Assembly: GCF_021502675.1 (NCBI RefSeq)
Contig: NZ_JAKFHA010000002.1
Span: 476,199 to 540,198, forward strand
DNA length: 64,000 nt
Origin: Yinghuangia soli
GTDB lineage: Bacteria > Actinomycetota > Actinomycetes > Streptomycetales > Streptomycetaceae
Reading direction: 5' to 3'
The notes beneath the pieces were generated by a model. The model was not told where the DNA came from. It ran no database searches and saw only the letters and a list, made by a program, of their open reading frames with translations. The position numbers were made by a program, and so were the translations under genes. This document shows, piece by piece, positions 1 to 64,000 of the stretch. How positions within the stretch are numbered: position 1 is the stretch's first letter; each line of letters begins with the position of its first letter.

Positions 1-45
1 TTCCTGCACCTGGCCAGCATCCTCCTGTCGAGCAGGCTCAAATGA
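1..45 (+). CDS. C-terminal end of an upstream gene (partial)
   Basis: An open frame enters from the left edge and ends FLHLASILLSSRLK followed by TGA. Its stop shares the ATGA overlap with the glycosyltransferase start at 42, which is the usual sign of translational coupling in one operon. The residues are partly hydrophobic and end in basic residues, compatible with the tail of a membrane protein, but too little is present to name a family. Confidence 0.55.
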   Translation, partial: FLHLASILLSSRLK

Positions 46-992
46 CGACGCTTCCGATACAGCGCGCGGGTGCGCGCAAGAACCGCCGCGCGGCCCGCAA
101 GCTGCCCGCGCAGACCGCGCGCGACGTGACGCTCGGCGCGGTGGTCCTGACCCGCGGCGACCGGCCCGCCGAACTGACCGCGCTGCTGGCCTCGGTGGCC
201 GCGCAGCAGGGCAGCCCGATCCCGGTCGTGGTGGTGGCCAACGGCGCGCCCGCGCCCGAGGTGGGCAGCGCTCCGGGGCAGGTGCGGGCGATGTCCCTCG
301 ACGAGAACGTCGGCATACCGGCCGGCCGCAACGTCGGGGCGGCCGAACTCGACACCGACGTGGTGCTCTTCCTCGACGACGACGGGAACCTGCCCGACCC
401 GGCCGCCGCGGCCCTGCTGCGCGACGCCTTCGCCGAGGACCCCGAGCTGGGCATCGTCAGCTTCCGCATCGTCGACCCGGAGACCGGCACGACGCAGCGC
501 CGCCACGTGCCGCGCCTGCGGGTCGGCGACCCCGGCAAGTCCGGACCGGTCACCACGTTCCTCGGCGGGGCCTGCGCGATCCGCGCGGACGTCCTGGCCG
601 AGACCGGCGGCCTGCCGGACGCGTTCTTCTACGCGCACGAGGAGACCGACCTGGCCTGGCGGGCGCTGGACGCGGGCTGGGACGTCGAGTACCGCGCGGA
701 CGTCGTCCTGGAGCACCCGGCGACCTCGCCCGCCCGGCACGCGGTGTACCACCGCATGAACGCCCGGAACCGGGTCTGGCTGGCCCGCCGCAACCTGCCT
801 TGGCCGCTGGTGCCGGTCTACCTGGGCTCGTGGGTCGTGCTCACCGTGGCCCGCGGCTCCTCGCGGGCCGGGCTGCGCGCCTGGGCCGGGGGGTTCAAGG
901 AAGGCTGGCGCACGCCCTGCGGCCCCCGGCAGCCGATGGCCTGGCGCACCGTGTGGCGCATGACCAGGCTGGGCAGGCCACCGGTCATCTGA
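42..992 (+). CDS. Family 2 glycosyltransferase
   Basis: Probable inverting GT-A glycosyltransferase acting on a cell-surface polysaccharide or wall glycopolymer. After a basic N-terminal tail of about 28 residues, a Rossmann-type GT2 fold starts at VTLGAVVLTRGDRP. The metal and nucleotide-sugar binding DDD lies at residues 112-114 (VVLFLDDDGN), and the catalytic-loop HEETD motif at 199-203 matches the ED site of GT2 rhamnosyl-type enzymes. Length 316 aa is normal. The start overlaps the upstream stop by ATGA. An ABC-2 polysaccharide exporter follows 70 bp downstream, so the product is probably a polymer exported by that pair. Family is clear; donor and acceptor cannot be told. Confidence 0.85.
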   Translation: MTTLPIQRAGARKNRRAARKLPAQTARDVTLGAVVLTRGDRPAELTALLASVAAQQGSPIPVVVVANGAPAPEVGSAPGQVRAMSLDENVGIPAGRNVGAAELDTDVVLFLDDDGNLPDPAAAALLRDAFAEDPELGIVSFRIVDPETGTTQRRHVPRLRVGDPGKSGPVTTFLGGACAIRADVLAETGGLPDAFFYAHEETDLAWRALDAGWDVEYRADVVLEHPATSPARHAVYHRMNARNRVWLARRNLPWPLVPVYLGSWVVLTVARGSSRAGLRAWAGGFKEGWRTPCGPRQPMAWRTVWRMTRLGRPPVI

Positions 993-1061
993 CCGGACGA
1001 CCGCCGGTCCGCCCGGCGGCAAGTACCGCGACCAGGAACCGACTCGAACGAAAGCGTCAAC

Positions 1062-1979
1062 GTGGCCAATAGCGCGCAAGCCGACACCGTCCCCGCCGGC
1101 GGGCCTTCGGCCGACGGCGGCGGGATCCCGCTCGCCGAGCTCGCCGCCCGGCACAACCTGAGCGTCAGCGGTGCCCGGCCCAAGCTGCCCGCGTACATCC
1201 GGCAGCTGTGGCAGCGCCGCCACTTCATCGTGGCGTTCGCGAACGCCAAGACGCGGGCGTCGTACGCGACGGCGCGGCTCGGCCAGGTCTGGCAGATCCT
1301 CACCCCGCTGATGAACGCGGCGATCTACTACCTGGTCTTCGGCCTGATGCTGAAGAGCGACAAGGGTGTGGACAACTACGTGGCCTTCCTGGTCACCGGG
1401 ATGTTCATCTTCACCTTCACGCAGAGCGCGGTACTGGCCGGCACCCGCTCGATCAGCGACCAGCTGCCGCTGATCCGGGCCCTGCACTTCCCGCGCGCCT
1501 GCCTGCCGATCTCGTTCACCATCGTCCAGCTGCAGCAGCTGATGATCTCGATGGTCGTGCTGTGCGCGATCGTGCTGGGCACCGGGGAGCCGCTCACCGC
1601 CAACTGGCTGCTGCTGCTCCCGGCGCTGCTGCTGCAGTTCATGTTCAACGTCGGCCTCAGCATGATCGTCGCGCGGATCGGCGCGGAGATCACCGACATG
1701 AAGCAGCTGATGCCGTTCCTGCTGCGCACCTGGCTGTACGTCAGCGGCGTCTTCTACAGCATCGCGCACTTCGCCAAGGACGCCCCGGACTGGGTCCGCT
1801 GGATCCTGGAGGCCAACCCGGCCGCGGTGTACATCGAACTGGCCCGCGACGCACTCGTCGAGAGCCATGCACACGTCCCCATGCACACCTGGGCCCTGGC
1901 GGTCGGCTGGGCCTTCGTCGTGGGTGTCGGCGGATTCCTGTTCTTCTGGCAGGCGGAGGAGAAGTACGGCCGTGGCTGA
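1062..1979 (+). CDS. ABC-2 type polysaccharide exporter permease (TagG/Wzm-like)
   Basis: Integral membrane subunit of a polysaccharide or teichoic-acid exporter. The GTG start gives a roughly 50-residue hydrophilic N-terminus, then the ABC-2 motif region QRRHFIVAFANAKTRASY and about six hydrophobic segments, for example MNAAIYYLVFGLML, FLVTGMFIFTFTQSAVLAG and WALAVGWAFVVGVGGFLFFW. Length 305 aa is typical. The downstream ATPase starts inside its last codons (8-nt overlap), so the two are coupled. With the preceding glycosyltransferase and following PAP2 phosphatase this looks like a wall glycopolymer locus. Confidence 0.85.
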   Translation: MANSAQADTVPAGGPSADGGGIPLAELAARHNLSVSGARPKLPAYIRQLWQRRHFIVAFANAKTRASYATARLGQVWQILTPLMNAAIYYLVFGLMLKSDKGVDNYVAFLVTGMFIFTFTQSAVLAGTRSISDQLPLIRALHFPRACLPISFTIVQLQQLMISMVVLCAIVLGTGEPLTANWLLLLPALLLQFMFNVGLSMIVARIGAEITDMKQLMPFLLRTWLYVSGVFYSIAHFAKDAPDWVRWILEANPAAVYIELARDALVESHAHVPMHTWALAVGWAFVVGVGGFLFFWQAEEKYGRG

Positions 1980-2742
1980 TCGAATTGGCGACCCCACCGT
2001 CGTCGCGGACAACGTCCACCTGACCTACCGGGTCCACGGTGCGAGCTCGGGCAAGGGCAGCGCCACGTCCGCGTTCTCGCGCCTGGTCACCCGCAAGAAG
2101 GCGGCCGGCGTCACCGAGGTGCACGCGGTCCGCGGCGTCAGCTTCGTGGCCCGCCGCGGCGAGGCGATCGGCCTGATCGGCCGCAACGGCTCGGGCAAGA
2201 GCACGCTGCTGCGCTGCATCGCCGGACTGCTGCCGCCCACCGGGGGCAAGATCTACACCGACGGCCAGCCGTCGCTGCTCGGCGTCAACGCGGCGATGAT
2301 GAACGACCTGACCGGCGAGCGGAACATCGTGCTGGGCTGCCTCGCGATGGGCATGACCAAGCAGCAGGTCGCCGAGCACTACGACGAGATCGCGGCGTTC
2401 TCCGGCATGGACAACTACAACGGCAAGGACTTCACCCGGCTGCCGATGCGGACGTACTCGTCCGGCATGGCCGCCCGGCTGCGGTTCTCGATCGCCGCCG
2501 CGAAGTCGCACGACGTGCTGATGATCGACGAGGCGCTGGCCACCGGCGACCGCGACTTCCAGCTGCGCAGCGAGGCCCGGATCCGCGAGCTGCGCAAGGA
2601 GGCCGGCACGGTCTTCCTGGTCAGCCACGGCATGAAGTCGATCCGCGACACGTGCGAGCGGGTGATCTGGCTGGACGCCGGCAAGATCAAGATGGACGGG
2701 CCCACCGAAGAGGTCGTGGCGGCGTACGAGAAGGGCGTCTGA
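1972..2742 (+). CDS. ABC transporter ATPase, polysaccharide export (TagH/Wzt-like)
   Basis: ATP-hydrolysing subunit paired with the permease before it. The chosen GTG start (VADRIGDPTVVADN) overlaps the permease stop by 8 nt; the reading frame is open further upstream but that part is antisense-like sequence. It has 256 residues with Walker A GRNGSGKST at 70-78, the signature YSSGM at 162-166 in place of LSGGQ (typical of TagH/Wzt exporters), Walker B DVLMIDE at 181-187 and a switch histidine in VSHGMKS. It ends soon after the ATPase core, without the C-terminal carbohydrate-binding domain of some Wzt proteins. Confidence 0.88.
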   Translation: MADRIGDPTVVADNVHLTYRVHGASSGKGSATSAFSRLVTRKKAAGVTEVHAVRGVSFVARRGEAIGLIGRNGSGKSTLLRCIAGLLPPTGGKIYTDGQPSLLGVNAAMMNDLTGERNIVLGCLAMGMTKQQVAEHYDEIAAFSGMDNYNGKDFTRLPMRTYSSGMAARLRFSIAAAKSHDVLMIDEALATGDRDFQLRSEARIRELRKEAGTVFLVSHGMKSIRDTCERVIWLDAGKIKMDGPTEEVVAAYEKGV

Positions 2743-2852
2743 CGCCGCGGATTCCCTCGGCAGATTCCCTCGAATGACACCGACCGGGGCGGAACCGAAC
2801 CAGGCCTCCCAAGCGTGAACATCATGGACGAACCACTCGGGAGGTAATCCGC

Positions 2853-3506
2853 GTGTCCGTGTACGCCCTCAGTGCCGCGGCCGACACCGCCGCACCGCTC
2901 GCCGCCGGCGACAACATCGACGTCGACGTCCTCCAGGGCGTCAACGGGCTCGCCGACGACACCACCTGGGCGCACGGCTTCATGGAGTTCATGGGCGAGT
3001 ACGGCCTGCTGGCCGTGCTCGCCCTGCTGCTCGGCATCGGCTGGCTGCGGGCCCGCCGCCGCCCGGACCACGACGTGGCCATCGCGGGCATCATGTGGGC
3101 GCCCATCGCGGCGTTCCTCGCCGAACTGGCGAACATCCCGCTGCGCAACCTGGTCGACCGGCCGCGCCCGTTCTTCACGCACTCCGACATCACCGTGCTG
3201 GTGCAGGGCAAGGACGACCCGTCCTTCGCCTCCGACCATGCGCTGCTGACGATGTCGATCGCGGTGGCGCTGCTGCTCGTCGACCGGCAGCTCGGTGCGA
3301 TCGCGGTACTCGTCGCGGTGCTGCAGGGCTTCGCGCGACTGTACGTCGGCGTGCACTACCCGAGCGACATCCTGGGCGGATTCGCGCTCGGCACGCTGAT
3401 CGCGCTGGCACTGTCGCCGATCGCCCTGCGCGTCCTGCTGCCGCTGGTCCGGAGGGTCGAACAGACGTCCCTGCGCCCGCTCGTGGTGGCCGCGCCGGCC
3501 GCCTGA
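2853..3506 (+). CDS. PAP2-family membrane phosphatase
   Basis: Membrane phosphatase of the PAP2 superfamily, likely acting on a lipid (undecaprenyl) pyrophosphate or phosphatidate at the outer face of the membrane. The three catalytic motifs are visible: RNLVDRPRP at 98-106, PSFASDH at 123-129 and ARLYVGVHYPSD at 161-172, with the two catalytic histidines in the last two. Four to five hydrophobic segments surround them. A strong ribosome site (gggaggtaa) precedes the GTG start. It lies 110 bp after the exporter ATPase, so lipid-carrier recycling for the same pathway is reasonable but inferred. Confidence 0.85.
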   Translation: MSVYALSAAADTAAPLAAGDNIDVDVLQGVNGLADDTTWAHGFMEFMGEYGLLAVLALLLGIGWLRARRRPDHDVAIAGIMWAPIAAFLAELANIPLRNLVDRPRPFFTHSDITVLVQGKDDPSFASDHALLTMSIAVALLLVDRQLGAIAVLVAVLQGFARLYVGVHYPSDILGGFALGTLIALALSPIALRVLLPLVRRVEQTSLRPLVVAAPAA

Positions 3507-3697
3507 TCCGCGCCCGCGCCACACGGTCGGGGCAATATCCCCGAATCCCACCCGGAGCACCGGACACTCCTGCCAGACTCACCGGGTCCGGTGATCGGAT
3601 CATCATCCGAGGCGTCACCCCTCCGCGCCCGCCGGACGGCCGCTCTCGCGCGGCTGCCGTCCCGTGGCCGCGCCCGCCATTCCCGAGGGGTTTCGCC

Positions 3698-4375
3698 GTG
3701 TCCGTTTCCGTTCCCCGATCCGTCCGGGCCGCCGCGTCGGCCGCAATGTCGGCGGCAGTGCTCGGTGCCGTCCTGGCCACCGCCGGCCCGGCTGCCGCCA
3801 CGACCGCGCCGGACCCCGGCAAGCCGCCGCTGCCGGGCACCGACCAGGTCGAACGCACCCTGCGCGACGTCGTCGACCTGCAACTCCTGCAGCCCACCTG
3901 CGGCCAGCCCGGTGCGCTCACCGTCGCCGCGGTCGAGGCGCTGCGCACCATCGGCGTGGAGGCCAAGGCGACCGGCCTGCCGAAGCTCGACCTGGGCCCG
4001 CTCGGGTGGGTCGGCATCGGCACCCAGTATCCGGGCCGCGCCGTCGCCCTCGAACTCCACCTGCTGCCGGGCGGACCCGCGCCGGTGAACCTGACGATCG
4101 GTGAGAAGGCGTGCCCGCGCGGCACGGTGCCCACCGCCGGCACACCCACCGCGACCGCCACCGGGAAGAGCACCGCGACGCCCGGCACCGCCGCGCCGGC
4201 GCCCCGCACGCCGACCGCGACGGCGTCCGCGGCGAAGCCGGCCGCTCCCGTGCCGGCCGGTCTCGCCGAGACCGGCGCCGGATCCCCGGCGTGGCCGTAC
4301 GCGGCAGCCGGGGCCGTGCTGTTCGCCGCCGGACTCGCCGCCGCGGCAGTCGCCCGGCGGCGCCGAATGCGCTGA
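3698..4375 (+). CDS. Secreted LAETG sortase substrate (wall-anchored protein)
   Basis: The GTG start is preceded by a GAGGGG ribosome site and gives a 225-residue protein. Residues 1-35 form a signal peptide ending around GPAAATTA. A small globular part (about 40-145) holds two cysteines (PTCGQ and EKACP) that could form a disulfide. A Thr/Pro/Ala-rich linker follows. The C-terminus has LAETG, a hydrophobic stretch and RRRRMR, the standard cell-wall sorting signal. LAxTG is the motif used by class E sortases of high-GC actinobacteria (established knowledge). No sortase gene is in the window. The function of the exposed domain is unknown. Confidence 0.8.
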   Translation: MSVSVPRSVRAAASAAMSAAVLGAVLATAGPAAATTAPDPGKPPLPGTDQVERTLRDVVDLQLLQPTCGQPGALTVAAVEALRTIGVEAKATGLPKLDLGPLGWVGIGTQYPGRAVALELHLLPGGPAPVNLTIGEKACPRGTVPTAGTPTATATGKSTATPGTAAPAPRTPTATASAAKPAAPVPAGLAETGAGSPAWPYAAAGAVLFAAGLAAAAVARRRRMR

Positions 4376-4456
4376 CCGCCGCGCGGACGAGGCTGCGCCG
4401 TGCACACGGAGTTGGGTACGGTCTGGTGGAGGCGCCGGGTACACACGCGGCGCCTC

Positions 4457-4479
4457 CACGGCGGGTACCGCACGCCGTG
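4457..4479. promoter_or_regulatory. Short inverted repeat before the GntR gene
   Basis: CACGGCG and CGCCGTG form a perfect 7-bp inverted repeat with a 9-nt centre, 23 bp before the GntR-family start. Such a position suits an autoregulatory operator, but the arms are GC-only and could occur by chance. Confidence 0.3.
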
Positions 4480-4501
4480 TCACGGAGGGACTTGAGACGG
4501 C

Positions 4502-5236
4502 ATGGACGAGGCGGACGCGGGGGACAGGGGCGATTCCGTCGCAGACGCGGCGCGCCTGGGCGAACGCCTGAGCCTGCGCGAACAAGTGGCCCGGGCGATC
4601 CGCGCGGCGCTGGTGGCCGGCGAGATGCGCCCCGGCGTGGTCTACTCCGCGCCCGGCCTCGCGACCCGGTTCGGGGTGTCCGCCACCCCGGTCCGCGAGG
4701 CGCTCCTCGACCTGGCCAAGGACGGCCTCGTCGAGCCGGTCCGCAACAAGGGGTTCCGGGTCTGCGCGCTGTCCGCGCGCGACGCCGACGAGATCCACCG
4801 GCTGCGCCGCCTGCTCGAGGTCCCGACCGTCGCGGACCTGGCCCGGGACGGCTGCGCGGATGCGCTGCCGATGCTCCGCGGCCTCGCCGACGACATCGTG
4901 GCGGCCGCGAAGCGCGGCGATCCGCTCGAGTACGTGGCGGCCGACCAGCGGTTCCACACCTGCCTGTTGGAGCTGGCCGGCAATGCCCGGCTGCTCCGCA
5001 TCGTGGTCGAACTGCGGTCCCAGGCAAGGCTTTACCGGTTGCGCACCCTGCTGGAGCGCGGCGAGGTCGGGCAAGCGGCCGACGAGCACCACGAGTTGCT
5101 CGACCACATCGAGGCGCGCGACCCGGCGGCCGCGGCTCGGCTGATGGAGCGTCACCTCACCTGGTCGCGCCGGATGGAGCCCGAGGAGTCCGCGGTGCCG
5201 GCCGCGGGCGGCATCCCCGGCGAGGACTTCGCGTAG
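4502..5236 (+). CDS. GntR-family regulator, FadR/FCD subfamily
   Basis: DNA-binding transcription factor of 244 aa. The winged helix spans roughly residues 22-90: LREQVARAIRAALVAGEM, then the recognition part LATRFGVSATPVREALLDLAKDGLV, a strong GntR match. Residues 95-225 form an all-helical FCD ligand-binding domain with the usual metal-site histidines (DQRFHTCLLELAGN, DEHHELLDHI, MERHLTW). Ligand and targets are unknown; adjacent genes are not catabolic, so no substrate can be inferred. Confidence 0.88.
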   Translation: MDEADAGDRGDSVADAARLGERLSLREQVARAIRAALVAGEMRPGVVYSAPGLATRFGVSATPVREALLDLAKDGLVEPVRNKGFRVCALSARDADEIHRLRRLLEVPTVADLARDGCADALPMLRGLADDIVAAAKRGDPLEYVAADQRFHTCLLELAGNARLLRIVVELRSQARLYRLRTLLERGEVGQAADEHHELLDHIEARDPAAAARLMERHLTWSRRMEPEESAVPAAGGIPGEDFA

Positions 5237-5403
5237 TCCCGGCGCCCGGGCGGGTCAGGCCGTCCGGAGGAATTTCCGGCCGGGTCCCCGTGTCCCCGCG
5301 CCCCCTGGCTCGTTGCGCCCCTTGAACGGTGCCGCGCGCCCTTGACAAGCCCGCGCCCGTCGGCCGTCCGGGTCAATGCAGCTTGTCCGCAGGGAGTCGT
5401 GGG

Positions 5404-6264
5404 ATGAAGTTCCGGATCGTGCTCGCCGGCGTATGCGCCGGCACCCTGGGGCTGACCGGCTGCGGCGGATCAGGGGACGGTGCGCGGCCGGCCGCGAAGG
5501 GCTCGCCGGACGCGGTCGCCGCGGTCAAGGCGGCGGCCCAGCGCACGGTGGACGCCGGGAGTTCGCGGACCCGCACCACCATGACCATGGAGTCCGGCGG
5601 CCGCACGGTGGTGCTCACCGGCGAAGGGCTGTTCGACTACCGCCGCCGGATCGGCACGGTGAGCCTGCAGGTGCCCAAGGACTCCGGGATCACCGGCCCG
5701 CTGCAGGAGATCGTCACGCCCGAGGCGCTCTACATGAAGAACGCCACGCCGGGGGTGCCGGCCGACAAGTGGGTGCGCATCGACGTCCAGGGCCTGGCCG
5801 ACGGCAACCTGCTGAGCGGCGGCAGCGCGGACCCGAGCACGTCCTTCGAAATACTGCGCGGCGTGAACGACGACGTCGTGCTGGTCGGACCGGTGAAGCT
5901 CGGCGGCGAGGACGTGAAGCACTACAAGGGCACGCTCGACCTCAAGAAGGCGCACGACGCGACCCCGCAGCACCTCCGGGCGCCGCTCGCCGCGGCGCTG
6001 AAGAGCTTTGCCAGCACCACGATTCCGTTCGAGGTGTACCTCGACGGGCAGGGCCGGCTGCGCAAGGTGCAGGAGGAGTTCAACCTCGCCGCAGGCGGCC
6101 AGGCGCAGGCCGGCAAGGGCGCGGATCCGCAGACCGCCCGGGTGGTATCGGCCGCCGAACTCTACGAGTTCGGGGTCTCGGTGGACGTCCAGGCGCCGCG
6201 TCCCGAGGATCTGTACATCGCCCCGGCAGCCTCCGCCTCGCCGCCCGCGAGCCGCAAGCCCTGA
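5404..6264 (+). CDS. Secreted lipoprotein, LppX/LprG-like fold
   Basis: Predicted lipoprotein of 286 aa. ATG at 5404 with an AGGGAG ribosome site 8 nt upstream was chosen; upstream in-frame sequence is unrelated. The signal peptide MKFRIVLAGVCAGTLGL ends in the lipobox LTGC, with Cys20 as lipidation site. The mature part alternates helices and strands (AAQRTVDAGSSRTRTTMTM, then GEGLFDYRRRIGTVSLQV) as in LppX/LprAFG-type or LolA-like lipid-binding proteins, which would place it at the outer face of the membrane. Ligand unknown; family assignment is by overall pattern only. Confidence 0.7.
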   Translation: MKFRIVLAGVCAGTLGLTGCGGSGDGARPAAKGSPDAVAAVKAAAQRTVDAGSSRTRTTMTMESGGRTVVLTGEGLFDYRRRIGTVSLQVPKDSGITGPLQEIVTPEALYMKNATPGVPADKWVRIDVQGLADGNLLSGGSADPSTSFEILRGVNDDVVLVGPVKLGGEDVKHYKGTLDLKKAHDATPQHLRAPLAAALKSFASTTIPFEVYLDGQGRLRKVQEEFNLAAGGQAQAGKGADPQTARVVSAAELYEFGVSVDVQAPRPEDLYIAPAASASPPASRKP

Positions 6265-6507
6265 CCGGCGCCGCGCGGCGTACTGCCGCCGCGGCACGGC
6301 CGCGGTGCCGGACCGGGACCGTATGTTCCGCTTCCGCCGTGCGCCGGTGGTGCGCCGCCTGCCGGGCCAGCGCGCACCGCGGCCGCGGGCGGTACGCAAA
6401 TGGCCCATGCGTGTCATGCGCGCCCCGGCCGCGCGACTCTAGGCTGGGTTCGCCCGGCCGGGCGGATGAACCGCCCGCCCGATGCCCAAGCCGAGGAGGT
6501 GGTGTGG

Positions 6508-6714
6508 GTGACACCGTTCTCTGATGTGCGCCTGCACGACCTCGTGGCGTTCGACGAGATCGAGCTCTACGGCGAGCTGATCATCGCCGCCTCGCAGAGC
6601 GACGGACCGCTGACCCCCGCGGAGATCGACGCGGTCCTGGGCATCGGCACCGTGCACCCGGGCGGCCGGAGTTCGGCCCGGAACGAGCTGCACGGCGGCT
6701 GCGTCCGCGACTGA
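6508..6714 (+). CDS. Small acidic hypothetical protein
   Basis: A 68-residue protein from GTG 6508, with a GAGGAGG ribosome site 8 nt upstream. It begins MTPFSDVRLHDLVAF and contains an acidic amphipathic core, EIELYGELIIAASQSDG followed by LTPAEIDAVLGI, then a disordered tail. It reads like a conserved actinobacterial small protein of two or three helices. No catalytic or metal-binding pattern is visible. Function unknown. It converges on csoR with a hairpin between. Confidence 0.6.
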   Translation: MTPFSDVRLHDLVAFDEIELYGELIIAASQSDGPLTPAEIDAVLGIGTVHPGGRSSARNELHGGCVRD

Positions 6715-6760
6715 CCCGGCGGGCGGGCCCGCCGCGGCGCAGCAGACGTACCGGTCAAAG

Positions 6761-6778
6761 CCGGTCTCCACAGACCGG
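6761..6778. terminator. Hairpin between convergent genes
   Basis: CCGGTCT, loop CCAC, AGACCGG forms a perfect 7-bp stem between the small acidic protein (+) and csoR (-). No T-run follows, as is common in this genus. Confidence 0.45.
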
Positions 6779-6784
6779 AATCGG

Positions 6785-7150
6785 TCAGGATCGGACGAGC
6801 CGGGCGATCGCCTGCGAGGCTTCCTTCACCTTTGCGTCGGCCTCGGGGCCGCCCTGCTCGACCGCGTGCGCGACACAATGGGCGAGGTGCTCCTCGAGCA
6901 TGCTGAGCGCGAAGGCCTGCAGCGCCTTGGTGGCGGCCGAGACCTGGGTCAGCACGTCGATGCAGTACTCGTCCTCGGTGACCATGCGCTGCAGCCCGCG
7001 GACCTGGCCCTCGACGCGGCGCAGCCGCTTGAGGTGCTCGTCCTTGCGGGGGCTGTAGCCGTGCTTGGCGGTGGTGCCGGCGGTCCCGTGGCAGGAGTCC
7101 GCGGCGCCGGTCTCGGGTGCGGCCTTCGCGTCGACCGTCGTCTCGTCCAT
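6785..7150 (-). CDS. csoR: CsoR-family copper-sensing repressor
   Basis: Metal-sensitive repressor (DUF156 fold), 121 aa from ATG 7150. The helical core KRLRRVEGQVRGLQRMV is diagnostic, and the Cu(I) site residues follow: Cys in EDEYCIDVL, then His and Cys in EEHLAHCVAH, matching the C-H-C ligand set of CsoR. The N-terminus has an extra Cys/His (DSCHG) in a flexible region. The gene stands alone; no copA or copZ is beside it. A canonical operator lies 12 bp upstream, which indicates autoregulation. Copper is the likely effector by family; RcnR/FrmR specificities are less fitting. Confidence 0.88.
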   Translation of the reverse strand: MDETTVDAKAAPETGAADSCHGTAGTTAKHGYSPRKDEHLKRLRRVEGQVRGLQRMVTEDEYCIDVLTQVSAATKALQAFALSMLEEHLAHCVAHAVEQGGPEADAKVKEASQAIARLVRS

Positions 7151-7161
7151 GCCCGCCAATT

Positions 7162-7176
7162 TACCCCCGGGGGGTA
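7162..7176. promoter_or_regulatory. CsoR operator
   Basis: TACCCCC followed by GGGGGGTA is the pseudo-palindromic CsoR box of actinobacteria, placed 12 bp upstream of the csoR start. Repressor bound here would block csoR transcription until copper is bound. Confidence 0.8.
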
Positions 7177-7517
7177 TTTTCGGCAAGTACCGCACCGGGT
7201 CCCGGCGGTGTCTGCGCAGGTGGCCGCAGCCCGGCCTGCCGAGTGTGACATGGGCAACATGTGGCGCCGGAGGGGAACTCGGTGACCCGGACGGCTGAAC
7301 GACCCCTACTCTTCTCAATGCGACGGGCGTGTGCCGCCCCGGAGCGGCATCTTCCGGTTCGCCGGGTGCTCCGGAGCGGATGCAGGTCCGTCGCGGTGCG
7401 CGTGCGGTCTGTTACGCCCGGGTACCAGCAGGTCGGCGCGGCGTCCCCCGGATTGTTTTCCGGCCCTGGCGAGCGCCTAGCATCGTCAGGACCGCATTCC
7501 TCATCCCGGAGATCTCT
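7177..7517. other. Intergenic region between csoR and the Pit operon
   Basis: The 341 bp carry no convincing gene. The Pit-operon promoter should lie near its right end; TAGCAT at 7478-7483 is a possible -10 with no clear -35. A minus-strand GTTC-containing stretch at 7269-7301 was considered as a PHO box and not accepted. Confidence 0.4.
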
Positions 7518-8138
7518 GTGCGATTGCGTCTGACCCCCAGGGAGACGAGCTTCTACGACATGTTCGCCACTGCGGCGGACAACTTGGTCACCGGATCCAA
7601 GCTCCTCACCGAGCTTCTCGGCGCCGACGTCTCCGCACGACCGGAGATCGCGGAGCGGATGCGGGCGGCCGAGCACGCCGGCGACAACGCGACCCACGCG
7701 ATTCTCAGCCAGCTCAACTCGTCGTTCATCACGCCCTTCGACCGCGAGGACATCTACACCCTCGCGTCCCAGCTCGACGACGTCATGGACTACATGGACG
7801 AGGCCGTCGACCTGGTCGTGCTGTACCAGCTGGACGAACTGCCCGCGCAGATCGCGGACCAGATCGAGGTGCTGGTGCGGGCCGCCGAGCTCACCGCCGA
7901 GGTGATGCCGCGCCTGCGCACGATGAAGGACCTCACCGAGTACTGGATCGAGGTCAACCGCCTCGAGAACCAGGCCGACCAGGTGCACCGCAAGCTCCTG
8001 GCGCACCTGTTCAGCGGCAAGTACGACGCGCTCACCGTGCTCAAGCTCAAGGGCATCGTGGACGCGCTCGAAGAGGCCGCGGACAGTTTCGAGCACGTCG
8101 CGAACACCATCGAGACCATCGCGGTCAAGGAGTCCTGA
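7518..8138 (+). CDS. DUF47/PhoU-like protein, Pit accessory
   Basis: A 206-residue, all-helical DUF47 protein related to PhoU, started at GTG 7518 (VRLRLTPRETSFYDMF, as in streptomycete relatives). Two PhoU-like helical repeats are seen, with metal-cluster type acidic motifs (ERMRAAEHAGDNATH, FDREDIYTLASQLDDVMDYMDEA, EVNRLENQADQVHRK). The transporter gene starts 3 bp after its stop, so the two are one operon. DUF47 proteins paired with Pit are thought to gate low-affinity phosphate uptake; cytoplasmic, at the membrane. Confidence 0.85.
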   Translation: MRLRLTPRETSFYDMFATAADNLVTGSKLLTELLGADVSARPEIAERMRAAEHAGDNATHAILSQLNSSFITPFDREDIYTLASQLDDVMDYMDEAVDLVVLYQLDELPAQIADQIEVLVRAAELTAEVMPRLRTMKDLTEYWIEVNRLENQADQVHRKLLAHLFSGKYDALTVLKLKGIVDALEEAADSFEHVANTIETIAVKES

Positions 8139-8141
8139 CCG

Positions 8142-9143
8142 GTGGATCTCGTCCTGTTGAGCACCATCGCGATCGTTGTGATGGCACTGGCGTTCGACTA
8201 CACCAACGGGTTCCACGACGCGGCCAACGCCATCGCCACCTCGGTGTCGACCCGGGCGCTCACGCCCCGGGCCGCGCTGGCCATGGCCGCGGTCATGAAC
8301 CTGGCCGGCGCCTTCGCCGGCGAACAAGTGGCCAAGACCGTCGGCAAGGGCATCATCGATGCCCCGGACGGCAGCGAAGGCCTGGTCATCGTGGCCGCCG
8401 CACTCGTCGGTGCGATCACCTGGAACATGATCACCTGGTACTTCGGCCTGCCGTCCTCGTCCACGCACGCCCTCATCGGCGGCCTGGTCGGCGCCGCGCT
8501 CGCGGCGTCCCAGACGGTCAAGTGGGACGGTGTCATCGACAAGGTCGTCATCCCGATGATCCTGTCGCCGCTCATCGGCTTCGGTATCGCGTACCTGCTC
8601 ATGGTCGGGATCCTGTGGATCTTCCGGCGCCGCAACCCGCACAAGGTGACCCGCGGCTTCCGCGTCGCGCAGACCATCTCGGCCGCCGCCATGGCGTTCG
8701 GCCACGGTCTGCAGGACGCCCAGAAGACCATGGGCCTCATCGTCATGGCGCTCGTCGTGGGCGGTTACCAGACCGACTACGACGTGCCGTTCTGGGTCAC
8801 GGTCTCCGCGGCCCTGGCGATCAGCGCGGGTACCTACGCGGGCGGCTGGCGCATCATGCGCACGCTCGGCCGCCGCATCATCGAGCTCGACCCGCCGCGC
8901 GGTTTCGCCGCCGAGGCGACCGCGGCAAGCGTGCTGTACAGCACCGCGTTCGTGTTCCACGCGCCGGTCTCCACCACGCACACCATCACGTCGTCGATCC
9001 TCGGCGTCGGTGCCACCAAGCGGCTCTCCGCGGTCCGCTGGGGCGTGGCCGGCAACATCGTCACCGCGTGGGTGCTCACGATACCGGCGGCAGCGCTGGT
9101 GTCCGCGGGCGCTTACCTGGTGATGAGCCTGATCTTCCTGTAG
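8142..9143 (+). CDS. pit: Low-affinity inorganic phosphate transporter (PiT family)
   Basis: Membrane permease that imports metal-phosphate with protons. It has 333 aa, about ten hydrophobic segments and both PiT signatures: FDYTNGFHDAANAIATSV near residues 15-32, and GHGLQDAQKTMG in the second half, the duplicated phosphate-binding motif. GTG start 3 bp after the DUF47 gene. It converges on pstB across a strong bidirectional terminator, so low-affinity and high-affinity phosphate systems face each other. Constitutive expression is likely; no clear PHO box was found. Confidence 0.93.
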   Translation: MDLVLLSTIAIVVMALAFDYTNGFHDAANAIATSVSTRALTPRAALAMAAVMNLAGAFAGEQVAKTVGKGIIDAPDGSEGLVIVAAALVGAITWNMITWYFGLPSSSTHALIGGLVGAALAASQTVKWDGVIDKVVIPMILSPLIGFGIAYLLMVGILWIFRRRNPHKVTRGFRVAQTISAAAMAFGHGLQDAQKTMGLIVMALVVGGYQTDYDVPFWVTVSAALAISAGTYAGGWRIMRTLGRRIIELDPPRGFAAEATAASVLYSTAFVFHAPVSTTHTITSSILGVGATKRLSAVRWGVAGNIVTAWVLTIPAAALVSAGAYLVMSLIFL

Positions 9144-9172
9144 GGCTCGCGGCAGAGTTCCGCGGTCCGACT

Positions 9173-9216
9173 GCGCATGAGGGGCGGTTCCCGAACGGGA
9201 ACCGCCCCTCATGCGC
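9173..9216. terminator. Bidirectional terminator between pit and pstB
   Basis: A perfect 20-bp stem, GCGCATGAGGGGCGGTTCCC, with loop GAAC, sits between the convergent ends of pit and pstB and can stop transcripts from both sides. Confidence 0.9.
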
Positions 9217-9237
9217 ATCATGTGCCCGTCGTCCCGG

Positions 9238-10014
9238 TCAGCCGAAGCGGCCGGCGATGTAGTCGGCGGTGGCCTCGACCTCGGGCGCCGAGAAGATCTT
9301 CTCGGTGTCGCCGATCTCCACCAGGCGGCCCGGCTGCCCGGGGCCGGCCAGGTTGAAGAACGCGGTGCGGTCGCTCACGCGCGCGGCCTGCTGCATGTTG
9401 TGCGTGACGATGACGATCGTGTACCGCTCCTTGAGCAGCGCGATCAGGTCCTCGATGGCCAGCGTCGAGATCGGGTCGAGCGCCGAGCAGGGCTCGTCCA
9501 TGAGCAGCACCTGCGGCTCCACCGCGATGGCGCGCGCGATGCACAGGCGCTGCTGCTGGCCGCCGGACAGGCCCGAACCGGGCTTGCCGAGGCGGTCCTT
9601 GACCTCGTTCCACAGGTTCGCGCCGCGCAGCGAGCGCTCCACGACCGCGTCCAGGTCGGACTTCTTCTTCACGCCGTTGAGCTTGAGCCCGGCCGCCACG
9701 TTGTCGTAGATCGACATGGTGGGGAACGGGTTCGGGCGCTGGAAGACCATGCCGATGGTGCGGCGCACCGCGACCGGGTCGACCTCGGGGCCGTACAGGT
9801 CCTGCCCGTCCAGCTGCACGCGGCCCTCGACGCGGGCGCCGGGGATCAGCTCGTGCATGCGGTTCAGGGTGCGGATGAAGGTGGACTTGCCGCAGCCCGA
9901 GGGGCCGATGAACGCCGTGACCGTCCGGGGCTCGATGGTCATCGAGATGTCCTCGACGGCCTTGTTGGCGCCGTAGTAGGCGTTGAGTCCGGAGATTTCG
10001 ATGCGCTTGGTCAT
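9238..10014 (-). CDS. pstB: Phosphate ABC transporter ATP-binding protein
   Basis: ATPase of the high-affinity phosphate importer, 258 aa from ATG 10014 ([15 protein letters not shown]). Walker [10 protein letters not shown] at 37-45, Q-loop FQRPNPFP, signature LSGGQ at 149-153, Walker B VLLMDEP at 169-175 and the H-loop [13 protein letters not shown] are all present; the PNPFP element is typical of PstB. An in-frame GTG near the pstA stop would add about 28 residues ([11 protein letters not shown]), but the shorter start matches family length and has a GAGG site. Last gene of pstSCAB. Confidence 0.95.
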
Positions 10015-10091
10015 GCCTGCCTCGTCACGGGCGCCGGTGCCCGGGGTGGTGGATTTTGCTCGGGGCTCGGGGATTCGGGTCTGCGTCACGG

Positions 10092-11162
10092 TCACCGACC
10101 TGCCTTCGGGGCCTTCCAGCGGGCGATGAGTCGCGCCACCAGGTTCAGCACCATCACGATGATGATCAGGGTCAGTGCGCCCGCCCAGGCCCGGTCCCCG
10201 GAGAACTGGTTCCCTGCGTGGTTCTGTTCGAACACGTAGAGCGGGATCGAGCTCTGCCACCCGCTGAACGGGTTGGTGTTGATCGACTGGGTGAGGCCGA
10301 CCAGCAGGAGCAGCGGTGCGGTCTCGCCGATGACGCGGGCCACGGCCAGCATGACACCGGTGATGATGCCGCCCATCGCGGTGGGGAGGACCACCTTGAG
10401 GATGGTGCGCCACTTCGGGATGCCGAGCGCGAGGCTCGCCTCGCGCAGCTCGTTCGGGACCAGCTTGAGCATCTCCTCGGTGGCCCGGACGACGGTGGGC
10501 AGCATGAGGATCATCAGGGCCAGCGAGCCGGCGAAGCCGGAGGCCTCGAAGCCCAGCGTCATGATCCAGAAGGAGTAGACGAACAGGCCCGCGACGATCG
10601 ACGGGATGCCCGTCATGACGTCCACGAAGAAGGTGATCGAACGGGCCAGCCGGCCGCGCCCGTACTCGACCAGGTAGATCGCGGTCAGCAGGCCGAGCGG
10701 CACCGCGATGAGCGCGGCCAGGCCGACCTGCTCCAGCGTGCCGACGATCGCGTGGTAGATGCCGCCGGTGTCGTCCCGGGGGCCGACGCCGCGCATCGAG
10801 TGCGACAGGAAGTACGGCGAGAGCTCCTCGAAGCCCTTCTTGATCGTGTAGCCGAGGATCGAGACCAGCGGCACGATCGCGAGCACGAAGGCGGTGTAGA
10901 CGATGCTCGTCGCGAACCGGTCCTTGGCGCGGCGCCGGTCCTCCAGCCGCCAGGAGGCGGCGGTGACCGTGGCGATGAAGAACAGGCCGGCGTAGAAGGC
11001 GCCGAGCGCCCAGTTGCCCTGGACCGCCTTGACCAGGACGCCGAGGCCCACGGCCGCGGCGCCGAGCGCCCAGGTGATCCAGTCCGGCATGGTGCGGCGG
11101 GTCAGCTTCAGCGGATCCGCGGCGGCGGGGGAGACGGCGGTGTCCGTCGTGGTGATGGTCAT
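10092..11162 (-). CDS. pstA: Phosphate ABC transporter permease PstA
   Basis: One of two membrane subunits of the Pst importer. At 356 aa it is longer than average because of a hydrophilic N-terminus of about 35 residues before the first helices ([17 protein letters not shown]). The inner-membrane ABC permease domain includes [23 protein letters not shown], the EAA loop that contacts PstB. The start overlaps the pstC stop by ATGA, so the subunits are translationally coupled. Confidence 0.94.
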
Positions 11163-12211
11163 GCGTTCGCCCCCGAGAACTCCTTGTGCCGGTTGATGAC
11201 GACGCGGGCCGCGCCGTTCACCAGCAGCGTCAGGAAGAAGAGCACGAGGCCGGAGGCGATGAGCGCGCCCCGGCCGAGTTCGTTCGATTCGCCGAACTGG
11301 TTGGCGATGTTGGCGGCGATGGTGTTGCCGCCCGGGTCGAGGAACTTGAAGACCAGCTCCTGGCTCGAGGACAGGACCATGGCGACCGCGATCGTCTCGC
11401 CCAGCGCGCGGCCGAGGCCGAGCATGGAGGCCGAGATGATGCCCGGCTTGCCGAACGGGAGGACCGCGGTGCGGATCATCTCCCAGCGGGTCGCGCCGAG
11501 GGCCAGGGCGGCCTCTTCGTGGGCCCGCGGCACCTGGAGGAAGACCTCGCGGGTGACCGCGGCGATGATCGGGAGGACCATGATCGCCAGGATGATGCCG
11601 CAGGTGAACAGCGTGCGCGCGGTGGCGCCGGCGTCATCCTTGTCGAAGATCGGGATCCAGCCCAGGTAGTCGCTCAGCCAGGTGTGCAGGCCGATCAGCT
11701 TGGGGGACAGGAAGACCAGTCCCCACAGGCCGAAGACCACGCTGGGCACGGCGGCGAGCAGGTCGACGATGTAGCCGAGGGTCTGCGCGACGCGGCGCGG
11801 TGCGTAATGCGTGATGAAGAGAGCCACCCCCACCGCGACCGGCACCGCGATGAGCATCGCGATGGCGGCGCTGATGACCGTGCCCCCCACCAGGCCGGCG
11901 ACGCCGAAGGCCGGCTTGGCCCCGTCGGTCACCCAGGTGGAGTCGGTCAGGAAGTTCCCGTCGTTCTTGCCGAGCGCGTCCAGCGCCTCGACGACCAGGA
12001 ACACCGCGATGGCGGCCATGATCACGAGGAGCAGGATTCCCGCGCCGCGCGACGAGCCGAGGAACACCCGGTCGCCGAGCCGTACTTGGGTCTTGGCAGG
12101 CTTGGGGAGCTTGGCGTCGGTGCCGTGCCCGGTCTTGTCGGACCGGCCCCGGCGCCGGCCGGAGTCGCGCTTCGCGTCGCCGCGCGACTCCGGCGTGATG
12201 GAGGTGGACAT
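11159..12211 (-). CDS. pstC: Phosphate ABC transporter permease PstC
   Basis: Second Pst membrane subunit, 350 aa. A basic, disordered N-terminus (about 45 residues, rich in R, K and G) precedes six hydrophobic segments. The ABC coupling loop is [22 protein letters not shown]. It lies 37 bp after pstS and overlaps pstA. Forms the channel with PstA in the cytoplasmic membrane. Confidence 0.94.
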
Positions 12212-12248
12212 CTCTTCTCCGTGACTGTCGATCAGGGCTGGTGCCGGA

Positions 12249-13394
12249 TCAGGACAGGCTGGTGACGGCGGTGCGGACCTTCTCGGCGATCGACGCGGGG
12301 AGCGGCGCGTAGCCGTTCTTCGCGAGGAGCCCCTGGCCCTCGGCGCTCGCCGTGTAGGTCAGGAAGGACTTGACCAGCGGCAGCTTGTCCGCCGGGGTGC
12401 CCTTCTCGCAGACGATCTCGTAGGTGACCAGGATGATCGGGTAGGCACCCTCGACCTTGGTCGCGTAATCGAGCTTGAGCTTCAGGTCGTTGCCCTGGCC
12501 GGTGATCTGGGCCGCCTCGACGGCCTTGCCGGCCGCCTCGGGGGTGAGCTTGACCGGCTTGGCCGCGCCCGTGTTGATCCGCGCGATGCCGAGGCCGTTG
12601 TTCTCCGCGAACGAGACCTCCATGTAGCTGATGGAGCCGCTCGTCGACTTCACGACGCTCGCGACACCCTCGCTGCCCTTCGCGCTCTGGCCGTCCTGGG
12701 TCGGCCAGTCCTGCGACGGCTCGGCGGCCCACTCGGCGCCGGCCGTGGCCTTCAGGTACTTGGTGAAGTTCTCGGTGGTGCCGGACTTGTCCGAGCGGTG
12801 CACCGTCTGGATCGGCGACGAGGGCAGCTGCGCGCTCGGGTTGAGCGCCTTGATCTCGGCAGCGTCCCAGGTCTTGATCTTGCCGGCGAAGATGCCGGCG
12901 ATGGTCTTCGCGTCGAGGACGAGGTCCTTCACGTTCGGCAGGTTGTACGCCACCGCGATGGGGCCGGTCACCATCGGGAGGTTGATCGCCGGGCCGGCCT
13001 TGCAGGCGGCCTGGGCCTTGGCGGCCTCGTCGTCCTTGAGCGCCGAGTCGGAGCCGGCGATGCTGACCTGGCCGTCGAAGAAGGCCTGGCGGCCCGCGCC
13101 CGAACCGTTCGAGTTGTAGTTGACCGTGCTGCCCGAGCACTTCTGCTGGTACTGCTTGGCCCACTCGTCGATCGCGTTCTTCTGCGCGCTGGAGCCGGCC
13201 GCCGCGAGGGTGCCGGAGGCGCAGTCGAGCTTGGCGGCCGGTGCCGTGGAGCCGCCCCCGGGCTGCTCGGTGCCCTTCGAGTCGTTGCTGCCGCTGTTGT
13301 CGTCGGAGCCACAGGCGGTGAGCGTGAGCGCGCCGGCGACGGCTATCGCGGCGAAAGCGGTGCTGCGCCGAGCGAGTCGGGGCCGAGTGGTCAC
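12249..13394 (-). CDS. pstS: Phosphate-binding lipoprotein PstS
   Basis: Substrate-binding lipoprotein of the Pst importer. GTG at 13394 with a GGAAGGA ribosome site was chosen; it gives 381 aa and the signal peptide RSTAFAAIAVAGALTLTAC with Cys28 as lipidated residue. Ligand-loop motifs of PstS are seen: AAGSSAQKNAIDEW, IAGSDSALKDDE, and RSDKSGTTENFTKYL, which contain the Ser/Thr/Arg/Asp residues that hold phosphate. A PHO box lies 98 bp upstream. Exposed on the outer membrane face. Confidence 0.95.
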   Translation of the reverse strand: MTTRPRLARRSTAFAAIAVAGALTLTACGSDDNSGSNDSKGTEQPGGGSTAPAAKLDCASGTLAAAGSSAQKNAIDEWAKQYQQKCSGSTVNYNSNGSGAGRQAFFDGQVSIAGSDSALKDDEAAKAQAACKAGPAINLPMVTGPIAVAYNLPNVKDLVLDAKTIAGIFAGKIKTWDAAEIKALNPSAQLPSSPIQTVHRSDKSGTTENFTKYLKATAGAEWAAEPSQDWPTQDGQSAKGSEGVASVVKSTSGSISYMEVSFAENNGLGIARINTGAAKPVKLTPEAAGKAVEAAQITGQGNDLKLKLDYATKVEGAYPIILVTYEIVCEKGTPADKLPLVKSFLTYTASAEGQGLLAKNGYAPLPASIAEKVRTAVTSLS

Positions 13395-13491
13395 GGCTGT
13401 TCCTTCCGGTTGCTTCACAGAGCTTGTGCAGTGACCACGGCGGTCACCGTCGATGCCGACGTTAGGTCGCACGCGTGAAGCAAACGGCGGG

Positions 13492-13513
13492 GGAAAGTGA
13501 ACCCGGAATGAAC
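13492..13513 (-). promoter_or_regulatory. PHO box of pstS
   Basis: Read on the pstS strand, two adjacent 11-nt units GTTCATTCCGG and GTTCACTTTCC match the direct-repeat PhoP site of Streptomyces (consensus unit close to GTTCACCCGGG). It ends 98 bp before the pstS start and about 27 bp before a TAACGT -10 candidate, which suits activation by PhoP in phosphate starvation. Confidence 0.85.
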
Positions 13514-13614
13514 ACGGGCGGGCCATCAGGCGCTGCGTCGCATGTCCGGTTTGTTCCTCGGAGCTTCCGGATGTAAGGCTGTGACCTGCAGGTTTATCGG
13601 GGACTTCGGGTGGA

Positions 13615-13636
13615 GTTCATGCGGAGTTCAATATTG
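13615..13636 (+). promoter_or_regulatory. Second PHO-box-like repeat, opposite orientation
   Basis: GTTCATGCGGA and GTTCAATATTG are adjacent 11-nt units on the plus strand. Spacing and the GTTCA cores fit a PhoP site, but the orientation is away from pstS and no plus-strand gene follows, so its role is unclear. Confidence 0.45.
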
Positions 13637-13697
13637 CGGAGCCTGCCGTTCCGCCCGCTGTGTCCGTTTCTTGACCGCTCCGCGGGACCGGCCTCCG

Positions 13698-14642
13698 CTA
13701 CCCGCCGGTCGGATACGGGGCGTGACGATCGGCGGCCGCCACCCGGCCGTCCGCGACGTGCAGCGCGACAAATTCGCCGGGCAGGAGGAGCTCGCCGTGG
13801 TCCCGTCCGGGCTGGGCGTCGCGGCCCACCGCGGCGAGCAGCCCGGGCAGGACGGGGCGGTGCGTGCAGACGATCACCGGGGTCCCGTCGGCGACCAGCA
13901 CCTTGATCAGTTCGGCCGCCGCGCCGGGCTGCTCGGCATGCCCCTCCTCGGACAGCGCGGGCACCACTTCGACCGCGACGCCCGCGCGCCGGCAGTAGGG
14001 GTCGACGGTCTCCATGCAGCGCAGCGACGGCGAACTGAGCACCGCGGCCGGGCCGTACGCCGCCAGGATGTCGGCCAGCAGGCCGGCCTGCACGCGCCCG
14101 GCGGCGGTCAGCGGCCGGTCCGCCTCGCCGTCCTGCGCGCTGGTGCGGGCCACCGCGCCGCAGTGCCGCAGCACGATGACCGGCGCGGTGGCATGCGGCA
14201 GGGCGGTGAGCGCGGCGGGCAGCCGGGTGTCGCGCGCATACGACATGAGGCTGCCCACCTCCTCGGGCGGCAGCCAGGCGATGCGGTCCACCTCGCGGTT
14301 CGCGGTGAACCGCCCGCCGCGCACCTCGGCCGCCCAGTAGCGGACCAGCTTGAGCCGGTCGCCGACGGCGTACGACTGCACGCCCAGCTCGCGGCCGAGG
14401 ACCGAGGTGAAGCCGGTCTCCTCCTCGACCTCGCGTACCGCGGCGGCCGCGTCGTGCTCGCCCGATTCGACCTTGCCCTTGGGCAGCGACCAGTCGTCGT
14501 ACCGCGGGCGGTGCACCAGGGCGACCTCGACGCCGCCCGCCCCGGTCGGCCGCCACAGCACCGCCCCGGCCGCGCGGACCGGGGTGCGCAGCTGCTGGGG
14601 CGTCGGCTCGGATCCCCGGCCGAAGTTCGTCAGCCGCCCCAC
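13698..14642 (-). CDS. NUDIX hydrolase fused to histidine phosphatase (MutT1-like)
   Basis: Two-domain enzyme of 314 aa resembling mycobacterial MutT1, which also neighbours ppk. N-terminal NUDIX box GX5EX7REUXEEXGU at residues 56-78 (GKVESGEHDAAAAV then REVEEETGF). C-terminal histidine-phosphatase domain starts at VIVLRHCGAVART (His160 catalytic; Cys replaces the usual Gly or Ala after RH) with a second histidine in CTHRPVLPG. Role: removal of 8-oxo-dGTP/GTP or diadenosine polyphosphates. GTG start overlaps the CHAD gene by 13 nt. Confidence 0.85.
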   Translation of the reverse strand: MGRLTNFGRGSEPTPQQLRTPVRAAGAVLWRPTGAGGVEVALVHRPRYDDWSLPKGKVESGEHDAAAAVREVEEETGFTSVLGRELGVQSYAVGDRLKLVRYWAAEVRGGRFTANREVDRIAWLPPEEVGSLMSYARDTRLPAALTALPHATAPVIVLRHCGAVARTSAQDGEADRPLTAAGRVQAGLLADILAAYGPAAVLSSPSLRCMETVDPYCRRAGVAVEVVPALSEEGHAEQPGAAAELIKVLVADGTPVIVCTHRPVLPGLLAAVGRDAQPGRDHGELLLPGEFVALHVADGRVAAADRHAPYPTGG

Positions 14643-15886
14643 CGCGACACCTCGCCGAGCCGGTCGCGCAGCCCCGGCCACAGGGTGGCGAACGTGTACC
14701 GGGCCTCGGCCACCGCGAAGCGCTGCAGCACGTACAGCTCGCCCAGCACGAACGCGGCCGCCCCGCCGATCCGCGGCGACACCGCGAGGTCGCGCGCGAC
14801 CTCGGCGGCCAGTGCCGCGTCCTGGTGGGTGCCCAGCGACTCGGTGACCGCCTTCATGCGCTTGGCCAGGTCCTTTGCGGGCGCGCCGAACTCCGGCACG
14901 CACATGTCGGCGGCGTACCTGGCCCGCTTGCCGAGGATGCGGACGCGGTGCCACGCCTCGTCGTCCTCGCCGGACAGCGGTACGGGATGCGCGTACGCGA
15001 CGCCCGCCGCGGCGAGCGGCAGCGCGTCGGCACCGTCCGCGAGCCGGCCGAACGTCTTCGCGGCGAGCGCCGGGACGCTGTCCGCCGCGGCCCGGCCGGC
15101 CTTGCCGGTCAGCTCCAGGCCCAGGTCCGGAGCGGCGAGTTGGGCGGCCAGCAGCCCGAAGTCCGCGGAGTCGAGGGCGCGCAGCGCAGTGGTGTGCCCG
15201 GCGGTCAGCCCGCCGCGCAGCCGGCGTTCGAGGGCCGCCCGGGCGCGCGGCGTACCGGAGCGCACCGGCAACTGCCCGATCCCGGCGAGCAGGCGCTCCA
15301 GCAGCACTTCGTTGTCGCGCTCGCCGGCCAGCGAGTCGGCGGCCCAGCGCAGTTCCATCGCGAGGGCGTCGGCGGGCCCGGGCGCCAGCAGCGGCTTGCA
15401 GGTGCGCAGTGCGCTGCGCATGCGGCGGGCCGCGACGCGCATCTGGTGCGCGGAGTCCTCGGCGCTTTCCCGCACGCGCGGTTCCTGCGCGAGGAACGCG
15501 GCCGCCTCGCCGCGCAGATGGTCGAGGAGGACGTCGCCCGCGGTACGCACGGGCGGGGGCTCGGGGGCGGGCGCCGGGGGTGGCACAGGGGCGGGCTCGG
15601 CGGCGGATTCGCTCGCGGATTTGCCCTTGCCCTTGCGCAGGGACTTGGCCGCGGATTCGGTACCCGGTGTCCCGCCGGATTTCTTGTCCGCTTTCCTGCC
15701 GGGCTTCGCCGCAGCCTTGTCGCCCGGCTTGTCGCCCGGTTTCTTGCCGGCCTGCCCGTCGCGCTTGTCCATCAGGCGGTCCGAATCCGGCCGCGGGTGC
15801 GGCAGGCGGGCCTCGCCCGCCGCGTCGCCCGCGACCTCCTCGTCCGCTCCGGCACCGCTCTTGCCCCGCCGCTCACTCCGGCCCAC
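14630..15886 (-). CDS. CHAD-domain protein
   Basis: A 418-aa protein with a long, Lys/Pro/Ala-rich N-terminus (residues 1-110) and a CHAD helical domain (about 115-410). The conserved basic and histidine positions of CHAD are visible: [39 protein letters not shown] and [20 protein letters not shown] domains bind inorganic polyphosphate (established for several families), and the gene overlaps the ppk stop by 14 nt. GTG 15886 is backed by a GAGGAGG site; ATG at 15772 is a weaker alternative. Likely a polyphosphate-granule-associated protein. Confidence 0.87.
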
Positions 15887-18062
15887 GCCGACGCCTCCTC
15901 AGTTCTATGAGGTGGTCCTGAACGTCCCGCAGCACTCTGCCGTCGGAGGCCGTGGCGTGCCGCGTCCACGTCCCATCGGGGCCGAGGTGCCACGAGGCGG
16001 TCTCGTCGCTCATGCCGAGTTCCACGAATTCGGCGATCTGGTCCCGGTGCCGGCCGCTCAGGCGTACCGCGGCCTCGACCCGCCGGTCAAGGTTTCGGTG
16101 CATGAGATCGGCCGATCCGATCCAGACTTCGGGTTCTCCGCCGTTCGCGAAGACCCAGACGCGCGAATGCTCCAGGAAGCGGCCGAGGATGCTGCGCACC
16201 CGGATGTTCTCGGAAAGCCCGCGGACGCCCGGCCGGATGGCGCATATTCCGCGGATCCACAGGTCGACCGGCACGCCGGTCTGCGAGGCGCGGTAGAGGG
16301 CGTCGATCACCGTCTCGTCGACGATCGAGTTCGACTTGAGCCGGATGTACGCGGGCAGCCCCTGCTCCGCGTGGGCGATCTCGCGCTCGATGCGCTCGAC
16401 CAGCCCGTTGCGCAGCGAGTGCGGTGCGACGAGCAGGCGGCGGAAGGTCTGCGCGCGCGAGTAGCCGGACAGCCGGTTGAACAGGTTGGACATGTCCTCG
16501 CCGACCTGCGGGTCGACGGTCAGCAGGCCCATGTCCTCGTACAGGCGTGCGGTCTTCGGGTTGTAGTTGCCGGTGCCGATGTGGCAGTAGCGGCGCAGGG
16601 TGTCGCCTTCCTGCCGGACCACCAGCGACAACTTGCAGTGCGTCTTGAGGCCCACGACGCCGTGCACGACGTGGCAGCCGGCCTGCTCCAGCTTGCGCGC
16701 CCACTCGATGTTGTTGCTCTCGTCGAAGCGGGCCTTGAGCTCGACCAGCACCAGCACCTGCTTGCCGGACTCCGCGGCGTCGATGAGGGCGTCGACGATC
16801 GGCGAGTCGCCGGACGTGCGGTACAGCGTCTGCTTGATGGCGAGCACATGCGGGTCGGCGGCGGCCTGTTCGAGGAACGCCTGCACCGAGGTGGCGAACG
16901 AGTCGTACGGGTGGTGCACCAGCACGTCGCGCTTGCGCATCGCGGCGAAGACGTCTGCGGAGTGCGCGGTCTCCACCTCGGCCAGGTCGCGGTGCGTACC
17001 GGCCACGAACTTGCGGTACTTCAGCTCCGGGCGGTCCAGGTCGGCGATGGCATGCAGCCCGGTCAGGTCGAGCGGGCCGGGCAGCGGGTAGACCTCTTTC
17101 TCGCCGACGCCCAGCTCGCGCACCAGCAGGTCGAGGACGTGCGGGTCGATGGTCTCCTCGACCTCGAGGCGCACCGGCGGGCCGAAGCGGCGGCGCATCA
17201 GCTCGCGCTCCAGGGCCTGCAGGAGGTTCTCGGCGTCGTCCTCCTCGACCTCCAGGTCCTCGTTGCGGGTCACCCGGAAGGTGTGCCGCCCGAGGATCTC
17301 CATGCCCGGGAAGAGGTCGCCCAGGTGGGCGGCTATGACGTCCTCGAGCGGGACGAAGCGCGCGGGGGAGACCTCGACGAAGCGCGGCAGCAGCGGCGGC
17401 ACCTTCACGCGCGCGAAGTGCTGGTTGCCGGAGCGCGGGTTGCGGACCACGACCGCGAGGTTCAGCGACAGCCCGGAGATGTACGGGAACGGGTGCGCGG
17501 GGTCGACCGCCAGCGGGGTCAGGACCGGGAAGATGCGCTCCCGGAACAGCATGTAGAGCGACTGGTGCTCGCCCTCGGTCAGGTCGTCCCAGCGCAGCAG
17601 CTCGATCTCGGCGTCGGCCAGCGCGGGCATGACGTCGTGGTGGAAGCAGGTCGAGTGCCGCGCCATCAGGGCCCGGCTGCGGGACCAGATGTTCTCCAGC
17701 ACCTCGCGCGGCTGCAGGCCGCTCGCGGCGCGGACCGCCATGCCGGTCGCGATGCGGCGCTTGAGGCCCGCGACGCGGACCATGAAGAACTCGTCCAGAT
17801 TGGACGCGAAGATCGCCAGGAACCTGGCCCGCTCGAGCAGCGGCGTCGCCGGGTCCTCGGCCAGCTCCAGCACCCGCTCGTTGAACGCCAGCCAACTTCC
17901 TTCGCGGTCCAGGAACCGGTCCGCGGGCAGATCCGACGCCGCGGCGAGCGCCGGGACGACCACCACGGCCGGGCCGACCGGCACCGAATCGCCGGGCTCC
18001 TCCGGCGCCGGGATCACGGCGAGATGGCGGGGTCGGGCGGAGGCAGGCAGATCGGCGGTCAT
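15873..18062 (-). CDS. ppk: Polyphosphate kinase 1
   Basis: Makes long-chain polyphosphate from ATP. The ATG at 18062 ([13 protein letters not shown]) has a GGGAGG site; 729 aa is the family length. The N-terminal domain begins [20 protein letters not shown], and [19 protein letters not shown] is the typical PPK1 motif. The autophosphorylated His475 lies in [10 protein letters not shown] and the second active-site His632 in [29 protein letters not shown] is also diagnostic. The CHAD and NUDIX genes follow with overlaps as one operon. Confidence 0.95.
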
Positions 18063-18151
18063 CTGATCATCCTCCCGGGCGTCGGTGACTCCACGGTAAA
18101 TACGAAACGACGCCCCGGAAACCGGAGCGCCGCCTCTTTCCTCCCGAAAGT

Positions 18152-19099
18152 TCAGCCTTCCAGCCGGTACATCACGTCCACCGTATGCACACGGAAGCCC
18201 AAACGGGTGTAGACGCTCACTGCGGCCTCGTTGTCGGCGTCCACATAGAGCAGCACCTCGGCCAGCGGTCCGCCGCCCGCTTCGGTCTGCGCCAAATGAG
18301 TGAGACCGACCGCGGTCAGCAGCTTCCCCAAGCCGCTGCCCTGCGCGCTCGGATCCACACCCACCACGTAGACCTCGCCGAGCGGGCCCTCGCCGCCGGC
18401 CGCCGCGTGCACCTTGGTCCAGTGGAAGCCGATCAGCCGCCCGCTCTCGTCCTCGGCCAGGAAGAACCCGGCCGGGTCGAACCACGGCTCGGCGATCCGG
18501 CGGCTCAGGTCGTCCTGCGTCCAGGAGCCCTGCTCCGGATGGTGCGCGAACGCCTTCGCGTTGACCGCCAGCCACGCCTCGTCGTCCCGCCCGGGGACGA
18601 ACGTGCGCACCGACACCCCGGCCGGCCGCGCCGTCTCGGGCACCGGCAGGTCCACGTCCCGGCGCATCTGCCAGAGCTCCCGGAACGCGGCGAAACCGGC
18701 CTCGGCCGCCAGATGATCGGCGGCCGGCAGCTTGCCGTGCGCCCACACCCGCAGCCGCCCGTCCGCGTCCCGCTCCCGTGCCTCGCCGACCAGCGCCGCC
18801 GCGAGCCGCCGCCCCACCCCGGCCCCGCGCGCCCCGGGCGCCACGAACAACTCGCCGGACGGCCCCTCGTCCGCATCCGAGACTTCCAGGTGCGCATAGC
18901 CCACCACGGCCCCGTCGCCCCGTCGCGCCAGCAACTCGCGTGCCCCGGGCGCCCCGTGCCGCAGCTCCAGCAGCGTCTGCTCGGACAGCGGCGCCACCCC
19001 GTCCACCCGCGCAGCCTCCCCGGCCGCCGCCAACACCGCCGCGACCGCCGCCGCATCCGCGCGGTCCGCCCCCTCGATCACCACATCCGCATGCACCAT
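18152..19099 (-). CDS. mshD: Mycothiol synthase
   Basis: Last step of mycothiol synthesis: acetylation of Cys-GlcN-Ins. The 315-aa protein has two tandem GNAT domains; acetyl-CoA loops are [16 protein letters not shown] in the first and [16 protein letters not shown] in the second. The C-terminal part [14 protein letters not shown] is typical. The ATG at 19099 is chosen because a TACGGT -10 lies 12 bp upstream, predicting a leaderless message. It pairs functionally with mshA at 51.5 kb. Confidence 0.92.
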
Positions 19100-19105
19100 G
19101 CCCCA

Positions 19106-19111
19106 ACCGTA
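19106..19111 (-). promoter_or_regulatory. -10 box of leaderless mshD
   Basis: TACGGT on the minus strand begins 12 nt before the mshD ATG, so transcription should begin at or next to the start codon. No ribosome site precedes the ATG. Confidence 0.5.
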
Positions 19112-19292
19112 CGGCGCCCCTGTGGGCCCGGCGGTGAGCCGTCCTGGCGAAATCCGCTGCCAAACCCTGCGAAACGTCATCAATCGGGCGCTAACTCGCA
19201 GTTGGTCCCCCCGACTTGGGCGGGAGCCCAGGGTGGCCCGATAGCGTGTCGAGACTGAGCAGCGATATACCCCCCACGAACAGGATTCGACG

Positions 19293-19598
19293 ATGTCGTA
19301 CGCGCCTCCGCCGGGCCCGCACGGCGGTATCCCCCAGCAGCAGCAATGGGGTGCCGCGCCACCGCCGCCCCCCTACCGGGGACCGGCCAGGCCGAGGAAG
19401 CTCCTGGTGGTCCTTGTGGGGCTGCTGGTGTCGGTCGCCTCGATGGTCGGCATCGTCTACACCGTGATGTTGTACGACAACACGATGAAGGAAGCGGGCT
19501 GGACGGAGACCGGCCTCACCGACAGCGAACTGCCGGGCCCGCGCGGTCTCGGGGCGGACTTCCCGCCGGCCACGGATGCGGCAGGTGTCCGCTCGTGA
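19293..19598 (+). CDS. Small proline-rich single-pass membrane protein
   Basis: A 101-residue protein with a Pro/Gln/Gly-rich cytoplasmic N-terminus (MSYAPPPGPHGGIPQQQQWG), one transmembrane segment (LLVVLVGLLVSVASMVGIVYTVML, residues 38-61) and a short acidic exterior tail. Its stop overlaps the start of the next gene (GTGA), so the two are coupled and probably partners. No enzymatic motif. Function unknown. Confidence 0.75.
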   Translation: MSYAPPPGPHGGIPQQQQWGAAPPPPPYRGPARPRKLLVVLVGLLVSVASMVGIVYTVMLYDNTMKEAGWTETGLTDSELPGPRGLGADFPPATDAAGVRS

Positions 19599-21658
19599 CG
19601 AATCCTCCGCCTTTCCAGGTCCCGGACGGCAACGAGCCCGAACAGCAGCCCCCGGTGCCGCCGCAGGGTCAGGGCGGCGCCGCCGGGCAGCCGTGGCAGC
19701 CCCCGGCGAATCCGCAGCAGGGGCAGTGGCAGCCCCCGGCGGGACAGCAGTTCCCGCAGCAGCAGCCTGCCCAGCAGCCGCAGTACCAGGCACCGGGCGG
19801 CCATGCCGCGTACCCGCCGCCCAACCCGCAGCAGCAGTACCAGCCGCCGGCGCAGCAGTACCAGCCGCCCGCAGCACAGCAGTACCAGCCGCCTGCGGGG
19901 CAGCAGCCCTACCAGCAGCCGGGCCAACAGCCGTACCAGGCCCCCGCGGAGCCGCCGTACGTTCCGCCCCAGCAGGGCCAGCCGCAGTGGTCGGGCGGCG
20001 GAGGCTACGCGGCCCCCGCGCCCTCGCCTGCGCCTTACACGCAGATGCCGCCGCCTGCGGGACCGGCTCAGGGCGGTCCGCCGCCCAATCCGCAGTCCGG
20101 CCCCGGTTCCTACCCACGGACACCGCCGCCGCAGCCCGGCCACACCGGCCCGTTCCCGGGACCGGGCGCAAGCGGGCAGAGCATGGCCTACACGGTTGCG
20201 CCGGGCACACCCGGGCAGCTGCACCTGGGCCCGCCGCGGCCGCCTCGCCCGGCGCAGGTGAGGCGTTCGCTGCTGTCGGCCTCCGCGCTGGCGGCGGCCG
20301 TGGTCCTGGTGCTGGCGGGCATCGGTGTCGTGCACGAGGCAGATCGCAAGGTCGGCCACGGTCTCGGCAAGGCCCAGGAACAGGGCGACGTCCTATGGTC
20401 GATCCTCGAGGGCCGGGACGGGCCCACGACTCCGGAGAAGGCGCCGCTGGACCGCATCGGGGCGTGGTTCACCGACACCACGGTGGTGGTGGCCGAGGCC
20501 GGCCGCCTGGTGTCGTACAACCTGGACACCGGCAAGACCGAGTGGGAGTACAAGTCGGCGAAGGGCGAGCTCGTCTGCGATGTCTCGCCGCAGGGCGATG
20601 CCAAGTACGCGCTGGCCGCCTTCGGTGACAAGACGTCGTGCAGGTCGCTCGAGGCGGTCGACATCGCCACCGGCAAGCAGGTCTGGGCGACCGACGCCGC
20701 CGGGAGCGCATCCGACCTCGACCTGCCTCCTTCGCTCGCCGGGGTGGGGCTCAGCTCCGGGATCATGGTGTCCGGCGACGTGGCGGTGTTCGCCCAGCAG
20801 GCGTACAGCGTGGCTGACGGAAAGCTCCTGTGGGACTGGGAGTCGAAGCTGCCCAAGAACTGCTCCGGCGGTGATTTCCTGGGCGGCAAGCGTCTGATCG
20901 CCACCTGGCAGTGCGGTGTCGGCGGCGGGTCGAACGTGGGCGAGATCGACCCGGCCACCGGGCAGATCAAGTGGACGTACGCGATGAAGACCACCTCGGC
21001 GCTCCAGCAGGTGTCCGTCAAGTCCGTGGACCCGGTCATAGTGGCCGCCGCGTCGATCGGAAACCGCGAAGGCGCCGTGTACGTCGTGCTCGACGAGCAG
21101 GGTCAGGAGGCCTTCCGGCCGGACGGGCACCCGGTGGTCAACCCCGCGGGGACCATCGACGCCATGACGGGGGCGGTCAACGCCCTGTCCTCCGACAAGA
21201 TCCTGTACCTGCCGGGCAGCGACATGTCGGGGTCCATGAAGACCGGTGCGGACGCAGCGAACCAGATCACCGCGTACGACCGGGCGACCGGGCAGAAGCT
21301 GTGGGCCAAGACCATTGCCGCGGGCATGAACTTCGGCATCAAGACGCAAGGCAAGGTCTACCCGCTCCGCGTGGACGAGAACGGCGACCTGCTTGCGCTT
21401 GCGAAGGGCGGCTCGCGGCCCATGCATCTCGTCCGGATAGCGGCCGCGGACGGCACGGTCACCAACCTCAAGGAGTTCCCGAGCAAGGCGACCTATGCCG
21501 CCAACTTCGTGATGTCGGCGACGATGTTCGAGCGGGACGGGCGCGTGCTGGCCTTGGGCGTCGGTTACTACACCAACCCCAATGCCAAGCCGGCGGATTT
21601 CCTTGGGCAGACCATCGACATGAGCCAGGCCTACTACCGGGTGATCGCGATGCGCTGA
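19595..21658 (+). CDS. Membrane-anchored PQQ-like beta-propeller protein
   Basis: A 687-aa protein from GTG 19595. Residues 1-215 are low-complexity Pro/Gln/Tyr/Gly with repeated YQPP and QQYQ units. A membrane span follows (SLLSASALAAAVVLVLAGIGVV, about 228-249). The exterior part holds PQQ/BamB-type propeller repeats, recognisable by YNLDTGKTEWEYKSA, DIATGKQVWATDA, DPATGQIKWTY and YDRATGQKLWAKT. It may be a scaffold or sensor at the cell surface; the quinone-binding residues of dehydrogenases are not evident. It converges on, and overlaps, a minus-strand gene. Confidence 0.8.
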   Translation: MTNPPPFQVPDGNEPEQQPPVPPQGQGGAAGQPWQPPANPQQGQWQPPAGQQFPQQQPAQQPQYQAPGGHAAYPPPNPQQQYQPPAQQYQPPAAQQYQPPAGQQPYQQPGQQPYQAPAEPPYVPPQQGQPQWSGGGGYAAPAPSPAPYTQMPPPAGPAQGGPPPNPQSGPGSYPRTPPPQPGHTGPFPGPGASGQSMAYTVAPGTPGQLHLGPPRPPRPAQVRRSLLSASALAAAVVLVLAGIGVVHEADRKVGHGLGKAQEQGDVLWSILEGRDGPTTPEKAPLDRIGAWFTDTTVVVAEAGRLVSYNLDTGKTEWEYKSAKGELVCDVSPQGDAKYALAAFGDKTSCRSLEAVDIATGKQVWATDAAGSASDLDLPPSLAGVGLSSGIMVSGDVAVFAQQAYSVADGKLLWDWESKLPKNCSGGDFLGGKRLIATWQCGVGGGSNVGEIDPATGQIKWTYAMKTTSALQQVSVKSVDPVIVAAASIGNREGAVYVVLDEQGQEAFRPDGHPVVNPAGTIDAMTGAVNALSSDKILYLPGSDMSGSMKTGADAANQITAYDRATGQKLWAKTIAAGMNFGIKTQGKVYPLRVDENGDLLALAKGGSRPMHLVRIAAADGTVTNLKEFPSKATYAANFVMSATMFERDGRVLALGVGYYTNPNAKPADFLGQTIDMSQAYYRVIAMR

Positions 21659-23048
21659 CCGGCAGAGTCGGGGGTTTCTCCGGCAGCCAGAAAACGCCGA
21701 AGGGCGCCACCGGAGGTTCCGGTGGCGCCCATCGCCAGGTTCGTACTGCCGCGCGGGGGCGGGGGCCGCCCCGCCGGGAGGGACGGCGTACGAATGGGCC
21801 GCTGCGGAAGGTGACTCCGTTCCACTTCTGGAGGCGCGAGATCTCCCACAGCGCCAGGACGGAGATCAGCGTGGCGCCCAGCACCCCGACGGCGTTCTTG
21901 ACGTTCTCCGGCACCGTGTCCGACCCGGACGCGAGCCCGTTGAGGAGGTTGTCGCCGAGGTGCAGCGTCATGTCGTTGAGCGTCAGCGTCCAGGCGAGCC
22001 AGATGGTCAGCAGCGGCAGCAGCAGCGGGTGTCCGTCGGCGGCCGCGAACATGTGCTTGGTGATCTGCCACAGGCCGCCGATGGCGAAGAGGAGGCACCA
22101 GACGACCAACACGGCCGCCACCCACGACAGGATGAGTTCCTTCTGTGTGCCGTCCTTGTTGAGCAGATAGATCTTGCCCTTGAGGCCGGCTGCGTTCCGC
22201 ACCAGTACGTATGCCGTGATGCCCACGGCCATGGTGCCGCAGAAGACCAGCACGACCCGGAAAGGGTGCGCCAGTTGGCGCGCCGTGTCACTGCGCACGC
22301 TCGGGTGCGCGAGCGCCGTCAGCAGTATGCCGACGACGACAAGCCCCAGTGCCGCCAGGATCGGCGCCAGCACGATGTGGTGGACGACCGCCGCGGTGAT
22401 CTCCCGGAAGACCCGGACACCGTCGAAGACCGCGTTCGCGGTCTGGGTGACGTCGTCGAGGTCCTGGTAGAGCTTGTCGATCTCGGGGTCCGTCGTGCGG
22501 CGTCCGGTGGGCATCGAGGTCGGGAAACCCGACGGCAGCGTCGGGAAGCTGGTCGGGAAGCCGGAGGGCAGCTTCGTGGGGAATCCCGACGGGAGCCCCG
22601 TGGCCTGCGGCATCGCGGGCATGGGCCCGGCGGCCAGGTTGTCGGCGACGGTGCCGGACGCCGGACCGCCGCCGGGAGGCGGCAGCCCCAGCGTCGAGTT
22701 CGGATTCGGGATCTTGGGAATCTGGCCCTTGCCGGACTTCTTGTCGCGGTAGAAGACGCCCAGGAAGATCCCGAAGACCAGGATGAGGCCGAGCCACGCT
22801 CGGATGCGGTTGACCGTCTCCATCACTCGGTCCGGCCGCCCGGTCAGGTACTTGGGTTTCAGCAGCTTTCCGGCCAGGACCACCGGGAACGTGACCGCGA
22901 CGATGTTGCCCAGCCACCGCCGTTCGGTCTCCACCGGCGTCTCGCCACGCGCGTTGCGGGGTGGCTGCGGACCGAACGGCGTGCCCGGCGGGCCTTGCTG
23001 GGCGTGCGAGTGCGCTCCGCCCTGCGTCATGTAAGGCGGGTTCGCCAT
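21468..23048 (-). CDS. Multi-span membrane protein with PSGFPT repeats; 3' end uncertain
   Basis: From ATG 23048 (MANPPYMTQGG), 526 codons to the first stop. It has a Pro-rich cytoplasmic start, spans such as NIVAVTFPVVLAGKLL and RAWLGLILVFGIFLGVFY, a linker with repeated LPSGFPT units, and further spans (IVLAPILAALGLVVVGILLTAL, LSWVAAVLVVWCLLFAIGGLW). The membrane part ends near EISRLQKWNGVTF (about 21840). The tail beyond is Arg/Pro-rich, runs through the terminator hairpin at 21702-21730 and overlaps 191 bp of the convergent propeller gene, so a lost stop or frameshift near 21780 is likely. Function unknown. Confidence 0.6.
   Translation of the reverse strand: MANPPYMTQGGAHSHAQQGPPGTPFGPQPPRNARGETPVETERRWLGNIVAVTFPVVLAGKLLKPKYLTGRPDRVMETVNRIRAWLGLILVFGIFLGVFYRDKKSGKGQIPKIPNPNSTLGLPPPGGGPASGTVADNLAAGPMPAMPQATGLPSGFPTKLPSGFPTSFPTLPSGFPTSMPTGRRTTDPEIDKLYQDLDDVTQTANAVFDGVRVFREITAAVVHHIVLAPILAALGLVVVGILLTALAHPSVRSDTARQLAHPFRVVLVFCGTMAVGITAYVLVRNAAGLKGKIYLLNKDGTQKELILSWVAAVLVVWCLLFAIGGLWQITKHMFAAADGHPLLLPLLTIWLAWTLTLNDMTLHLGDNLLNGLASGSDTVPENVKNAVGVLGATLISVLALWEISRLQKWNGVTFRSGPFVRRPSRRGGPRPRAAVRTWRWAPPEPPVAPFGVFWLPEKPPTLPVSASRSPGSRPGSCRWSAQGNPPAWHWGWCSNRRPRPARARPARTSSPTSRSWRHRSPCSGTP
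21702..21730. terminator. Terminator hairpin after the propeller gene
   Basis: GGGCGCCACCGG, loop AGGTT, CCGGTGGCGCCC is a perfect 12-bp stem 43 bp after the propeller-gene stop. It lies within the apparent tail of the opposite reading frame. Confidence 0.75.
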
Positions 23049-23187
23049 CGGATGAAGCCCCTCCCCGTGAAACCCAACAAGTGGAACAACGAGGGAGAGT
23101 AGCAATCCCGCGGCGCTGCGGTGCGGGCGCCGTGGGGTGGTGTGGACCAGTCGGGCTCGGTCAAACGGTTGGCAGAATCCCGGCTGC

Positions 23188-24204
23188 TCAGCAGCCGCAG
23201 CTGCGGCGGACGACCAGGCGGGCCGGGAAGCTGCGGACGCGTTCCTCGCCCGGCGCGGCCGGCTCGCGCTCGAGGGCCAGGTCGACTGCCGCCTGGGCCA
23301 TCGCCGCGCGGTCCGCGGCCACCGTGGTGAGCGGGACGTCCGCGAAGGCCGCCTCGGCGATGTCGTCGAAGCCGACCACGACGAGGTCGTCGGGGACCCG
23401 CAGGCCGAGTTCGCGGGCGGCGCGCAGGACGCCTATCGCCTGGTCGTCGGTGGAGCAGAAGAGCGCGTCCGGGCGGTCCTCGGTGGCCAGCAGCTCGCGG
23501 GCCACGCCGTACGCGCCGAAGCGGTTGAACGGGGCGCCGATGAAGAGGCCGTCGGTGGGCAGGCCGGATTCCTCCAGTGCGCGCCGCCAGCCGGTGACGT
23601 GGTCGGTGACCGGGTCGCCGAGGTCGGGCGTGGAGGGCGGGCCGCCGAGGCAGTGGATGCGGGTCAGGCCGTGCGCCTCGATGAGGTGGCGGGTGGCCAG
23701 GTACGCGCCCTGCACGTCGTCGAGGACCACCGCGTCGCCGCTGAGGGCGTTGGGCTGGCGGTGCATGAGGACGACGCGCACGTCGCGGGAGGCGATCTCC
23801 TGCGCGGCGCGCTCGGAGGGGCCCTGGCTGACCAGCACGAGGCCGGAGACCTGCATGCCGAGGAAGGCCCGTACGTAGTGCAGCTCGCGGTCGTCGTCGT
23901 AGTCGGAGTTGCCGATCAGGACCAGGCGGCCCTTGTCGAAGGCGGCCTTCTCGACGGTGTGCGCGAGTTCGGCGAAGAACGGTTGGCGGGCATCCGGAAG
24001 TACCAGACCGATCAGATTCGTACGTCGGCTGGCCATGGCCTGCGCGACACTGTCGGGCCGGTATCCGAGCTGCTCTATTGCGGCGAGGACGCGCTCGCGG
24101 GTCGCCGGGGCCACGGGCCGCGGTCCGTTGTTGACCACGTAGCTGACCACGGCTGTCGACGTCCCGGCGAGGCGGGCAACATCGTCGCGGGTCACCTTGG
24201 GCAC
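23188..24204 (-). CDS. LacI-family transcriptional regulator
   Basis: A 338-aa repressor-type regulator. The GTG at 24204 opens [20 protein letters not shown], a classic LacI helix-turn-helix, and a TACAAT -10 sits 12 nt upstream, so the longer reading to 24288 is rejected. The hinge helix ([16 protein letters not shown]) and periplasmic-binding-protein-like sugar domain follow; it ends in the Cys-containing SCGC tail common in streptomycete relatives. It lies next to glnR as in Streptomyces. Effector unknown. Confidence 0.9.
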
Positions 24205-24210
24205 GCCACC

Positions 24211-24216
24211 ATTGTA
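24211..24216 (-). promoter_or_regulatory. -10 box of the leaderless LacI-family gene
   Basis: TACAAT on the minus strand, a near-perfect -10, begins 12 nt before the GTG start and no ribosome site is present. This predicts a leaderless transcript and fixes the start codon. Confidence 0.6.
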
Positions 24217-24305
24217 GGGACGCCGCCCGTCGCTCATATCCGCAGTGTCCCCACTCGCATCGAATTGCGTGACCGGAACGGCCCCCAATCAGGCCGGAAG
24301 GGCTC

Positions 24306-25049
24306 TCAGGATGCCTGTTCCGGGACCGCCTCTGCCACCGAAACCACGTTTCCGCGGTCCGCGTCGGAGCCGCGGTCCGGGACCACGAAGCGGTAGCCGA
24401 CGTTGCGGACGGTGCCGATCAGCGACTCGTGCTCGGGGCCGAGTTTCGCGCGCAGCCGGCGGACGTGGACGTCGACCGTGCGGGTGCCGCCGAAGTAGTC
24501 GTAGCCCCAGACCTCCTGCAGCAGCTGGGCCCGGGTGAAGACGCGCCCCGGGTGCTGGGCGAGGTACTTGAGGAGTTCGAATTCCTTGAACGTGAGGTCC
24601 AGGACCCGGCCGCGCAGCTTGGCGCTGTACGTCGCCTCGTCGATGGTGAGGTCGCCGTTGCGGATCTCGGTGGGCTCGTCGTCGGCGCCCTGGGCGGCCT
24701 GCAGGCGGCCGATGGCCAGCCGCAGCCGCGCCTCGACCTCCGCGGGGCCCGCGGTGTCGAGCAGCACGTCGTCCACGCCCCAGTCGGCGGTCAGCGCCGC
24801 CAGGCCGCCTTCGGTGGTCACCAGGATGAGCGGGCAGCCGACCCCGGTGGTCCGCAGGACCCGGCACAGGCTGCGGACCTGTGGAAGGTCGCGGCGGCCG
24901 TCCACCAGGATCACGTCGGCAGGCGGCGCGTCCACAAGGGCGGACGCCTCCGCCGGGGCAACGCGTACCTGGTGCAGCAGCAGACCGAGAGCGGGCAGCA
25001 CCTCGGCCGACGGCTGGAGCGCGTTCGTGAGCAGCAGCAGGGCACTCAA
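24306..25049 (-). CDS. glnR: Nitrogen regulator GlnR
   Basis: Global regulator of nitrogen assimilation in actinomycetes, OmpR-family, 247 aa. It matches streptomycete GlnR almost from the first residue ([20 protein letters not shown]). The receiver domain is atypical, with Asp50 in [12 protein letters not shown] but few of the other phosphorylation-pocket residues, as known for GlnR, which works as an orphan regulator without kinase. The winged helix spans about 135-225 ([48 protein letters not shown]). The start is TTG with a GGGGAG site. Confidence 0.95.
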
Positions 25050-25170
25050 CTGGGCTCCCCTCGCCCGGCGCGGCCGATGGGGTCCGCACCTGTTCGGTGG
25101 CGGGCGTGCGGGCGCACCGAGGACGTCGTGGGTCCCGGACTGCGCCGCATGTCACCTCCACGAAAACACG

Positions 25171-25202
25171 AAAGGACCCGGGGCGTCGTCGCCCGGATCC
25201 TT
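25171..25202. terminator. Hairpin in the glnR-hydrolase intergenic region
   Basis: AAAGGACCCGGGGC and GCCCGGATCCTT pair with one or two mismatches. It lies between two divergent promoters, so an attenuator or a remnant terminator are both possible. Confidence 0.35.
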
Positions 25203-25322
25203 ATGTCGAGTCTTCTGGCGCGGTGACAGCTGGTCCGGAGACATCAGGTCGGCACCTTCCAGCCCGGCCGGAAATTACCGGCCGTTTCCACCCCAGTGGA
25301 CTCGCGAGCCAGGATAGCCGAC

Positions 25323-26135
25323 ATGCACTGGCTTTCCGATGGAGACGGCGATCGTCCCGTATCGCGGACGCAGTCGACCACGCATTCGCACCCTTCCGGT
25401 CACAATCTGCTGATCAGCGCCGACGGCGTGCCGATCAGTGCCGTCCACCATCCGGACGCCGCACGCGATCTGGCCTTCGTGGTGGCGCACGGGTTCACCG
25501 GATCGTGGCGCCGCCCCAAGGTCGCGGCCGTCATGGCTGCGCTGAACGGGTACGGCGGCGTGGTCGGATTCGACTTCCGCGGCCACGGCGCGTCGGGCGG
25601 GCAGAGCACGGTCGGCGACCGCGAGGTCCTCGACCTGGACGCGGCGGTGGCCTGGGCGCGCGAGCTGGGCTACCGGCGGATCGCGACGGTCGGCTTTTCG
25701 ATGGGCGGCTCGGTCGTCGTACGCCACGCCGCCCTGCACGGGGGCGTGCAGGCGGTGGTGGCGGTGAGCGCCCCGGCGCGCTGGTACTACCGGGGTACGC
25801 CGCCGATGCGCCGGCTGCATCACGCGATCGACCGCCGGCTCGGCCGCGCGGTCACGCGCGTGGTGCTGCGCACCCGGGTCTCGGGGAAGCGCTGGAACCC
25901 GGTCCCGCAGGCCCCGAAGGACCTGGTCGGGCGTATCTCCCCGGTGCCGCTGCTGATCGTGCACGGGGACCGCGACGCCTACTTCCCGGTCGACCACCCC
26001 GAACAGCTGTACGCGGCGGCCCGCGAACCGAAGGAATTGTGGATCGAAGCCGGACTCGGCCATGCGGAGAACGCCGTAGGCCCCGAACTGGTCAAACGCA
26101 TCGGCGAGTGGGCCGCACGCAGCGCATTGCGCTAG
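25323..26135 (+). CDS. Alpha/beta hydrolase
   Basis: A 270-aa hydrolase or lipase-like enzyme. Oxyanion-hole motif VAHGFTGSW near residue 50, nucleophile elbow GFSMGGSVV (Ser about 133), catalytic Asp in HGDRDAYFP and His in GLGHAEN complete the triad. ATG 25323 is preferred over GTG 25296: a CAGGAT -10-like box lies 13 nt upstream. Cytoplasmic, no signal peptide. The substrate cannot be read from the sequence. It is divergent from glnR. Confidence 0.85.
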   Translation: MHWLSDGDGDRPVSRTQSTTHSHPSGHNLLISADGVPISAVHHPDAARDLAFVVAHGFTGSWRRPKVAAVMAALNGYGGVVGFDFRGHGASGGQSTVGDREVLDLDAAVAWARELGYRRIATVGFSMGGSVVVRHAALHGGVQAVVAVSAPARWYYRGTPPMRRLHHAIDRRLGRAVTRVVLRTRVSGKRWNPVPQAPKDLVGRISPVPLLIVHGDRDAYFPVDHPEQLYAAAREPKELWIEAGLGHAENAVGPELVKRIGEWAARSALR

Positions 26136-26218
26136 CCGGCGGGGTGGGGAGCGGGCGTGCGCGGGCGCGATGATGGGGCACTCTGGTGTCCGAGAACCGG
26201 CGAACGGAAGTGGGCGTG

Positions 26219-26479
26219 ATGGCGGTCGGCACGATGCGGTACTGGGCCGCGGCGAAGGAGGCCGCGGGCACGGCCGAGGAGGCGTACGACGCGGAGACGC
26301 TCGCCGACGCGCTGCACGCGGCGCGGGAGCGGCATGCCGGCTCGGCGCGCTTCGTGCCGGTGGTCGGGAACAGCTCGTTCGTCGTGGACGGCAACCCGGT
26401 CGGCAAGCGCGACCACGCATCCGTGCAGCTGACCGAGGGCGGCACCGTGGAGGTCCTGCCGCCCTTCGCCGGCGGATGA
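26219..26479 (+). CDS. MoaD/ThiS-family sulfur-carrier protein
   Basis: An 86-residue ubiquitin-fold protein from ATG 26219 (MAVGTMRYWAAAKEAAG). It ends PPFAGG; the terminal Gly-Gly is the residue pair activated by an E1-like enzyme and converted to thiocarboxylate in MoaD. It may act in molybdopterin synthesis, but no other moa gene is close. The gene start of the following membrane protein overlaps its stop by ATGA. GTG 26186 is an alternative start without ribosome site. Confidence 0.85.
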   Translation: MAVGTMRYWAAAKEAAGTAEEAYDAETLADALHAARERHAGSARFVPVVGNSSFVVDGNPVGKRDHASVQLTEGGTVEVLPPFAGG

Positions 26480-27996
26480 GCGGCACGCCCCGGGGACCGC
26501 AGGGGCAGCCGGGACAGCCGGGACAAGGGCCGCAGGGCGACCCGGCGTACGGCCAATGGCAGCCGTACGCTGAGGACTACGCCGGCGTCCCCGCCGAGGG
26601 CTACGCACCGGCCGGGTACGACGCGTACCCGCAGCAGGGTGTGCCGCAGCAAGGCGTCCCGCAGCCCTACGCGCCCTACGACCAGGCCCCGCAGTACACC
26701 CCGCAGCACCCGCAGGACTACGACGGGCAGTACGCCGTGCCCGGCCAATATGCGGCGGACGCCTATGCGCCGCCCGCCCCAGCCGACCAACTGCAGCCCT
26801 CCGCCTACGGATATGCCGCGCCGGACCAGTACGCCCCGCCCGCACCCGCCGCGGTGCCGGGCGAATTCGGGGGCTACGGGGACGCCGCGGAGTACGGGTA
26901 CCCGCCCGCGCCCGGCAGTTTCGGCCAGGAGCAAGGCCTCGGCACGTACCCCGAGGCGCAGGCCTACGGCACGGGCACCGCAGTCGAGACGGAGCCCGGC
27001 TACGTCCCCGACCAGGGCCGCTTCGGCGACGAGTACGCCGATTACGACGAGCACGACGAGTACGCCGCCACCGACTACGCCGACGGCTACCGCGACGAAT
27101 ACGGCGACGGCCCTGGCAACACCGACGGCACCGACTACGCCGAGCGGTTCGACCCGCGCGACTACGACGGCGCCGAGCCGGAACCGGCCGCCGAAGCCGC
27201 GTCCGCAGCCGCGGTCGCCTCCGAGCGCGAGCCCCTCTCGCGCCGCGTCCCGATCTGGCATCCGCCGGGCCTGGTACCGGCGTTGCTCACCGCCGGCCTG
27301 GCCGCGGTCCTCGCGGCCACCGCGCTCGCGGGCAGCATGGCCGCCGTCGTCGGCGTGGCGTTCCTCCAGGTCGTGACCGCGGCCGGCTGGTTCCGGCTGC
27401 ACGGCATGTGGCCCGCGCGGCAGGGCATCGCGGTGGCGATCCTGGCCGGCTTCGCGGCCGACGCGGCCGTGCTGCTCGCGGGCGACGACGCGCTCGCGAT
27501 ACTGCCCGGCATCCTGGCGGGCGCTCTCGGCATCGTCCTGCTGCAGCAACTCGCCCGCAGGGACGGGCGGCCCGAGCTGATGCCCGCGCTCACGGTGACC
27601 GGTTCGGCGGCGCTGCTGACCGTGCTCGACGTGCTGTTCGTGATCGCCGCCCGCGTCGAGGGCCCGGGGGTGCGCGACGGTGCGCTGGTGGTCGTCGGCG
27701 CCGCCGCGGTGGCCGCGGCCGTGCTGCCGACCGCGCTGCCGCTGCCCGCGGTGGCCGGCCACGGGCTCGGCCTCGCGCTCGCAGCGGGCGTCGGGCTCGT
27801 CGGTGCGTCCGCGTTCGATCTCGGCTCCGCGTCCGTGCTCCTGGGCCTCGGGGCAGGCCTGATGGGCCAGTTGGGGCGGCGGGCGGCCGGGTACGACCAT
27901 CCGTCCCGTTTCGTCCACATGTCGGCGGGTGTCGCACTGCCGCTCGTCCTGGCGGCTCCGGCGGTATACCTGCTGGGACGCGTGGCGATGGGGTAG
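26476..27996 (+). CDS. Membrane protein with long disordered N-terminus
   Basis: A 506-aa protein. Residues 1-250 are rich in Pro, Tyr, Gln, Asp and Gly (repeats such as YPQQGVPQQGVPQPYAPY), predicted disordered and acidic. From about residue 258 (PGLVPALLTAGLAAVLAATAL) there are seven or eight hydrophobic segments without charged functional residues, reading as a polytopic membrane domain of unknown function. It is coupled to the MoaD-like gene by an ATGA overlap, the same order as in Streptomyces; the functional link is not known. Confidence 0.75.
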   Translation: MSGTPRGPQGQPGQPGQGPQGDPAYGQWQPYAEDYAGVPAEGYAPAGYDAYPQQGVPQQGVPQPYAPYDQAPQYTPQHPQDYDGQYAVPGQYAADAYAPPAPADQLQPSAYGYAAPDQYAPPAPAAVPGEFGGYGDAAEYGYPPAPGSFGQEQGLGTYPEAQAYGTGTAVETEPGYVPDQGRFGDEYADYDEHDEYAATDYADGYRDEYGDGPGNTDGTDYAERFDPRDYDGAEPEPAAEAASAAAVASEREPLSRRVPIWHPPGLVPALLTAGLAAVLAATALAGSMAAVVGVAFLQVVTAAGWFRLHGMWPARQGIAVAILAGFAADAAVLLAGDDALAILPGILAGALGIVLLQQLARRDGRPELMPALTVTGSAALLTVLDVLFVIAARVEGPGVRDGALVVVGAAAVAAAVLPTALPLPAVAGHGLGLALAAGVGLVGASAFDLGSASVLLGLGAGLMGQLGRRAAGYDHPSRFVHMSAGVALPLVLAAPAVYLLGRVAMG

Positions 27997-28104
27997 ACAC
28001 GGGGGACACCGGGGGAGTCGCCCACGCTGGACACAACCTGGGCGGCTTCCCTCGTACGGGGATTCCCTCTGGTGGTCGCGTGAAGATCGCGGGAGGATTC
28101 CGCC

Positions 28105-28851
28105 ATGCCGTGGAGACGCCGCCGGGCCGGTTCCGGGGGACCGGATGAACCGCAGCGCCCCGGTGCGCGTGCCGAGGATGTGACCGGCGAGTCGGGCGTC
28201 TCCGGAGTGCTGCCGGCGGTGGGGCCGTCCCCCGAGCTGCAGCCAGGGGACGAGACGCCGCCGTCCGTGCGCGCGCTCCCGCCCCCGGGGATCCCGGCCG
28301 CCCGCTCGGTCGACGCACCGTCAGGAGCCTTGCCCACCGCGGACGAAGCCGTGATCCGCGCGCTCTACCTGGAACACGCCGGGCCGCTGCTCGGTTACAC
28401 CTTGCGGCTCACCGCGGGGGACCGCGCGTGGGCCGAGGACGTCGTGCAGGAGACCCTCCTGCGCGCCTGGCGGCACCCGGAGGCGCTCGACCCGGCGCGC
28501 GGGCCGGTACGCGGGTGGCTGTGCACGGTCGCCCGCAATCTGGTGATCGACAACGGCCGGGCCCGCCGCGCGCGTCCGCCCGAGACCGGGGACGCACCGC
28601 TGCTGTCGGTCGCCGACGAGCGGGCCGAGGACGAGTTCGACCGTGCGCTGCTGTCGTGGGAGGTCGCCGAGGCGCTCGGCGCGCTGACCCCCGAGCACCG
28701 GGCGGTGTTACTGGAGACGTACTACCGGGGCCGTTCGGTCTCCGAGGCCGCGAAGGTGCTCGGCATCCCGGAGGGGACCGTCAAGTCGCGGACCTACTAC
28801 GCATTGCGCGCCCTGCGCGTCGCACTGGAAGAACGGGGGTTGGTGCCGTGA
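28105..28851 (+). CDS. ECF-type RNA polymerase sigma factor
   Basis: A 248-aa sigma-70 family factor. ATG 28105 has a GGGAGG site at good spacing, giving an unusually long, Pro/Gly-rich N-terminal extension of about 80 residues before region 2. Region 2: ALYLEHAGPLLGYTLRLTAG then DVVQETLLRAWRHPE. Region 4: LGALTPEHRAVLLETYYRG, then the helix-turn-helix SEAAKVLGIPEGTVKSRTYYALRAL. GTG at 28180 could give a shorter protein. The anti-sigma gene overlaps its stop. Confidence 0.88.
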   Translation: MPWRRRRAGSGGPDEPQRPGARAEDVTGESGVSGVLPAVGPSPELQPGDETPPSVRALPPPGIPAARSVDAPSGALPTADEAVIRALYLEHAGPLLGYTLRLTAGDRAWAEDVVQETLLRAWRHPEALDPARGPVRGWLCTVARNLVIDNGRARRARPPETGDAPLLSVADERAEDEFDRALLSWEVAEALGALTPEHRAVLLETYYRGRSVSEAAKVLGIPEGTVKSRTYYALRALRVALEERGLVP

Positions 28852-29870
28852 CGGATGTCGACGAGCCGGGACGCCCCGACGATCAGCGGAGGCGCGGCGC
28901 AGGGGCCGAGCCGCCGGCGTTCCCGCCGCCGCCCCGGAAGCCGCCCGCCCCACCTGCCCGGCCGGCTTCGCCGCCCGGTGCCGCACCGGCAACTGCCGCC
29001 CCTGCCTTGGCAGTCCCCGACGCCGAGCCGCCCGCGGCCCCGGCACTTCCCGACCCCCGGCAGGCCGGCAGCCCGACTGCGAAGCCCGACGACCCGGGGA
29101 AGCAGGTCTGCGCCGCGCTGCGCCTCGACCTGGGCGCGTACGTGCTCGGAACCCTCGACGAGACCGAGACGCACTGGATCCGCGCGCACGTCGCCGTATG
29201 CCCGGAGTGCCGTGCCGAGTACGAGGAACTCGCCGTCCTGCCCGCCTTCTTGGCCCGGCTGACCCCGGCCGAGGCGGAAGCCGGCGCGGTGCGTACCGAG
29301 GTCCCGCCCGCCGCGCTGTTCGCGGAGGCCGCGGAGCGCGCACGGCGGGCCCGGCGGCAGCGCGTGGTGCTGCTGGGCGCCGCGGCGGCGTCCGCGGTCC
29401 TGCTCGGCACCCTCGGCTGGGTCCTGGGCAGCGACGACACCGGTACGGCCCGGTCCGCGCTGCCGACCACCGGACCGCCCACCGCGAGTGCCCCTGCCGT
29501 CCCGGCGCCCGCATCGCCCACCGCGCGCCCGGGCGAGCGCACGCTCAAGGCGACCGATCCGCAGACCGACACCAGCATGACGCTGGCGTACCGCCCGGTG
29601 TCCTGGGGTACGGCGGTGGAGATGCGGCTGTCCGGGGTCCCCGCGGGCACGCGCTGCCAGCTGGACGTCTACGGCACGCGGGGGCGCCAGGAGACGGCGT
29701 CCTCGTGGGTGGTGCCGGACGGCGGCTACGACGGCGAGACCTCGCTGTCGGTGCCGGGCGGGACGAGCATCCCGCCGGACGAGATCACCAAGGTCGAGGT
29801 CAGCCAGGTGGGCAGCGGACGCGTCCTGCTGACCGCCACACCGGGGCAAAGCGGGACGAAATCTCCGTGA
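28848..29870 (+). CDS. Membrane anti-sigma factor with zinc-binding domain
   Basis: Cognate inhibitor of the preceding ECF factor, coupled by a GTGA overlap. The 340-aa protein has a Pro/Ala-rich N-terminus of about 80 residues, a zf-HC2/ZAS domain (CAALRLDLGAYVLGTL, then HVAVCPECRAEYEEL with the H-x3-C-x2-C zinc set), one membrane span (VVLLGAAAASAVLLGTLGWVLG, about 170-191), and an extracytoplasmic domain of RskA-like type. Release of the sigma factor by proteolysis or a redox change is inferred from the family. Confidence 0.85.
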   Translation: MTDVDEPGRPDDQRRRGAGAEPPAFPPPPRKPPAPPARPASPPGAAPATAAPALAVPDAEPPAAPALPDPRQAGSPTAKPDDPGKQVCAALRLDLGAYVLGTLDETETHWIRAHVAVCPECRAEYEELAVLPAFLARLTPAEAEAGAVRTEVPPAALFAEAAERARRARRQRVVLLGAAAASAVLLGTLGWVLGSDDTGTARSALPTTGPPTASAPAVPAPASPTARPGERTLKATDPQTDTSMTLAYRPVSWGTAVEMRLSGVPAGTRCQLDVYGTRGRQETASSWVVPDGGYDGETSLSVPGGTSIPPDEITKVEVSQVGSGRVLLTATPGQSGTKSP

Positions 29871-29924
29871 TCTCGGCCAACATCTCAACATTCGGGCATT
29901 TGCGTCTCGCTATATGACACGGGC

Positions 29925-29954
29925 ATGACATCCCCGGTCATACCTCCCTACGAT
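29925..29954 (+). promoter_or_regulatory. Promoter of the cysteine leader and sseA
   Basis: ATGACA (29925-29930) and TACGAT (29949-29954) are 18 nt apart. The expected start of transcription, about 29961-29962, coincides with the GTG of the leader peptide, which predicts a leaderless message. Confidence 0.6.
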
Positions 29955-29961
29955 CGAGAAC

Positions 29962-30042
29962 GTGAAGCGACAGGCAGACCTCACCAAGCGGCGCGCAGTG
30001 GACCTGTGCCGCACCGCTACCTGCCTGTGTTGCCTGCGCTGA
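29962..30042 (+). CDS. Cysteine-rich leader peptide (attenuator)
   Basis: GTG 29962 opens a 26-codon frame: MKRQADLTKRRAVDLCRTA then TCLCCLR and TGA. The block LTKRRAVDLCR is shared by the putative leader peptides found before sulfur genes in Streptomyces, and the Cys codons (four within nine codons) resemble the poly-cysteine leaderless small frames that act as cysteine-responsive attenuators in mycobacteria, one of them in front of a sulfurtransferase operon. Here too the next gene is sulfurtransferase. Ribosome stalling when Cys-tRNA is low would control downstream expression. Confidence 0.8.
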   Translation: MKRQADLTKRRAVDLCRTATCLCCLR

Positions 30043-30321
30043 CGCGCACCCGGGCACACAGGGCGGCGAGCGGTCCCCCGACCGATCCCACTGTGTGACC
30101 ACAGCGCACGCGCACCTCGCCCCGAGGGCCGCGCGGCGCCGCATACCCGGAGCCTTCCGTCATCCGCCCGAGCCGGGACCGGACCTCGTCCGAACCCCTC
30201 CGCCGGATGCCGACGCGCGTCGCCGGAAGCGCATTCCCGAAGCTTTTTGCCTTGTGCAGTGCCCAATCCGTGGCTCTGCCGCCTCGGTGCGGCGTGCCCA
30301 CACACCGGAGGTAGACACCCC
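30043..30321 (+). other. Leader region between cysteine leader and sseA
   Basis: 279 nt of transcribed, non-coding leader. Only short hairpins were found by eye, for example CTGTG with CACAG near 30090-30104, so the attenuating structure, if any, is not resolved here. A GGAGGT ribosome site precedes the sseA ATG. Confidence 0.45.
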
Positions 30322-31161
30322 ATGAGCCGTTCCGACGTCCTGGTAGACGCCGCCTGGGTCGAGGCCCGCCTCGACGACCCGAAGGTCGTCCTGGTCGAGG
30401 TCGACGAGGACACCGCCGCCTACGAGAAGAACCACATCCGCGGCGCGGTCCGCATCGACTGGCGCAAGGACCTTCAGGACCCGGTCAAGCGCGACTTCGT
30501 CGACCAGGAGGCCTTCGGCGCGCTCCTCTCCGCCAAGGGCATCTCGAACGACGACACGGTCGTCCTCTACGGCGGCAACAACAACTGGTTCGCGTCGTAC
30601 GCCTACTGGTACTTCAAGCTGTACGGCCACGGCGACGTGAAGCTGCTCGACGGCGGCCGCAAGAAGTGGGAGCTCGACTCCCGCGAGCTGGTCGTCGAGG
30701 TGCCGGAGCGCGCCGCGACCACCTACGTCGCGCAGCCGCAGGACACCTCGATCCGCGCCTGGCGCGACGACGTCCTCGCCGCGATCGGCACGACCAACCT
30801 GGTCGACGTGCGTTCGCCCGACGAGTTCTCCGGCAAGCTGCTCGCCCCCGCGCACCTTCCGCAGGAGCAGTCGCAGAAGGCCGGCCACGTGCCGACCGCC
30901 AAGAACATCCCGTGGTCGAAGGCCGCGAACGACGACGGCACCTTCAAGTCCGACGACGAGCTCAAGGCCCTCTACGAGGGCGAGGGCGTGGACCTGTCCA
31001 AGGACACCATCGCCTACTGCCGTATCGGCGAGCGTTCGGCGCACACCTGGTTCGTGCTGCACGAGCTGCTCGGCCAGGCGAACGTCCGCAACTACGACGG
31101 TTCGTGGACCGAGTACGGCGCCCTCGTCGGCGTGCCGATCGAGCTCGGCTCCGGCAAGTAA
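30322..31161 (+). CDS. sseA: Thiosulfate sulfurtransferase (two-domain rhodanese)
   Basis: Transfers sulfane sulfur, for instance from thiosulfate to an acceptor. The 279-aa protein has an inactive N-terminal rhodanese domain (LVEVDEDTAAYEKNHIRGAV) and an active C-terminal one (LVDVRSPDEFSG). The persulfide-forming Cys233 is in AYCRIGERSAHTW, the CRxGxR active-site loop. Matches the CysA2/SseA proteins of actinobacteria. Preceded by the cysteine leader peptide and followed 34 bp later by the SseC-like gene. Confidence 0.93.
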   Translation: MSRSDVLVDAAWVEARLDDPKVVLVEVDEDTAAYEKNHIRGAVRIDWRKDLQDPVKRDFVDQEAFGALLSAKGISNDDTVVLYGGNNNWFASYAYWYFKLYGHGDVKLLDGGRKKWELDSRELVVEVPERAATTYVAQPQDTSIRAWRDDVLAAIGTTNLVDVRSPDEFSGKLLAPAHLPQEQSQKAGHVPTAKNIPWSKAANDDGTFKSDDELKALYEGEGVDLSKDTIAYCRIGERSAHTWFVLHELLGQANVRNYDGSWTEYGALVGVPIELGSGK

Positions 31162-31195
31162 GCGCTTCGCGCGCATCAGGCAAGGGAGAAAGAAC

Positions 31196-31486
31196 ATGTG
31201 CGGCGCGAAGGCCGGCGGGCCGGATCTGGCAGGAGTTGACGTGGCGAACGAGACGATCATCCAGGGTTCCGTGACCAAGGGCGGGCAGCCGATCAGCGGC
31301 TACGTCCGCCTCCTGGACGCGGGCGGCGACTTCACCGCGGAGGTCCCCACCTCTGCGACCGGCCAGTTCCGGTTCTTCGCCGCCCCGGGCACGTGGACCG
31401 TCCGGGCGCTCGTCCCGGGCGCGACCGTGGACCGCGCCATCGTCGCCGAAAAGGGCGGCGTGGCCGAGGTCGAGATCGCAGTCTGA
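31196..31486 (+). CDS. DUF1416/SseC-like protein
   Basis: A 96-residue protein beginning MCGAKAGGP and continuing with a transthyretin-like beta fold (QGSVTKGGQPISGYVRLLD, FRFFAAPGTWTVRALVPG). The same protein follows the CysA-type sulfurtransferase in mycobacteria (SseC) and Streptomyces, so it belongs to the sulfur operon, but its biochemical role is not established. The N-terminal Cys2 could be of interest for sulfur transfer. Confidence 0.88.
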   Translation: MCGAKAGGPDLAGVDVANETIIQGSVTKGGQPISGYVRLLDAGGDFTAEVPTSATGQFRFFAAPGTWTVRALVPGATVDRAIVAEKGGVAEVEIAV

Positions 31487-31616
31487 CGTACCCCGTCTCT
31501 TGCGGTCCGGCGCTGCGCGCCGGCCGCGGCAGGGCGGCATGACGGCGGCGGTACGGGTCTCCTCCGGACGTACACCCACGGTGCCCCACCCCGCCGGACT
31601 GCTCGTGGCAAGGGCG

Positions 31617-31647
31617 GTGCGCCTCCCCCGAAAGGGCGGAGGCGCAC
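31617..31647 (+). terminator. Terminator of the sseA operon
   Basis: GTGCGCCTCCCCC, loop GAAA, then GGGCGGAGGCGCAC forms a 13-bp stem with a single bulged C. It lies 130 bp after the SseC-like stop. Confidence 0.75.
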
Positions 31648-31680
31648 CCCCCGTGCTTGTTTGTGCGGGTTGCCGGGGGC

Positions 31681-31753
31681 CCCCCCCGCCCCCCCCCCCG
31701 GGGGGGGGGGGGGGGGGCGGCCGCGCCCCCCCCCCCCCCCCCCCCCCCCCCCC
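31681..31753. repeat. Long C/G homopolymer tract
   Basis: C7-G-C11, then 18 G (31700-31717), CGGCCGCG, then 28 C (31726-31753). The G and C blocks could fold into an 18-bp hairpin, and the G run could form a quadruplex. Such a block is rare even in high-GC genomes. It may be a sequencing or assembly artefact at a hard hairpin. Confidence 0.8.
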
Positions 31754-31947
31754 ACCGCCCTTGCTTGTTTGTCCGTGTAGCCGGGCGCCGGGTCGGGCAA
31801 GATCGCCGTTGTGACCAACCCATTATCAGCAGAAACGATTCATGATCGGCGGGCCGGCGCTCCCGGCGCCGCGCGTGCTGCGCGTGCCGAGGCCTGCAAC
31901 CGGCCCTGCCGGGGTAGCGTCCGGACTGGCGAGGGGAGGAGGCGCTG

Positions 31948-32271
31948 ATGGCATGGCTGCTGGTCATCGTGGCAGGCGTCCTGGAGACCGGCTTCGCGCT
32001 GCTGCTGAAAGCCAGTGACGGGTTCACCAAGCTGTGGCCCACGATCGGCTTCGCGCTGTGCGCCATCAGCAGTTTCGGGCTGCTGACGCTGTCGCTGAAG
32101 ACCCTGGACGTGGGGCCGGCGTACGCGGTGTGGACCGGCATCGGCGCCGCGGGCACCGCGATCATGGGCATCTGGATCTACGACGAGTCGTCGTCGGTTC
32201 TCAAGCTCGTGTCGATCGCGCTGATCCTCGCGGGCGTGGTGGGTCTGAACCTGTCCGGCATCAGCCACTGA
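31948..32271 (+). CDS. Small multidrug-resistance family exporter, SugE/Gdx type
   Basis: A four-helix membrane protein of 107 aa. The membrane-embedded Glu13 in AGVLETGFALLLKASDGF is the proton and substrate-coupling residue, and GPAYAVWTGIGAAGTAIMG is the SugE/Gdx signature. This subfamily exports guanidinium or quaternary ammonium compounds and works as an antiparallel dimer. ATG 31948 has a strong GAGGGGAGGAGG site. No guanidine riboswitch was recognised upstream. Confidence 0.88.
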   Translation: MAWLLVIVAGVLETGFALLLKASDGFTKLWPTIGFALCAISSFGLLTLSLKTLDVGPAYAVWTGIGAAGTAIMGIWIYDESSSVLKLVSIALILAGVVGLNLSGISH

Positions 32272-32306
32272 CGCGGGCGTCGGTGGCTGACGGGCCGGAA
32301 CGCCGT

Positions 32307-32336
32307 GTGGGCGGCCCCCCGGGGGGGGCCGCCCAC
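32307..32336. terminator. Terminator between SMR gene and secreted propeller gene
   Basis: GTGGGCGGCCCC pairs with GGGGCCGCCCAC across a short CC/GG loop. Located between convergent genes, so it can serve both. Confidence 0.7.
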
Positions 32337-32371
32337 CCGCCGGGGGTCAGGCCGGGGGCCGGTGCGGTCGC

Positions 32372-35300
32372 TTAGAAGGGCTTGCCGTTCTTGCCGCACC
32401 GTGCGGTCGAGACGCCGGTGACGGAGTTCCACACGATGGTGCCGTTGGCGAAGCTCTGGAGCATGCTGCCGTCCGGGGTGCCGTACTGGTTCCAGGCGTT
32501 GTGCTCGGTGGCCCACGGAAGGCCGAGGCAGCTTCGGTCGGCGCCGATCGACTGGTACTTCGCCCAGATGCCGCCCATGACGATGTCGGCGAAGCCGTTG
32601 TCCGCAACCTCCTTGTGGGTCGCGTACAGAGCGCCGCGCTCGGCGATCACGTACTGGCTGGTGCCGTCCGCGGTGTACTGCACGTCCTGGATCGGCAGCC
32701 CCAGGTTGAGCGAGATCCACCGGGTCGGGTCGAGCGCATCGGGCACCATGCGCGCGCCGCGGTCGGCGCTCCAGTAGATGCGCCCGCGCTCGAAGTACTG
32801 CACCACGACGCCGGGGCGGTCGGTCATCGGCCACTCATTCGTGGTCGGGAACCCGAGCCATCCCGAATCCCAGTTCTGCGAGGCCCACTTCTCGGCCATG
32901 CCGCCGCGGATGATGGCTGCTCCGCTGTTCGGGCTCCAGAAGACCGCGCCGCGCTGGAACACCTGGTAGATGCCGCGTCGGCTGCCGGTCGCCGTTTCGT
33001 CGGTCAACGGGAAGCCGATCCAGGCCCCGCCCGGGTAGCCGGCGGTGTAGCGGTAGATGCTGTCGCGCCAGGTCTGCAGGACACCGCCGTGCATCTCGTG
33101 CGGGCCGGTCGCTGCCGTCCAGACGACGATTCCGCGCTGGAATGTGGTGGTGCGGGCCCCGGTCCCGGCGATTTCCTTGAAGTCGTGCTCGGAGTCGGTG
33201 GGGTAGCCGAGGAAGCCGGTCGGCCCGCCGAGTTGGAGCCACTTGGTGTGGATGCCGCCGTTCTGCAGGGCATGCGCGCCGGACTGCGGGCTCCAGTAGA
33301 TCGAGCCGCGTGCGAAGTGCGAGACCCGCCCGATGCCGTCGCCGACCGCCAGTTCGTCGGTCGTGGGCAGGCCGAGGTAGGTGTTCGCCAGCCACTCCTG
33401 GTAGATGGCTCCGAAGACAAGACGCGTCGTACCGTTCGAGGCGACCGTGATGGCGCCGCGTTCGAACCGCTGGACGGTGGTCCCGTTGTCGTCGTAGGCC
33501 CCGGTCACCGGGTAGCCGAGCAGCGACTTGAGCGGTTCCCAACGGGCTGCGACCGCAGGAGGAACTGCTGCCGCGGCACCAGTGTCACAAGACGCCGCGT
33601 AGAGCTTGGCCAAGGCGAAGTCCTGCACGCAGCCGGTCCCCGACGGGTCGCGCACCGCGTCGCCGACCGGGTAGCCCAGCGTCGCCAGCGGATCCTTCTG
33701 CCCCCGCCACGCGAGAGCGAAGCCGCCCTTCAGTACGCGCGTGCCCTTGCCGGGGCTGTACACCAGCACGGTCTCGCCGGCCAGTGGAACTGCCGAGCCG
33801 CCGTCGGAGTACACCGCCATGGGACCGATGGGAGCACCGAGAGGTCCGGTCGGTCCTCCTTGAGCCTTGTACGCGTCGGCGAGTGGACCGTAGATCAGCG
33901 CGGTTGTGCTCGACCAATAGCTGCGCTGGATGTATCCCAAACCCTGCGTGAAATCCCGCATGGTGGCGCCGGCTTGCGGAGCACCCACCGGCTTGGCGAA
34001 TGTCGTCGGTGTCCCCATCACGCTCGGGTCGGGGAGCTCGGCCACCAATTTGGCGATTTCGTCGATGTACGTGATCTGGGAAGTCCCGGACGGCAGGGGC
34101 TTGCCCTCGCTGTCGAGCGCCGTCAGCACGTAGCCCGCCGTCGTCCGGTCCAAGGTGGCTTTGATCTCCGACACGACGCCCTGGTACGGGAGCGTGCCCA
34201 CGGGCGTCAGGTGGTCCTTGTCCGGCCCAGTCGAGAGCTGCCACGACGCGACGCCGGAGGCGCCGTTCCAGATTGCCACGGCGTCCAACTTGCCGGTGGT
34301 CATGGAGACGTCGTGCACCCGGAATTCCGGGCGGCCGGTGGTCCAGGATTCGCGCTGGACGCGCTGGGTCGGGACACCTGCGGGGAGTTGGCTCTCGAAG
34401 ACGACAGTGCCGTTCGGTGTGACCTCGGCGACGGCGCCCTTGGCGCCGAACGTGATCAGCCGGTTCCCGTTGGGCAGCACCTGGTTGCCACCGGATTTGA
34501 CGTCCGAGACGGGGTCTTCAGGCGTCCAACTCCACGAAAGGGCAGCCGTCTTCGCGTCCTCGTCGAGGGTGTACGCGACCGAGCGTGCGGACTTGGCGGC
34601 GCTGTCGTCCAGGAACGACAGGCGCCCGGAGCCGTCCACGCTCACGTCGAGCGGGCGCGACGGTTCCGCACTGGTCCCGGTGAAGGCGAACTGGTTGCGC
34701 TTGCCGCCGAGGATCCAAGCGAACCCGCCGGTCGCCCGGTCGAACTTGTAGACGGACCCGGTGCCGGAGGCCGAGGCCAGGATGCTGCCGTCCTGGGCGT
34801 ACGACGCCCCGTTGAGGCCGACGTAGTCGAGGCCCGGCGTGATGCCGACGAGGCTGTCGGTGAGCGGCACTTGGGCAGCGCCGTCCTTCAGGGACGCCCA
34901 CTCGAATGTGGTGCCGCCGGTGGCCAGGTCGACTTCGCGCAGCACGCTCTCCAGCACCGTGGCCTTGCTCGGGCCGCCGGACCCGGACAGGTCGACACTC
35001 GCCGGACGCTGGAACGTGATCAGTGCCTTCGTGCCGTCCGCATTGGTGCGGATGGACGGCTGCTCCGAGGCCAGGTCGGGCATGGCGATGGTCCTGAGCG
35101 TCTTGCCGTCGGCATCCTCGATGATCCAGGACCACCAGTTGTTGTTGGCCACGGCGGGCCGGCCCAGGTAGTTGATGCGGGTCAGGTTTTCGCCTGACTG
35201 GTTGCTGTAGACGATGCGACCGTCGTTGTCGTAGATGTAGGAGGCGTTCTGGACCGGGTCGGCCGATGGGTTGCCGCCGAACAGCAGGCCGGGCGCCGCC

Positions 35301-35557
35301 CCGTCGACCACGCGGGTGGCGATCGGAGTGAGCTTGTACCCGTACCGCCCGGTCCAGCCGGAGGCCGGAGGCGGGGTGATCGTCTGCGGCGCGACCGGCA
35401 GGCCCGCTCCGGGCACGAAGGCCGATGCCGTGGTCCCGGTTCCGGCCCCGATCGGGGGCGCGGCGGCGGCGCTGCTTGCCAGGCCGAAGGTCAGGCAGGT
35501 GGACAGCACGGCCGATGAGCAGGCCCAGGTCAGGGCCCGCCTAGTCGTGTTACTCAA
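32372..35557 (-). CDS. Large secreted protein: arylsulfotransferase-like propeller plus LGFP repeats
   Basis: A 1061-aa exported protein. The start is TTG with an AAGGA site; it gives a signal peptide (RRALTWACSSAVLSTCLTFGLASSAAAA). Residues about 85-430 resemble the ASST/arylsulfotransferase propeller (NNNWWSWIIEDADGKTLRTI, FKDRATG-like blades including VYKFDRATGGFAWILGG, SGGNQVLPNGNRLITFGA). About 590-1055 contain eight or nine LGFP repeats (LGYPVGDAV, LGYPVTGAY, LGLPTTDEL, LGYPTDSEH, IGFPLTDET, LGFPTTNEW, LGLPIQD, LGLPWATEH), each with QRF/ERGxIYW. LGFP repeats bind wall or arabinogalactan-type glycans in actinobacteria. Sulfotransfer activity is not proven. Confidence 0.8.
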   Translation of the reverse strand: MSNTTRRALTWACSSAVLSTCLTFGLASSAAAAPPIGAGTGTTASAFVPGAGLPVAPQTITPPPASGWTGRYGYKLTPIATRVVDGAAPGLLFGGNPSADPVQNASYIYDNDGRIVYSNQSGENLTRINYLGRPAVANNNWWSWIIEDADGKTLRTIAMPDLASEQPSIRTNADGTKALITFQRPASVDLSGSGGPSKATVLESVLREVDLATGGTTFEWASLKDGAAQVPLTDSLVGITPGLDYVGLNGASYAQDGSILASASGTGSVYKFDRATGGFAWILGGKRNQFAFTGTSAEPSRPLDVSVDGSGRLSFLDDSAAKSARSVAYTLDEDAKTAALSWSWTPEDPVSDVKSGGNQVLPNGNRLITFGAKGAVAEVTPNGTVVFESQLPAGVPTQRVQRESWTTGRPEFRVHDVSMTTGKLDAVAIWNGASGVASWQLSTGPDKDHLTPVGTLPYQGVVSEIKATLDRTTAGYVLTALDSEGKPLPSGTSQITYIDEIAKLVAELPDPSVMGTPTTFAKPVGAPQAGATMRDFTQGLGYIQRSYWSSTTALIYGPLADAYKAQGGPTGPLGAPIGPMAVYSDGGSAVPLAGETVLVYSPGKGTRVLKGGFALAWRGQKDPLATLGYPVGDAVRDPSGTGCVQDFALAKLYAASCDTGAAAAVPPAVAARWEPLKSLLGYPVTGAYDDNGTTVQRFERGAITVASNGTTRLVFGAIYQEWLANTYLGLPTTDELAVGDGIGRVSHFARGSIYWSPQSGAHALQNGGIHTKWLQLGGPTGFLGYPTDSEHDFKEIAGTGARTTTFQRGIVVWTAATGPHEMHGGVLQTWRDSIYRYTAGYPGGAWIGFPLTDETATGSRRGIYQVFQRGAVFWSPNSGAAIIRGGMAEKWASQNWDSGWLGFPTTNEWPMTDRPGVVVQYFERGRIYWSADRGARMVPDALDPTRWISLNLGLPIQDVQYTADGTSQYVIAERGALYATHKEVADNGFADIVMGGIWAKYQSIGADRSCLGLPWATEHNAWNQYGTPDGSMLQSFANGTIVWNSVTGVSTARCGKNGKPF

Positions 35558-36090
35558 GAAGTTTCCTTCTCCGGGGGACTCCCGAAGGCCCGGCAGGAGA
35601 CAGGCCCTTCGGACGGATTCTGGACGAGCGGGCGCGGGCCGAGGCCTGAGACGCCGAGAGGCTAAGACGCTAAGGAAGGGGCGCCTGAAGCGCTCGGCGC
35701 GCCTGCCGCGAAAGCCGCGGGGACGAGGGAAGTTGAAACCGCCGAAGTCGCGCCGGAAACTCTCACGACGCCAAACGGCGACAGATCAGCCGCCGGGACG
35801 GCCGCGGCAGAGGTCCTTCTCAGACGCCTGGTCACAGGTTTCCGCTACTCCCCCCGGTAGTTGGAATCTATATACCAGGGCGATGGTTGGCCGCGTCAAG
35901 CAGGATTTCCCAGCGGAGCCGGGACCGGACGGAGAGTCACTTTCCTTTCCTGAAAAGGAAATTCGGCAGGCCAAAGAGTCGACAAATGAACTGCTGTGGA
36001 CGGCGTGCCCGGCGGTGCGAGCGGCAGGTCGGCGCCCGCCGGCATGGCGACGGCCGGGGGCAATCCCGGGCTGCGGCGTACTGTGGAAAT
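35558..36090. other. Intergenic region, 533 bp
   Basis: No convincing gene; the open frames across it have non-coding composition. It holds the 5' region of the secreted propeller gene (minus strand) and, on the plus strand, an AT-richer segment around 35870-35880 (CTATATACC) and a small inverted repeat TTTCCTGAAAAGGAAA near 35946-35961. Both could be control sites, with low certainty. Confidence 0.4.
36079..36084 (+). promoter_or_regulatory. -10 box of the leaderless 64-aa membrane protein gene
   Basis: TACTGT begins 12 nt before the GTG at 36091, and no ribosome site is present between them. Confidence 0.45.
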
Positions 36091-36285
36091 GTGCGCAGGC
36101 GGAAGCGGCTCTATTTCGCGCTCATGGGCACGTGCCTGACGTTGTTCGTGCTGTCGTGGGCGGTGATCCGCTTTGTCTCGGTGCCGGCGGCCGTCGCGAT
36201 GAGCGTCGTGGCGATGGTCATCCCGCCGGTCGCGGCGATCGTCGCCAATCGCCGCGATCCGGGGGAGCGGTGGTTCGACGAATAG
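36091..36285 (+). CDS. Small DUF3099-like membrane protein
   Basis: A 64-aa protein: basic start MRRRKRLYFALMG, two hydrophobic segments (LTLFVLSWAVIRFV and VAMSVVAMVIPPVAAIVAN) and an acidic tail RRDPGERWFDE. It resembles the small DUF3099-type membrane proteins common in Streptomyces. The GTG start is supported by a leaderless-type -10. Function unknown. Confidence 0.65.
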   Translation: MRRRKRLYFALMGTCLTLFVLSWAVIRFVSVPAAVAMSVVAMVIPPVAAIVANRRDPGERWFDE

Positions 36286-36360
36286 CCCCGCGGAATGCGC
36301 CGCCGAATGCCTGCCGGAAAGCCGTCCGGCCTCGGTCGGGAAGGCCGACGGCGGCGAAGG

Positions 36361-36723
36361 TCAGTAGACGAGCGCCTGCGCGTCGTCCGCCATCGCCTCT
36401 TGGACAAATACCTGCGCGCCCGCGATCCGCACGCCCTCGATGACGTCCGCGCCCGTGATGCCGCGCCGCGCCGCGCACTGCGTGCAGACGGTCACCTTGC
36501 CGCCGGCCAGGATCGCGTCGAGGAGGTCGCTGAGCGGCGCGGCCTCCGGAAGGGTGAACTCGGCGGCGCGCCCCGGCACCCCGAACCAGGCCGATTCGCC
36601 GGTGAGCCACAGCGACACGTCGACCCCGCCGGCCACCGCCACGGCGGCCACGGTGAACGCCTGCGAGCAGCGTTCCGGAGCGTCCAGGCCGGCCGTCACC
36701 TTCACCACGAGTGAGCGCTTCAT
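36361..36723 (-). CDS. DsrE-family protein
   Basis: A 120-aa cytoplasmic protein of the DsrE/DsrF-like fold, from ATG 36723 (MKRSLVVKVTAGLDAPER). It has the alternating strand-helix pattern and two cysteines in TVCTQCAARRGI at the position of sulfur-carrying cysteines in DsrE/TusD proteins. A role in sulfur relay is possible but inferred. Three further in-frame codons upstream (MGG) are an alternative start. Confidence 0.78.
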   Translation of the reverse strand: MKRSLVVKVTAGLDAPERCSQAFTVAAVAVAGGVDVSLWLTGESAWFGVPGRAAEFTLPEAAPLSDLLDAILAGGKVTVCTQCAARRGITGADVIEGVRIAGAQVFVQEAMADDAQALVY

Positions 36724-36880
36724 GCCGCCCACGCTAGTGCGCCGGTCGGGTGCGCCCGTGCCGGGACACCGTGTCGTACGGCACCCTGCCCGGTTCCGGC
36801 GGCAGGCCCGGCCCTACACTGATCGGGATTTGGCCCCGCTCGCGGCCCTGCCGCGCGGCACTCGTACGAGGAGCACCAAG

Positions 36881-36979
36881 GTGCACGTCTTCTTCATCGC
36901 GATGCTGGTCTTCGTCGGCGTCCTGGTCGCGTGGTTCTCGGCGCTGACCGTCGCGAAGCTCTACAAGGGCCAGAACTGA
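36881..36979 (+). CDS. 32-residue single-span membrane peptide
   Basis: GTG 36881, with GAGGAG 8 nt upstream, opens a very short frame: one hydrophobic helix (HVFFIAMLVFVGVLVAWFSALTV) and a basic end AKLYKGQN. Good ribosome site and clear membrane-peptide composition support it. Function unknown. Confidence 0.6.
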   Translation: MHVFFIAMLVFVGVLVAWFSALTVAKLYKGQN

Positions 36980-37035
36980 GCTGATCGGCCGGTAGGCTCA
37001 AGGGCCGAAACCGCTCACTTACCAGGCCGGATGAC

Positions 37036-37548
37036 ATGATCGAAATCCCGGACGACATGCACCCCGACGTCGTCCCGCTCGCCTTCCTGCTCGGCATCTG
37101 GGAGGGCGTCGGCGTCGGCGACTACCCGACGATCGAGGCCTTCCGCTTCGGCCAGCAGGTGACGTTCACGCAGGACGGCAGGCCGTTCCTGGCCTACACG
37201 TCGCGCACGTGGCTGCTCGACGACGACGGCAACCGGGTCCGCCCGCTGGCCACCGAGACGGGCTACTGGAAGTCGAAGCTGGACGGCAGCGTCGAGGTGA
37301 CCCTCGCGCACCCGACCGGCATCGTCGAGATCTGGCTCGGCGAGACCGACAAGGGCCGCATCGAGATGCGCACCGACGTCGTGGCCCGCACGGTCGACGC
37401 CAAGGAGTACACCGCAGGCCACCGGCTCTACGGCCTGGTCAAGGGCGAACTCATGTACGCGTACGACATGGCCGCGATGGGTCACCCGCTGCAGAGCCAC
37501 ATGTCCGCGCAGCTCAAGCGCGTGGACCGCGAGATCGCCGCGGAGTAG
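37036..37548 (+). CDS. FABP/nitrobindin-like beta-barrel protein
   Basis: A 170-aa cytoplasmic ten-stranded barrel of the nitrobindin (DUF1794) family. The diagnostic N-terminal motif is GIWEGVGVGDYPTI at 20-33. The barrel runs through VTFTQDGRPFLAYTSRTW, VEVTLAHPTGIVEIWLG and AAMGHPLQSHMSAQLKR. Nitrobindins bind heme through a C-terminal histidine; candidates here are in GHRLYG or GHPLQSH, not certain. Commonly annotated as an FABP-family protein in actinobacteria. Confidence 0.87.
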   Translation: MIEIPDDMHPDVVPLAFLLGIWEGVGVGDYPTIEAFRFGQQVTFTQDGRPFLAYTSRTWLLDDDGNRVRPLATETGYWKSKLDGSVEVTLAHPTGIVEIWLGETDKGRIEMRTDVVARTVDAKEYTAGHRLYGLVKGELMYAYDMAAMGHPLQSHMSAQLKRVDREIAAE

Positions 37549-37577
37549 CACCGCAGACGCATACGTACACACGCATA

Positions 37578-37617
37578 CGCGAGGGCCCGCCCGGAACATC
37601 CCGGGCGGGCCCTCGCG
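37578..37617. terminator. Bidirectional terminator
   Basis: CGCGAGGGCCCGCCCGG, loop AACATC, CCGGGCGGGCCCTCGCG: perfect 17-bp stem between the nitrobindin-like gene and the convergent LCP gene. Confidence 0.88.
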
Positions 37618-37639
37618 TTCGTCGTGCCGTTCGTCAGGC

Positions 37640-38935
37640 TCAGCGCACGTAGTCGGGGGTCTCCTCGTGCGGGTACCGGCGCAGGTAGATGTCCATCGTG
37701 TCGGCGCGCATGTTGTCCCACATGAACTTCGACTTCTCCGGGGCCAGGACCGCTGCGTCCTGCCCGTTGATGGTCTTCAGCTCCGAGATCGGCGCGGTCA
37801 TGAACCGGACGTCGTCGCCGCGCAGTTTGCGCATGCCCCACACCAGGTCGCGCAGGTCGCTGTTGGACATCCGGTCGTCGACGCTGATCGCGTCGGTGAT
37901 CGCGTCGAGCAGACCGGGCAGGCCGAGCGGGTCGGAGAGTTTGCCGCCGGACAGCAGCTCCTCGAAGACCGCGCGCATGAAGTTCTGCTGCCGCTCGACG
38001 CGGTCGAGGTCGCCGCGGGGGAGGCCCTTGCGCTCGCGGACGTACGACAGCGCCTCGGCGCCGTCCATGTGGTGCCGTCCGGCCGTCCAGGCGCGGTTGT
38101 CCTCGCCTGCCGGGACGTCCTCGGAGACCTCGACGTCCACGCCCCCCAGCGCGTCCGTGAGGCGCTTGAAGCCCTCCCAGTCGATCGCCGCGAAGTGGTC
38201 GACCCGGATGTCGGTCAGCCGCTGCACGGTGTCGATGAGCAGCGGCGGACCGCCCCACGAGAACGCCGCGTTGACCTTGGCCTCGCCGCGGCCCGGGATG
38301 GCCACCCAGGTGTCGCGCGGCACCGACACGATGTACGCGGAGCGCCGGTCCGCGGACAGGTGCAGCAGCATCGTGGCGTCGCTGCGCTGCATGCCCTCCT
38401 GCCACAGCGGGCCCTTGGCGTTGCGTCCGGTGGTCGGCATGTCGTTGCGCGAGTCGAGGCCGACCAGCAGGAAGTTGAGGCCTTTGCCGCGGGGCGGCTG
38501 CTCGGCGGCCGGGATGTTCGGGAAGGCGTTCTCGATGCGGTCGACCTTGCCGGCGTAGTGGTCGATGAACCACCACACGCCCACGGCGGCGAGCAGCACG
38601 AGCGACAGCATCATCACCACGGTCGTGATGAGCACGGTCCGCACCCGCCGGCGGCGGCGCTTCTTGCGGTGGCCGGGCGGGGGCGCGCCCTCGTCGCCGG
38701 AGTCGCCGTCCTGGCCCTCTTGCCCGTCCTGGCCGTCCGGGTCACCGTCGGCAAAGCCGTCGCCGTCGTCGGTATCCCTGCCGTCGTCGAGGATGCGCAG
38801 GCCTATGCCGTCGTGCGCGTCGCTGCTCTCGCCGCCGGCCGCGCGGTACGGGTCATCCCCGCCGTACTCGCGTCTGCCTGCGGCGCCGTCCGATGTGGCC
38901 CCCACCCGGGACTCGTCGTCGTCCACGAGGGGCAT
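37640..38935 (-). CDS. LytR-CpsA-Psr (LCP) family wall polymer ligase
   Basis: A 431-aa membrane enzyme. A long acidic cytoplasmic tail (residues 1-85, many Asp/Gly), a basic stretch HRKKRRRRRVR and one span (VLITTVVMMLSLVLLAAVGVWWF) come first. The LCP domain has the conserved LLVGLDSRND, RSDATMLLHL, IVSVPRDTWV and the basic RERKGLPRGDLDRVERQQ, which bind the polyprenyl-pyrophosphate. LCP proteins attach teichoic acids or other glycopolymers to peptidoglycan, fitting the exporter locus at the start of the window. Confidence 0.9.
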   Translation of the reverse strand: MPLVDDDESRVGATSDGAAGRREYGGDDPYRAAGGESSDAHDGIGLRILDDGRDTDDGDGFADGDPDGQDGQEGQDGDSGDEGAPPPGHRKKRRRRRVRTVLITTVVMMLSLVLLAAVGVWWFIDHYAGKVDRIENAFPNIPAAEQPPRGKGLNFLLVGLDSRNDMPTTGRNAKGPLWQEGMQRSDATMLLHLSADRRSAYIVSVPRDTWVAIPGRGEAKVNAAFSWGGPPLLIDTVQRLTDIRVDHFAAIDWEGFKRLTDALGGVDVEVSEDVPAGEDNRAWTAGRHHMDGAEALSYVRERKGLPRGDLDRVERQQNFMRAVFEELLSGGKLSDPLGLPGLLDAITDAISVDDRMSNSDLRDLVWGMRKLRGDDVRFMTAPISELKTINGQDAAVLAPEKSKFMWDNMRADTMDIYLRRYPHEETPDYVR

Positions 38936-38989
38936 TCTGTCCCGCCGCGGCCGCTCACACGTGCGAATCCGGCAAGCTTTCGGGACGCC

Positions 38990-38995
38990 TAGAAT
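38990..38995 (+). promoter_or_regulatory. -10 box of leaderless nur
   Basis: TAGAAT begins 12 nt before the GTG of nur. The sequence between has no ribosome site, so a leaderless transcript is predicted. Confidence 0.6.
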
Positions 38996-39001
38996 TCAAC
39001 G

Positions 39002-39469
39002 GTGACCACGGACTGGAAGCGCGAGCTGCGGGACAAGGGGTACCGGCTGACGCCGCAGCGCCAGCTCGTGCTGGAAGCGGTGACCAAGCTCGGCCACGCG
39101 ACGCCCGACGAAATCCTGACCGAGGTCCACAAGACGGCCGGCGGGATCAACATCTCGACCGTGTACCGCACCCTTGAGCTGCTGGAGCAGCTCGAACTGG
39201 TGAAACACACGCACCTGGGACACGGTGCCCCGACCTACCACCCGGCAGGCCGCAGCGACCACCTGCATCTGGTCTGCCGCGACTGCGAGTCGGTGACCGA
39301 GGTCGAGCCGGGGCTGGCCACGCCGCTCGCGGACACCGTCGCGGCGCGCTTCGGATTCGACGTCGACCTGCAGCATTTCGCCATTTTCGGCCGCTGCGGC
39401 GACTGCACCCGCCGGCAGGCGGAACGCCGTGCCGAGGCAGCCGGCGCCGGGTCCCCCGACCAGGCCTGA
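39002..39469 (+). CDS. nur: Nickel-responsive Fur-family regulator Nur
   Basis: A 155-aa Fur-family repressor. DNA-binding half: RELRDKGYRLTPQRQLVLEAV and GGINISTVYRTLELLEQL. Metal sites: the histidine-rich hinge VKHTHLGHGAPTYH and SDHLHLVCRDCESV, with the CxxC and a second pair in FGRCGDCTRR that hold structural zinc. The HTHLGHGAPTYH segment and overall match are those of streptomycete Nur (SCO4180), which controls nickel uptake and Ni/Fe superoxide dismutases. Fur or Zur function is less likely. Confidence 0.85.
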   Translation: MTTDWKRELRDKGYRLTPQRQLVLEAVTKLGHATPDEILTEVHKTAGGINISTVYRTLELLEQLELVKHTHLGHGAPTYHPAGRSDHLHLVCRDCESVTEVEPGLATPLADTVAARFGFDVDLQHFAIFGRCGDCTRRQAERRAEAAGAGSPDQA

Positions 39470-39526
39470 CCGCGTTGTCCACAGGCCGTCCGCCGTTCCT
39501 GCGCGGCGGTGCCTAAGCTGGACGCC

Positions 39527-40489
39527 ATGGCCACCAGTCCTCTGCTCTCCCTGCCCGGCGCCGTCGCCGCCGAGGCGCCGGACCAAGGCGTCGCCGCGCA
39601 CTACGGCGACCCGCTGCGCGAACAACGCCGCCTTGCCGAGGGCCGGGGCTTCGTCGACCTCTCGAACCGCGGCGTGGTCCGCGTGTCCGGGCCGGACCGG
39701 CTGTCCTGGCTGCACTCGCTCACCACGCAGCACCTCACCGACCTCAAGCCGGGCGAGGCCACCGTCACGCTGGTGCTGAGCCCGAACGGCCACATCGAGC
39801 ACGCGCTGTACGTGGTGGACGACGGCGAGGCCCTGTGGGCGCACGTCGAGCCGGGCACCGCTCCCGCACTGGTCGCCTTCCTGGACCGCATGCGCTTCCT
39901 GCTGCGCGTCGAGGTCGAGGACCTGACCGAGGCGTATGCCGTGGTCTTCGAGCCGGTCGCCGAGCCGCGGCCGGCCGGGGATGCGTATGCCGACGTCCTC
40001 GCGCGCGTCGCGGCCGACGGCCGCGAGCTGTTCCTGCCCCGCGAGCGCCTTGCGCAGTTCGGTGCCGACCACGCCGACCCGGCCGGGATGTGGGCGTACG
40101 AGGCGCTGCGGATCGCCGCGTACCGGCCGCGGGTGGGCAACGAGACCGACCACCGCACGATCGTGCACGAGCTGGGCTGGCTGGACACCGCGGTTCACCT
40201 CAACAAGGGCTGCTACCGCGGCCAGGAGACCGTCGCGCGGGTGCACAATCTCGGCCGCCCGCCGCGCCGCCTGGTGTTCCTGCACCTGGACGGCACCGAG
40301 GAGAAGCTGCCCGCCACCGGGTCGCCGGTCGAACTGGACGGCCGGCAGATCGGGTTCGTCACCAGCGCGGCCCGGCACCACGAGCTGGGCACGATCGCGC
40401 TGGCGCTGGTGAAGCGCAACACCGCGGTCGACGCGGTGCTGACCGCCGACGGCGTGCCGGCCTCGCAGGAAGTGGTCGTCCCGGCCTGA
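39527..40489 (+). CDS. ygfZ: YgfZ/GcvT-like folate-binding protein
   Basis: Helps assembly or repair of iron-sulfur proteins, using tetrahydrofolate. The 320-aa protein carries the diagnostic NKGCYRGQETVARV (KGCYxGQE with the conserved Cys) and GcvT-like DRLSWLHSLTTQHLTDL. ATG 39527 is preferred over GTG 39509, since a TAAGCT -10 lies 13 nt before it (leaderless). It follows nur directly, as in Streptomyces. Confidence 0.9.
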   Translation: MATSPLLSLPGAVAAEAPDQGVAAHYGDPLREQRRLAEGRGFVDLSNRGVVRVSGPDRLSWLHSLTTQHLTDLKPGEATVTLVLSPNGHIEHALYVVDDGEALWAHVEPGTAPALVAFLDRMRFLLRVEVEDLTEAYAVVFEPVAEPRPAGDAYADVLARVAADGRELFLPRERLAQFGADHADPAGMWAYEALRIAAYRPRVGNETDHRTIVHELGWLDTAVHLNKGCYRGQETVARVHNLGRPPRRLVFLHLDGTEEKLPATGSPVELDGRQIGFVTSAARHHELGTIALALVKRNTAVDAVLTADGVPASQEVVVPA

Positions 40490-40648
40490 CCCGGGGCGGC
40501 CCGGCACCGGCCCGGCAGCGCCCCGCCGAGCGGCCCAGTACGTCGCGGTGCAGCGGTGCACCGGTGCGAATACGGGGGCTTTCCCCCTGTGGTGCACCGC
40601 GGCACGGGCCGACAATGGGATCAGCAGGCCTTCCCGAGGGGGTACGTC

Positions 40649-40843
40649 ATGTCCGGTTCGCAACGCGCCTTGTACATCGCCGGCGGGGTGATCGCCGGCA
40701 TCATCGCGCTGACGGTCCTCGACGGCCTGGTGGCCTGGATCGTCTTCGCCGTGCTGGTCGGGCTGCCGGTGGCGGCCTGGCTCACGCTCGACAAGTCGCA
40801 GCGCCGCCGCATCCGCAACATCAACCGCCGCCGCCTGCCCTGA
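40649..40843 (+). CDS. Small two-span membrane protein
   Basis: A 64-aa protein from ATG 40649, with a GAGGGGG site. Hydrophobic helices ALYIAGGVIAGIIALTVLDG and AWIVFAVLVGLPVAAWLTL are followed by a strongly basic tail KSQRRRIRNINRRRLP that should lie in the cytoplasm. No family recognised. Confidence 0.65.
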   Translation: MSGSQRALYIAGGVIAGIIALTVLDGLVAWIVFAVLVGLPVAAWLTLDKSQRRRIRNINRRRLP

Positions 40844-40870
40844 GGCGGCCCGGGCCCGCCGCCCGGACCC

Positions 40871-41296
40871 TCAGATGTCGATGACGAGCGTGATCGGCCC
40901 GTCGTTGACCAGCGCGACCTTCATGTCCGCACCGAAGACACCGGTCTCCACCTGGGCGCCCAGCGCCCGGAGTTCGGCGACCACCGCGGCCACCATCGGC
41001 TCGGCGACCTCGCCCGGCGCGGCCGCGTTCCAGGTGGGCCGCCGGCCCTTGCGGGCATCGCCGTAGAGCGTGAACTGGCTGATCACCAGCAGCGGGGCGC
41101 CGAGGTCCGAGCAGGACTTCTCGCCGTCCAGGATGCGCACGCTCCACAGCTTCGCGGCCAGCCGCTTGGCGTCCTCCGCGGTGTCGTCGTGGGTCACCCC
41201 GACCAGGACGCACAGCCCCGGCCCGAGGATCGAGCCGACGGTCTCCCCGCCCACCGTGACCGACGCTTCCGACACCCGCTGCACCACTGCTCGCAT
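40871..41296 (-). CDS. dtd: D-aminoacyl-tRNA deacylase
   Basis: Hydrolyses D-aminoacyl-tRNAs to prevent D-amino acid use. The 141-aa protein ([20 protein letters not shown]) shows the two active-site motifs of [20 protein letters not shown] and the Gly-cisPro-type [11 protein letters not shown] end. ATG 41296 fits family length; upstream codons are not conserved in style. Divergent from rsiG. Confidence 0.93.
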
Positions 41297-41340
41297 GCCG
41301 CCATTCTCCCCGGCTCCGGAGCGCCGCGGAGCCGGGGGAC

Positions 41341-41368
41341 CCGTACGGGGCGATTCGTCCCCGTACGG
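41341..41368. promoter_or_regulatory. Inverted repeat between dtd and rsiG
   Basis: CCGTACGGGG, centre CGATTCGT, CCCCGTACGG: a perfect 10-bp inverted repeat in the divergent dtd-rsiG promoter region. An operator is more likely than a terminator because both flanking genes start here. Confidence 0.5.
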
Positions 41369-41405
41369 CACGCGTCATCCCGCCTGCCGTGGCACGATGC
41401 GTGCC

Positions 41406-42107
41406 ATGGCAGATCCGCTGAAGCCGCCCGCGCCGGACTCGGAGGGCCCACAAAGCCCGGACGCCGCCCGCGACCCGTCCGCAGCAGTGCCGGACGAAGG
41501 GCAGGCCGCGGACTCCGCCGCAGCCCCCGACTCCGCGACCCCGGCCGCGGGCCCCGGTCCGGCCGCCCCCGGGCCCGCGCCGGACGCCTTGGCCGATGCC
41601 GACCCCGTTCGCGCGCTCGCGCTGGACCAGGTGCGCGGTCGGCGCCGCGAGGCGCAGCGCGAGGAGAGCGACCTGTCGTTCCTGCGCCGCCTGCTGCAGG
41701 GCCGCATCGACATCCTGCGGGCCGAGCTCAGCCGGCGTGAGGACCCCTCAGCGGCCGGGGACGGCCCCGGGGGCGGGCCCGCTCCGGTGATGGAGCAGCT
41801 GTCCGAGATCCTCTCCGAACGCCGGGCCCCGGCCCGCGGCGCGCGGCATGTGACCGTGCATCCGCCGCGCACCGAGCGGTACCGGCCGCGTATCGAACGC
41901 ATGCTCGCCGACGTGGAGTTGTCCGACCTGGCCGCGCTCTCCGACACGGAGCTGCGGGCCGCGCTGGAGAACCTCACCGGGCACGAGCAGGAGGTCTCCG
42001 CGCGGCGCCTGGAGCTGCAGCGGGAGGCCGACCATTGTGGGGCGGAGATCGCCCGCAGGTACCGTGAAGGGGAGGCCAGGGTCGACGACCTGCTCTCCGG
42101 GCGCTGA
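41406..42107 (+). CDS. rsiG: RsiG, c-di-GMP-armed anti-sigma factor for WhiG
   Basis: A 233-aa protein. After a disordered Pro/Ala/Asp-rich N-terminus (1-75), two helices each carry the c-di-GMP-binding motif E(X)3S(X)2R(X)3Q(X)3D exactly: E87-S91-R94-Q98-D102 and E194-S198-R201-Q205-D209. This tandem motif on an antiparallel coiled coil is the published signature of RsiG, which with c-di-GMP sequesters the sporulation sigma factor WhiG. Its presence implies a sporulating actinomycete. Start ATG 41406; a CACGAT -10-like box lies 13 nt before it. Confidence 0.9.
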   Translation: MADPLKPPAPDSEGPQSPDAARDPSAAVPDEGQAADSAAAPDSATPAAGPGPAAPGPAPDALADADPVRALALDQVRGRRREAQREESDLSFLRRLLQGRIDILRAELSRREDPSAAGDGPGGGPAPVMEQLSEILSERRAPARGARHVTVHPPRTERYRPRIERMLADVELSDLAALSDTELRAALENLTGHEQEVSARRLELQREADHCGAEIARRYREGEARVDDLLSGR

Positions 42108-42188
42108 CCGGCGCCGGGAGCGGCGGCGACGCACGGCCCACTCGCCCGCCGAGTCCCGTCCTCGTCCCGTCCAGGAAAGCGCGCTGCC

Positions 42189-43184
42189 ATGACCGCCTCG
42201 TCGTCCCAGGGCCCTTCGTCCCCCGCTGCGATATCCGCGGCGGACGCCTCGCCGGTGCTGGCCGAGGTGGTCCGCTCCGGCTTCGTCGAGGGATGGCACC
42301 GCGGCGCGCTGGTCGCGCTGGAGGCGGACGGCTCGGTGGCGTTCTCGATCGGCGACGCGACGCGGCCGATCTTCGCGCGCTCGGCCACCAAGCCGGCCCA
42401 GGCGGTGGCCGCGCTGCGGGCCGGTCTGGACCTGGACGGCGAGCTGCTGGCGCTGGCCGCGGCGAGCCATTCGGGTGAACCTTTCCACCTGGACGGGGTA
42501 CGCAAGATCCTCGCCGGCGCGGGCCTGGACGCCGGTGCGCTGCGCACTCCGCCGCAGCTGCCGTTCGGCGAACACGCGTGCGAGGCGTACCTGCGCTCCG
42601 GCGGGCAGCCGGACCCCCTGGTGATGAACTGCTCCGGCAAGCACGCCGCATGGCTGGCCGCGTGCGTGGCGAACGGCTGGGACACCGAGACCTACCTCGA
42701 CCCGGTGCACCCGCTGCAGCAGCTGATCCTGCGCACCGTCGAGGAACTGGCCGACGAGCGCATCTCGCACCTGGGCGTGGACGGCTGCGGCGCACCGGTC
42801 CCGGCGTTCAGCCTGACCGGCCTGGCCCGGCTGTTCCGTGCCATGGTCGGCACCTGCGCGGGCACGCCGCAGTGGCGCGTGGCCGCCGCGATGCGCGAGC
42901 ACCCCGAGTACGTCGCGGGCACCGGCCGCGTGGACACCCTGGTGATGCGCGGGGTGCCCGGGCTGATCGCCAAGATGGGCGCGGAGGCCGTGCAGGGCGT
43001 CGCACTCGCGGACGGCCGGGCGCTGGCGTTCAAGGTGGACGACGGCTCGGTCCGCACGCTGGGCCCGATCCTCGCCGCGGCGCTGCGCCGGATGGGCGTG
43101 GCCGAGCCGGTGCTCGACGAGATCGCCGAGGTCGTGCTGACCGGCGGCGGGCAGCCGGTCGGCGTCATCCGCGCGGCGTTCTAG
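42189..43184 (+). CDS. L-asparaginase, Rhizobium etli (AnsA/ReAV) type
   Basis: A 331-aa enzyme of the PF06089-type asparaginase family, unlike the E. coli type II enzyme. The serine-lysine catalytic elements are ARSATKPAQAV (Ser-x-x-Lys) and MNCSGKHAAWLAACV, and a Cys in GVDGCGAPVPAFSL and the C-terminal GGGQPVGVIRAAF complete the pattern. The product is aspartate plus ammonia. It converges on an HxlR-type regulator, whose stop overlaps by 4 nt. Confidence 0.88.
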   Translation: MTASSSQGPSSPAAISAADASPVLAEVVRSGFVEGWHRGALVALEADGSVAFSIGDATRPIFARSATKPAQAVAALRAGLDLDGELLALAAASHSGEPFHLDGVRKILAGAGLDAGALRTPPQLPFGEHACEAYLRSGGQPDPLVMNCSGKHAAWLAACVANGWDTETYLDPVHPLQQLILRTVEELADERISHLGVDGCGAPVPAFSLTGLARLFRAMVGTCAGTPQWRVAAAMREHPEYVAGTGRVDTLVMRGVPGLIAKMGAEAVQGVALADGRALAFKVDDGSVRTLGPILAAALRRMGVAEPVLDEIAEVVLTGGGQPVGVIRAAF

Positions 43185-43603
43185 GCGGTGGCCGGGCCCT
43201 CGGCCGCCGCTTCGCGCGCGTCGTAGGCGGCCCGGGCCGCCGCGATCTCGTTCTGGTGCTGCTCGGTCCAGGCGACCAGTACGCGGATGGGCTCGTGCAG
43301 GGACTTGCCGAGCGGGGTGAGCGAGTAGTCGACGCGCGGCGGGATGACCGCGTACACGACGCGTTCGACGAGCCCGTCGCGCTCCAGCTGGCGCAGCGTG
43401 ACGGTCAGCATGCGCTGGCTGATGCCCTCCACCATGCGGCGCAACTCGGTGAAGCGCAGGGTTCGTTCGTCGAGGAGGGCGATCACGAGCAGCGACCACT
43501 TGTCGGCCACCCGGTCGAGGATGTGGCGGACTTCGCAGTCGCCCCGGGCCTCGGGGGTGCAGGGCCCGGGCGGGTTCGCGATGGCGTCGTCCATACCGTC
43601 CAT
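43181..43603 (-). CDS. HxlR-family transcriptional regulator
   Basis: A 140-aa winged-helix regulator. The family signature starts at CEVRHILDRVADKWSLLVI, followed by RFTELRRMVEGISQRMLTVTLRQLERDGLV and the wing VIPPRVDYSLTPLGKSL. The N-terminal Cys residues (PGPCTPEARGDCEV) are possible sensor thiols as in several HxlR proteins. It overlaps the asparaginase end by 4 bp; a regulatory link is only positional. Confidence 0.87.
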   Translation of the reverse strand: MDGMDDAIANPPGPCTPEARGDCEVRHILDRVADKWSLLVIALLDERTLRFTELRRMVEGISQRMLTVTLRQLERDGLVERVVYAVIPPRVDYSLTPLGKSLHEPIRVLVAWTEQHQNEIAAARAAYDAREAAAEGPATA

Positions 43604-43641
43604 GGTTCCCGATCATTCCCTTACGCACAAGACGTAACCGG

Positions 43642-44133
43642 CTACTCCACCAGGTCCCGCGCGTACGCCGCCATGGACCGCTGGTACTGCGGCAGGTGCT
43701 TGGCGACGACGCTCAGCGCCAGGCCGACCGCCTCGCGCTCGCGGCCGCTGTCGACCAGCGACAGTGCCAGGAACCCCGCCACCGCGTCGTCGAGTTCGTC
43801 CGAACCGGCGTCGCGCTCGGCCCGCAGCAGCGCGACGCTCTCCGCGGCCCGGCCCAGGTTGCGCAGCGTGCTGGCGAGCTGGATGGTGGCCTGCCGGCGC
43901 CGCGAGGAGTCCAGGCCCGTGCCCAGCGCGCTGCGGTAGTGCGCCTCGGCCTCGGCCTCGTACCCCGTCGCGTCGTACGCCCCGGCCAGCTCGAACTCCG
44001 CGACCGCGTCGCCGGCGGGCCGCTCTGCGGCGAGCGCCCGCATCGCGGCCACGAAGGCGTCCGGCTCGTGGTCGTCGTAGGCGTCCCACAGAGCGGCGAC
44101 GCGTGCTTCCCAGGCATCCGCAGACTCGTTCAT
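43642..44133 (-). CDS. Tetratricopeptide-repeat protein
   Basis: A 163-aa helical protein with TPR-like pairs (FELAGAYDATGYEAEAEAHYRSAL, IQLASTLRNLGRAAESVALLRAE and ALSLVDSGREREAVGLALSVV). A TPR_5-type protein of unknown partner. No signal or membrane segment. Confidence 0.8.
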   Translation of the reverse strand: MNESADAWEARVAALWDAYDDHEPDAFVAAMRALAAERPAGDAVAEFELAGAYDATGYEAEAEAHYRSALGTGLDSSRRRQATIQLASTLRNLGRAAESVALLRAERDAGSDELDDAVAGFLALSLVDSGREREAVGLALSVVAKHLPQYQRSMAAYARDLVE

Positions 44134-44169
44134 CGCGTCAGCATCCCCGGCTGCCTGCGGCCCGGCAAA

Positions 44170-44964
44170 TCAACGCGCGGCCCGCGCCCGCAGCGCCTCC
44201 GCGGTCTCCTCGTCGGCCGGCAGGAACGCCTCCAAGTGCAGCTCGGCCAGCGTCACGTCGACCGCCGTGGCGAACGACGTGAGCGTGGTGATCAGCCGCA
44301 GCTCGCCCGGACCGTCCGCCCGGGCCAGCCGCAGCGGGACCGCGAAGCCCAGATGGTCCGGGCCGGGCGCCTCGTCCGGCAGGTACTCCTCCAGCTCCGC
44401 GATGAATGCGTCCAGCCGCGGATCCGGGTTGCGGTCGGCGTGCGCCCGCATATTGCCGGTCACGTGCCGCCCCCACTGCGCGAGGTTCACCACGCGTTTG
44501 GCCATGCCGTCCGGATGCAGCATGAGCCGCAGCATGTTCACCGGCCCGGCGAGGAGTTCCGGCGACGCCCCTTCGGTCAGCACGGCCAGGGCACCGTTCG
44601 CCGCGACGACCTCGCCGTACGGCCGGACCACCATCGCCGGATAGGGCATGTGCCCCTGCAGGATCCCGTCGAGCGCCTCGCGCACCGGCCGCAGCATCGG
44701 TTCCTCCAGTCGGGACTCCGGGTACACCGGCGCGTACCCGGCCGCGTGCAGCAGCGAATTGCGCTCCCGCAGCGGCAGTTCGAGCGACTCGGCGATGCGG
44801 ATCACCATCGCCCGCCCGGGCCGCGACCGCCCGCGCTCCATGAAGCTCAGATGCCGCTGCGTCGTCCCGGCGCGCACCGCCAGCTCCAGCTGGCTCACCC
44901 GCCGTGCCGTACGCCGCCGCCGCAACTCACCGGGGAATCCGCCCCGTTCCGTATCGACATTCAC
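44170..44964 (-). CDS. XRE-family regulator with MmyB-like ligand domain
   Basis: A 264-aa transcription factor. N-terminal helix-turn-helix: LRRRRTARRVSQLELAVRAG then TTQRHLSFMERGRSRPGRAMV. The C-terminal PAS-like MmyB domain (YPAMVVRPYGEVVAANGAL, LRLMLHPDGMAKRVVNLAQW) binds fatty-acid-like ligands in relatives. The GTG start has a TAGAAC -10 12 nt upstream (leaderless). It is divergent from an NTF2-like gene that is its likely target. Confidence 0.88.
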   Translation of the reverse strand: MNVDTERGGFPGELRRRRTARRVSQLELAVRAGTTQRHLSFMERGRSRPGRAMVIRIAESLELPLRERNSLLHAAGYAPVYPESRLEEPMLRPVREALDGILQGHMPYPAMVVRPYGEVVAANGALAVLTEGASPELLAGPVNMLRLMLHPDGMAKRVVNLAQWGRHVTGNMRAHADRNPDPRLDAFIAELEEYLPDEAPGPDHLGFAVPLRLARADGPGELRLITTLTSFATAVDVTLAELHLEAFLPADEETAEALRARAAR

Positions 44965-45087
44965 CCGACGGTTCTAACCCTCCGCCGGTGCCTCCGCGAT
45001 ACCCCGCAGGGAATTGCCGCCCGTCCGCCCCGCGCGCAGCATCGTCCCGGACAGCGTCCCCCACGACCGCCCCGCGAAAGGCCCCCG

Positions 45088-45489
45088 ATGACCACCTCCG
45101 TCACCCCCGCCACCACCGCCGAGATCATGCGCCGCTTCAACGACGTCTTCATCAACCACGACCCCGCCGACCTGCCGGAACTCGTCGCCGACGACTGCGT
45201 GATGGTCTCCGTCCAGCCCGCCCCCGAAGGCACCCGCTACGAAGGCCGCGCCGACTGCGTCGCCTTCTGGACGGCCCTCGCCTCCGACCCGAACACCAGC
45301 TTCACCCCCACCGAGGTGATCATCGCCGGCGACCGCGCCACCATCCTGTGGAAGGCCGTCTTCACCACCCCCGACGCCGCCGACACGGTCTTCGGCGACG
45401 GCCACACGTCGTACGTCCTGGGCGTCAACGTCATGCGGGTCAAGGACGGCCGCATCACCGAAGCCCTCGGCTACACCAAGTCCCCCTGA
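45088..45489 (+). CDS. NTF2/SnoaL-like protein
   Basis: A 133-aa cone-shaped NTF2-like fold: N-terminal helix IMRRFNDVFINHDPADLPEL, strands DCVMVSVQP and the catalytic-cavity segment EGRADCVAFWTAL, ending in FGDGHTSYVLGVNVMRVKDGRI. Members are small isomerases, cyclases or scaffold proteins; the chemistry cannot be deduced here. Divergent from the XRE/MmyB regulator. Its 3' end overlaps a convergent gene by 19 bp. Confidence 0.8.
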   Translation: MTTSVTPATTAEIMRRFNDVFINHDPADLPELVADDCVMVSVQPAPEGTRYEGRADCVAFWTALASDPNTSFTPTEVIIAGDRATILWKAVFTTPDAADTVFGDGHTSYVLGVNVMRVKDGRITEALGYTKSP

Positions 45490-46085
45490 CCCGCCTCCGG
45501 CCAAGGCAGCACCGTGAGCTCCGGCCAGACTTCACGCCACCGCGCTGCCTTGGCCTCGTACACCTCCCGCGGCGCGAGCACCGGATTGGGCCGCACCACC
45601 AAGCCGAACACATCGGCCAACCCATGCGGCGCGTACACCCGCCACCGCCCGTCCGGCTCCGCCCGCACCCCCACGCAGCAGGTGGTGGCCGCAAAACTGT
45701 CGATCGCCGACTCCACCGACGCGTACGCCGGGCACGGCACCCCGAACTTCCCCTCGTACCAGAGATGCACCCGCGCCTCGTTGCGCAGCTCCACCTCGAC
45801 GCCGAGCCCCGCGAACCGCTCCCGGCCCTCGCGGATCACCGCGTCCTCCGCCTCCCACGACAGATCGCCGCCGTCGAAGTAGAAGACGTCGTAGTCCTTG
45901 ATCCCCTGCCCGGGCTCGCGCCCCGTCACGACGTTCCACACCGTCTGGACCACACATCCGGCGGTCAGATACCACCCCGGCAGCCCCATCCCCGCCGCCC
46001 GCCGCAACACCTCCAGCAGCACCCCATTGCGTCCCAACGCCGAGCGCAGTTGCGCCACTTGCTCGTCCTGCTCGTGAACGGCCAT
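45471..46085 (-). CDS. Nucleotidyltransferase-family protein (PF06042-like)
   Basis: A 204-aa protein from ATG 46085 (MAVHEQDEQVAQLRSALG). It resembles the COG3575 group: WYLTAGCVVQTVWNVVTG, then IKDYDVFYFDGGDLSWEAED, whose two Asp residues in DYDVFYFD resemble the nucleotidyltransferase metal site, and EVELRNEARVHLWYEGKFG. Substrate unknown. Cytoplasmic. Confidence 0.82.
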   Translation of the reverse strand: MAVHEQDEQVAQLRSALGRNGVLLEVLRRAAGMGLPGWYLTAGCVVQTVWNVVTGREPGQGIKDYDVFYFDGGDLSWEAEDAVIREGRERFAGLGVEVELRNEARVHLWYEGKFGVPCPAYASVESAIDSFAATTCCVGVRAEPDGRWRVYAPHGLADVFGLVVRPNPVLAPREVYEAKAARWREVWPELTVLPWPEAGQGDLV

Positions 46086-46113
46086 CCCGCTGCCTACCAC
46101 GCCGGGGCCTTCC

Positions 46114-46710
46114 TCAATGGCCGAACCGCCACCATCGGCGATTCGGCGCCGACGGCGGGTTTCGGGCGTCGCGGAGGGCGATCGGGTCCACGAAGGGCAC
46201 ATCGGGCGCGGCCTGGGCCACCGCTGCCCGCAGCCGGGCGATTTCCTCGCCGGGGCCTGCCCAGGCGACCACTGTGCCCATGACCGGCATGCCGATCGCT
46301 TCGTCGAGCCCGCGCATCATGGCGGATTGCCCCAGGCCGTGGCGTCGGCGATGTGCGGGCGACGACACGCCCACCCAATAGCCGTCGCGTGTCTTCCCGC
46401 CCTTCCAGCACACCACCGCGTCGATGTCCCGCCATCGGATGACCTCGCCGAGCCCGCGCTTCTGCCGCCCGCCCGGGCTGAGCGTGACCCCGATGCGGTT
46501 CACGCGCAGCACAGGCCGCCGTGGCCGCCGCACCCAGAGCGCGGTCATGAGCACGGCCGGCGCGCCGAAGAAGACCGTCCCGAACCAGTAACCGGCGTAG
46601 CCGGTGATTCCCGCGAAGGCTCCCAGGAAGACGACGACCGCCGCCACGAACGCGTGGTCGCGAAACGTGTTGCGCTGCAACAAGTCGTACGAGGTCGTGG
46701 AGATCCGCAT
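46114..46710 (-). CDS. Membrane protein with PH-like cytoplasmic domain
   Basis: A 198-aa protein from ATG 46710 (MRISTTSYDLLQRNTFRD). Two adjacent hydrophobic segments (HAFVAAVVVFLGAFAGITGYAG and GTVFFGAPAVLMTALWV) precede a soluble, beta-rich part (LRVNRIGVTLSPGG, VIRWRDIDAVVCWKGGK), similar to bacterial PH-domain membrane proteins. Function unknown. It is divergent from the HTH-HbhA operon. Confidence 0.65.
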   Translation of the reverse strand: MRISTTSYDLLQRNTFRDHAFVAAVVVFLGAFAGITGYAGYWFGTVFFGAPAVLMTALWVRRPRRPVLRVNRIGVTLSPGGRQKRGLGEVIRWRDIDAVVCWKGGKTRDGYWVGVSSPAHRRRHGLGQSAMMRGLDEAIGMPVMGTVVAWAGPGEEIARLRAAVAQAAPDVPFVDPIALRDARNPPSAPNRRWWRFGH

Positions 46711-46796
46711 CCGGCCACGATCGCAGCGCACCCGCCCGGTCCGCCGAGGGCTGTCCCTCAGGCCCGCCCGAGGGCAGGTGTGTCCGTAGCGTTGCA

Positions 46797-46829
46797 TAAC
46801 TCTCGCAAGCAGGTTGCTTGCAATAGTTA
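46797..46829. promoter_or_regulatory. 33-bp imperfect palindrome, probable operator
   Basis: TAACTCTCGCAAGCA, centre GGT, TGCTTGCAATAGTTA: the arms match at 13 of 15 positions, with a perfect core GCAAGCA/TGCTTGC. It lies 24 bp before the HTH gene start and near the divergent membrane-protein gene, a place that suits autoregulation by the HTH protein. Confidence 0.65.
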
Positions 46830-46852
46830 GCACGGCCGGGCACTCTGGACCC

Positions 46853-47308
46853 ATGGCCAGTCTCAACGTCGGGTCCCTCGGCGAATACATCAGGGAGCAG
46901 CGCCGCAACGCTCAGTACTCGTTGCGGCAGCTGGCGGACGCGGCCGGAGTGTCGAATCCGTACCTGAGCCAGATCGAGCGCGGGCTCCGCCGGCCCAGCG
47001 CGGAGATCCTCCAGCAGATCGCGAAGGCGCTGCGGATCTCCGCGGAGACGCTGTACGTGCAGGCCGGGATCCTCGAGGAACGGCCTGAGGGGGTTCGCGA
47101 GGTGCAGACCGCGATCCTCTCCGACACCGGCATCAACGAGCGGCAGAAGCGCGTGCTGCTGGAGATCTACGAGGCGTTCCGCAAGGAGAACGCCGCGGCG
47201 GCGGCCGAGGCCGAGGCGGACGGGCAGGCCCCGAACGGGGCTTCCGCGGCCGCTGTGCCGACCGCGACCATCCCGAACCTTCACGACAGCCTCGATCCCG
47301 GGGAGTGA
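46853..47308 (+). CDS. Helix-turn-helix regulator of the HbhA cluster (Rv0474-like)
   Basis: A 151-aa XRE-type regulator: LGEYIREQRRNAQYSLRQLAD and AAGVSNPYLSQIERGLRRPS, then KALRISAETLYVQAGIL. It matches the regulator that precedes the heparin-binding hemagglutinin gene in mycobacteria (Rv0474-Rv0475-Rv0476 order, reproduced here). C-terminal half is acidic and Ala-rich, probably disordered. ATG 46853 follows a 33-bp palindrome and lacks a ribosome site. Confidence 0.88.
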   Translation: MASLNVGSLGEYIREQRRNAQYSLRQLADAAGVSNPYLSQIERGLRRPSAEILQQIAKALRISAETLYVQAGILEERPEGVREVQTAILSDTGINERQKRVLLEIYEAFRKENAAAAAEAEADGQAPNGASAAAVPTATIPNLHDSLDPGE

Positions 47309-47317
47309 GGAAACACC

Positions 47318-47935
47318 ATGGCGACCGCCACGGACATCAGGAAGACCCTCACCGACGCGACGCCGTTCTACGCGTTCGTCGGTGCCGGCGACCTTGCGGT
47401 GGAGAAGATCCGCACGGTGCCGGAGCGCATTTCCGGCATCAAGTTCGACGTGCCGAAGTTCGAGGTGCCCAAGCTCGAGCTGCCCAAGCTCGAGGTGCCG
47501 AAGATCGAGCTGCCCAAGATCGACATCCCGACCGACCCCAAGGAGATCCGCACGCGCGTGAGCAGCACCGCGTCGGACGTCCAGGAGAAGCTCACCTCGA
47601 CGATCTCCGCGGTCACCGCCGCGGGCAAGGACGCCGGGACGCTGCCAGGCAAGGCGCAGGACTTCGCCAAGACGCAGTACGGCAAGGCCAAGGGCCAGGT
47701 CGAGACCCAGGTCGGCAAGGCCGGCGACTACGCGGACAAGCTGCGCGAGGTGTACGAGGACCTCGCGGTGCGCGGCCACAAGGTCGTGGACAAGCTGGGG
47801 AAGAAGGAAGCCCCGGCCGCCGCCCCCGTGGCCGAGCCGGCCCCCGCCGCGCCGGAGCCCAAGCCGGCCGCCACCAAGCCGAAGGCCGCGGCGAAGCCGC
47901 GCGCCGCGAAGAAGACCGCGCCGCCCGCGGAGTGA
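47318..47935 (+). CDS. HbhA-like heparin-binding surface protein
   Basis: A 205-aa protein, 9 bp after the HTH gene. N-terminal helix TPFYAFVGAGDLAVEKIRTV resembles HbhA. Then comes a run of five-residue repeats (VPKFE, VPKLE, LPKLE, VPKIE, LPKID), a coiled-coil-like middle, and a Lys/Ala/Pro-rich tail (KPAATKPKAAAKPRAAKK) like the heparin-binding tail of mycobacterial HbhA. The pentapeptide run is more regular than usual. In non-pathogens the role is not adhesion to host; lipid or wall organisation is possible. Confidence 0.82.
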   Translation: MATATDIRKTLTDATPFYAFVGAGDLAVEKIRTVPERISGIKFDVPKFEVPKLELPKLEVPKIELPKIDIPTDPKEIRTRVSSTASDVQEKLTSTISAVTAAGKDAGTLPGKAQDFAKTQYGKAKGQVETQVGKAGDYADKLREVYEDLAVRGHKVVDKLGKKEAPAAAPVAEPAPAAPEPKPAATKPKAAAKPRAAKKTAPPAE

Positions 47936-48074
47936 CGCGGCGGCACGGAGAGCGGGTTTTCGCCGGGTGGCGGCCGCGGGATGTCAGGAGTCCCGCGGCC
48001 GCCACCTGCGTGCGAGACTGCTAATGCCGCAGCACCGGGCCAAGCGCGCGGAGCGCGCTCGACGAGGAGGAACG

Positions 48075-48422
48075 ATGGCGGACCAGACCCTGGCCGGCGG
48101 GGCGCTGCTGGCCGCCTTCGGCGACATCCAGTGGCTGCTGGCCATGGGGTTGATGCTGTTCAAGGCGTTCTGCCTGGTCGACGCCCTGACGCGCCGCGAG
48201 GACGCCTACCGGGCGGCCGACAAGCAGAAGAAGGCTTTCTGGGTCGCGATCCTGGCGGTCGCGACGGTGTGGGACGTCTTCTTCGCGAACCTGCTCGGCA
48301 TCCTCTCCATCGTCGGCCTCATCGCCGCGATCGTGTACATGGTCGACGTGCGGCCCGCGCTCAAGCAGGTCGGCAACGGCCGCCGCGGCGGCGGGAACAT
48401 GGGGCCGTACGGCCCCTGGTGA
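48075..48422 (+). CDS. DUF2516 membrane protein
   Basis: A 115-aa protein from ATG 48075 (GAGGAGG site). Three hydrophobic stretches: IQWLLAMGLMLFKAFCLVDAL, FWVAILAVATVWDVFFANLLG and LSIVGLIAAIVYMVDVRPAL. It matches DUF2516, the third member of the HTH-HbhA-DUF2516 cluster (Rv0476 in M. tuberculosis). Function unknown. Confidence 0.87.
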   Translation: MADQTLAGGALLAAFGDIQWLLAMGLMLFKAFCLVDALTRREDAYRAADKQKKAFWVAILAVATVWDVFFANLLGILSIVGLIAAIVYMVDVRPALKQVGNGRRGGGNMGPYGPW

Positions 48423-48442
48423 CACGCCGCCCCCTGGACAGC

Positions 48443-48485
48443 GCAAAAGGCCGGGCCACCCCCCGAGGGTGGTCCGGCCTTTTGC
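48443..48485. terminator. Bidirectional terminator
   Basis: GCAAAAGGCCGGGCCACCC pairs with GGGTGGTCCGGCCTTTTGC (one G-T pair), loop CCCGA. It has A/T runs on both sides and separates the DUF2516 gene from the convergent NlpC/P60 gene. Confidence 0.9.
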
Positions 48486-48504
48486 CGTCCTGGTGCGCCG
48501 GCCC

Positions 48505-49992
48505 TCAGCTGGGACCGGTCGACGTCGCCGTCTGGTTCGTGGTCTCCGGGGTGTTGCTGCCGGAGGGCGGCGGCGTGCTCGTGTTGTCCGGCGGCGTGCC
48601 GGTCCCGGTCTCCGGGTCGGTCGGCGTCGGGCCGGTCGAGGTCGGCGGGGGAGTGGACCCGCCGGGCGTGGTCGTCCCGCCGCCGGGAGTCGTGGTGCCG
48701 CCCCCGGGAGTGGTGGTCCCGCCGCCCGGGGTGGTCGTGCCGCCACCCGGAGTCGTGGTCCCGCCGCCCGGCGTGGTGGTGCCGCCGCCGGGGGTGGTGG
48801 TCCCGCCGCCCGGGGTGGTCGCCGGCGGCGTGGTGCCCGGCGGGGTGGTCGTGGGCGGCGTGGTCGGCGGGGTCGGCCGCTTGGGCAGCTCGGGCACCGG
48901 AGGTGCCTGCACGACGCCCGCGCCGCCGTCCGGCCGGACGACGCCGAGGATCGGCATGGAGCCGGCCTGCGCGATGGTGATGTTCCGGCCGGGCCGCGGG
49001 GCGTGCACCATCAGGCCGTTGCCGAGGTACATCGAGATGTGGCTGGCGTCGGCGTAGTAGACGATCAGGTCGCCGGGCCGCATGTCGGCGGTGGGGACGC
49101 GCGGCAGGCGCGCCCACTGCTCCTGCGAGGTGCGCGGGATGCGGACCCCGGCGGCCAGCCAGGCCTTCGAGGTGAGGCCGGAGCAGTCGTAGCCCGCCGG
49201 TCCGACGCCGCCCCAGATGTACGGCAGTCCGATCTTGGTGAGCGCGAAGTTGATGGCCTGCTGGGCGGCCGTGGTGGTCAGCTGGTCGGGCCGGCCGAGG
49301 ACGCCGTGCGCCTGCAGCTGGGCCTGTCCGGCCTCGGCGACCTGGGCTTCCAGCGCCTCGAGTTCGACGAGCTGTTCGGGGGTCAGCGTGGCGATGAGGG
49401 CCTCGGCCTCGGAGACCTTGTTGACGATGTCGGTCCGCGCCTTCTCGGACTCGGTCTCCAGCCGGCGGTTCTCGGCGAGCTGCGCGTCCTCCGCCTTCTG
49501 CATGTTCTTGAGCTGCTGCTCGGCCTGCTTCTGGCGCTGGATGGTGTCCGCCTGCGCCTGCTCGATGCGGGCGAACGTCGGTGCCTGCTGCAGGAATTCG
49601 GCGGGGTCCGCGGACATCATCAGGGACAGCAGGGGGTCGACGCCGCGCGTGGTGTACTGCAGGCGCGCGATGCGGCCGATCTCGTCCTTCTGCTGGGCTA
49701 TCTGCTGCTGGGTCCACACGATGCCGGCGCGTACGTCGTTGACCTTGACCTGCTGCGTGGCGCGGCGTTCGTTGGTGGCGTTGTAGCGCTCGGTGGCCTG
49801 TTCGGCCTGCCGGTACAGGCTCTGCAGCTCGGTCTGCACGGCCGCCAGGTTGAACGGGGGTGCCTGCGGCGGCGCCAGCGGGTCGGGTGCGGCGCCGGCT
49901 TGGCCGACGAACAGCGCGGCGCACAGCAAGGCCGCTCCGCACGTGGTGGCAGCGCGGGCCCAACGGCCGGTCCCGCCCCCGAAAATCGCCAT
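48505..49992 (-). CDS. Secreted NlpC/P60 peptidoglycan hydrolase
   Basis: A 495-aa exported endopeptidase cleaving the peptidoglycan stem peptide. Signal peptide residues 1-34 (CGAALLCAALFVGQAGAA). Residues 50-225 are a long coiled coil as in actinobacterial RipA-type enzymes. The NlpC/P60 domain follows with catalytic Cys270 (GYDCSGLTSKAW), His318 (ADASHISMYLG) and His330 (LMVHAPRPG). The C-terminus (370-495) is Pro/Thr/Gly-rich with eight tandem TTTPGGG units. ATG 49992 chosen for the signal peptide. A PHO box and a long inverted repeat lie upstream. Confidence 0.9.
   Translation of the reverse strand: MAIFGGGTGRWARAATTCGAALLCAALFVGQAGAAPDPLAPPQAPPFNLAAVQTELQSLYRQAEQATERYNATNERRATQQVKVNDVRAGIVWTQQQIAQQKDEIGRIARLQYTTRGVDPLLSLMMSADPAEFLQQAPTFARIEQAQADTIQRQKQAEQQLKNMQKAEDAQLAENRRLETESEKARTDIVNKVSEAEALIATLTPEQLVELEALEAQVAEAGQAQLQAHGVLGRPDQLTTTAAQQAINFALTKIGLPYIWGGVGPAGYDCSGLTSKAWLAAGVRIPRTSQEQWARLPRVPTADMRPGDLIVYYADASHISMYLGNGLMVHAPRPGRNITIAQAGSMPILGVVRPDGGAGVVQAPPVPELPKRPTPPTTPPTTTPPGTTPPATTPGGGTTTPGGGTTTPGGGTTTPGGGTTTPGGGTTTPGGGTTTPGGGTTTPGGSTPPPTSTGPTPTDPETGTGTPPDNTSTPPPSGSNTPETTNQTATSTGPS
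48646..48819 (-). repeat. 21-bp tandem repeat coding TTTPGGG
   Basis: About eight copies of a 21-bp unit, in frame inside the NlpC/P60 gene. Copies differ mostly at third codon positions (for instance CCGCCGCCG versus CCGCCCCCG), so the protein repeat is under selection while the DNA has drifted. Copy number could vary between strains. Confidence 0.85.
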
Positions 49993-50059
49993 GCGCTGAC
50001 CCTTCCGATCGGTCGGCTGCGCTTGCTCCGCGTCCCGTGAAGGGCTCCGTATGCGGTGG

Positions 50060-50104
50060 GAACCGGCTCTCAAGAGGACGGAGGTGGCTCTTGAGAACCG
50101 GTTC
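50060..50104. promoter_or_regulatory. Long inverted repeat in the NlpC/P60 leader
   Basis: GAACCGGCTCTCAAGAG, 11-nt centre, CTCTTGAGAACCGGTTC: arms match at 16 of 17. It is 68-112 bp upstream of the hydrolase ATG. It may be an operator or, in the transcript, a 17-bp hairpin in the 5' leader. Confidence 0.6.
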
Positions 50105-50181
50105 CAGCGACGGATCCTTGCATGTTCCGGCGGCGAAGGGCAGAGGAGTTTTCGTGATCGTCCGGACACTTTAGGGGGTCA

Positions 50182-50203
50182 ACCCGGTGAAACCCGGATG
50201 AAC
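50182..50203 (-). promoter_or_regulatory. PHO box upstream of the NlpC/P60 gene
   Basis: On the hydrolase strand, GTTCATCCGGG and TTTCACCGGGT are adjacent 11-nt units close to the PhoP consensus. It lies 190 bp before the hydrolase start, so a promoter with a long leader would be needed. Confidence 0.6.
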
Positions 50204-50302
50204 CGACGAGGCGTCAGAAGCCTTGCGGGGCCCGATTTGCGGGTTACCCCCGAGTCCGGTGGCACATTGATGTGACGGACCGTCAGATAACCTGGACTGC
50301 TG

Positions 50303-51178
50303 TCACGTGTCGAGTGGGGCGACGGCGGCCCAGTCGAGCGTGACCTCCCCGCCCCGGGCCCGCCGCGGCGACGTCCGCACCGGCCAGTCCGCGGCCAGCG
50401 CGCCGACCGCCGCGGCCCAGCGCTGCCGGGCGCCGAGCGGGGCCAGCGGTGCGTACGTGTCCCACGCCCGGTCGAAGGCAGTCAGGAAGGCATGCACCGG
50501 CTCGCCCGGCACATTGCGGTGGATGAGCGCCTTGGGCAGCCGCTCGGCGAGGTCGGACGGCCGGCCGAGGGTGGCCAGCCGGGCGGCAAGGGTGAGCGTG
50601 CGCGGCCGGGCGTCCGCACCGACCGCCACCCACGCGGCCAGCCGCCCCAGTTCGTCGCAGGTCCCCTCGACCAGCAGGCCGCCGGGCGCGAGCCGCCCGC
50701 ACATCGCCGCCCAGGCGCGGGCGACCTCGTCCTCTCCGTACTGGCGCAGCACGTTGAACGCCCGGATCACCACGGGCCGGCGCGCGCCCGGCAACGGCAC
50801 CTCGAAGCCGCCGCGGACGAAAGCGAGGCCGTCGCCGGCGAAGGGGAGTGCGGCGGCCACCCGCTCGGGGTCGATCTCGATGCCGAGCATCTCGACGTCC
50901 GGCCGCACGGTACGCAGCCGCCGCCAGAACTCGACCGTGGTCACCGGAGACGCGCCGTAGCCCAGGTCCACGACGAGCGGGTCCGCGGCGGACCGCAGCA
51001 GGGCGGCATGCTCGGCGGCCACCCAGCGGTCGATGCGGCGCAGCCGGTTGGCGTTGGTGGTCCCGCGGGTGATGACCCCGGTCGGCTTGCCGCGGGAGCC
51101 GTGCGCACCCCGGGCAACCTGTGCACCACGCGTACCGCCCGCATCGCGGTACGCCGCCTGCACACCGCGCTCGCCCAT
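50303..51178 (-). CDS. Class I SAM-dependent methyltransferase
   Basis: A 291-aa protein from ATG 51178. The SAM-binding loop is VVDLGYGASPVTTVEFWRRL and a second strand ends in the acidic MLGIEIDPERVAAAL. Post-motif segments ARAWAAMCGRLAPGGLLVEGT follow the Rossmann methyltransferase order. Substrate unknown. Located beside mshA as in Streptomyces. The start is supported by TACACT 13 nt upstream (leaderless). Confidence 0.82.
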   Translation of the reverse strand: MGERGVQAAYRDAGGTRGAQVARGAHGSRGKPTGVITRGTTNANRLRRIDRWVAAEHAALLRSAADPLVVDLGYGASPVTTVEFWRRLRTVRPDVEMLGIEIDPERVAAALPFAGDGLAFVRGGFEVPLPGARRPVVIRAFNVLRQYGEDEVARAWAAMCGRLAPGGLLVEGTCDELGRLAAWVAVGADARPRTLTLAARLATLGRPSDLAERLPKALIHRNVPGEPVHAFLTAFDRAWDTYAPLAPLGARQRWAAAVGALAADWPVRTSPRRARGGEVTLDWAAVAPLDT

Positions 51179-51185
51179 GCCCACG

Positions 51186-51191
51186 AGTGTA
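51186..51191 (-). promoter_or_regulatory. -10 box of the leaderless methyltransferase gene
   Basis: TACACT on the minus strand begins 13 nt before the ATG at 51178, with no ribosome site between. Confidence 0.5.
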
Positions 51192-51285
51192 GGCAGGCCC
51201 GTCCTGCCGCCCATCGGCGCGAGCACCATGACCAACTGTGTTGATGCGTACGCGTTCTGTGACCTGTCCGTCTCACATTCTGGTC

Positions 51286-51313
51286 GGGAATCCTCGGGGG
51301 TCGTCGATCGGTT
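51286..51313 (+). promoter_or_regulatory. Sigma-R-type promoter of mshA
   Basis: GGGAAT (51286-51291) and GTT (51311-51313) are separated by 19 nt, the GGAAT-N18/19-GTT layout of the thiol-stress sigma factor SigR. mshA is a known SigR target in Streptomyces coelicolor, which supports the assignment. Confidence 0.65.
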
Positions 51314-51330
51314 ATCACTTGACTGGGGGT

Positions 51331-51354
51331 GTTGTCGTGCGAATTAACGACAAC
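51331..51354. promoter_or_regulatory. Inverted repeat in the mshA leader
   Basis: GTTGTCG, centre TGCGAATTAA, CGACAAC: a perfect 7-bp inverted repeat just after the predicted transcription start of mshA. Protein unknown. Confidence 0.45.
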
Positions 51355-51471
51355 CGCCGGGGAGGGAAACCGGGGCCGAACCGCGCCCGCCATAGCCGAT
51401 GGCCGGGCGTCCGTGTCGTGCCTGCCGCAGGCAGCTCAGCCAGGTCCAGCAGGTCTAGTAGGAGGTTTCGC

Positions 51472-52812
51472 GTGAGCAATCACGTGCCGCGAGCGGCGGT
51501 GTCCGGGGCGCGCAAGCACACCCTGGCCGGCCGTCGGGGGGCGCCGCGCCGGATCGCGACGCTGAGCGTCCACACGTCTCCGCTGCACCAGCCCGGCACG
51601 GGCGATGCGGGCGGCATGAACGTGTACATCGTGGAGATGTCGAAGCGCCTGGCCGCGTTGGGGGTCGAGGTGGAGATATTCACCCGCGCCACCGGCCGCG
51701 ACCTGCCGCCGGTCGTCGAGATGGCCCCGGGCGTCCTGGTCCGGCACGTGACCGCAGGCCCCTTCGAGGGCCTCTCCAAGGAGGACCTGCCCGCGCAGCT
51801 GTGCGCGTTCACCTCGGGCGTGCTGCGCACCGAGGCGATGCGCGAGCCGGGCTACTACGACCTCGTGCACTCCCACTACTGGCTCTCCGGCCAGGTCGGC
51901 TGGCTGGCCAAGGAGCGCTGGGGAGTGCCTCTCGTGCACACCATGCACACCATGGCGAAGGTCAAGAACGCCTCGCTGGCCGCCGACGACAACCCCGAGC
52001 CGTCCGCCCGGGTGATCGGCGAGAGCCAGGTCGTGGAGGCCGCGGACCGCCTCGTCGCGAACACCGCCGAGGAGGCCGACCAGCTTGTCGGCCTGTACGA
52101 CGCCGCCCCCGACCAGGTCGCGGTCGTCAACCCGGGCGTCGACCTGGACACCTTCCGGCCCGGCGACATCGCCGCGGCCCGCCGCCGCGTCGGCCTGCCC
52201 GAGGACGCCGCGGTGATCCTGTTCGCCGGCCGCATCCAGCCGCTCAAGGCGCCGGACATCCTGCTGCACGCCACCGCGCACCTGCTGCGCGCCCAGCCGT
52301 CGCTGCGCGAGAACCTCGTCGTCGCGGTGGTCGGCGGCCCCAGCGGTACCGGCCTTGCCGAGCCCGAGCACCTGCACAAGCTGGCCGCCTCGCTCGGCGT
52401 GCAGGACGTCGTGCGCTTCCGCCGGCCCGTCCCGCAGGACGTGCTCGCCGACTGGTACCGCGCCGCGACCGTGGCCGTGGTGCCGTCCTACAACGAGTCC
52501 TTCGGCCTGGTCGCCATCGAGGCCCAGGCCTGCGGGACCCCCGTCGTCGCAGCCGCGGTCGGCGGCCTGCCCACCGCGGTCCGCGACGGCGTGTCCGGCA
52601 TCCTCGTGGCCGGCCACGACCCGGTCGACTACGCGGAGGCCATCGGCCGCCTGCTCCGCTCGCCGCAGCTGCGCGACCAGTACGCCGACGGCGCGGTGCG
52701 GCACGCCGCCAACTTCGGCTGGGCCGCGGCCGCCGCCTCGATGGCCGACGTGTACGCGCAGACCGTCGCCGGCGCGGCCGGCGGCCCGGTCCGGAGCCTG
52801 GCCGCCCGCTAG
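51472..52812 (+). CDS. mshA: Mycothiol glycosyltransferase MshA
   Basis: First committed enzyme of mycothiol synthesis: transfers GlcNAc from UDP-GlcNAc to inositol-3-phosphate. The 446-aa GT-B (GT4) protein has the N-terminal signature [20 protein letters not shown], phosphate-binding KVKNASLA, and the nucleotide site [20 protein letters not shown] (EX7E). GTG 51472 follows an AGGAGG site. With mshD at 18.2 kb two of the four mycothiol genes are in the window. Confidence 0.95.
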
Positions 52813-52911
52813 CGTGGAGGAGTCGCCGCCGGGCCCGAAAGCCCGGGAACGGCGGCCCGGTTCCCTCGCGGAGCCGCCGACGTCCCGTCCCCGACCAGCA
52901 CGAGGTGCACC

Positions 52912-53481
52912 GTGGAGCAGACCCGGGCGGAGGCCGCCGAGACCATCCGGCGCGCCCTCGACGACGCCGAGGTCACCTGGGAGCGGCCCGCCGACGACAC
53001 GTTCGTCGTGACGCTGCCCGGCACGCGCAAGCTCAAGACGACCTGCGCGCTCCGGGTCGGCCGGCATTCGCTGACCGTCACCGCGTTCGTCGTGCGCCGC
53101 CCCGACGAGAACCACGAGGCCTTCTACCGCTGGCTGCTGACCCGCAACGTCCGCATGTACGGCGTGGCGTTCTCGCTCGACAAGCTGGGCGACGTCTACC
53201 TGACCGGCCGCCTCCCGCTGCACGCCATCACCCCGGACGAGATCGACCGGCTGCTCGGCGTGGTCCTGGAGACCTCCGACGAGAGCTTCAACACGTTGCT
53301 CGAACTCGGGTTCGCCACCTCGATCCTCCGCGAGTGGGAGTGGCGCACCGAGCGGGGCGAATCGACCCGCAATCTGGACGCGTTCACGCACCTCATCGCC
53401 CGCGGCGGCAGCGCGGGCGCCGCACCGGACCCGGCCGGCGGCCCGCCGCCGAGCCCGGAGGCCCCGTCCGGCGGGGCCTGA
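52912..53481 (+). CDS. YbjN-domain protein
   Basis: A 189-aa cytoplasmic protein with the YbjN/T3SS-chaperone-like fold ([49 protein letters not shown]). It ends in a Gly/Pro-rich tail. It lies between mshA and gpmA as in Streptomyces. Function unknown; GTG start with a GAGG site. Confidence 0.85.
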
Positions 53482-53490
53482 CGCCTCCAT

Positions 53491-53496
53491 TACGCT
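53491..53496 (+). promoter_or_regulatory. -10 box of leaderless gpmA
   Basis: TACGCT begins 13 nt before the gpmA ATG, and no ribosome site is present. Confidence 0.5.
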
Positions 53497-53503
53497 CGGG
53501 CGC

Positions 53504-54262
53504 ATGGCCGACACCGCATACAAGCTCGTGCTCCTCCGCCACGGTGAGAGCGACTGGAACCGCAAGGGTCTCTTCACCGGGTGGGTCGACGTCGACCTCA
53601 CCGAGACCGGCGAGACGGAGGCCGCGCGCGGCGGTCAGCTGCTGATCGACGCCGACGTGCTCCCCGACGTGCTGCACACGTCGCTGCAGCGCCGCGCGAT
53701 CCGCACCGCGCAGCTCGCCCTCGACTCCGCGGACCGCAACTGGATCCCGGTGCGCCGCTCGTGGCGCCTCAACGAGCGCCACTACGGCGCCCTGCAGGGC
53801 AAGGACAAGGCCGCCACGCTCGCCGAGTTCGGCGAGGAGCAGTTCATGCTGTGGCGCCGCTCGTACGACACCCCGCCGCCGCCGCTGGCCGACGACGACG
53901 AGTACTCGCAGGTGAACGACGCCGCGTACGCCGGGCTGCCGGACGAGATCCGCCCGCGCACCGAGTGCCTCAAGGACGTCGTCGAGCGCATGCTGCCGTA
54001 CTGGTACGACGCGATCGTGCCGGACCTGCAGGCCGGCCGCACCACGCTCGTCGCGGCGCACGGCAACTCGCTGCGCGCGCTGGTCAAGCACCTCGACGGC
54101 ATCTCCGACGACGCCATCGCGGGCCTGAACATCCCCACCGGCATCCCGCTCCTGTACGAGCTGGACGCCGACCTGCGCCCGGTCACCCCGGGCGGCCGCT
54201 ACCTCGACCCGGAGGCCGCCGCGGCGGCCATCGAGGCGGTCAAGAACCAGGGCCGCAAGTAG
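53504..54262 (+). CDS. gpmA: 2,3-bisphosphoglycerate-dependent phosphoglycerate mutase
   Basis: Glycolytic and gluconeogenic mutase for 3- and 2-phosphoglycerate, 252 aa. The phosphohistidine lies in [19 protein letters not shown] (His13). The second conserved histidine is in [17 protein letters not shown], and [18 protein letters not shown] is characteristic. Cytoplasmic. Confidence 0.95.
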
Positions 54263-54346
54263 CCGCACCGCACGACCGCGGCACGGCGACACCGCAGCAC
54301 TGCACTGCGGCAGCACAGCAGTACGGCGACACCGCAAGACCGCACC

Positions 54347-54388
54347 GAAAAGGGGCGCCCGTCACGGAAGGGGTGGGCGCCCCTTTTC
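54347..54388. terminator. Terminator between gpmA and the cysteine-rich peptide gene
   Basis: GAAAAGGGGCGCCC pairs perfectly with GGGCGCCCCTTTTC (14 bp), with A and T runs at the outer ends, so it can act in both directions. Confidence 0.88.
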
Positions 54389-54410
54389 GTGCCTTGGCCC
54401 AGCCGCGGCG

Positions 54411-54590
54411 TCAGCCGCAGCCGCCGCCGCAGTTGCAGGACGAGCCGGACTTGCAGCCGCAGCCGCAGGTCGAGGGGCAGCTGCACCCCGGTGTCGGCGC
54501 CGACGCGGGTCGGCCGGCCGCCGAGCGGACCGGGGTGATCTCGATCAGGGTGCGTGCTTCGGTCTGGCGCGGGGTGTGCGGATCGGGCAT
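54411..54590 (-). CDS. Cysteine-rich 59-residue peptide, metallothionein-like or RiPP-like
   Basis: ATG 54590 is preceded by a perfect GGAGGT site. Residues 1-35 (MPDPHTPRQTEARTLIEIT and on) are polar without cysteine. The last 24 residues hold eight cysteines: GCSCPSTCGCGCKSG, then SSCNCGGGCG. The CxC pairs resemble metallothioneins; a cysteine-free leader followed by a Cys/Ser/Thr/Gly core also resembles a modified-peptide precursor, but no maturase is beside it. It occupies the position, divergent from phoR, where phoU is found in Streptomyces, and a PHO array points to it. Confidence 0.7.
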   Translation of the reverse strand: MPDPHTPRQTEARTLIEITPVRSAAGRPASAPTPGCSCPSTCGCGCKSGSSCNCGGGCG

Positions 54591-54723
54591 GAGACCTCCG
54601 TTCACCTGTCTGGACCATGCGGAATTTCTGGCGCCCCGGCACGGTCCGTATTCGAGTCAACCCACAACGCATCCGCCCGTCAACGGGCAGAAGCCTGCAA
54701 AATGCGCGTCTTGCCACATCTGC

Positions 54724-54767
54724 TCGGGCTGAACCCGATACGGCCGAGCGGTGAACAGTCGATGAAG
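54724..54767 (-). promoter_or_regulatory. Four-unit PHO array between the Cys-rich peptide and phoR
   Basis: On the minus strand, four consecutive 11-nt units: CTTCATCGACT, GTTCACCGCTC, GGCCGTATCGG, GTTCAGCCCGA. Three of four have the TTCA core in phase. This is the PhoP-binding arrangement of the phoU-phoRP intergenic region in Streptomyces. It points toward the Cys-rich peptide gene. Confidence 0.7.
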
Positions 54768-54794
54768 TCATCCGGTCGACGGCGTCCGGAGTGG

Positions 54795-54822
54795 GTTCAC
54801 CCGTTCGGGGCAGCTTTACCCT
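54795..54822 (+). promoter_or_regulatory. phoR promoter with PHO half-site
   Basis: GTTCACCCGTT (54795-54805) overlaps the expected -35, and TACCCT (54817-54822) is the -10, 13 nt before the phoR GTG. This predicts a leaderless, PhoP-controlled phoRP message. Confidence 0.55.
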
Positions 54823-54829
54823 GGGTTCT

Positions 54830-56080
54830 GTGGACGTGAACGTGGCCGCGGCGGCCTTCGCCGCCGTGTGCGGTTTGGGCGTGGGTGTAGCCGGGACCTT
54901 GGCGTTCCGCTGGAGCGAGCGCTCGCAGGTCGCCGGAGCTCCGGCCGGCCCCGCGGCCGGCCCGGTGCTGCCGCCCGGCGTGGCCATCGTGCTGTCCGTC
55001 CTGCGGTCCTCCGCGGTGGTGCTCGACGAGCGCGACGCGGTGGTCAAGGCCAGCTCGGCCGCCTACACGTTCGGCCTGGTCCGCGGCGACCAACTGGTGC
55101 CCGAGGAACTCCTGCGGATGGCCCGGGAGACCCGGCGGGACGGCGAGATAAGGCAGCGCGACCTGCTGCTCGCCCGCCGCGACGGCCAGGAGCTGGAGGT
55201 CTCCGCGCGCGTGGCCCCGCTGGGCTCGCGCCTGGTCCTGCTGCTGGTCGAGGACCGCACCGAGGCCCGCCGCGTGGACGCGGTGCGCCGCGACTTCGTG
55301 GCCAACGTCAGCCACGAGCTCAAGACCCCGGTGGGCGCCCTGTCGCTGCTCGCCGAGGCGGTCCTGGACGCCAGCGACGACCCCGAGGCGGTACGCCGCT
55401 TCTCCGGCCGCATGCAGGTCGAGTCCGCGCGCCTGACCAACCTCGTGCAGGAGCTCATCGACCTGTCGCGCGTGCAGAACGACCACCCGCTGCAGGACAT
55501 CGCCCCGGTGCCGGTCGACGAACTGGTCGCCGAGGCGGTCGACCGCTGCCGCCAGGTCGCGCAGAACAAGCAGATCACCCTCGCGGTCGGCGGCGACCCG
55601 GGCCTGGTGATCCCCGGCGACCACAACCAGCTCGTCATGGCGCTCGGCAACCTGGTCGAGAACGCCGTCAACTACAGCCCGGAGCGGACCCGCGTCGACA
55701 TCGACGTGCGCGTCACCGGCCGCAAGGCCGTCATCGCGGTGTCCGACCAGGGCATCGGCATCCCGCACCGGGACCTGGACCGGATCTTCGAGCGCTTCTA
55801 CCGGGTCGACCCGGCGCGCTCCCGGGCGACCGGGGGAACCGGTCTCGGGCTGTCCATCGTGAAACACATCGTGGCCGGACACGGGGGCGAGGTCACCGTC
55901 CGCAGCCTCGAGGGCGTGGGCACCACCTTCACCCTCGTGCTGCCCCTTCTGCCCGCCGACGAACGAGGGCACCATGCCCTCGACGCGGCGTCCACCGTGA
56001 CGCGGCCCGGCGCACCGTCCGCGCCTTCCGGATCGAGTGATCTGGCCCCGTCGTACAACTCCCGGGAGGGTTCGGGATGA
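54830..56080 (+). CDS. phoR: Phosphate sensor histidine kinase PhoR (SenX3-like)
   Basis: Membrane-bound sensor of phosphate limitation, 416 aa from GTG 54830 (VDVNVAAAAFAAVCGLGVGVAG, one or two short spans as in Streptomyces PhoR). A PAS-like region (about 50-140) is followed by the phosphoacceptor His162 in FVANVSHELKTPVGAL and the ATPase boxes NLVENAVNYSP (N), VSDQGIGIPHRDLDRIFERFYR (G1, F) and GGTGLGLSIVKHI (G2). It overlaps phoP by ATGA. No phoU is adjacent. Confidence 0.94.
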   Translation: MDVNVAAAAFAAVCGLGVGVAGTLAFRWSERSQVAGAPAGPAAGPVLPPGVAIVLSVLRSSAVVLDERDAVVKASSAAYTFGLVRGDQLVPEELLRMARETRRDGEIRQRDLLLARRDGQELEVSARVAPLGSRLVLLLVEDRTEARRVDAVRRDFVANVSHELKTPVGALSLLAEAVLDASDDPEAVRRFSGRMQVESARLTNLVQELIDLSRVQNDHPLQDIAPVPVDELVAEAVDRCRQVAQNKQITLAVGGDPGLVIPGDHNQLVMALGNLVENAVNYSPERTRVDIDVRVTGRKAVIAVSDQGIGIPHRDLDRIFERFYRVDPARSRATGGTGLGLSIVKHIVAGHGGEVTVRSLEGVGTTFTLVLPLLPADERGHHALDAASTVTRPGAPSAPSGSSDLAPSYNSREGSG

Positions 56081-56757
56081 CCCGAGTGCTCGTCGTCGAG
56101 GACGAAGAGTCCTTCAGCGACCCGCTGGCGTTCCTGCTGCGCAAGGAGGGGTTCGAGGTCGCCGTCGCGGTCACCGGGCCCGATGCGCTCGAACAGTTCG
56201 ACCAGGGCGGTGCCGACCTCGTGCTGCTCGACCTGATGCTGCCGGGGCTGCCCGGCACCGAGGTGTGCCGCCGGCTGCGCGCCAAGTCCAACGTGCCGGT
56301 CATCATGGTGACCGCCAAGGACAGTGAGGTCGACAAGGTCGTCGGCCTGGAGATCGGCGCGGACGACTACGTCACCAAGCCCTTCTCCTCGCGCGAGCTG
56401 GTGGCCCGCATCCGCGCGGTGCTGCGCCGCCAGGGCGAGCCCGCCGAGGTCGAGCCGACCGCGCTGGAGGCCGGCCCGGTGCGCATGGACGTCGACCGGC
56501 ACCGCGTCACCGTGGACGGCGTCAAGGTCGAGCTCCCGCTCAAGGAGTTCGACCTGCTGGAGCTGCTGCTGCGCAACGCGGGCCGCGTGCTGACCCGCAT
56601 GCAGCTCATCGACCGCGTGTGGGGCGCCGGGTACGTCGGCGACACCAAGACGCTCGACGTCCACGTGAAGCGGCTGCGCGCCAAGATCGAGCCCGACCCC
56701 GGGGCGCCCCGCTACCTGGTCACCGTCCGAGGCCTGGGCTACAAGTTCGAGCCCTGA
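56077..56757 (+). CDS. phoP: Phosphate response regulator PhoP (RegX3-like)
   Basis: OmpR-type response regulator, 226 aa, which binds PHO boxes. Receiver domain with acidic pocket VLVVEDEESFSDP, phosphoacceptor Asp52 (VLLDLMLPGLPG), Thr in MVTAKDSE and Lys in YVTKPFSSREL. The C-terminal winged helix (GVKVELPLKEFDLLELLLRN to DTKTLDVHVKRLRAKI) reads direct repeats. Coupled to phoR by a 4-nt overlap. Confidence 0.95.
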   Translation: MTRVLVVEDEESFSDPLAFLLRKEGFEVAVAVTGPDALEQFDQGGADLVLLDLMLPGLPGTEVCRRLRAKSNVPVIMVTAKDSEVDKVVGLEIGADDYVTKPFSSRELVARIRAVLRRQGEPAEVEPTALEAGPVRMDVDRHRVTVDGVKVELPLKEFDLLELLLRNAGRVLTRMQLIDRVWGAGYVGDTKTLDVHVKRLRAKIEPDPGAPRYLVTVRGLGYKFEP

Positions 56758-56785
56758 TCGGCGGCCCGCCGCACGGCTGCACGGC

Positions 56786-56835
56786 AACGGCGAAGGCCCG
56801 CCCCCGGTTTCCCGGGGGCGGGCCTTCGCCGTTGT
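56786..56835. terminator. Bidirectional terminator after phoP
   Basis: CAACGGCGAAGGCCCGCCCC and its complement form a stem of about 23 bp with a short TTTC loop, between phoP (+) and the lipoprotein gene (-). Confidence 0.9.
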
Positions 56836-56857
56836 ACGAGTTCCGCGGAGCGAGCGC

Positions 56858-57571
56858 TCAGCCGGCCGGCGTGCCGGTCGGACGCGTCGTCGCCGAGGTC
56901 GCGGTACTGCCGGTGGCCGGCGCGCCCGCCGGGGTGCCGGTGGTCGCGGCACCCGAGCTCGGCCCGCCGGTCGGGGTGCCCGGGGCACCGGTGGCGGTGC
57001 TGGTGGCGCTCGCCGAGGGGCTCGCGGCCGGGGAGCTGGGCGCGGCGCTCGTCGGGGCGACCGGCTTCAGCTGCTCGAAGTAGTCCTCGGGAGCGTGCAC
57101 GGAGACGCCGAGGGTGGTCTCGCCGACGGTGCCGAAGGTCAGCGTGACGCGCGCGTAGTCGCCGACCTTGACGCCCCCGGCGTTCTTGAAGACCACCGAC
57201 TCCTTGGGCTTCTCGCCGCCGGCCAGGTAGACCGCGCCGCCGGCCGGGATGGTGATCGGGCCGGTGCCCGCGGAGCTCTTGAGCTCGGCCGGACCGGACG
57301 CGCCCTCGACGGTCACCTTGGTCAGCGTCTCGGGCTGCCCGCCCTCGTTGACGAACGCGGCGCCCAGCGCGAGGAGTCCGGAGCCCTCGTCGCCGGTGAC
57401 CAGCGTCAGGTTCTGCACCTTGATGGTGCCGAGCTGGGTGTTGGCGGTGTCCGGCTTCAGGTCGCCGGTCGCGGCGTCCGTGCCGCTGGAGCACGCCGCG
57501 AGAGGGGCCAGCGCGAGGGCGAGGGTGGCGGCGACGGCACCCCGTCGAATGCTGCGGCTGCTGCGGCTCAC
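56858..57571 (-). CDS. Secreted lipoprotein with copper-chaperone-like core and Ser/Thr/Ala tail
   Basis: A 237-aa lipoprotein. GTG start, signal peptide GAVAATLALALAPLAAC, Cys27 lipidated. Residues 35-165 form a beta-sandwich-like domain (IKVQNLTLVTG, GLLALGAAFVNEGGQPETL, TIPAGGAVYLAGGEKP), reminiscent of DUF461/PCuAC-type domains, but their Met/His copper ligands are missing. A long Ala/Thr/Ser/Gly/Pro tail (170-237) may span the wall. Function unknown. Confidence 0.7.
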   Translation of the reverse strand: MSRSSRSIRRGAVAATLALALAPLAACSSGTDAATGDLKPDTANTQLGTIKVQNLTLVTGDEGSGLLALGAAFVNEGGQPETLTKVTVEGASGPAELKSSAGTGPITIPAGGAVYLAGGEKPKESVVFKNAGGVKVGDYARVTLTFGTVGETTLGVSVHAPEDYFEQLKPVAPTSAAPSSPAASPSASATSTATGAPGTPTGGPSSGAATTGTPAGAPATGSTATSATTRPTGTPAG

Positions 57572-58011
57572 GGCGGCTGAATCTCCTTGGGTCCTCGGCA
57601 GGATCGGCGGCCCCGGTCAAAGGGACCGGCGACAGCCTATCCAGGCCTGATCCGCGACTTGTACGCGGCTCTGAACCCTCATCAGAAGGAGCGAAATACC
57701 GGCCCTTCCCGTCTCCTGACCAGGCCTCCTCCGAGGCCCCTTCCGAGCTCGGCCGTTGCTGTCCAAAAACAGATAGGTCGGGAGAGTGTGTCCGGCCAGG
57801 CCGATAGTCGATCCCGTGTTCGAATGGAGACAGGCATAAGTTGACCGATTTGTCCGGTTTATGGATCACCCAGGACTGTTCCACGGGACGGCGCATGCAT
57901 GTCCGCGTGGCCATTGTCAAGCCCTGACTAAGGCCCTGACCTGCGGAAACGCCATTCAGGCGCAGCGTGACCCGTGTTACCCTAGAAAGCCACGGAAGGG
58001 GTACCTGTCAC
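57572..58011. other. Divergent intergenic region before carD
   Basis: 440 bp without a credible gene, carrying the promoters of the lipoprotein (-) and carD (+). TACCCT at 57978-57983 is a good -10 for carD, giving a leader of about 20-25 nt with a GGAAGGGG ribosome site. The stretch 57770-57860 is AT-richer than its surroundings (AAAAACAGATAGG, CATAAGTTGACCG). No tRNA or known riboswitch was recognised. Confidence 0.5.
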
Positions 58012-58494
58012 ATGACGTTCAAGGTTGGCGACACGGTGGTCTACCCCCATCACGGGGCCGCGCTCATCGAGGCGATCGAGACTCGCACCATCAAGGGCGA
58101 GGACAAGATCTACCTGGTGCTGAAGGTAGCCCAGGGCGACCTCACGGTACGAGTCCCCGCTGACAACGCGGAGTTCGTCGGTGTGCGCGACGTGGTGGGC
58201 CAGGACGGCCTCGATCGCGTCTTCGAGGTGCTGCGGGCTCCGCACACCGAGGAGCCGACGAACTGGTCGCGACGCTACAAGGCGAACCTGGAGAAGCTCG
58301 CTTCCGGTGACGTTATCAAGGTTGCCGAGGTCGTGCGCGACCTTTGGCGCCGGGAGCGTGACCGCGGCCTGTCGGCCGGCGAGAAGCGGATGCTCGCGAA
58401 GGCTCGGCAGATCCTGGTGAGCGAGCTGGCGCTCGCCGAGAACACCAATGAAGACAAGGCCGAGGCGATCCTCGACGAGGTTCTGGCCTCCTGA
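58012..58494 (+). CDS. carD: CarD-family RNA polymerase-binding regulator
   Basis: A 160-aa general transcription factor that binds the RNA polymerase beta subunit and stabilises open promoter complexes. N-terminal RID domain [21 protein letters not shown]-terminal helical DNA-binding part ([55 protein letters not shown]) with the conserved basic and tryptophan residues. Leading gene before ispD-ispF-cysS, as in other actinobacteria. Confidence 0.94.
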
Positions 58495-58525
58495 CCGCGT
58501 AGCACCGGGCGGAACGGAGCCCTCT

Positions 58526-58550
58526 CCGGGAGCGCTTTTCGCGCCTCCGG
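58526..58550 (+). terminator. Weak hairpin after carD
   Basis: CCGGGAGCGC, loop TTTTC, GCGCCTCCGG with two mismatches, 32 bp after carD. Partial termination is possible. Confidence 0.4.
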
Positions 58551-58794
58551 GGTTCGTAGGAATTTTCCTGCGAACGGGTGAACCGCAGGCTCCGTCTGTA
58601 CCGGTCTGGCGACCGTTCGACCCGCCGATGTCCGTCGGCGGGTGGGTTGCGGCCGTCTCCCGGGCTCACGCGGCCCGGTCCGTCGGCGCGCGCCGGGTTC
58701 CGACTCGGCGCGCGCGGCGGCGGACCCTCGCGGCATTGCCGCGGGGCCTGCGGCACCCTCGGCATGTGCGCACGCACTGCTGCGGGTGTCCTGC

Positions 58795-58819
58795 GGCGCG
58801 CCGAAAGGCGCGCCTTTTT
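58795..58819 (+). terminator. Strong intrinsic terminator
   Basis: GGCGCGCC, GAAA tetraloop, GGCGCGCC, then five T: the only textbook stem-plus-T-run plus-strand terminator noted in this half of the window. It lies 300 bp downstream of the carD stop. Confidence 0.85.
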
Positions 58820-59000
58820 GCTGTCCACGGACCGCCGGCCCGGCGCGCGGGCCTGCGGGGTACCTGTGTCCCGGGCCCGGGGTGCCGGGCGGCGAAACAT
58901 GGTTCGCCGGTGACCTTCCCCGGTGGCCGCGGGCGTACACCCCGTTGCGTCCCGGTACCTTCGGACCGTTGTCCGTGCCCGACGTCGTGAGGGATCACCG

Positions 59001-59744
59001 GTGAGAGCTGCTGTCCTCGTGCCCGCGGCCGGCCTCGGGCTGCGCCTGGGCGGCGGGCTGCCCAAGGCGCTGCGCGAGCTCGGCGAGGTGCCGATGCTGG
59101 TGCATGCGCTGCGTGCGGTGCTGGCCGCGCCCTCGGTGGGGGCCGCGGTGGTCGCCGCGCCGCCGGACGGGGTCGCGGACGTCCGGGCGCTGCTGGCCCG
59201 CGAGTTGGGTGCGGACGCACCCGTGACGGTGGTGGCCGGCGGTGCGACGCGCCAGGAGTCGGTGAGCCGTGCGCTCGACGGCTTGGCCGCGGTCGACGCA
59301 GACTGCCCGGTGGTGCTCGTGCACGACGCGGCCCGCCCGTTCGTCCCGGTCGAGGTGGTCGAGGCCGTGGTGGCCGCCGTGGAGGCCGGTGCCGGGGCGG
59401 TGGTCCCGGCGCTGCCCGTGGTCGACACCGTCAAGGAGGTCGCCGCGGACGGCGGTGCCGAGCTTGTGGTGCGGACCGTCGACCGGGCCGCGCTGCGGGC
59501 CGTGCAGACGCCGCAGGGATTCCGCCGCGCGGTGCTGGCCGCGGCGCACGCCGCCGCCGCGCCGGGCGGCGACACGACCGACGACGCGGGCATGGTCGAG
59601 CGCATGGGCGAGCCGGTCACGGTGGTGCCCGGCTCGGAGGAGGCCTTCAAGGTCACCCGGCCGTTCGACCTGCTGCTCGCCGAGGCGCTGCTGAACCGGC
59701 GCCGCGCACTTTCCTCTGGTTCCCCGGGAGCGGATCTTGTCTGA
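59001..59744 (+). CDS. ispD: 2-C-methyl-D-erythritol 4-phosphate cytidylyltransferase
   Basis: Third step of the MEP isoprenoid pathway. A 247-aa protein from GTG 59001. The CTP-binding glycine-rich start [22 protein letters not shown] has G-L-R in place of the common G-x-R-x-G, with the essential Lys in [19 protein letters not shown] and [14 protein letters not shown] are diagnostic IspD motifs. The following ispF overlaps by 8 nt. Confidence 0.93.
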
Positions 59745-60252
59745 GCACGTTGCGAGCCCGGCGGTCGCGCTGCCGCGTACCGGCATCGGGGTGGACGTCC
59801 ACCCGTTCGAGGAGGGCCGCGACCTGTGGGTCGCCGGGTTGCACTGGCCGGGCGAGACCGGGCTGGCCGGGCATTCGGACGGCGACGTCGCGGCGCACGC
59901 CGCGTGCGATGCGCTGTTCTCCGCGGCCGGGATCGGCGACCTGGGTGCGCACTTCGGCACGTCGCGGCCCGAGTGGTCGGGGGCCGCCGGGGTGGTGCTG
60001 CTGGCCGAGGCGGCCCGGCTCGTGCGCGCCGCCGGGTTCGAGATCGGCAACGTCGCGGTGCAGGTGATCGGGGTGCGGCCCAAGATCGGACCGCGTCGCG
60101 CCGAGGCGGAGAAGACGCTGTCCGAGGCGGCCGGCGCGCCGGTGTCGGTGTCCGCGACGACGACCGACGGGCTGGGGCTGACCGGCCGGGCCGAGGGACT
60201 GGCCGCGATCGCCACCGCTTTGGTGGTGCGGGCGGGAATGCCTGCCGCCTGA
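59737..60252 (+). CDS. ispF: 2-C-methyl-D-erythritol 2,4-cyclodiphosphate synthase
   Basis: MEP pathway enzyme, trimeric, Zn-dependent, 171 aa. The zinc ligands are in GIGVDVHPF (Asp-x-His) and a further His follows in [37 protein letters not shown] is the CDP-binding end. The start is TTG with a GGGAG site inside ispD; the pair forms a coupled operon. Confidence 0.93.
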
Positions 60253-60316
60253 CCGTCTGTTGCGGCTGCAGGGCACAGGTGACCCTGCGGCTTTGCGACC
60301 ACGGAAGAGGACGGCG

Positions 60317-60709
60317 ATGGCGGACAAGCTCTCCGATGCGGCACGCGCGATGATCGATGCGCCGAATTTCGCGACGATGGCCACGGTGCAGCCGGACGGG
60401 CGTCCGCAGCTGTCCGTCGTCTGGCTGAAGACGGACGGGGACGACCTCGTCGTGTCGACGGTCAAGGGCCGCCGGAAGCACAAGAACATCCTGGCCGACC
60501 CGCGCGTGACGGTGCTGGTGTACCCCAAGGAGGACCCGTACCGGTACGTCGAGGTCAGGGGCACCGCGACCCTCGAGGACGAGGGCGGGGCGGAGCTGAT
60601 CCAGGAGCTGTCGCACCGGTACGACGGCGTGCCGCACGAGGAGGGCGATCCGGCGAACGTGCGGGTCCTGGTGCGCATCACCCCGGACCGGATCGTCAGC
60701 CACAGCTGA
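60317..60709 (+). CDS. PPOX-class flavin/F420-dependent oxidoreductase
   Basis: A 130-aa split-barrel protein of the pyridoxamine-phosphate-oxidase-like fold (FATMATVQPDGRPQLSVVWLK, RRKHKNILADPRVTVLVYP, YRYVEVRGTATLED). It resembles the mycobacterial Rv1155-type F420-binding proteins (FDOR-B group). FMN use is an alternative. Located 64 bp after ispF; no pathway link is proven. Confidence 0.85.
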   Translation: MADKLSDAARAMIDAPNFATMATVQPDGRPQLSVVWLKTDGDDLVVSTVKGRRKHKNILADPRVTVLVYPKEDPYRYVEVRGTATLEDEGGAELIQELSHRYDGVPHEEGDPANVRVLVRITPDRIVSHS

Positions 60710-60739
60710 AACCGGGGGCTTCCCCGCGCTGACACCCCG

Positions 60740-60745
60740 TAAACT
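60740..60745 (+). promoter_or_regulatory. -10 box of leaderless cysS
   Basis: TAAACT begins 12 nt before the GTG of cysS, no ribosome site is present, so a leaderless message is predicted. Confidence 0.55.
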
Positions 60746-60751
60746 CGCAGG

Positions 60752-62161
<1,410 letters not shown>

Positions 62162-62342
62162 CCCGGGGGGCGGAGCCCGCGGATTTCCGCGGGTCCCGCA
62201 GCAGCACACCAGCAGAGCACCACCGATCGACCACAGTCGCCGCCCGCGGGCGGTTCGCGGACGACCGTCTCATGCGGCCGGGCAGCCTGCCCGGCCGTAC
62301 GGTTGTACGTGCGAGACGAGAACACCGAAGGGACGTCACCAC

Positions 62343-63311
62343 ATGGCCGGCAACAGCCAGCGCCGCAACAAGCGCAACCCGGGGAGCAAGAAGGGGCCCC
62401 AGGTCGGGACCGGCGGGCACAGCCGCCGCGCGCTGCGCGGCAAGGGCCCGACGCCGCCGGCCGAGATGCGCAAGGGGCACGCCAAGCAGCGCGCCGCGAA
62501 CGCCGCGGCCAAGCGCGCCGCGAAGACCGGCGGCCGTGCCGGGGTCGCCCGCGGCCGCGGCGGCAAGGGCACCGCGGAGCTGGTGTACGGCCGCAACTCG
62601 GTGGTCGAGGCGCTGCGCGCCGGCATCCCGGCGACCGCGCTCTACGTGGCGCAGTACATCGACTCGGACGACCGGGTGCGCGAGGCGCTGAAGCTGGCCA
62701 ACGAGACCGGCATCCCGCTGCTGGAGGCGCCGCGCCCCGAGCTGGACCGGCTCGCCGAGGGCGGCAACCACCAGGGCCTCGCGATGCAGATCCCGCCGTA
62801 CGAGTACGCCCACCCGGACGACCTGGTCGAGGCCGCCCACGAAGACGGCGAAGTGCCGCTCATCATGGTGCTGGACGGCGTCACCGACCCGCGCAACCTG
62901 GGTGCCGTGATCCGCTCGGCGGCGGCCTTCGGCGCGCACGGCGTGGTCGTGCCGGAGCGCCGGGCCGCGGGCATGACCGCGGGCGCGTGGAAGACCTCCG
63001 CGGGTGCCGCGGCGCGCGTGCCGGTGGCGCGGGCCTCGAACCTGCGGCAGGTGCTGGAGTCGTACCAGAAGCAGGGCCTGTTCGTGGTCGGCCTGGCCGC
63101 CGACGGCGGTGTGGAGCTGGGCGAGCTGGCCACCGCCACCGAGCCGCTGGTCGTCGTCCTGGGCTCGGAGGGCAAGGGCCTGTCGCGGCTGATCACCGAG
63201 ACCTGCGACCAGACGGTCGCGATCCCGATGACGGCCGGGAACGAGTCCCTCAACGCCGGCGTCGCGGCCGGCATCGTGATGTACGAGGTGGCGCGGCAGC
63301 GCCGCGGCTGA
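62343..63311 (+). CDS. rlmB: 23S rRNA 2'-O-methyltransferase RlmB
   Basis: SPOUT-class methyltransferase for G2251 of 23S rRNA, 322 aa. A basic, disordered N-terminus (1-75) precedes the L30e-like domain (LVYGRNSVVEALRAG). The SPOUT motifs are VLDGVTDPRNLGAVIRSAAAFGA (motif 1), VVVLGSEGKGLSRL (motif 2) and VAIPMTAGNESLNAGVAAGI (motif 3), forming the trefoil-knot SAM site. Directly follows cysS as in Streptomyces. Confidence 0.93.
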   Translation: MAGNSQRRNKRNPGSKKGPQVGTGGHSRRALRGKGPTPPAEMRKGHAKQRAANAAAKRAAKTGGRAGVARGRGGKGTAELVYGRNSVVEALRAGIPATALYVAQYIDSDDRVREALKLANETGIPLLEAPRPELDRLAEGGNHQGLAMQIPPYEYAHPDDLVEAAHEDGEVPLIMVLDGVTDPRNLGAVIRSAAAFGAHGVVVPERRAAGMTAGAWKTSAGAAARVPVARASNLRQVLESYQKQGLFVVGLAADGGVELGELATATEPLVVVLGSEGKGLSRLITETCDQTVAIPMTAGNESLNAGVAAGIVMYEVARQRRG

Positions 63312-63556
63312 CCGGTCGGCTGCGCAGCCGGTTGTGCGGGCGGCCGCGCAGCCGGACATTTCCGCAGGGGAGCGCCCGGGGTCGACGACCTCGGGCGCTC
63401 TCCCGTCTCCGGGCTCTGGGCGGGGGAATCCGCGGTCTCCTTCGGGTGATTCCTTGCGGCGTTTCGGGGGTTGCGCGGGTGTCGGCGGCTGCCGGGGATC
63501 GAAGATAGATCCGCGCGTGGCCGCATCCTCGTGGGCCGATCGGCGGTTAGTGATGC
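63312..63556 (+). other. rlmB downstream region
   Basis: 245 bp containing the rlmB terminator (63368-63404). A short open frame from 63334 has no ribosome site and lacks coding character, so no gene is called. Confidence 0.4.
63368..63404 (+). terminator. Terminator after rlmB
   Basis: GGGAGCGCCCGGGGTCG pairs with CGACCTCGGGCGCTCTCCC; the stem has a two-nucleotide bulge and one mismatch. Confidence 0.7.
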
Positions 63557-64000
63557 GTGGAGACCAGATCTGAAGGCCCTTCCAGGGGCCAGCGTGATCA
63601 GGACCGGTTGACCGGTGGGGGCCCCGCGGACTTCGGCACGGTTCCGACCCTGGTCCGGGACCCGGCCGGCCCTGCGGCGGTGTCCGCCGGCACGCGCAGC
63701 CTTCGGGTGGTGATCGGGCCGCCCCCGACCGCTCGCGAACCCCAAGTACCAGGTCAGCGCGGTGCGTTCCGTGCGGATCCGGCCGAGGTCACCGCGGAGC
63801 TGCCGCGCGTCGACCCGGGTGCGGATCCGCCCACCACCGCGCTGCCGCGGGTGCGCGAGCGGCCGGTGCGGCCCGCGTCCCGGACCAGTGCCCGGGCCGG
63901 CGCCCGCACTTCGGCGCGCCCCGCTGCGGCGAAGCAGGCGCCGGCGGCGCCGGTCAAGGGCGGGCCGCTGCAGCCCGGCATGTTCCTGCTGCCGCTGCGC
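63557..64000 (+). CDS. N-terminal part of a probable DoxX-like membrane protein (partial)
   Basis: An open frame from GTG 63557 (VETRSEGPSRGQRDQDRL) runs to the window edge. It is 148 codons of Arg/Pro/Ala-rich, disordered sequence and turns hydrophobic at the very end: GGPLQPGMFLLPLR. In Streptomyces the gene after rlmB is a DoxX-type membrane protein with a long disordered N-terminus ending in a similar LLPLR before the first span; the match is from memory and the domain itself is off the edge. The start codon is uncertain. Confidence 0.5.
   Translation, partial: METRSEGPSRGQRDQDRLTGGGPADFGTVPTLVRDPAGPAAVSAGTRSLRVVIGPPPTAREPQVPGQRGAFRADPAEVTAELPRVDPGADPPTTALPRVRERPVRPASRTSARAGARTSARPAAAKQAPAAPVKGGPLQPGMFLLPLR

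Follow-up and report, generated by a model that had tools for sequence, protein, structure and literature searches.

Among described systems, the closest to the locus reported here is the mtpA region of Streptomyces. SCO4227 is annotated as "Metallothionein protein (mtpA)" and lies in series with SCO4228 (phoU), SCO4229 (phoR), and SCO4230 (phoP) (PMC2267785). According to a 2024 study, Streptomyces mtpA is located immediately 3' of phoU, both genes being divergent from phoRP, and is transcribed from its own promoter as well as by read-through from phoU (PMC11019849). Published accounts conflict on the need for PhoP, since mtpA was upregulated under Pi limitation in a PhoP-independent manner in one report (PMC3282765), whereas it was regulated by PhoRP in another (PMC4991794). 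In one Streptomyces, an mtpA reporter was responsive to Mg and to neither Zn nor Mn (PMC11019849), so that a role in Zn detoxification is not favored. A link between mtpA and oxidative stress has been suggested by reviewers (PMC7866108). Our literature search found no study showing that MtpA binds metal. The family is named and little studied, lying beside phosphate regulators in most streptomycete loci examined, and has neither a Pfam nor an NCBIfam model. Another small, Cys-rich actinobacterial protein is MymT, the mycobacterial Cu(I) metallothionein; it differs in Cys arrangement and in genomic context from the protein described below and is taken here as a lead only.

The window analyzed in this study is a 64-kb stretch (64,000 nucleotides) of the Yinghuangia soli genome. 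On its minus strand, the open reading frame from 54590 to 54411 translates to MPDPHTPRQTEARTLIEITPVRSAAGRPASAPTPGCSCPSTCGCGCKSGSSCNCGGGCG, a protein of 59 amino acids closed by a stop codon. An earlier note on this DNA, made from the letters alone, had described a Cys-rich peptide with a Cys-free leader, and the translation bears this out, with eight Cys among the last 24 residues and none among the first 35. The Cys core (54417 to 54485, minus strand) follows the pattern CxCx3CxCxCx5CxCx3C, which occurs once in the six frames of the window and in none of 40 dinucleotide shuffles. At least eight Cys per 24 residues were also found at three other places in the window, without the exact pattern; for this reason, spacing and conservation carry more weight than Cys density by itself. 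In addition, the protein contains no Phe, Trp, or Tyr, and its low mass and richness in CxC and CxxxC motifs are those of metallothioneins. The ribosome site GGAGGT (54594 to 54599, minus strand), also reported earlier, is present 3 nt before the ATG, a short spacing. In the copies from the same genus and from a second, Embleya-type genus, an identical or similar GGAG motif occurs a few nucleotides before the start. A promoter scan found no sigma-70-type promoter.

Comparison of the core with its Embleya-type counterparts revealed 2, 2, and 11 differences at codon positions 1, 2, and 3, respectively, for one copy and 2, 2, and 10 for the other, while the two Embleya-type copies differ from each other by 0, 0, and 6. 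Exchanges between TGC and TGT occur between copies with the Cys residue kept. This third-position bias identifies the frame, as judged from its nucleotide substitutions, as a protein-coding gene under purifying selection.

To describe the distribution of this protein, homologous loci were gathered by a scan with the PhoR protein; no relatives were recovered when genome contigs were searched with only the peptide. Many matches in a first tblastn over relatives (E values of 0.01 to 1) were composition noise, and a profile tally of 383 out of 392 genomes of the order may likewise contain composition-driven matches, so the conclusions rest on loci read directly. The earlier note had held that its reading would fall if related genomes carried no homologues with conserved cysteines; a search of related genomes recovered close homologues in the other two genomes of the genus, with 76 and 60 percent identity, and further ones in other genera. 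In an alignment of 10 homologues, all eight Cys and four Gly are invariant; conservation is highest in the Cys block and lowest in the leader, which ranges from almost absent to more than 30 residues (the nearly leaderless homologue at locus L009 begins MSGCACGPGC). The strict spacing was found in the large majority of Streptomycetaceae loci examined, and five loci (L064, L086, L089, L095, and L097) carry variants with only part of the Cys pattern. The locus of Embleya hyalina (L094) has the same arrangement and peptide as L006, and the second genus is therefore probably Embleya.

Apart from the absence of phoU, the arrangement around this open reading frame matches that of the Streptomyces system. 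On the plus strand, gpm1 (phosphoglycerate mutase, 53504 to 54262; NF010718 above cut-off) is convergent with it, and a phoR/senX3 sensor kinase gene (54833 to 56080; HisKA and HATPase_c domains, with PnpS and PhoR as the best NCBIfam models, below cut-off) is divergent from it and is followed by the phoP/regX3 response regulator gene (56077 to 56757; Response_reg and Trans_reg_C domains). The order in the window is thus gpm1 (forward), the Cys-rich gene (reverse), and phoR and phoP (forward), while the order in most homologous loci is gpm1, mtpA, phoU, phoR. The interval between gpm1 and the Cys-rich gene contains a perfect 14-bp inverted repeat (54347 to 54388; arms 54347 to 54360 and 54375 to 54388) that folds at −40.2 kcal/mol (z score of −4.0) and has a T-run of 4. 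This repeat corresponds to the strong bidirectional terminator proposed earlier but was not called by a simple terminator pattern scan, which missed it because the T/A tails are only four long; the hairpin is plausibly a bidirectional terminator shared by the two genes.

Considering the core and the flanking genes together, the 59-amino-acid protein is assigned by sequence and synteny as the orthologue of Streptomyces MtpA (SCO4227). Like SCO4227 and the S. lividans mtpA product (Ghorbel et al. 2006, as described in citing papers), it is small, Cys rich, and encoded beside phosphate regulators, carries the same eight-Cys core at its C terminus, and is divergent from phoR-phoP. It differs in its core sequence (CPSxCGCGCKSGS in the window, compared with CGSGCGCGCQSGG in Streptomyces), in the longer leader of the window's genus, and in position: Streptomyces mtpA is directly downstream of phoU, whereas in the window phoU is absent and mtpA is directly divergent from phoR. 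Because orthology is set by the core and flanks, and adjacency to phoU is a feature of the locus rather than a property of the protein, we read this difference as the loss of a neighbor in the host lineage. It follows from the orthology that a place beside the phosphate sensor, which the earlier note had considered unexpected, is normal for this family, and the homologues do stay there, between gpm1 and phoU/phoR, in most Streptomycetaceae loci examined.

The orthology, the invariant core, and the conserved synteny also lend support to the metallothionein suggested previously. No Pfam match at an E value of ≤10 and no relevant NCBIfam match were obtained for the window protein, and a PDB search returned no useful structure for it. 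One of 20 family cores weakly matches Metallothio_5 of Pfam (E value of 0.016), with which metallothionein-type Cys motifs are shared, and this resemblance is probably convergent composition. As no curated metallothionein model matches the window protein itself, it is called metallothionein-like rather than a member of a curated family. MtpA is probably a small cytoplasmic protein whose eight Cys form a compact thiolate metal-binding module; going by established metallothionein chemistry, eight thiolates, the lack of aromatic residues, and the Gly-rich core would fit a small metallothionein with room for roughly two Zn(II) ions or one Cu(I) cluster.

The peptide is ordinary for its family, and the part of this locus that merits specialist attention is the loss of phoU. 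PhoU (PF01895) gave no match at an E value of ≤1 in the three genomes of the window's genus (3/3) and the four of the Embleya-type genus (4/4), while it was present in 36/36 other genomes of a 41-genome set of relatives. All seven PhoU-less genomes keep mtpA or its Cys-rich homologue, and the window genome still encodes PstSCAB and PhoRP. The absence is not explained by gaps in assembly, because one PhoU-less genome consists of a single contig, and no phoU remnant was detectable at the mtpA-phoR site. These comparisons indicate that phoU was lost in the window's lineage while mtpA was kept, a departure from the family norm. Our literature search found no paper linking Yinghuangia with PhoU. 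Such a genome, with mtpA, PstSCAB, and PhoRP retained, offers a natural comparison for the role of MtpA in the phosphate response, and the PhoU-less clade raises the question of what keeps PhoR off at plentiful phosphate. Separately, at the locus level, two Glycomyces loci (L161 and L162) also showed no phoU in the interval from gpm1 to the senX3/phoR homologue, possibly an independent rearrangement.

The region between mtpA and phoR provides a further trace of the ancestral arrangement. In relatives, a PHO box of three 11-nt minus-strand units (e.g., GTTCACCTTGA, GGTCGGTGGTG, and GTTCACTCGGG) lies between phoU and phoR. A predicted box of three 11-nt direct repeat units, GTTCACCGCTC, GGCCGTATCGG, and GTTCAGCCCGA, occurs in the window at 54724 to 54756 on the minus strand and aligns without gaps to the box of relatives. 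A first scan by PHO-box consensus returned many chance pairs, and only a matrix trained on the phoU-phoR boxes of 15 phoU-bearing relatives was specific; with this matrix the window box scored 11.0, as the only site above 9 on both strands of the window, and 5 of 1,000 shuffles of the intergenic region reached its score. At the matching position, the two remaining genomes of the genus scored 7.2 and 11.8, values reached by 8 and 2 of 1,000 shuffles, respectively. Tandem with the box is a possible fourth unit, CTTCATCGACT (54757 to 54767, minus strand), which is suggestive only; a matching pair of CTTCAT and GTTCA occurs in Embleya-type genomes. No match to the full box was obtained with the relatives-trained matrix in the Embleya-type genomes, which retain one GTTCAT and one CTTCAT unit. 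The alignment thus identifies the predicted box as one retained, within the window's own genus, from the ancestral phoU-phoR control region. In this genus, mtpA stands where phoU used to be, with its ATG 134 nt from this likely PhoP box, and it is probably under PhoP control. In addition, the segment just 5' of phoR (54780 to 54832; similar to TTCACYCGTTCGG..CAGCTYTACCCTGG) is conserved across the PhoU-less clade (also in L002, L003, L004, L006, L093, and L094), and an element conserved in many PhoU-bearing relatives, CTCTTGGCAACGAGTGTTCGAG, is gone from that clade. Sequence comparison suggests that the loss of phoU was accompanied by a remodeling of the phoR promoter.

The best overall explanation of this locus, which we consider likely, combines an mtpA orthologue, a lineage loss of phoU, and a small Cys-thiolate metal/redox buffer produced as part of the response to phosphate starvation. 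The loss of phoU would have left mtpA in the former position of phoU, adjoining the ancestral PHO box of the phoU-phoR region. Phosphate starvation would then activate PhoR-PhoP, and PhoP acting at the retained box, mtpA's own promoter, or both would raise mtpA. The product would buffer a thiophilic metal, most likely Zn or Cu, and/or scavenge oxidants during starvation. We favor MtpA as a metal/redox buffer during phosphate starvation.

The alternative that survives best, which we consider possible but rather unlikely, is that MtpA is primarily a thiol redox protectant instead of a metal store and removes oxidants as respiration rises in cells starved of phosphate. When a profile of the core was run on 198 genomes of the class, the exact core also turned up in another family (f19), in tiny ORFs such as MSGCSCGSSCGCGCQSGSSCSCGGSC at seven loci (L178, L179, L182, L187, L190, L191, and L193). 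These 3-kb loci contained no detectable homologue of phoR or phoU, so the eight-Cys module is not tied to phosphate control everywhere, and in three of them (L182, L190, and L193) the tiny ORF adjoins a cytochrome bd oxidase subunit II gene, as might suit a redox function. However, oxidative stress in S. coelicolor strongly lowered the expression of SCO4226 to SCO4230, the opposite of what a simple protectant would show (PMC4991794), and the exact Cys spacing exceeds what redox scavenging requires.

It is improbable, though consistent with some features of the locus, that MtpA is instead a metal-responsive modulator of PhoR-PhoP which has taken over part of the role of PhoU. The retention of mtpA in every PhoU-less genome, its place at the PHO box where phoU once stood, and the persistence of PstSCAB and PhoRP are compatible with this proposal, but retention by itself needs no new function, and a 59-amino-acid Cys peptide has nothing of the helical-domain architecture of PhoU. 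Moreover, spatial regulation of one antibiotic by PhoRP did not require MtpA, and the wild-type phenotype of Streptomyces WAC07094 was restored by phoU-phoRP without mtpA; hence, MtpA is not needed for that PhoRP output (PMC11019849). Slightly less credible still is a version confined to the clade of Embleya and the window's own genus, in which phosphate control would be PhoU free and MtpA a PhoP-controlled metal/redox component partly replacing PhoU, for instance by signaling metal or redox status to PhoR.

The second suggestion of the earlier note, a precursor of a ribosomally made and modified peptide with a leader and a Cys core, fared poorly and is very improbable. Its appeal lies in the Cys-free N-terminal segment followed by a Cys-rich C terminus, but the adjacent genes (gpm1, ybjN, mshA, phoR, and phoP) include no maturation enzyme, no maturation or export gene is nearby, and the gene is syntenic across the family without any partner enzyme. 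A conserved leader would also be expected of such a precursor, and here it is the leader that varies, nearly to absence, while the Cys block is kept; candidacy as such a precursor is accordingly disfavored. The weakest alternative, a spurious frame in high-GC DNA, draws only on the Cys-dense stretches elsewhere in the window and is already refuted by the strict Cys spacing, the third-position-biased substitutions, and the conservation of start, Shine-Dalgarno motif, and synteny.

Other phosphate genes occur elsewhere in the window. A DUF47/PhoU_div protein gene (7461 to 9143, plus strand) lies beside a Pit transporter gene and pstSCAB, of which pstB (9238 to 10029) and pstS (12249 to 13394) are on the minus strand. 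This group (7461 to 13394) is about 41 to 47 kb from phoRP, and one window thus contains most of the phosphate uptake genes together with their regulators.
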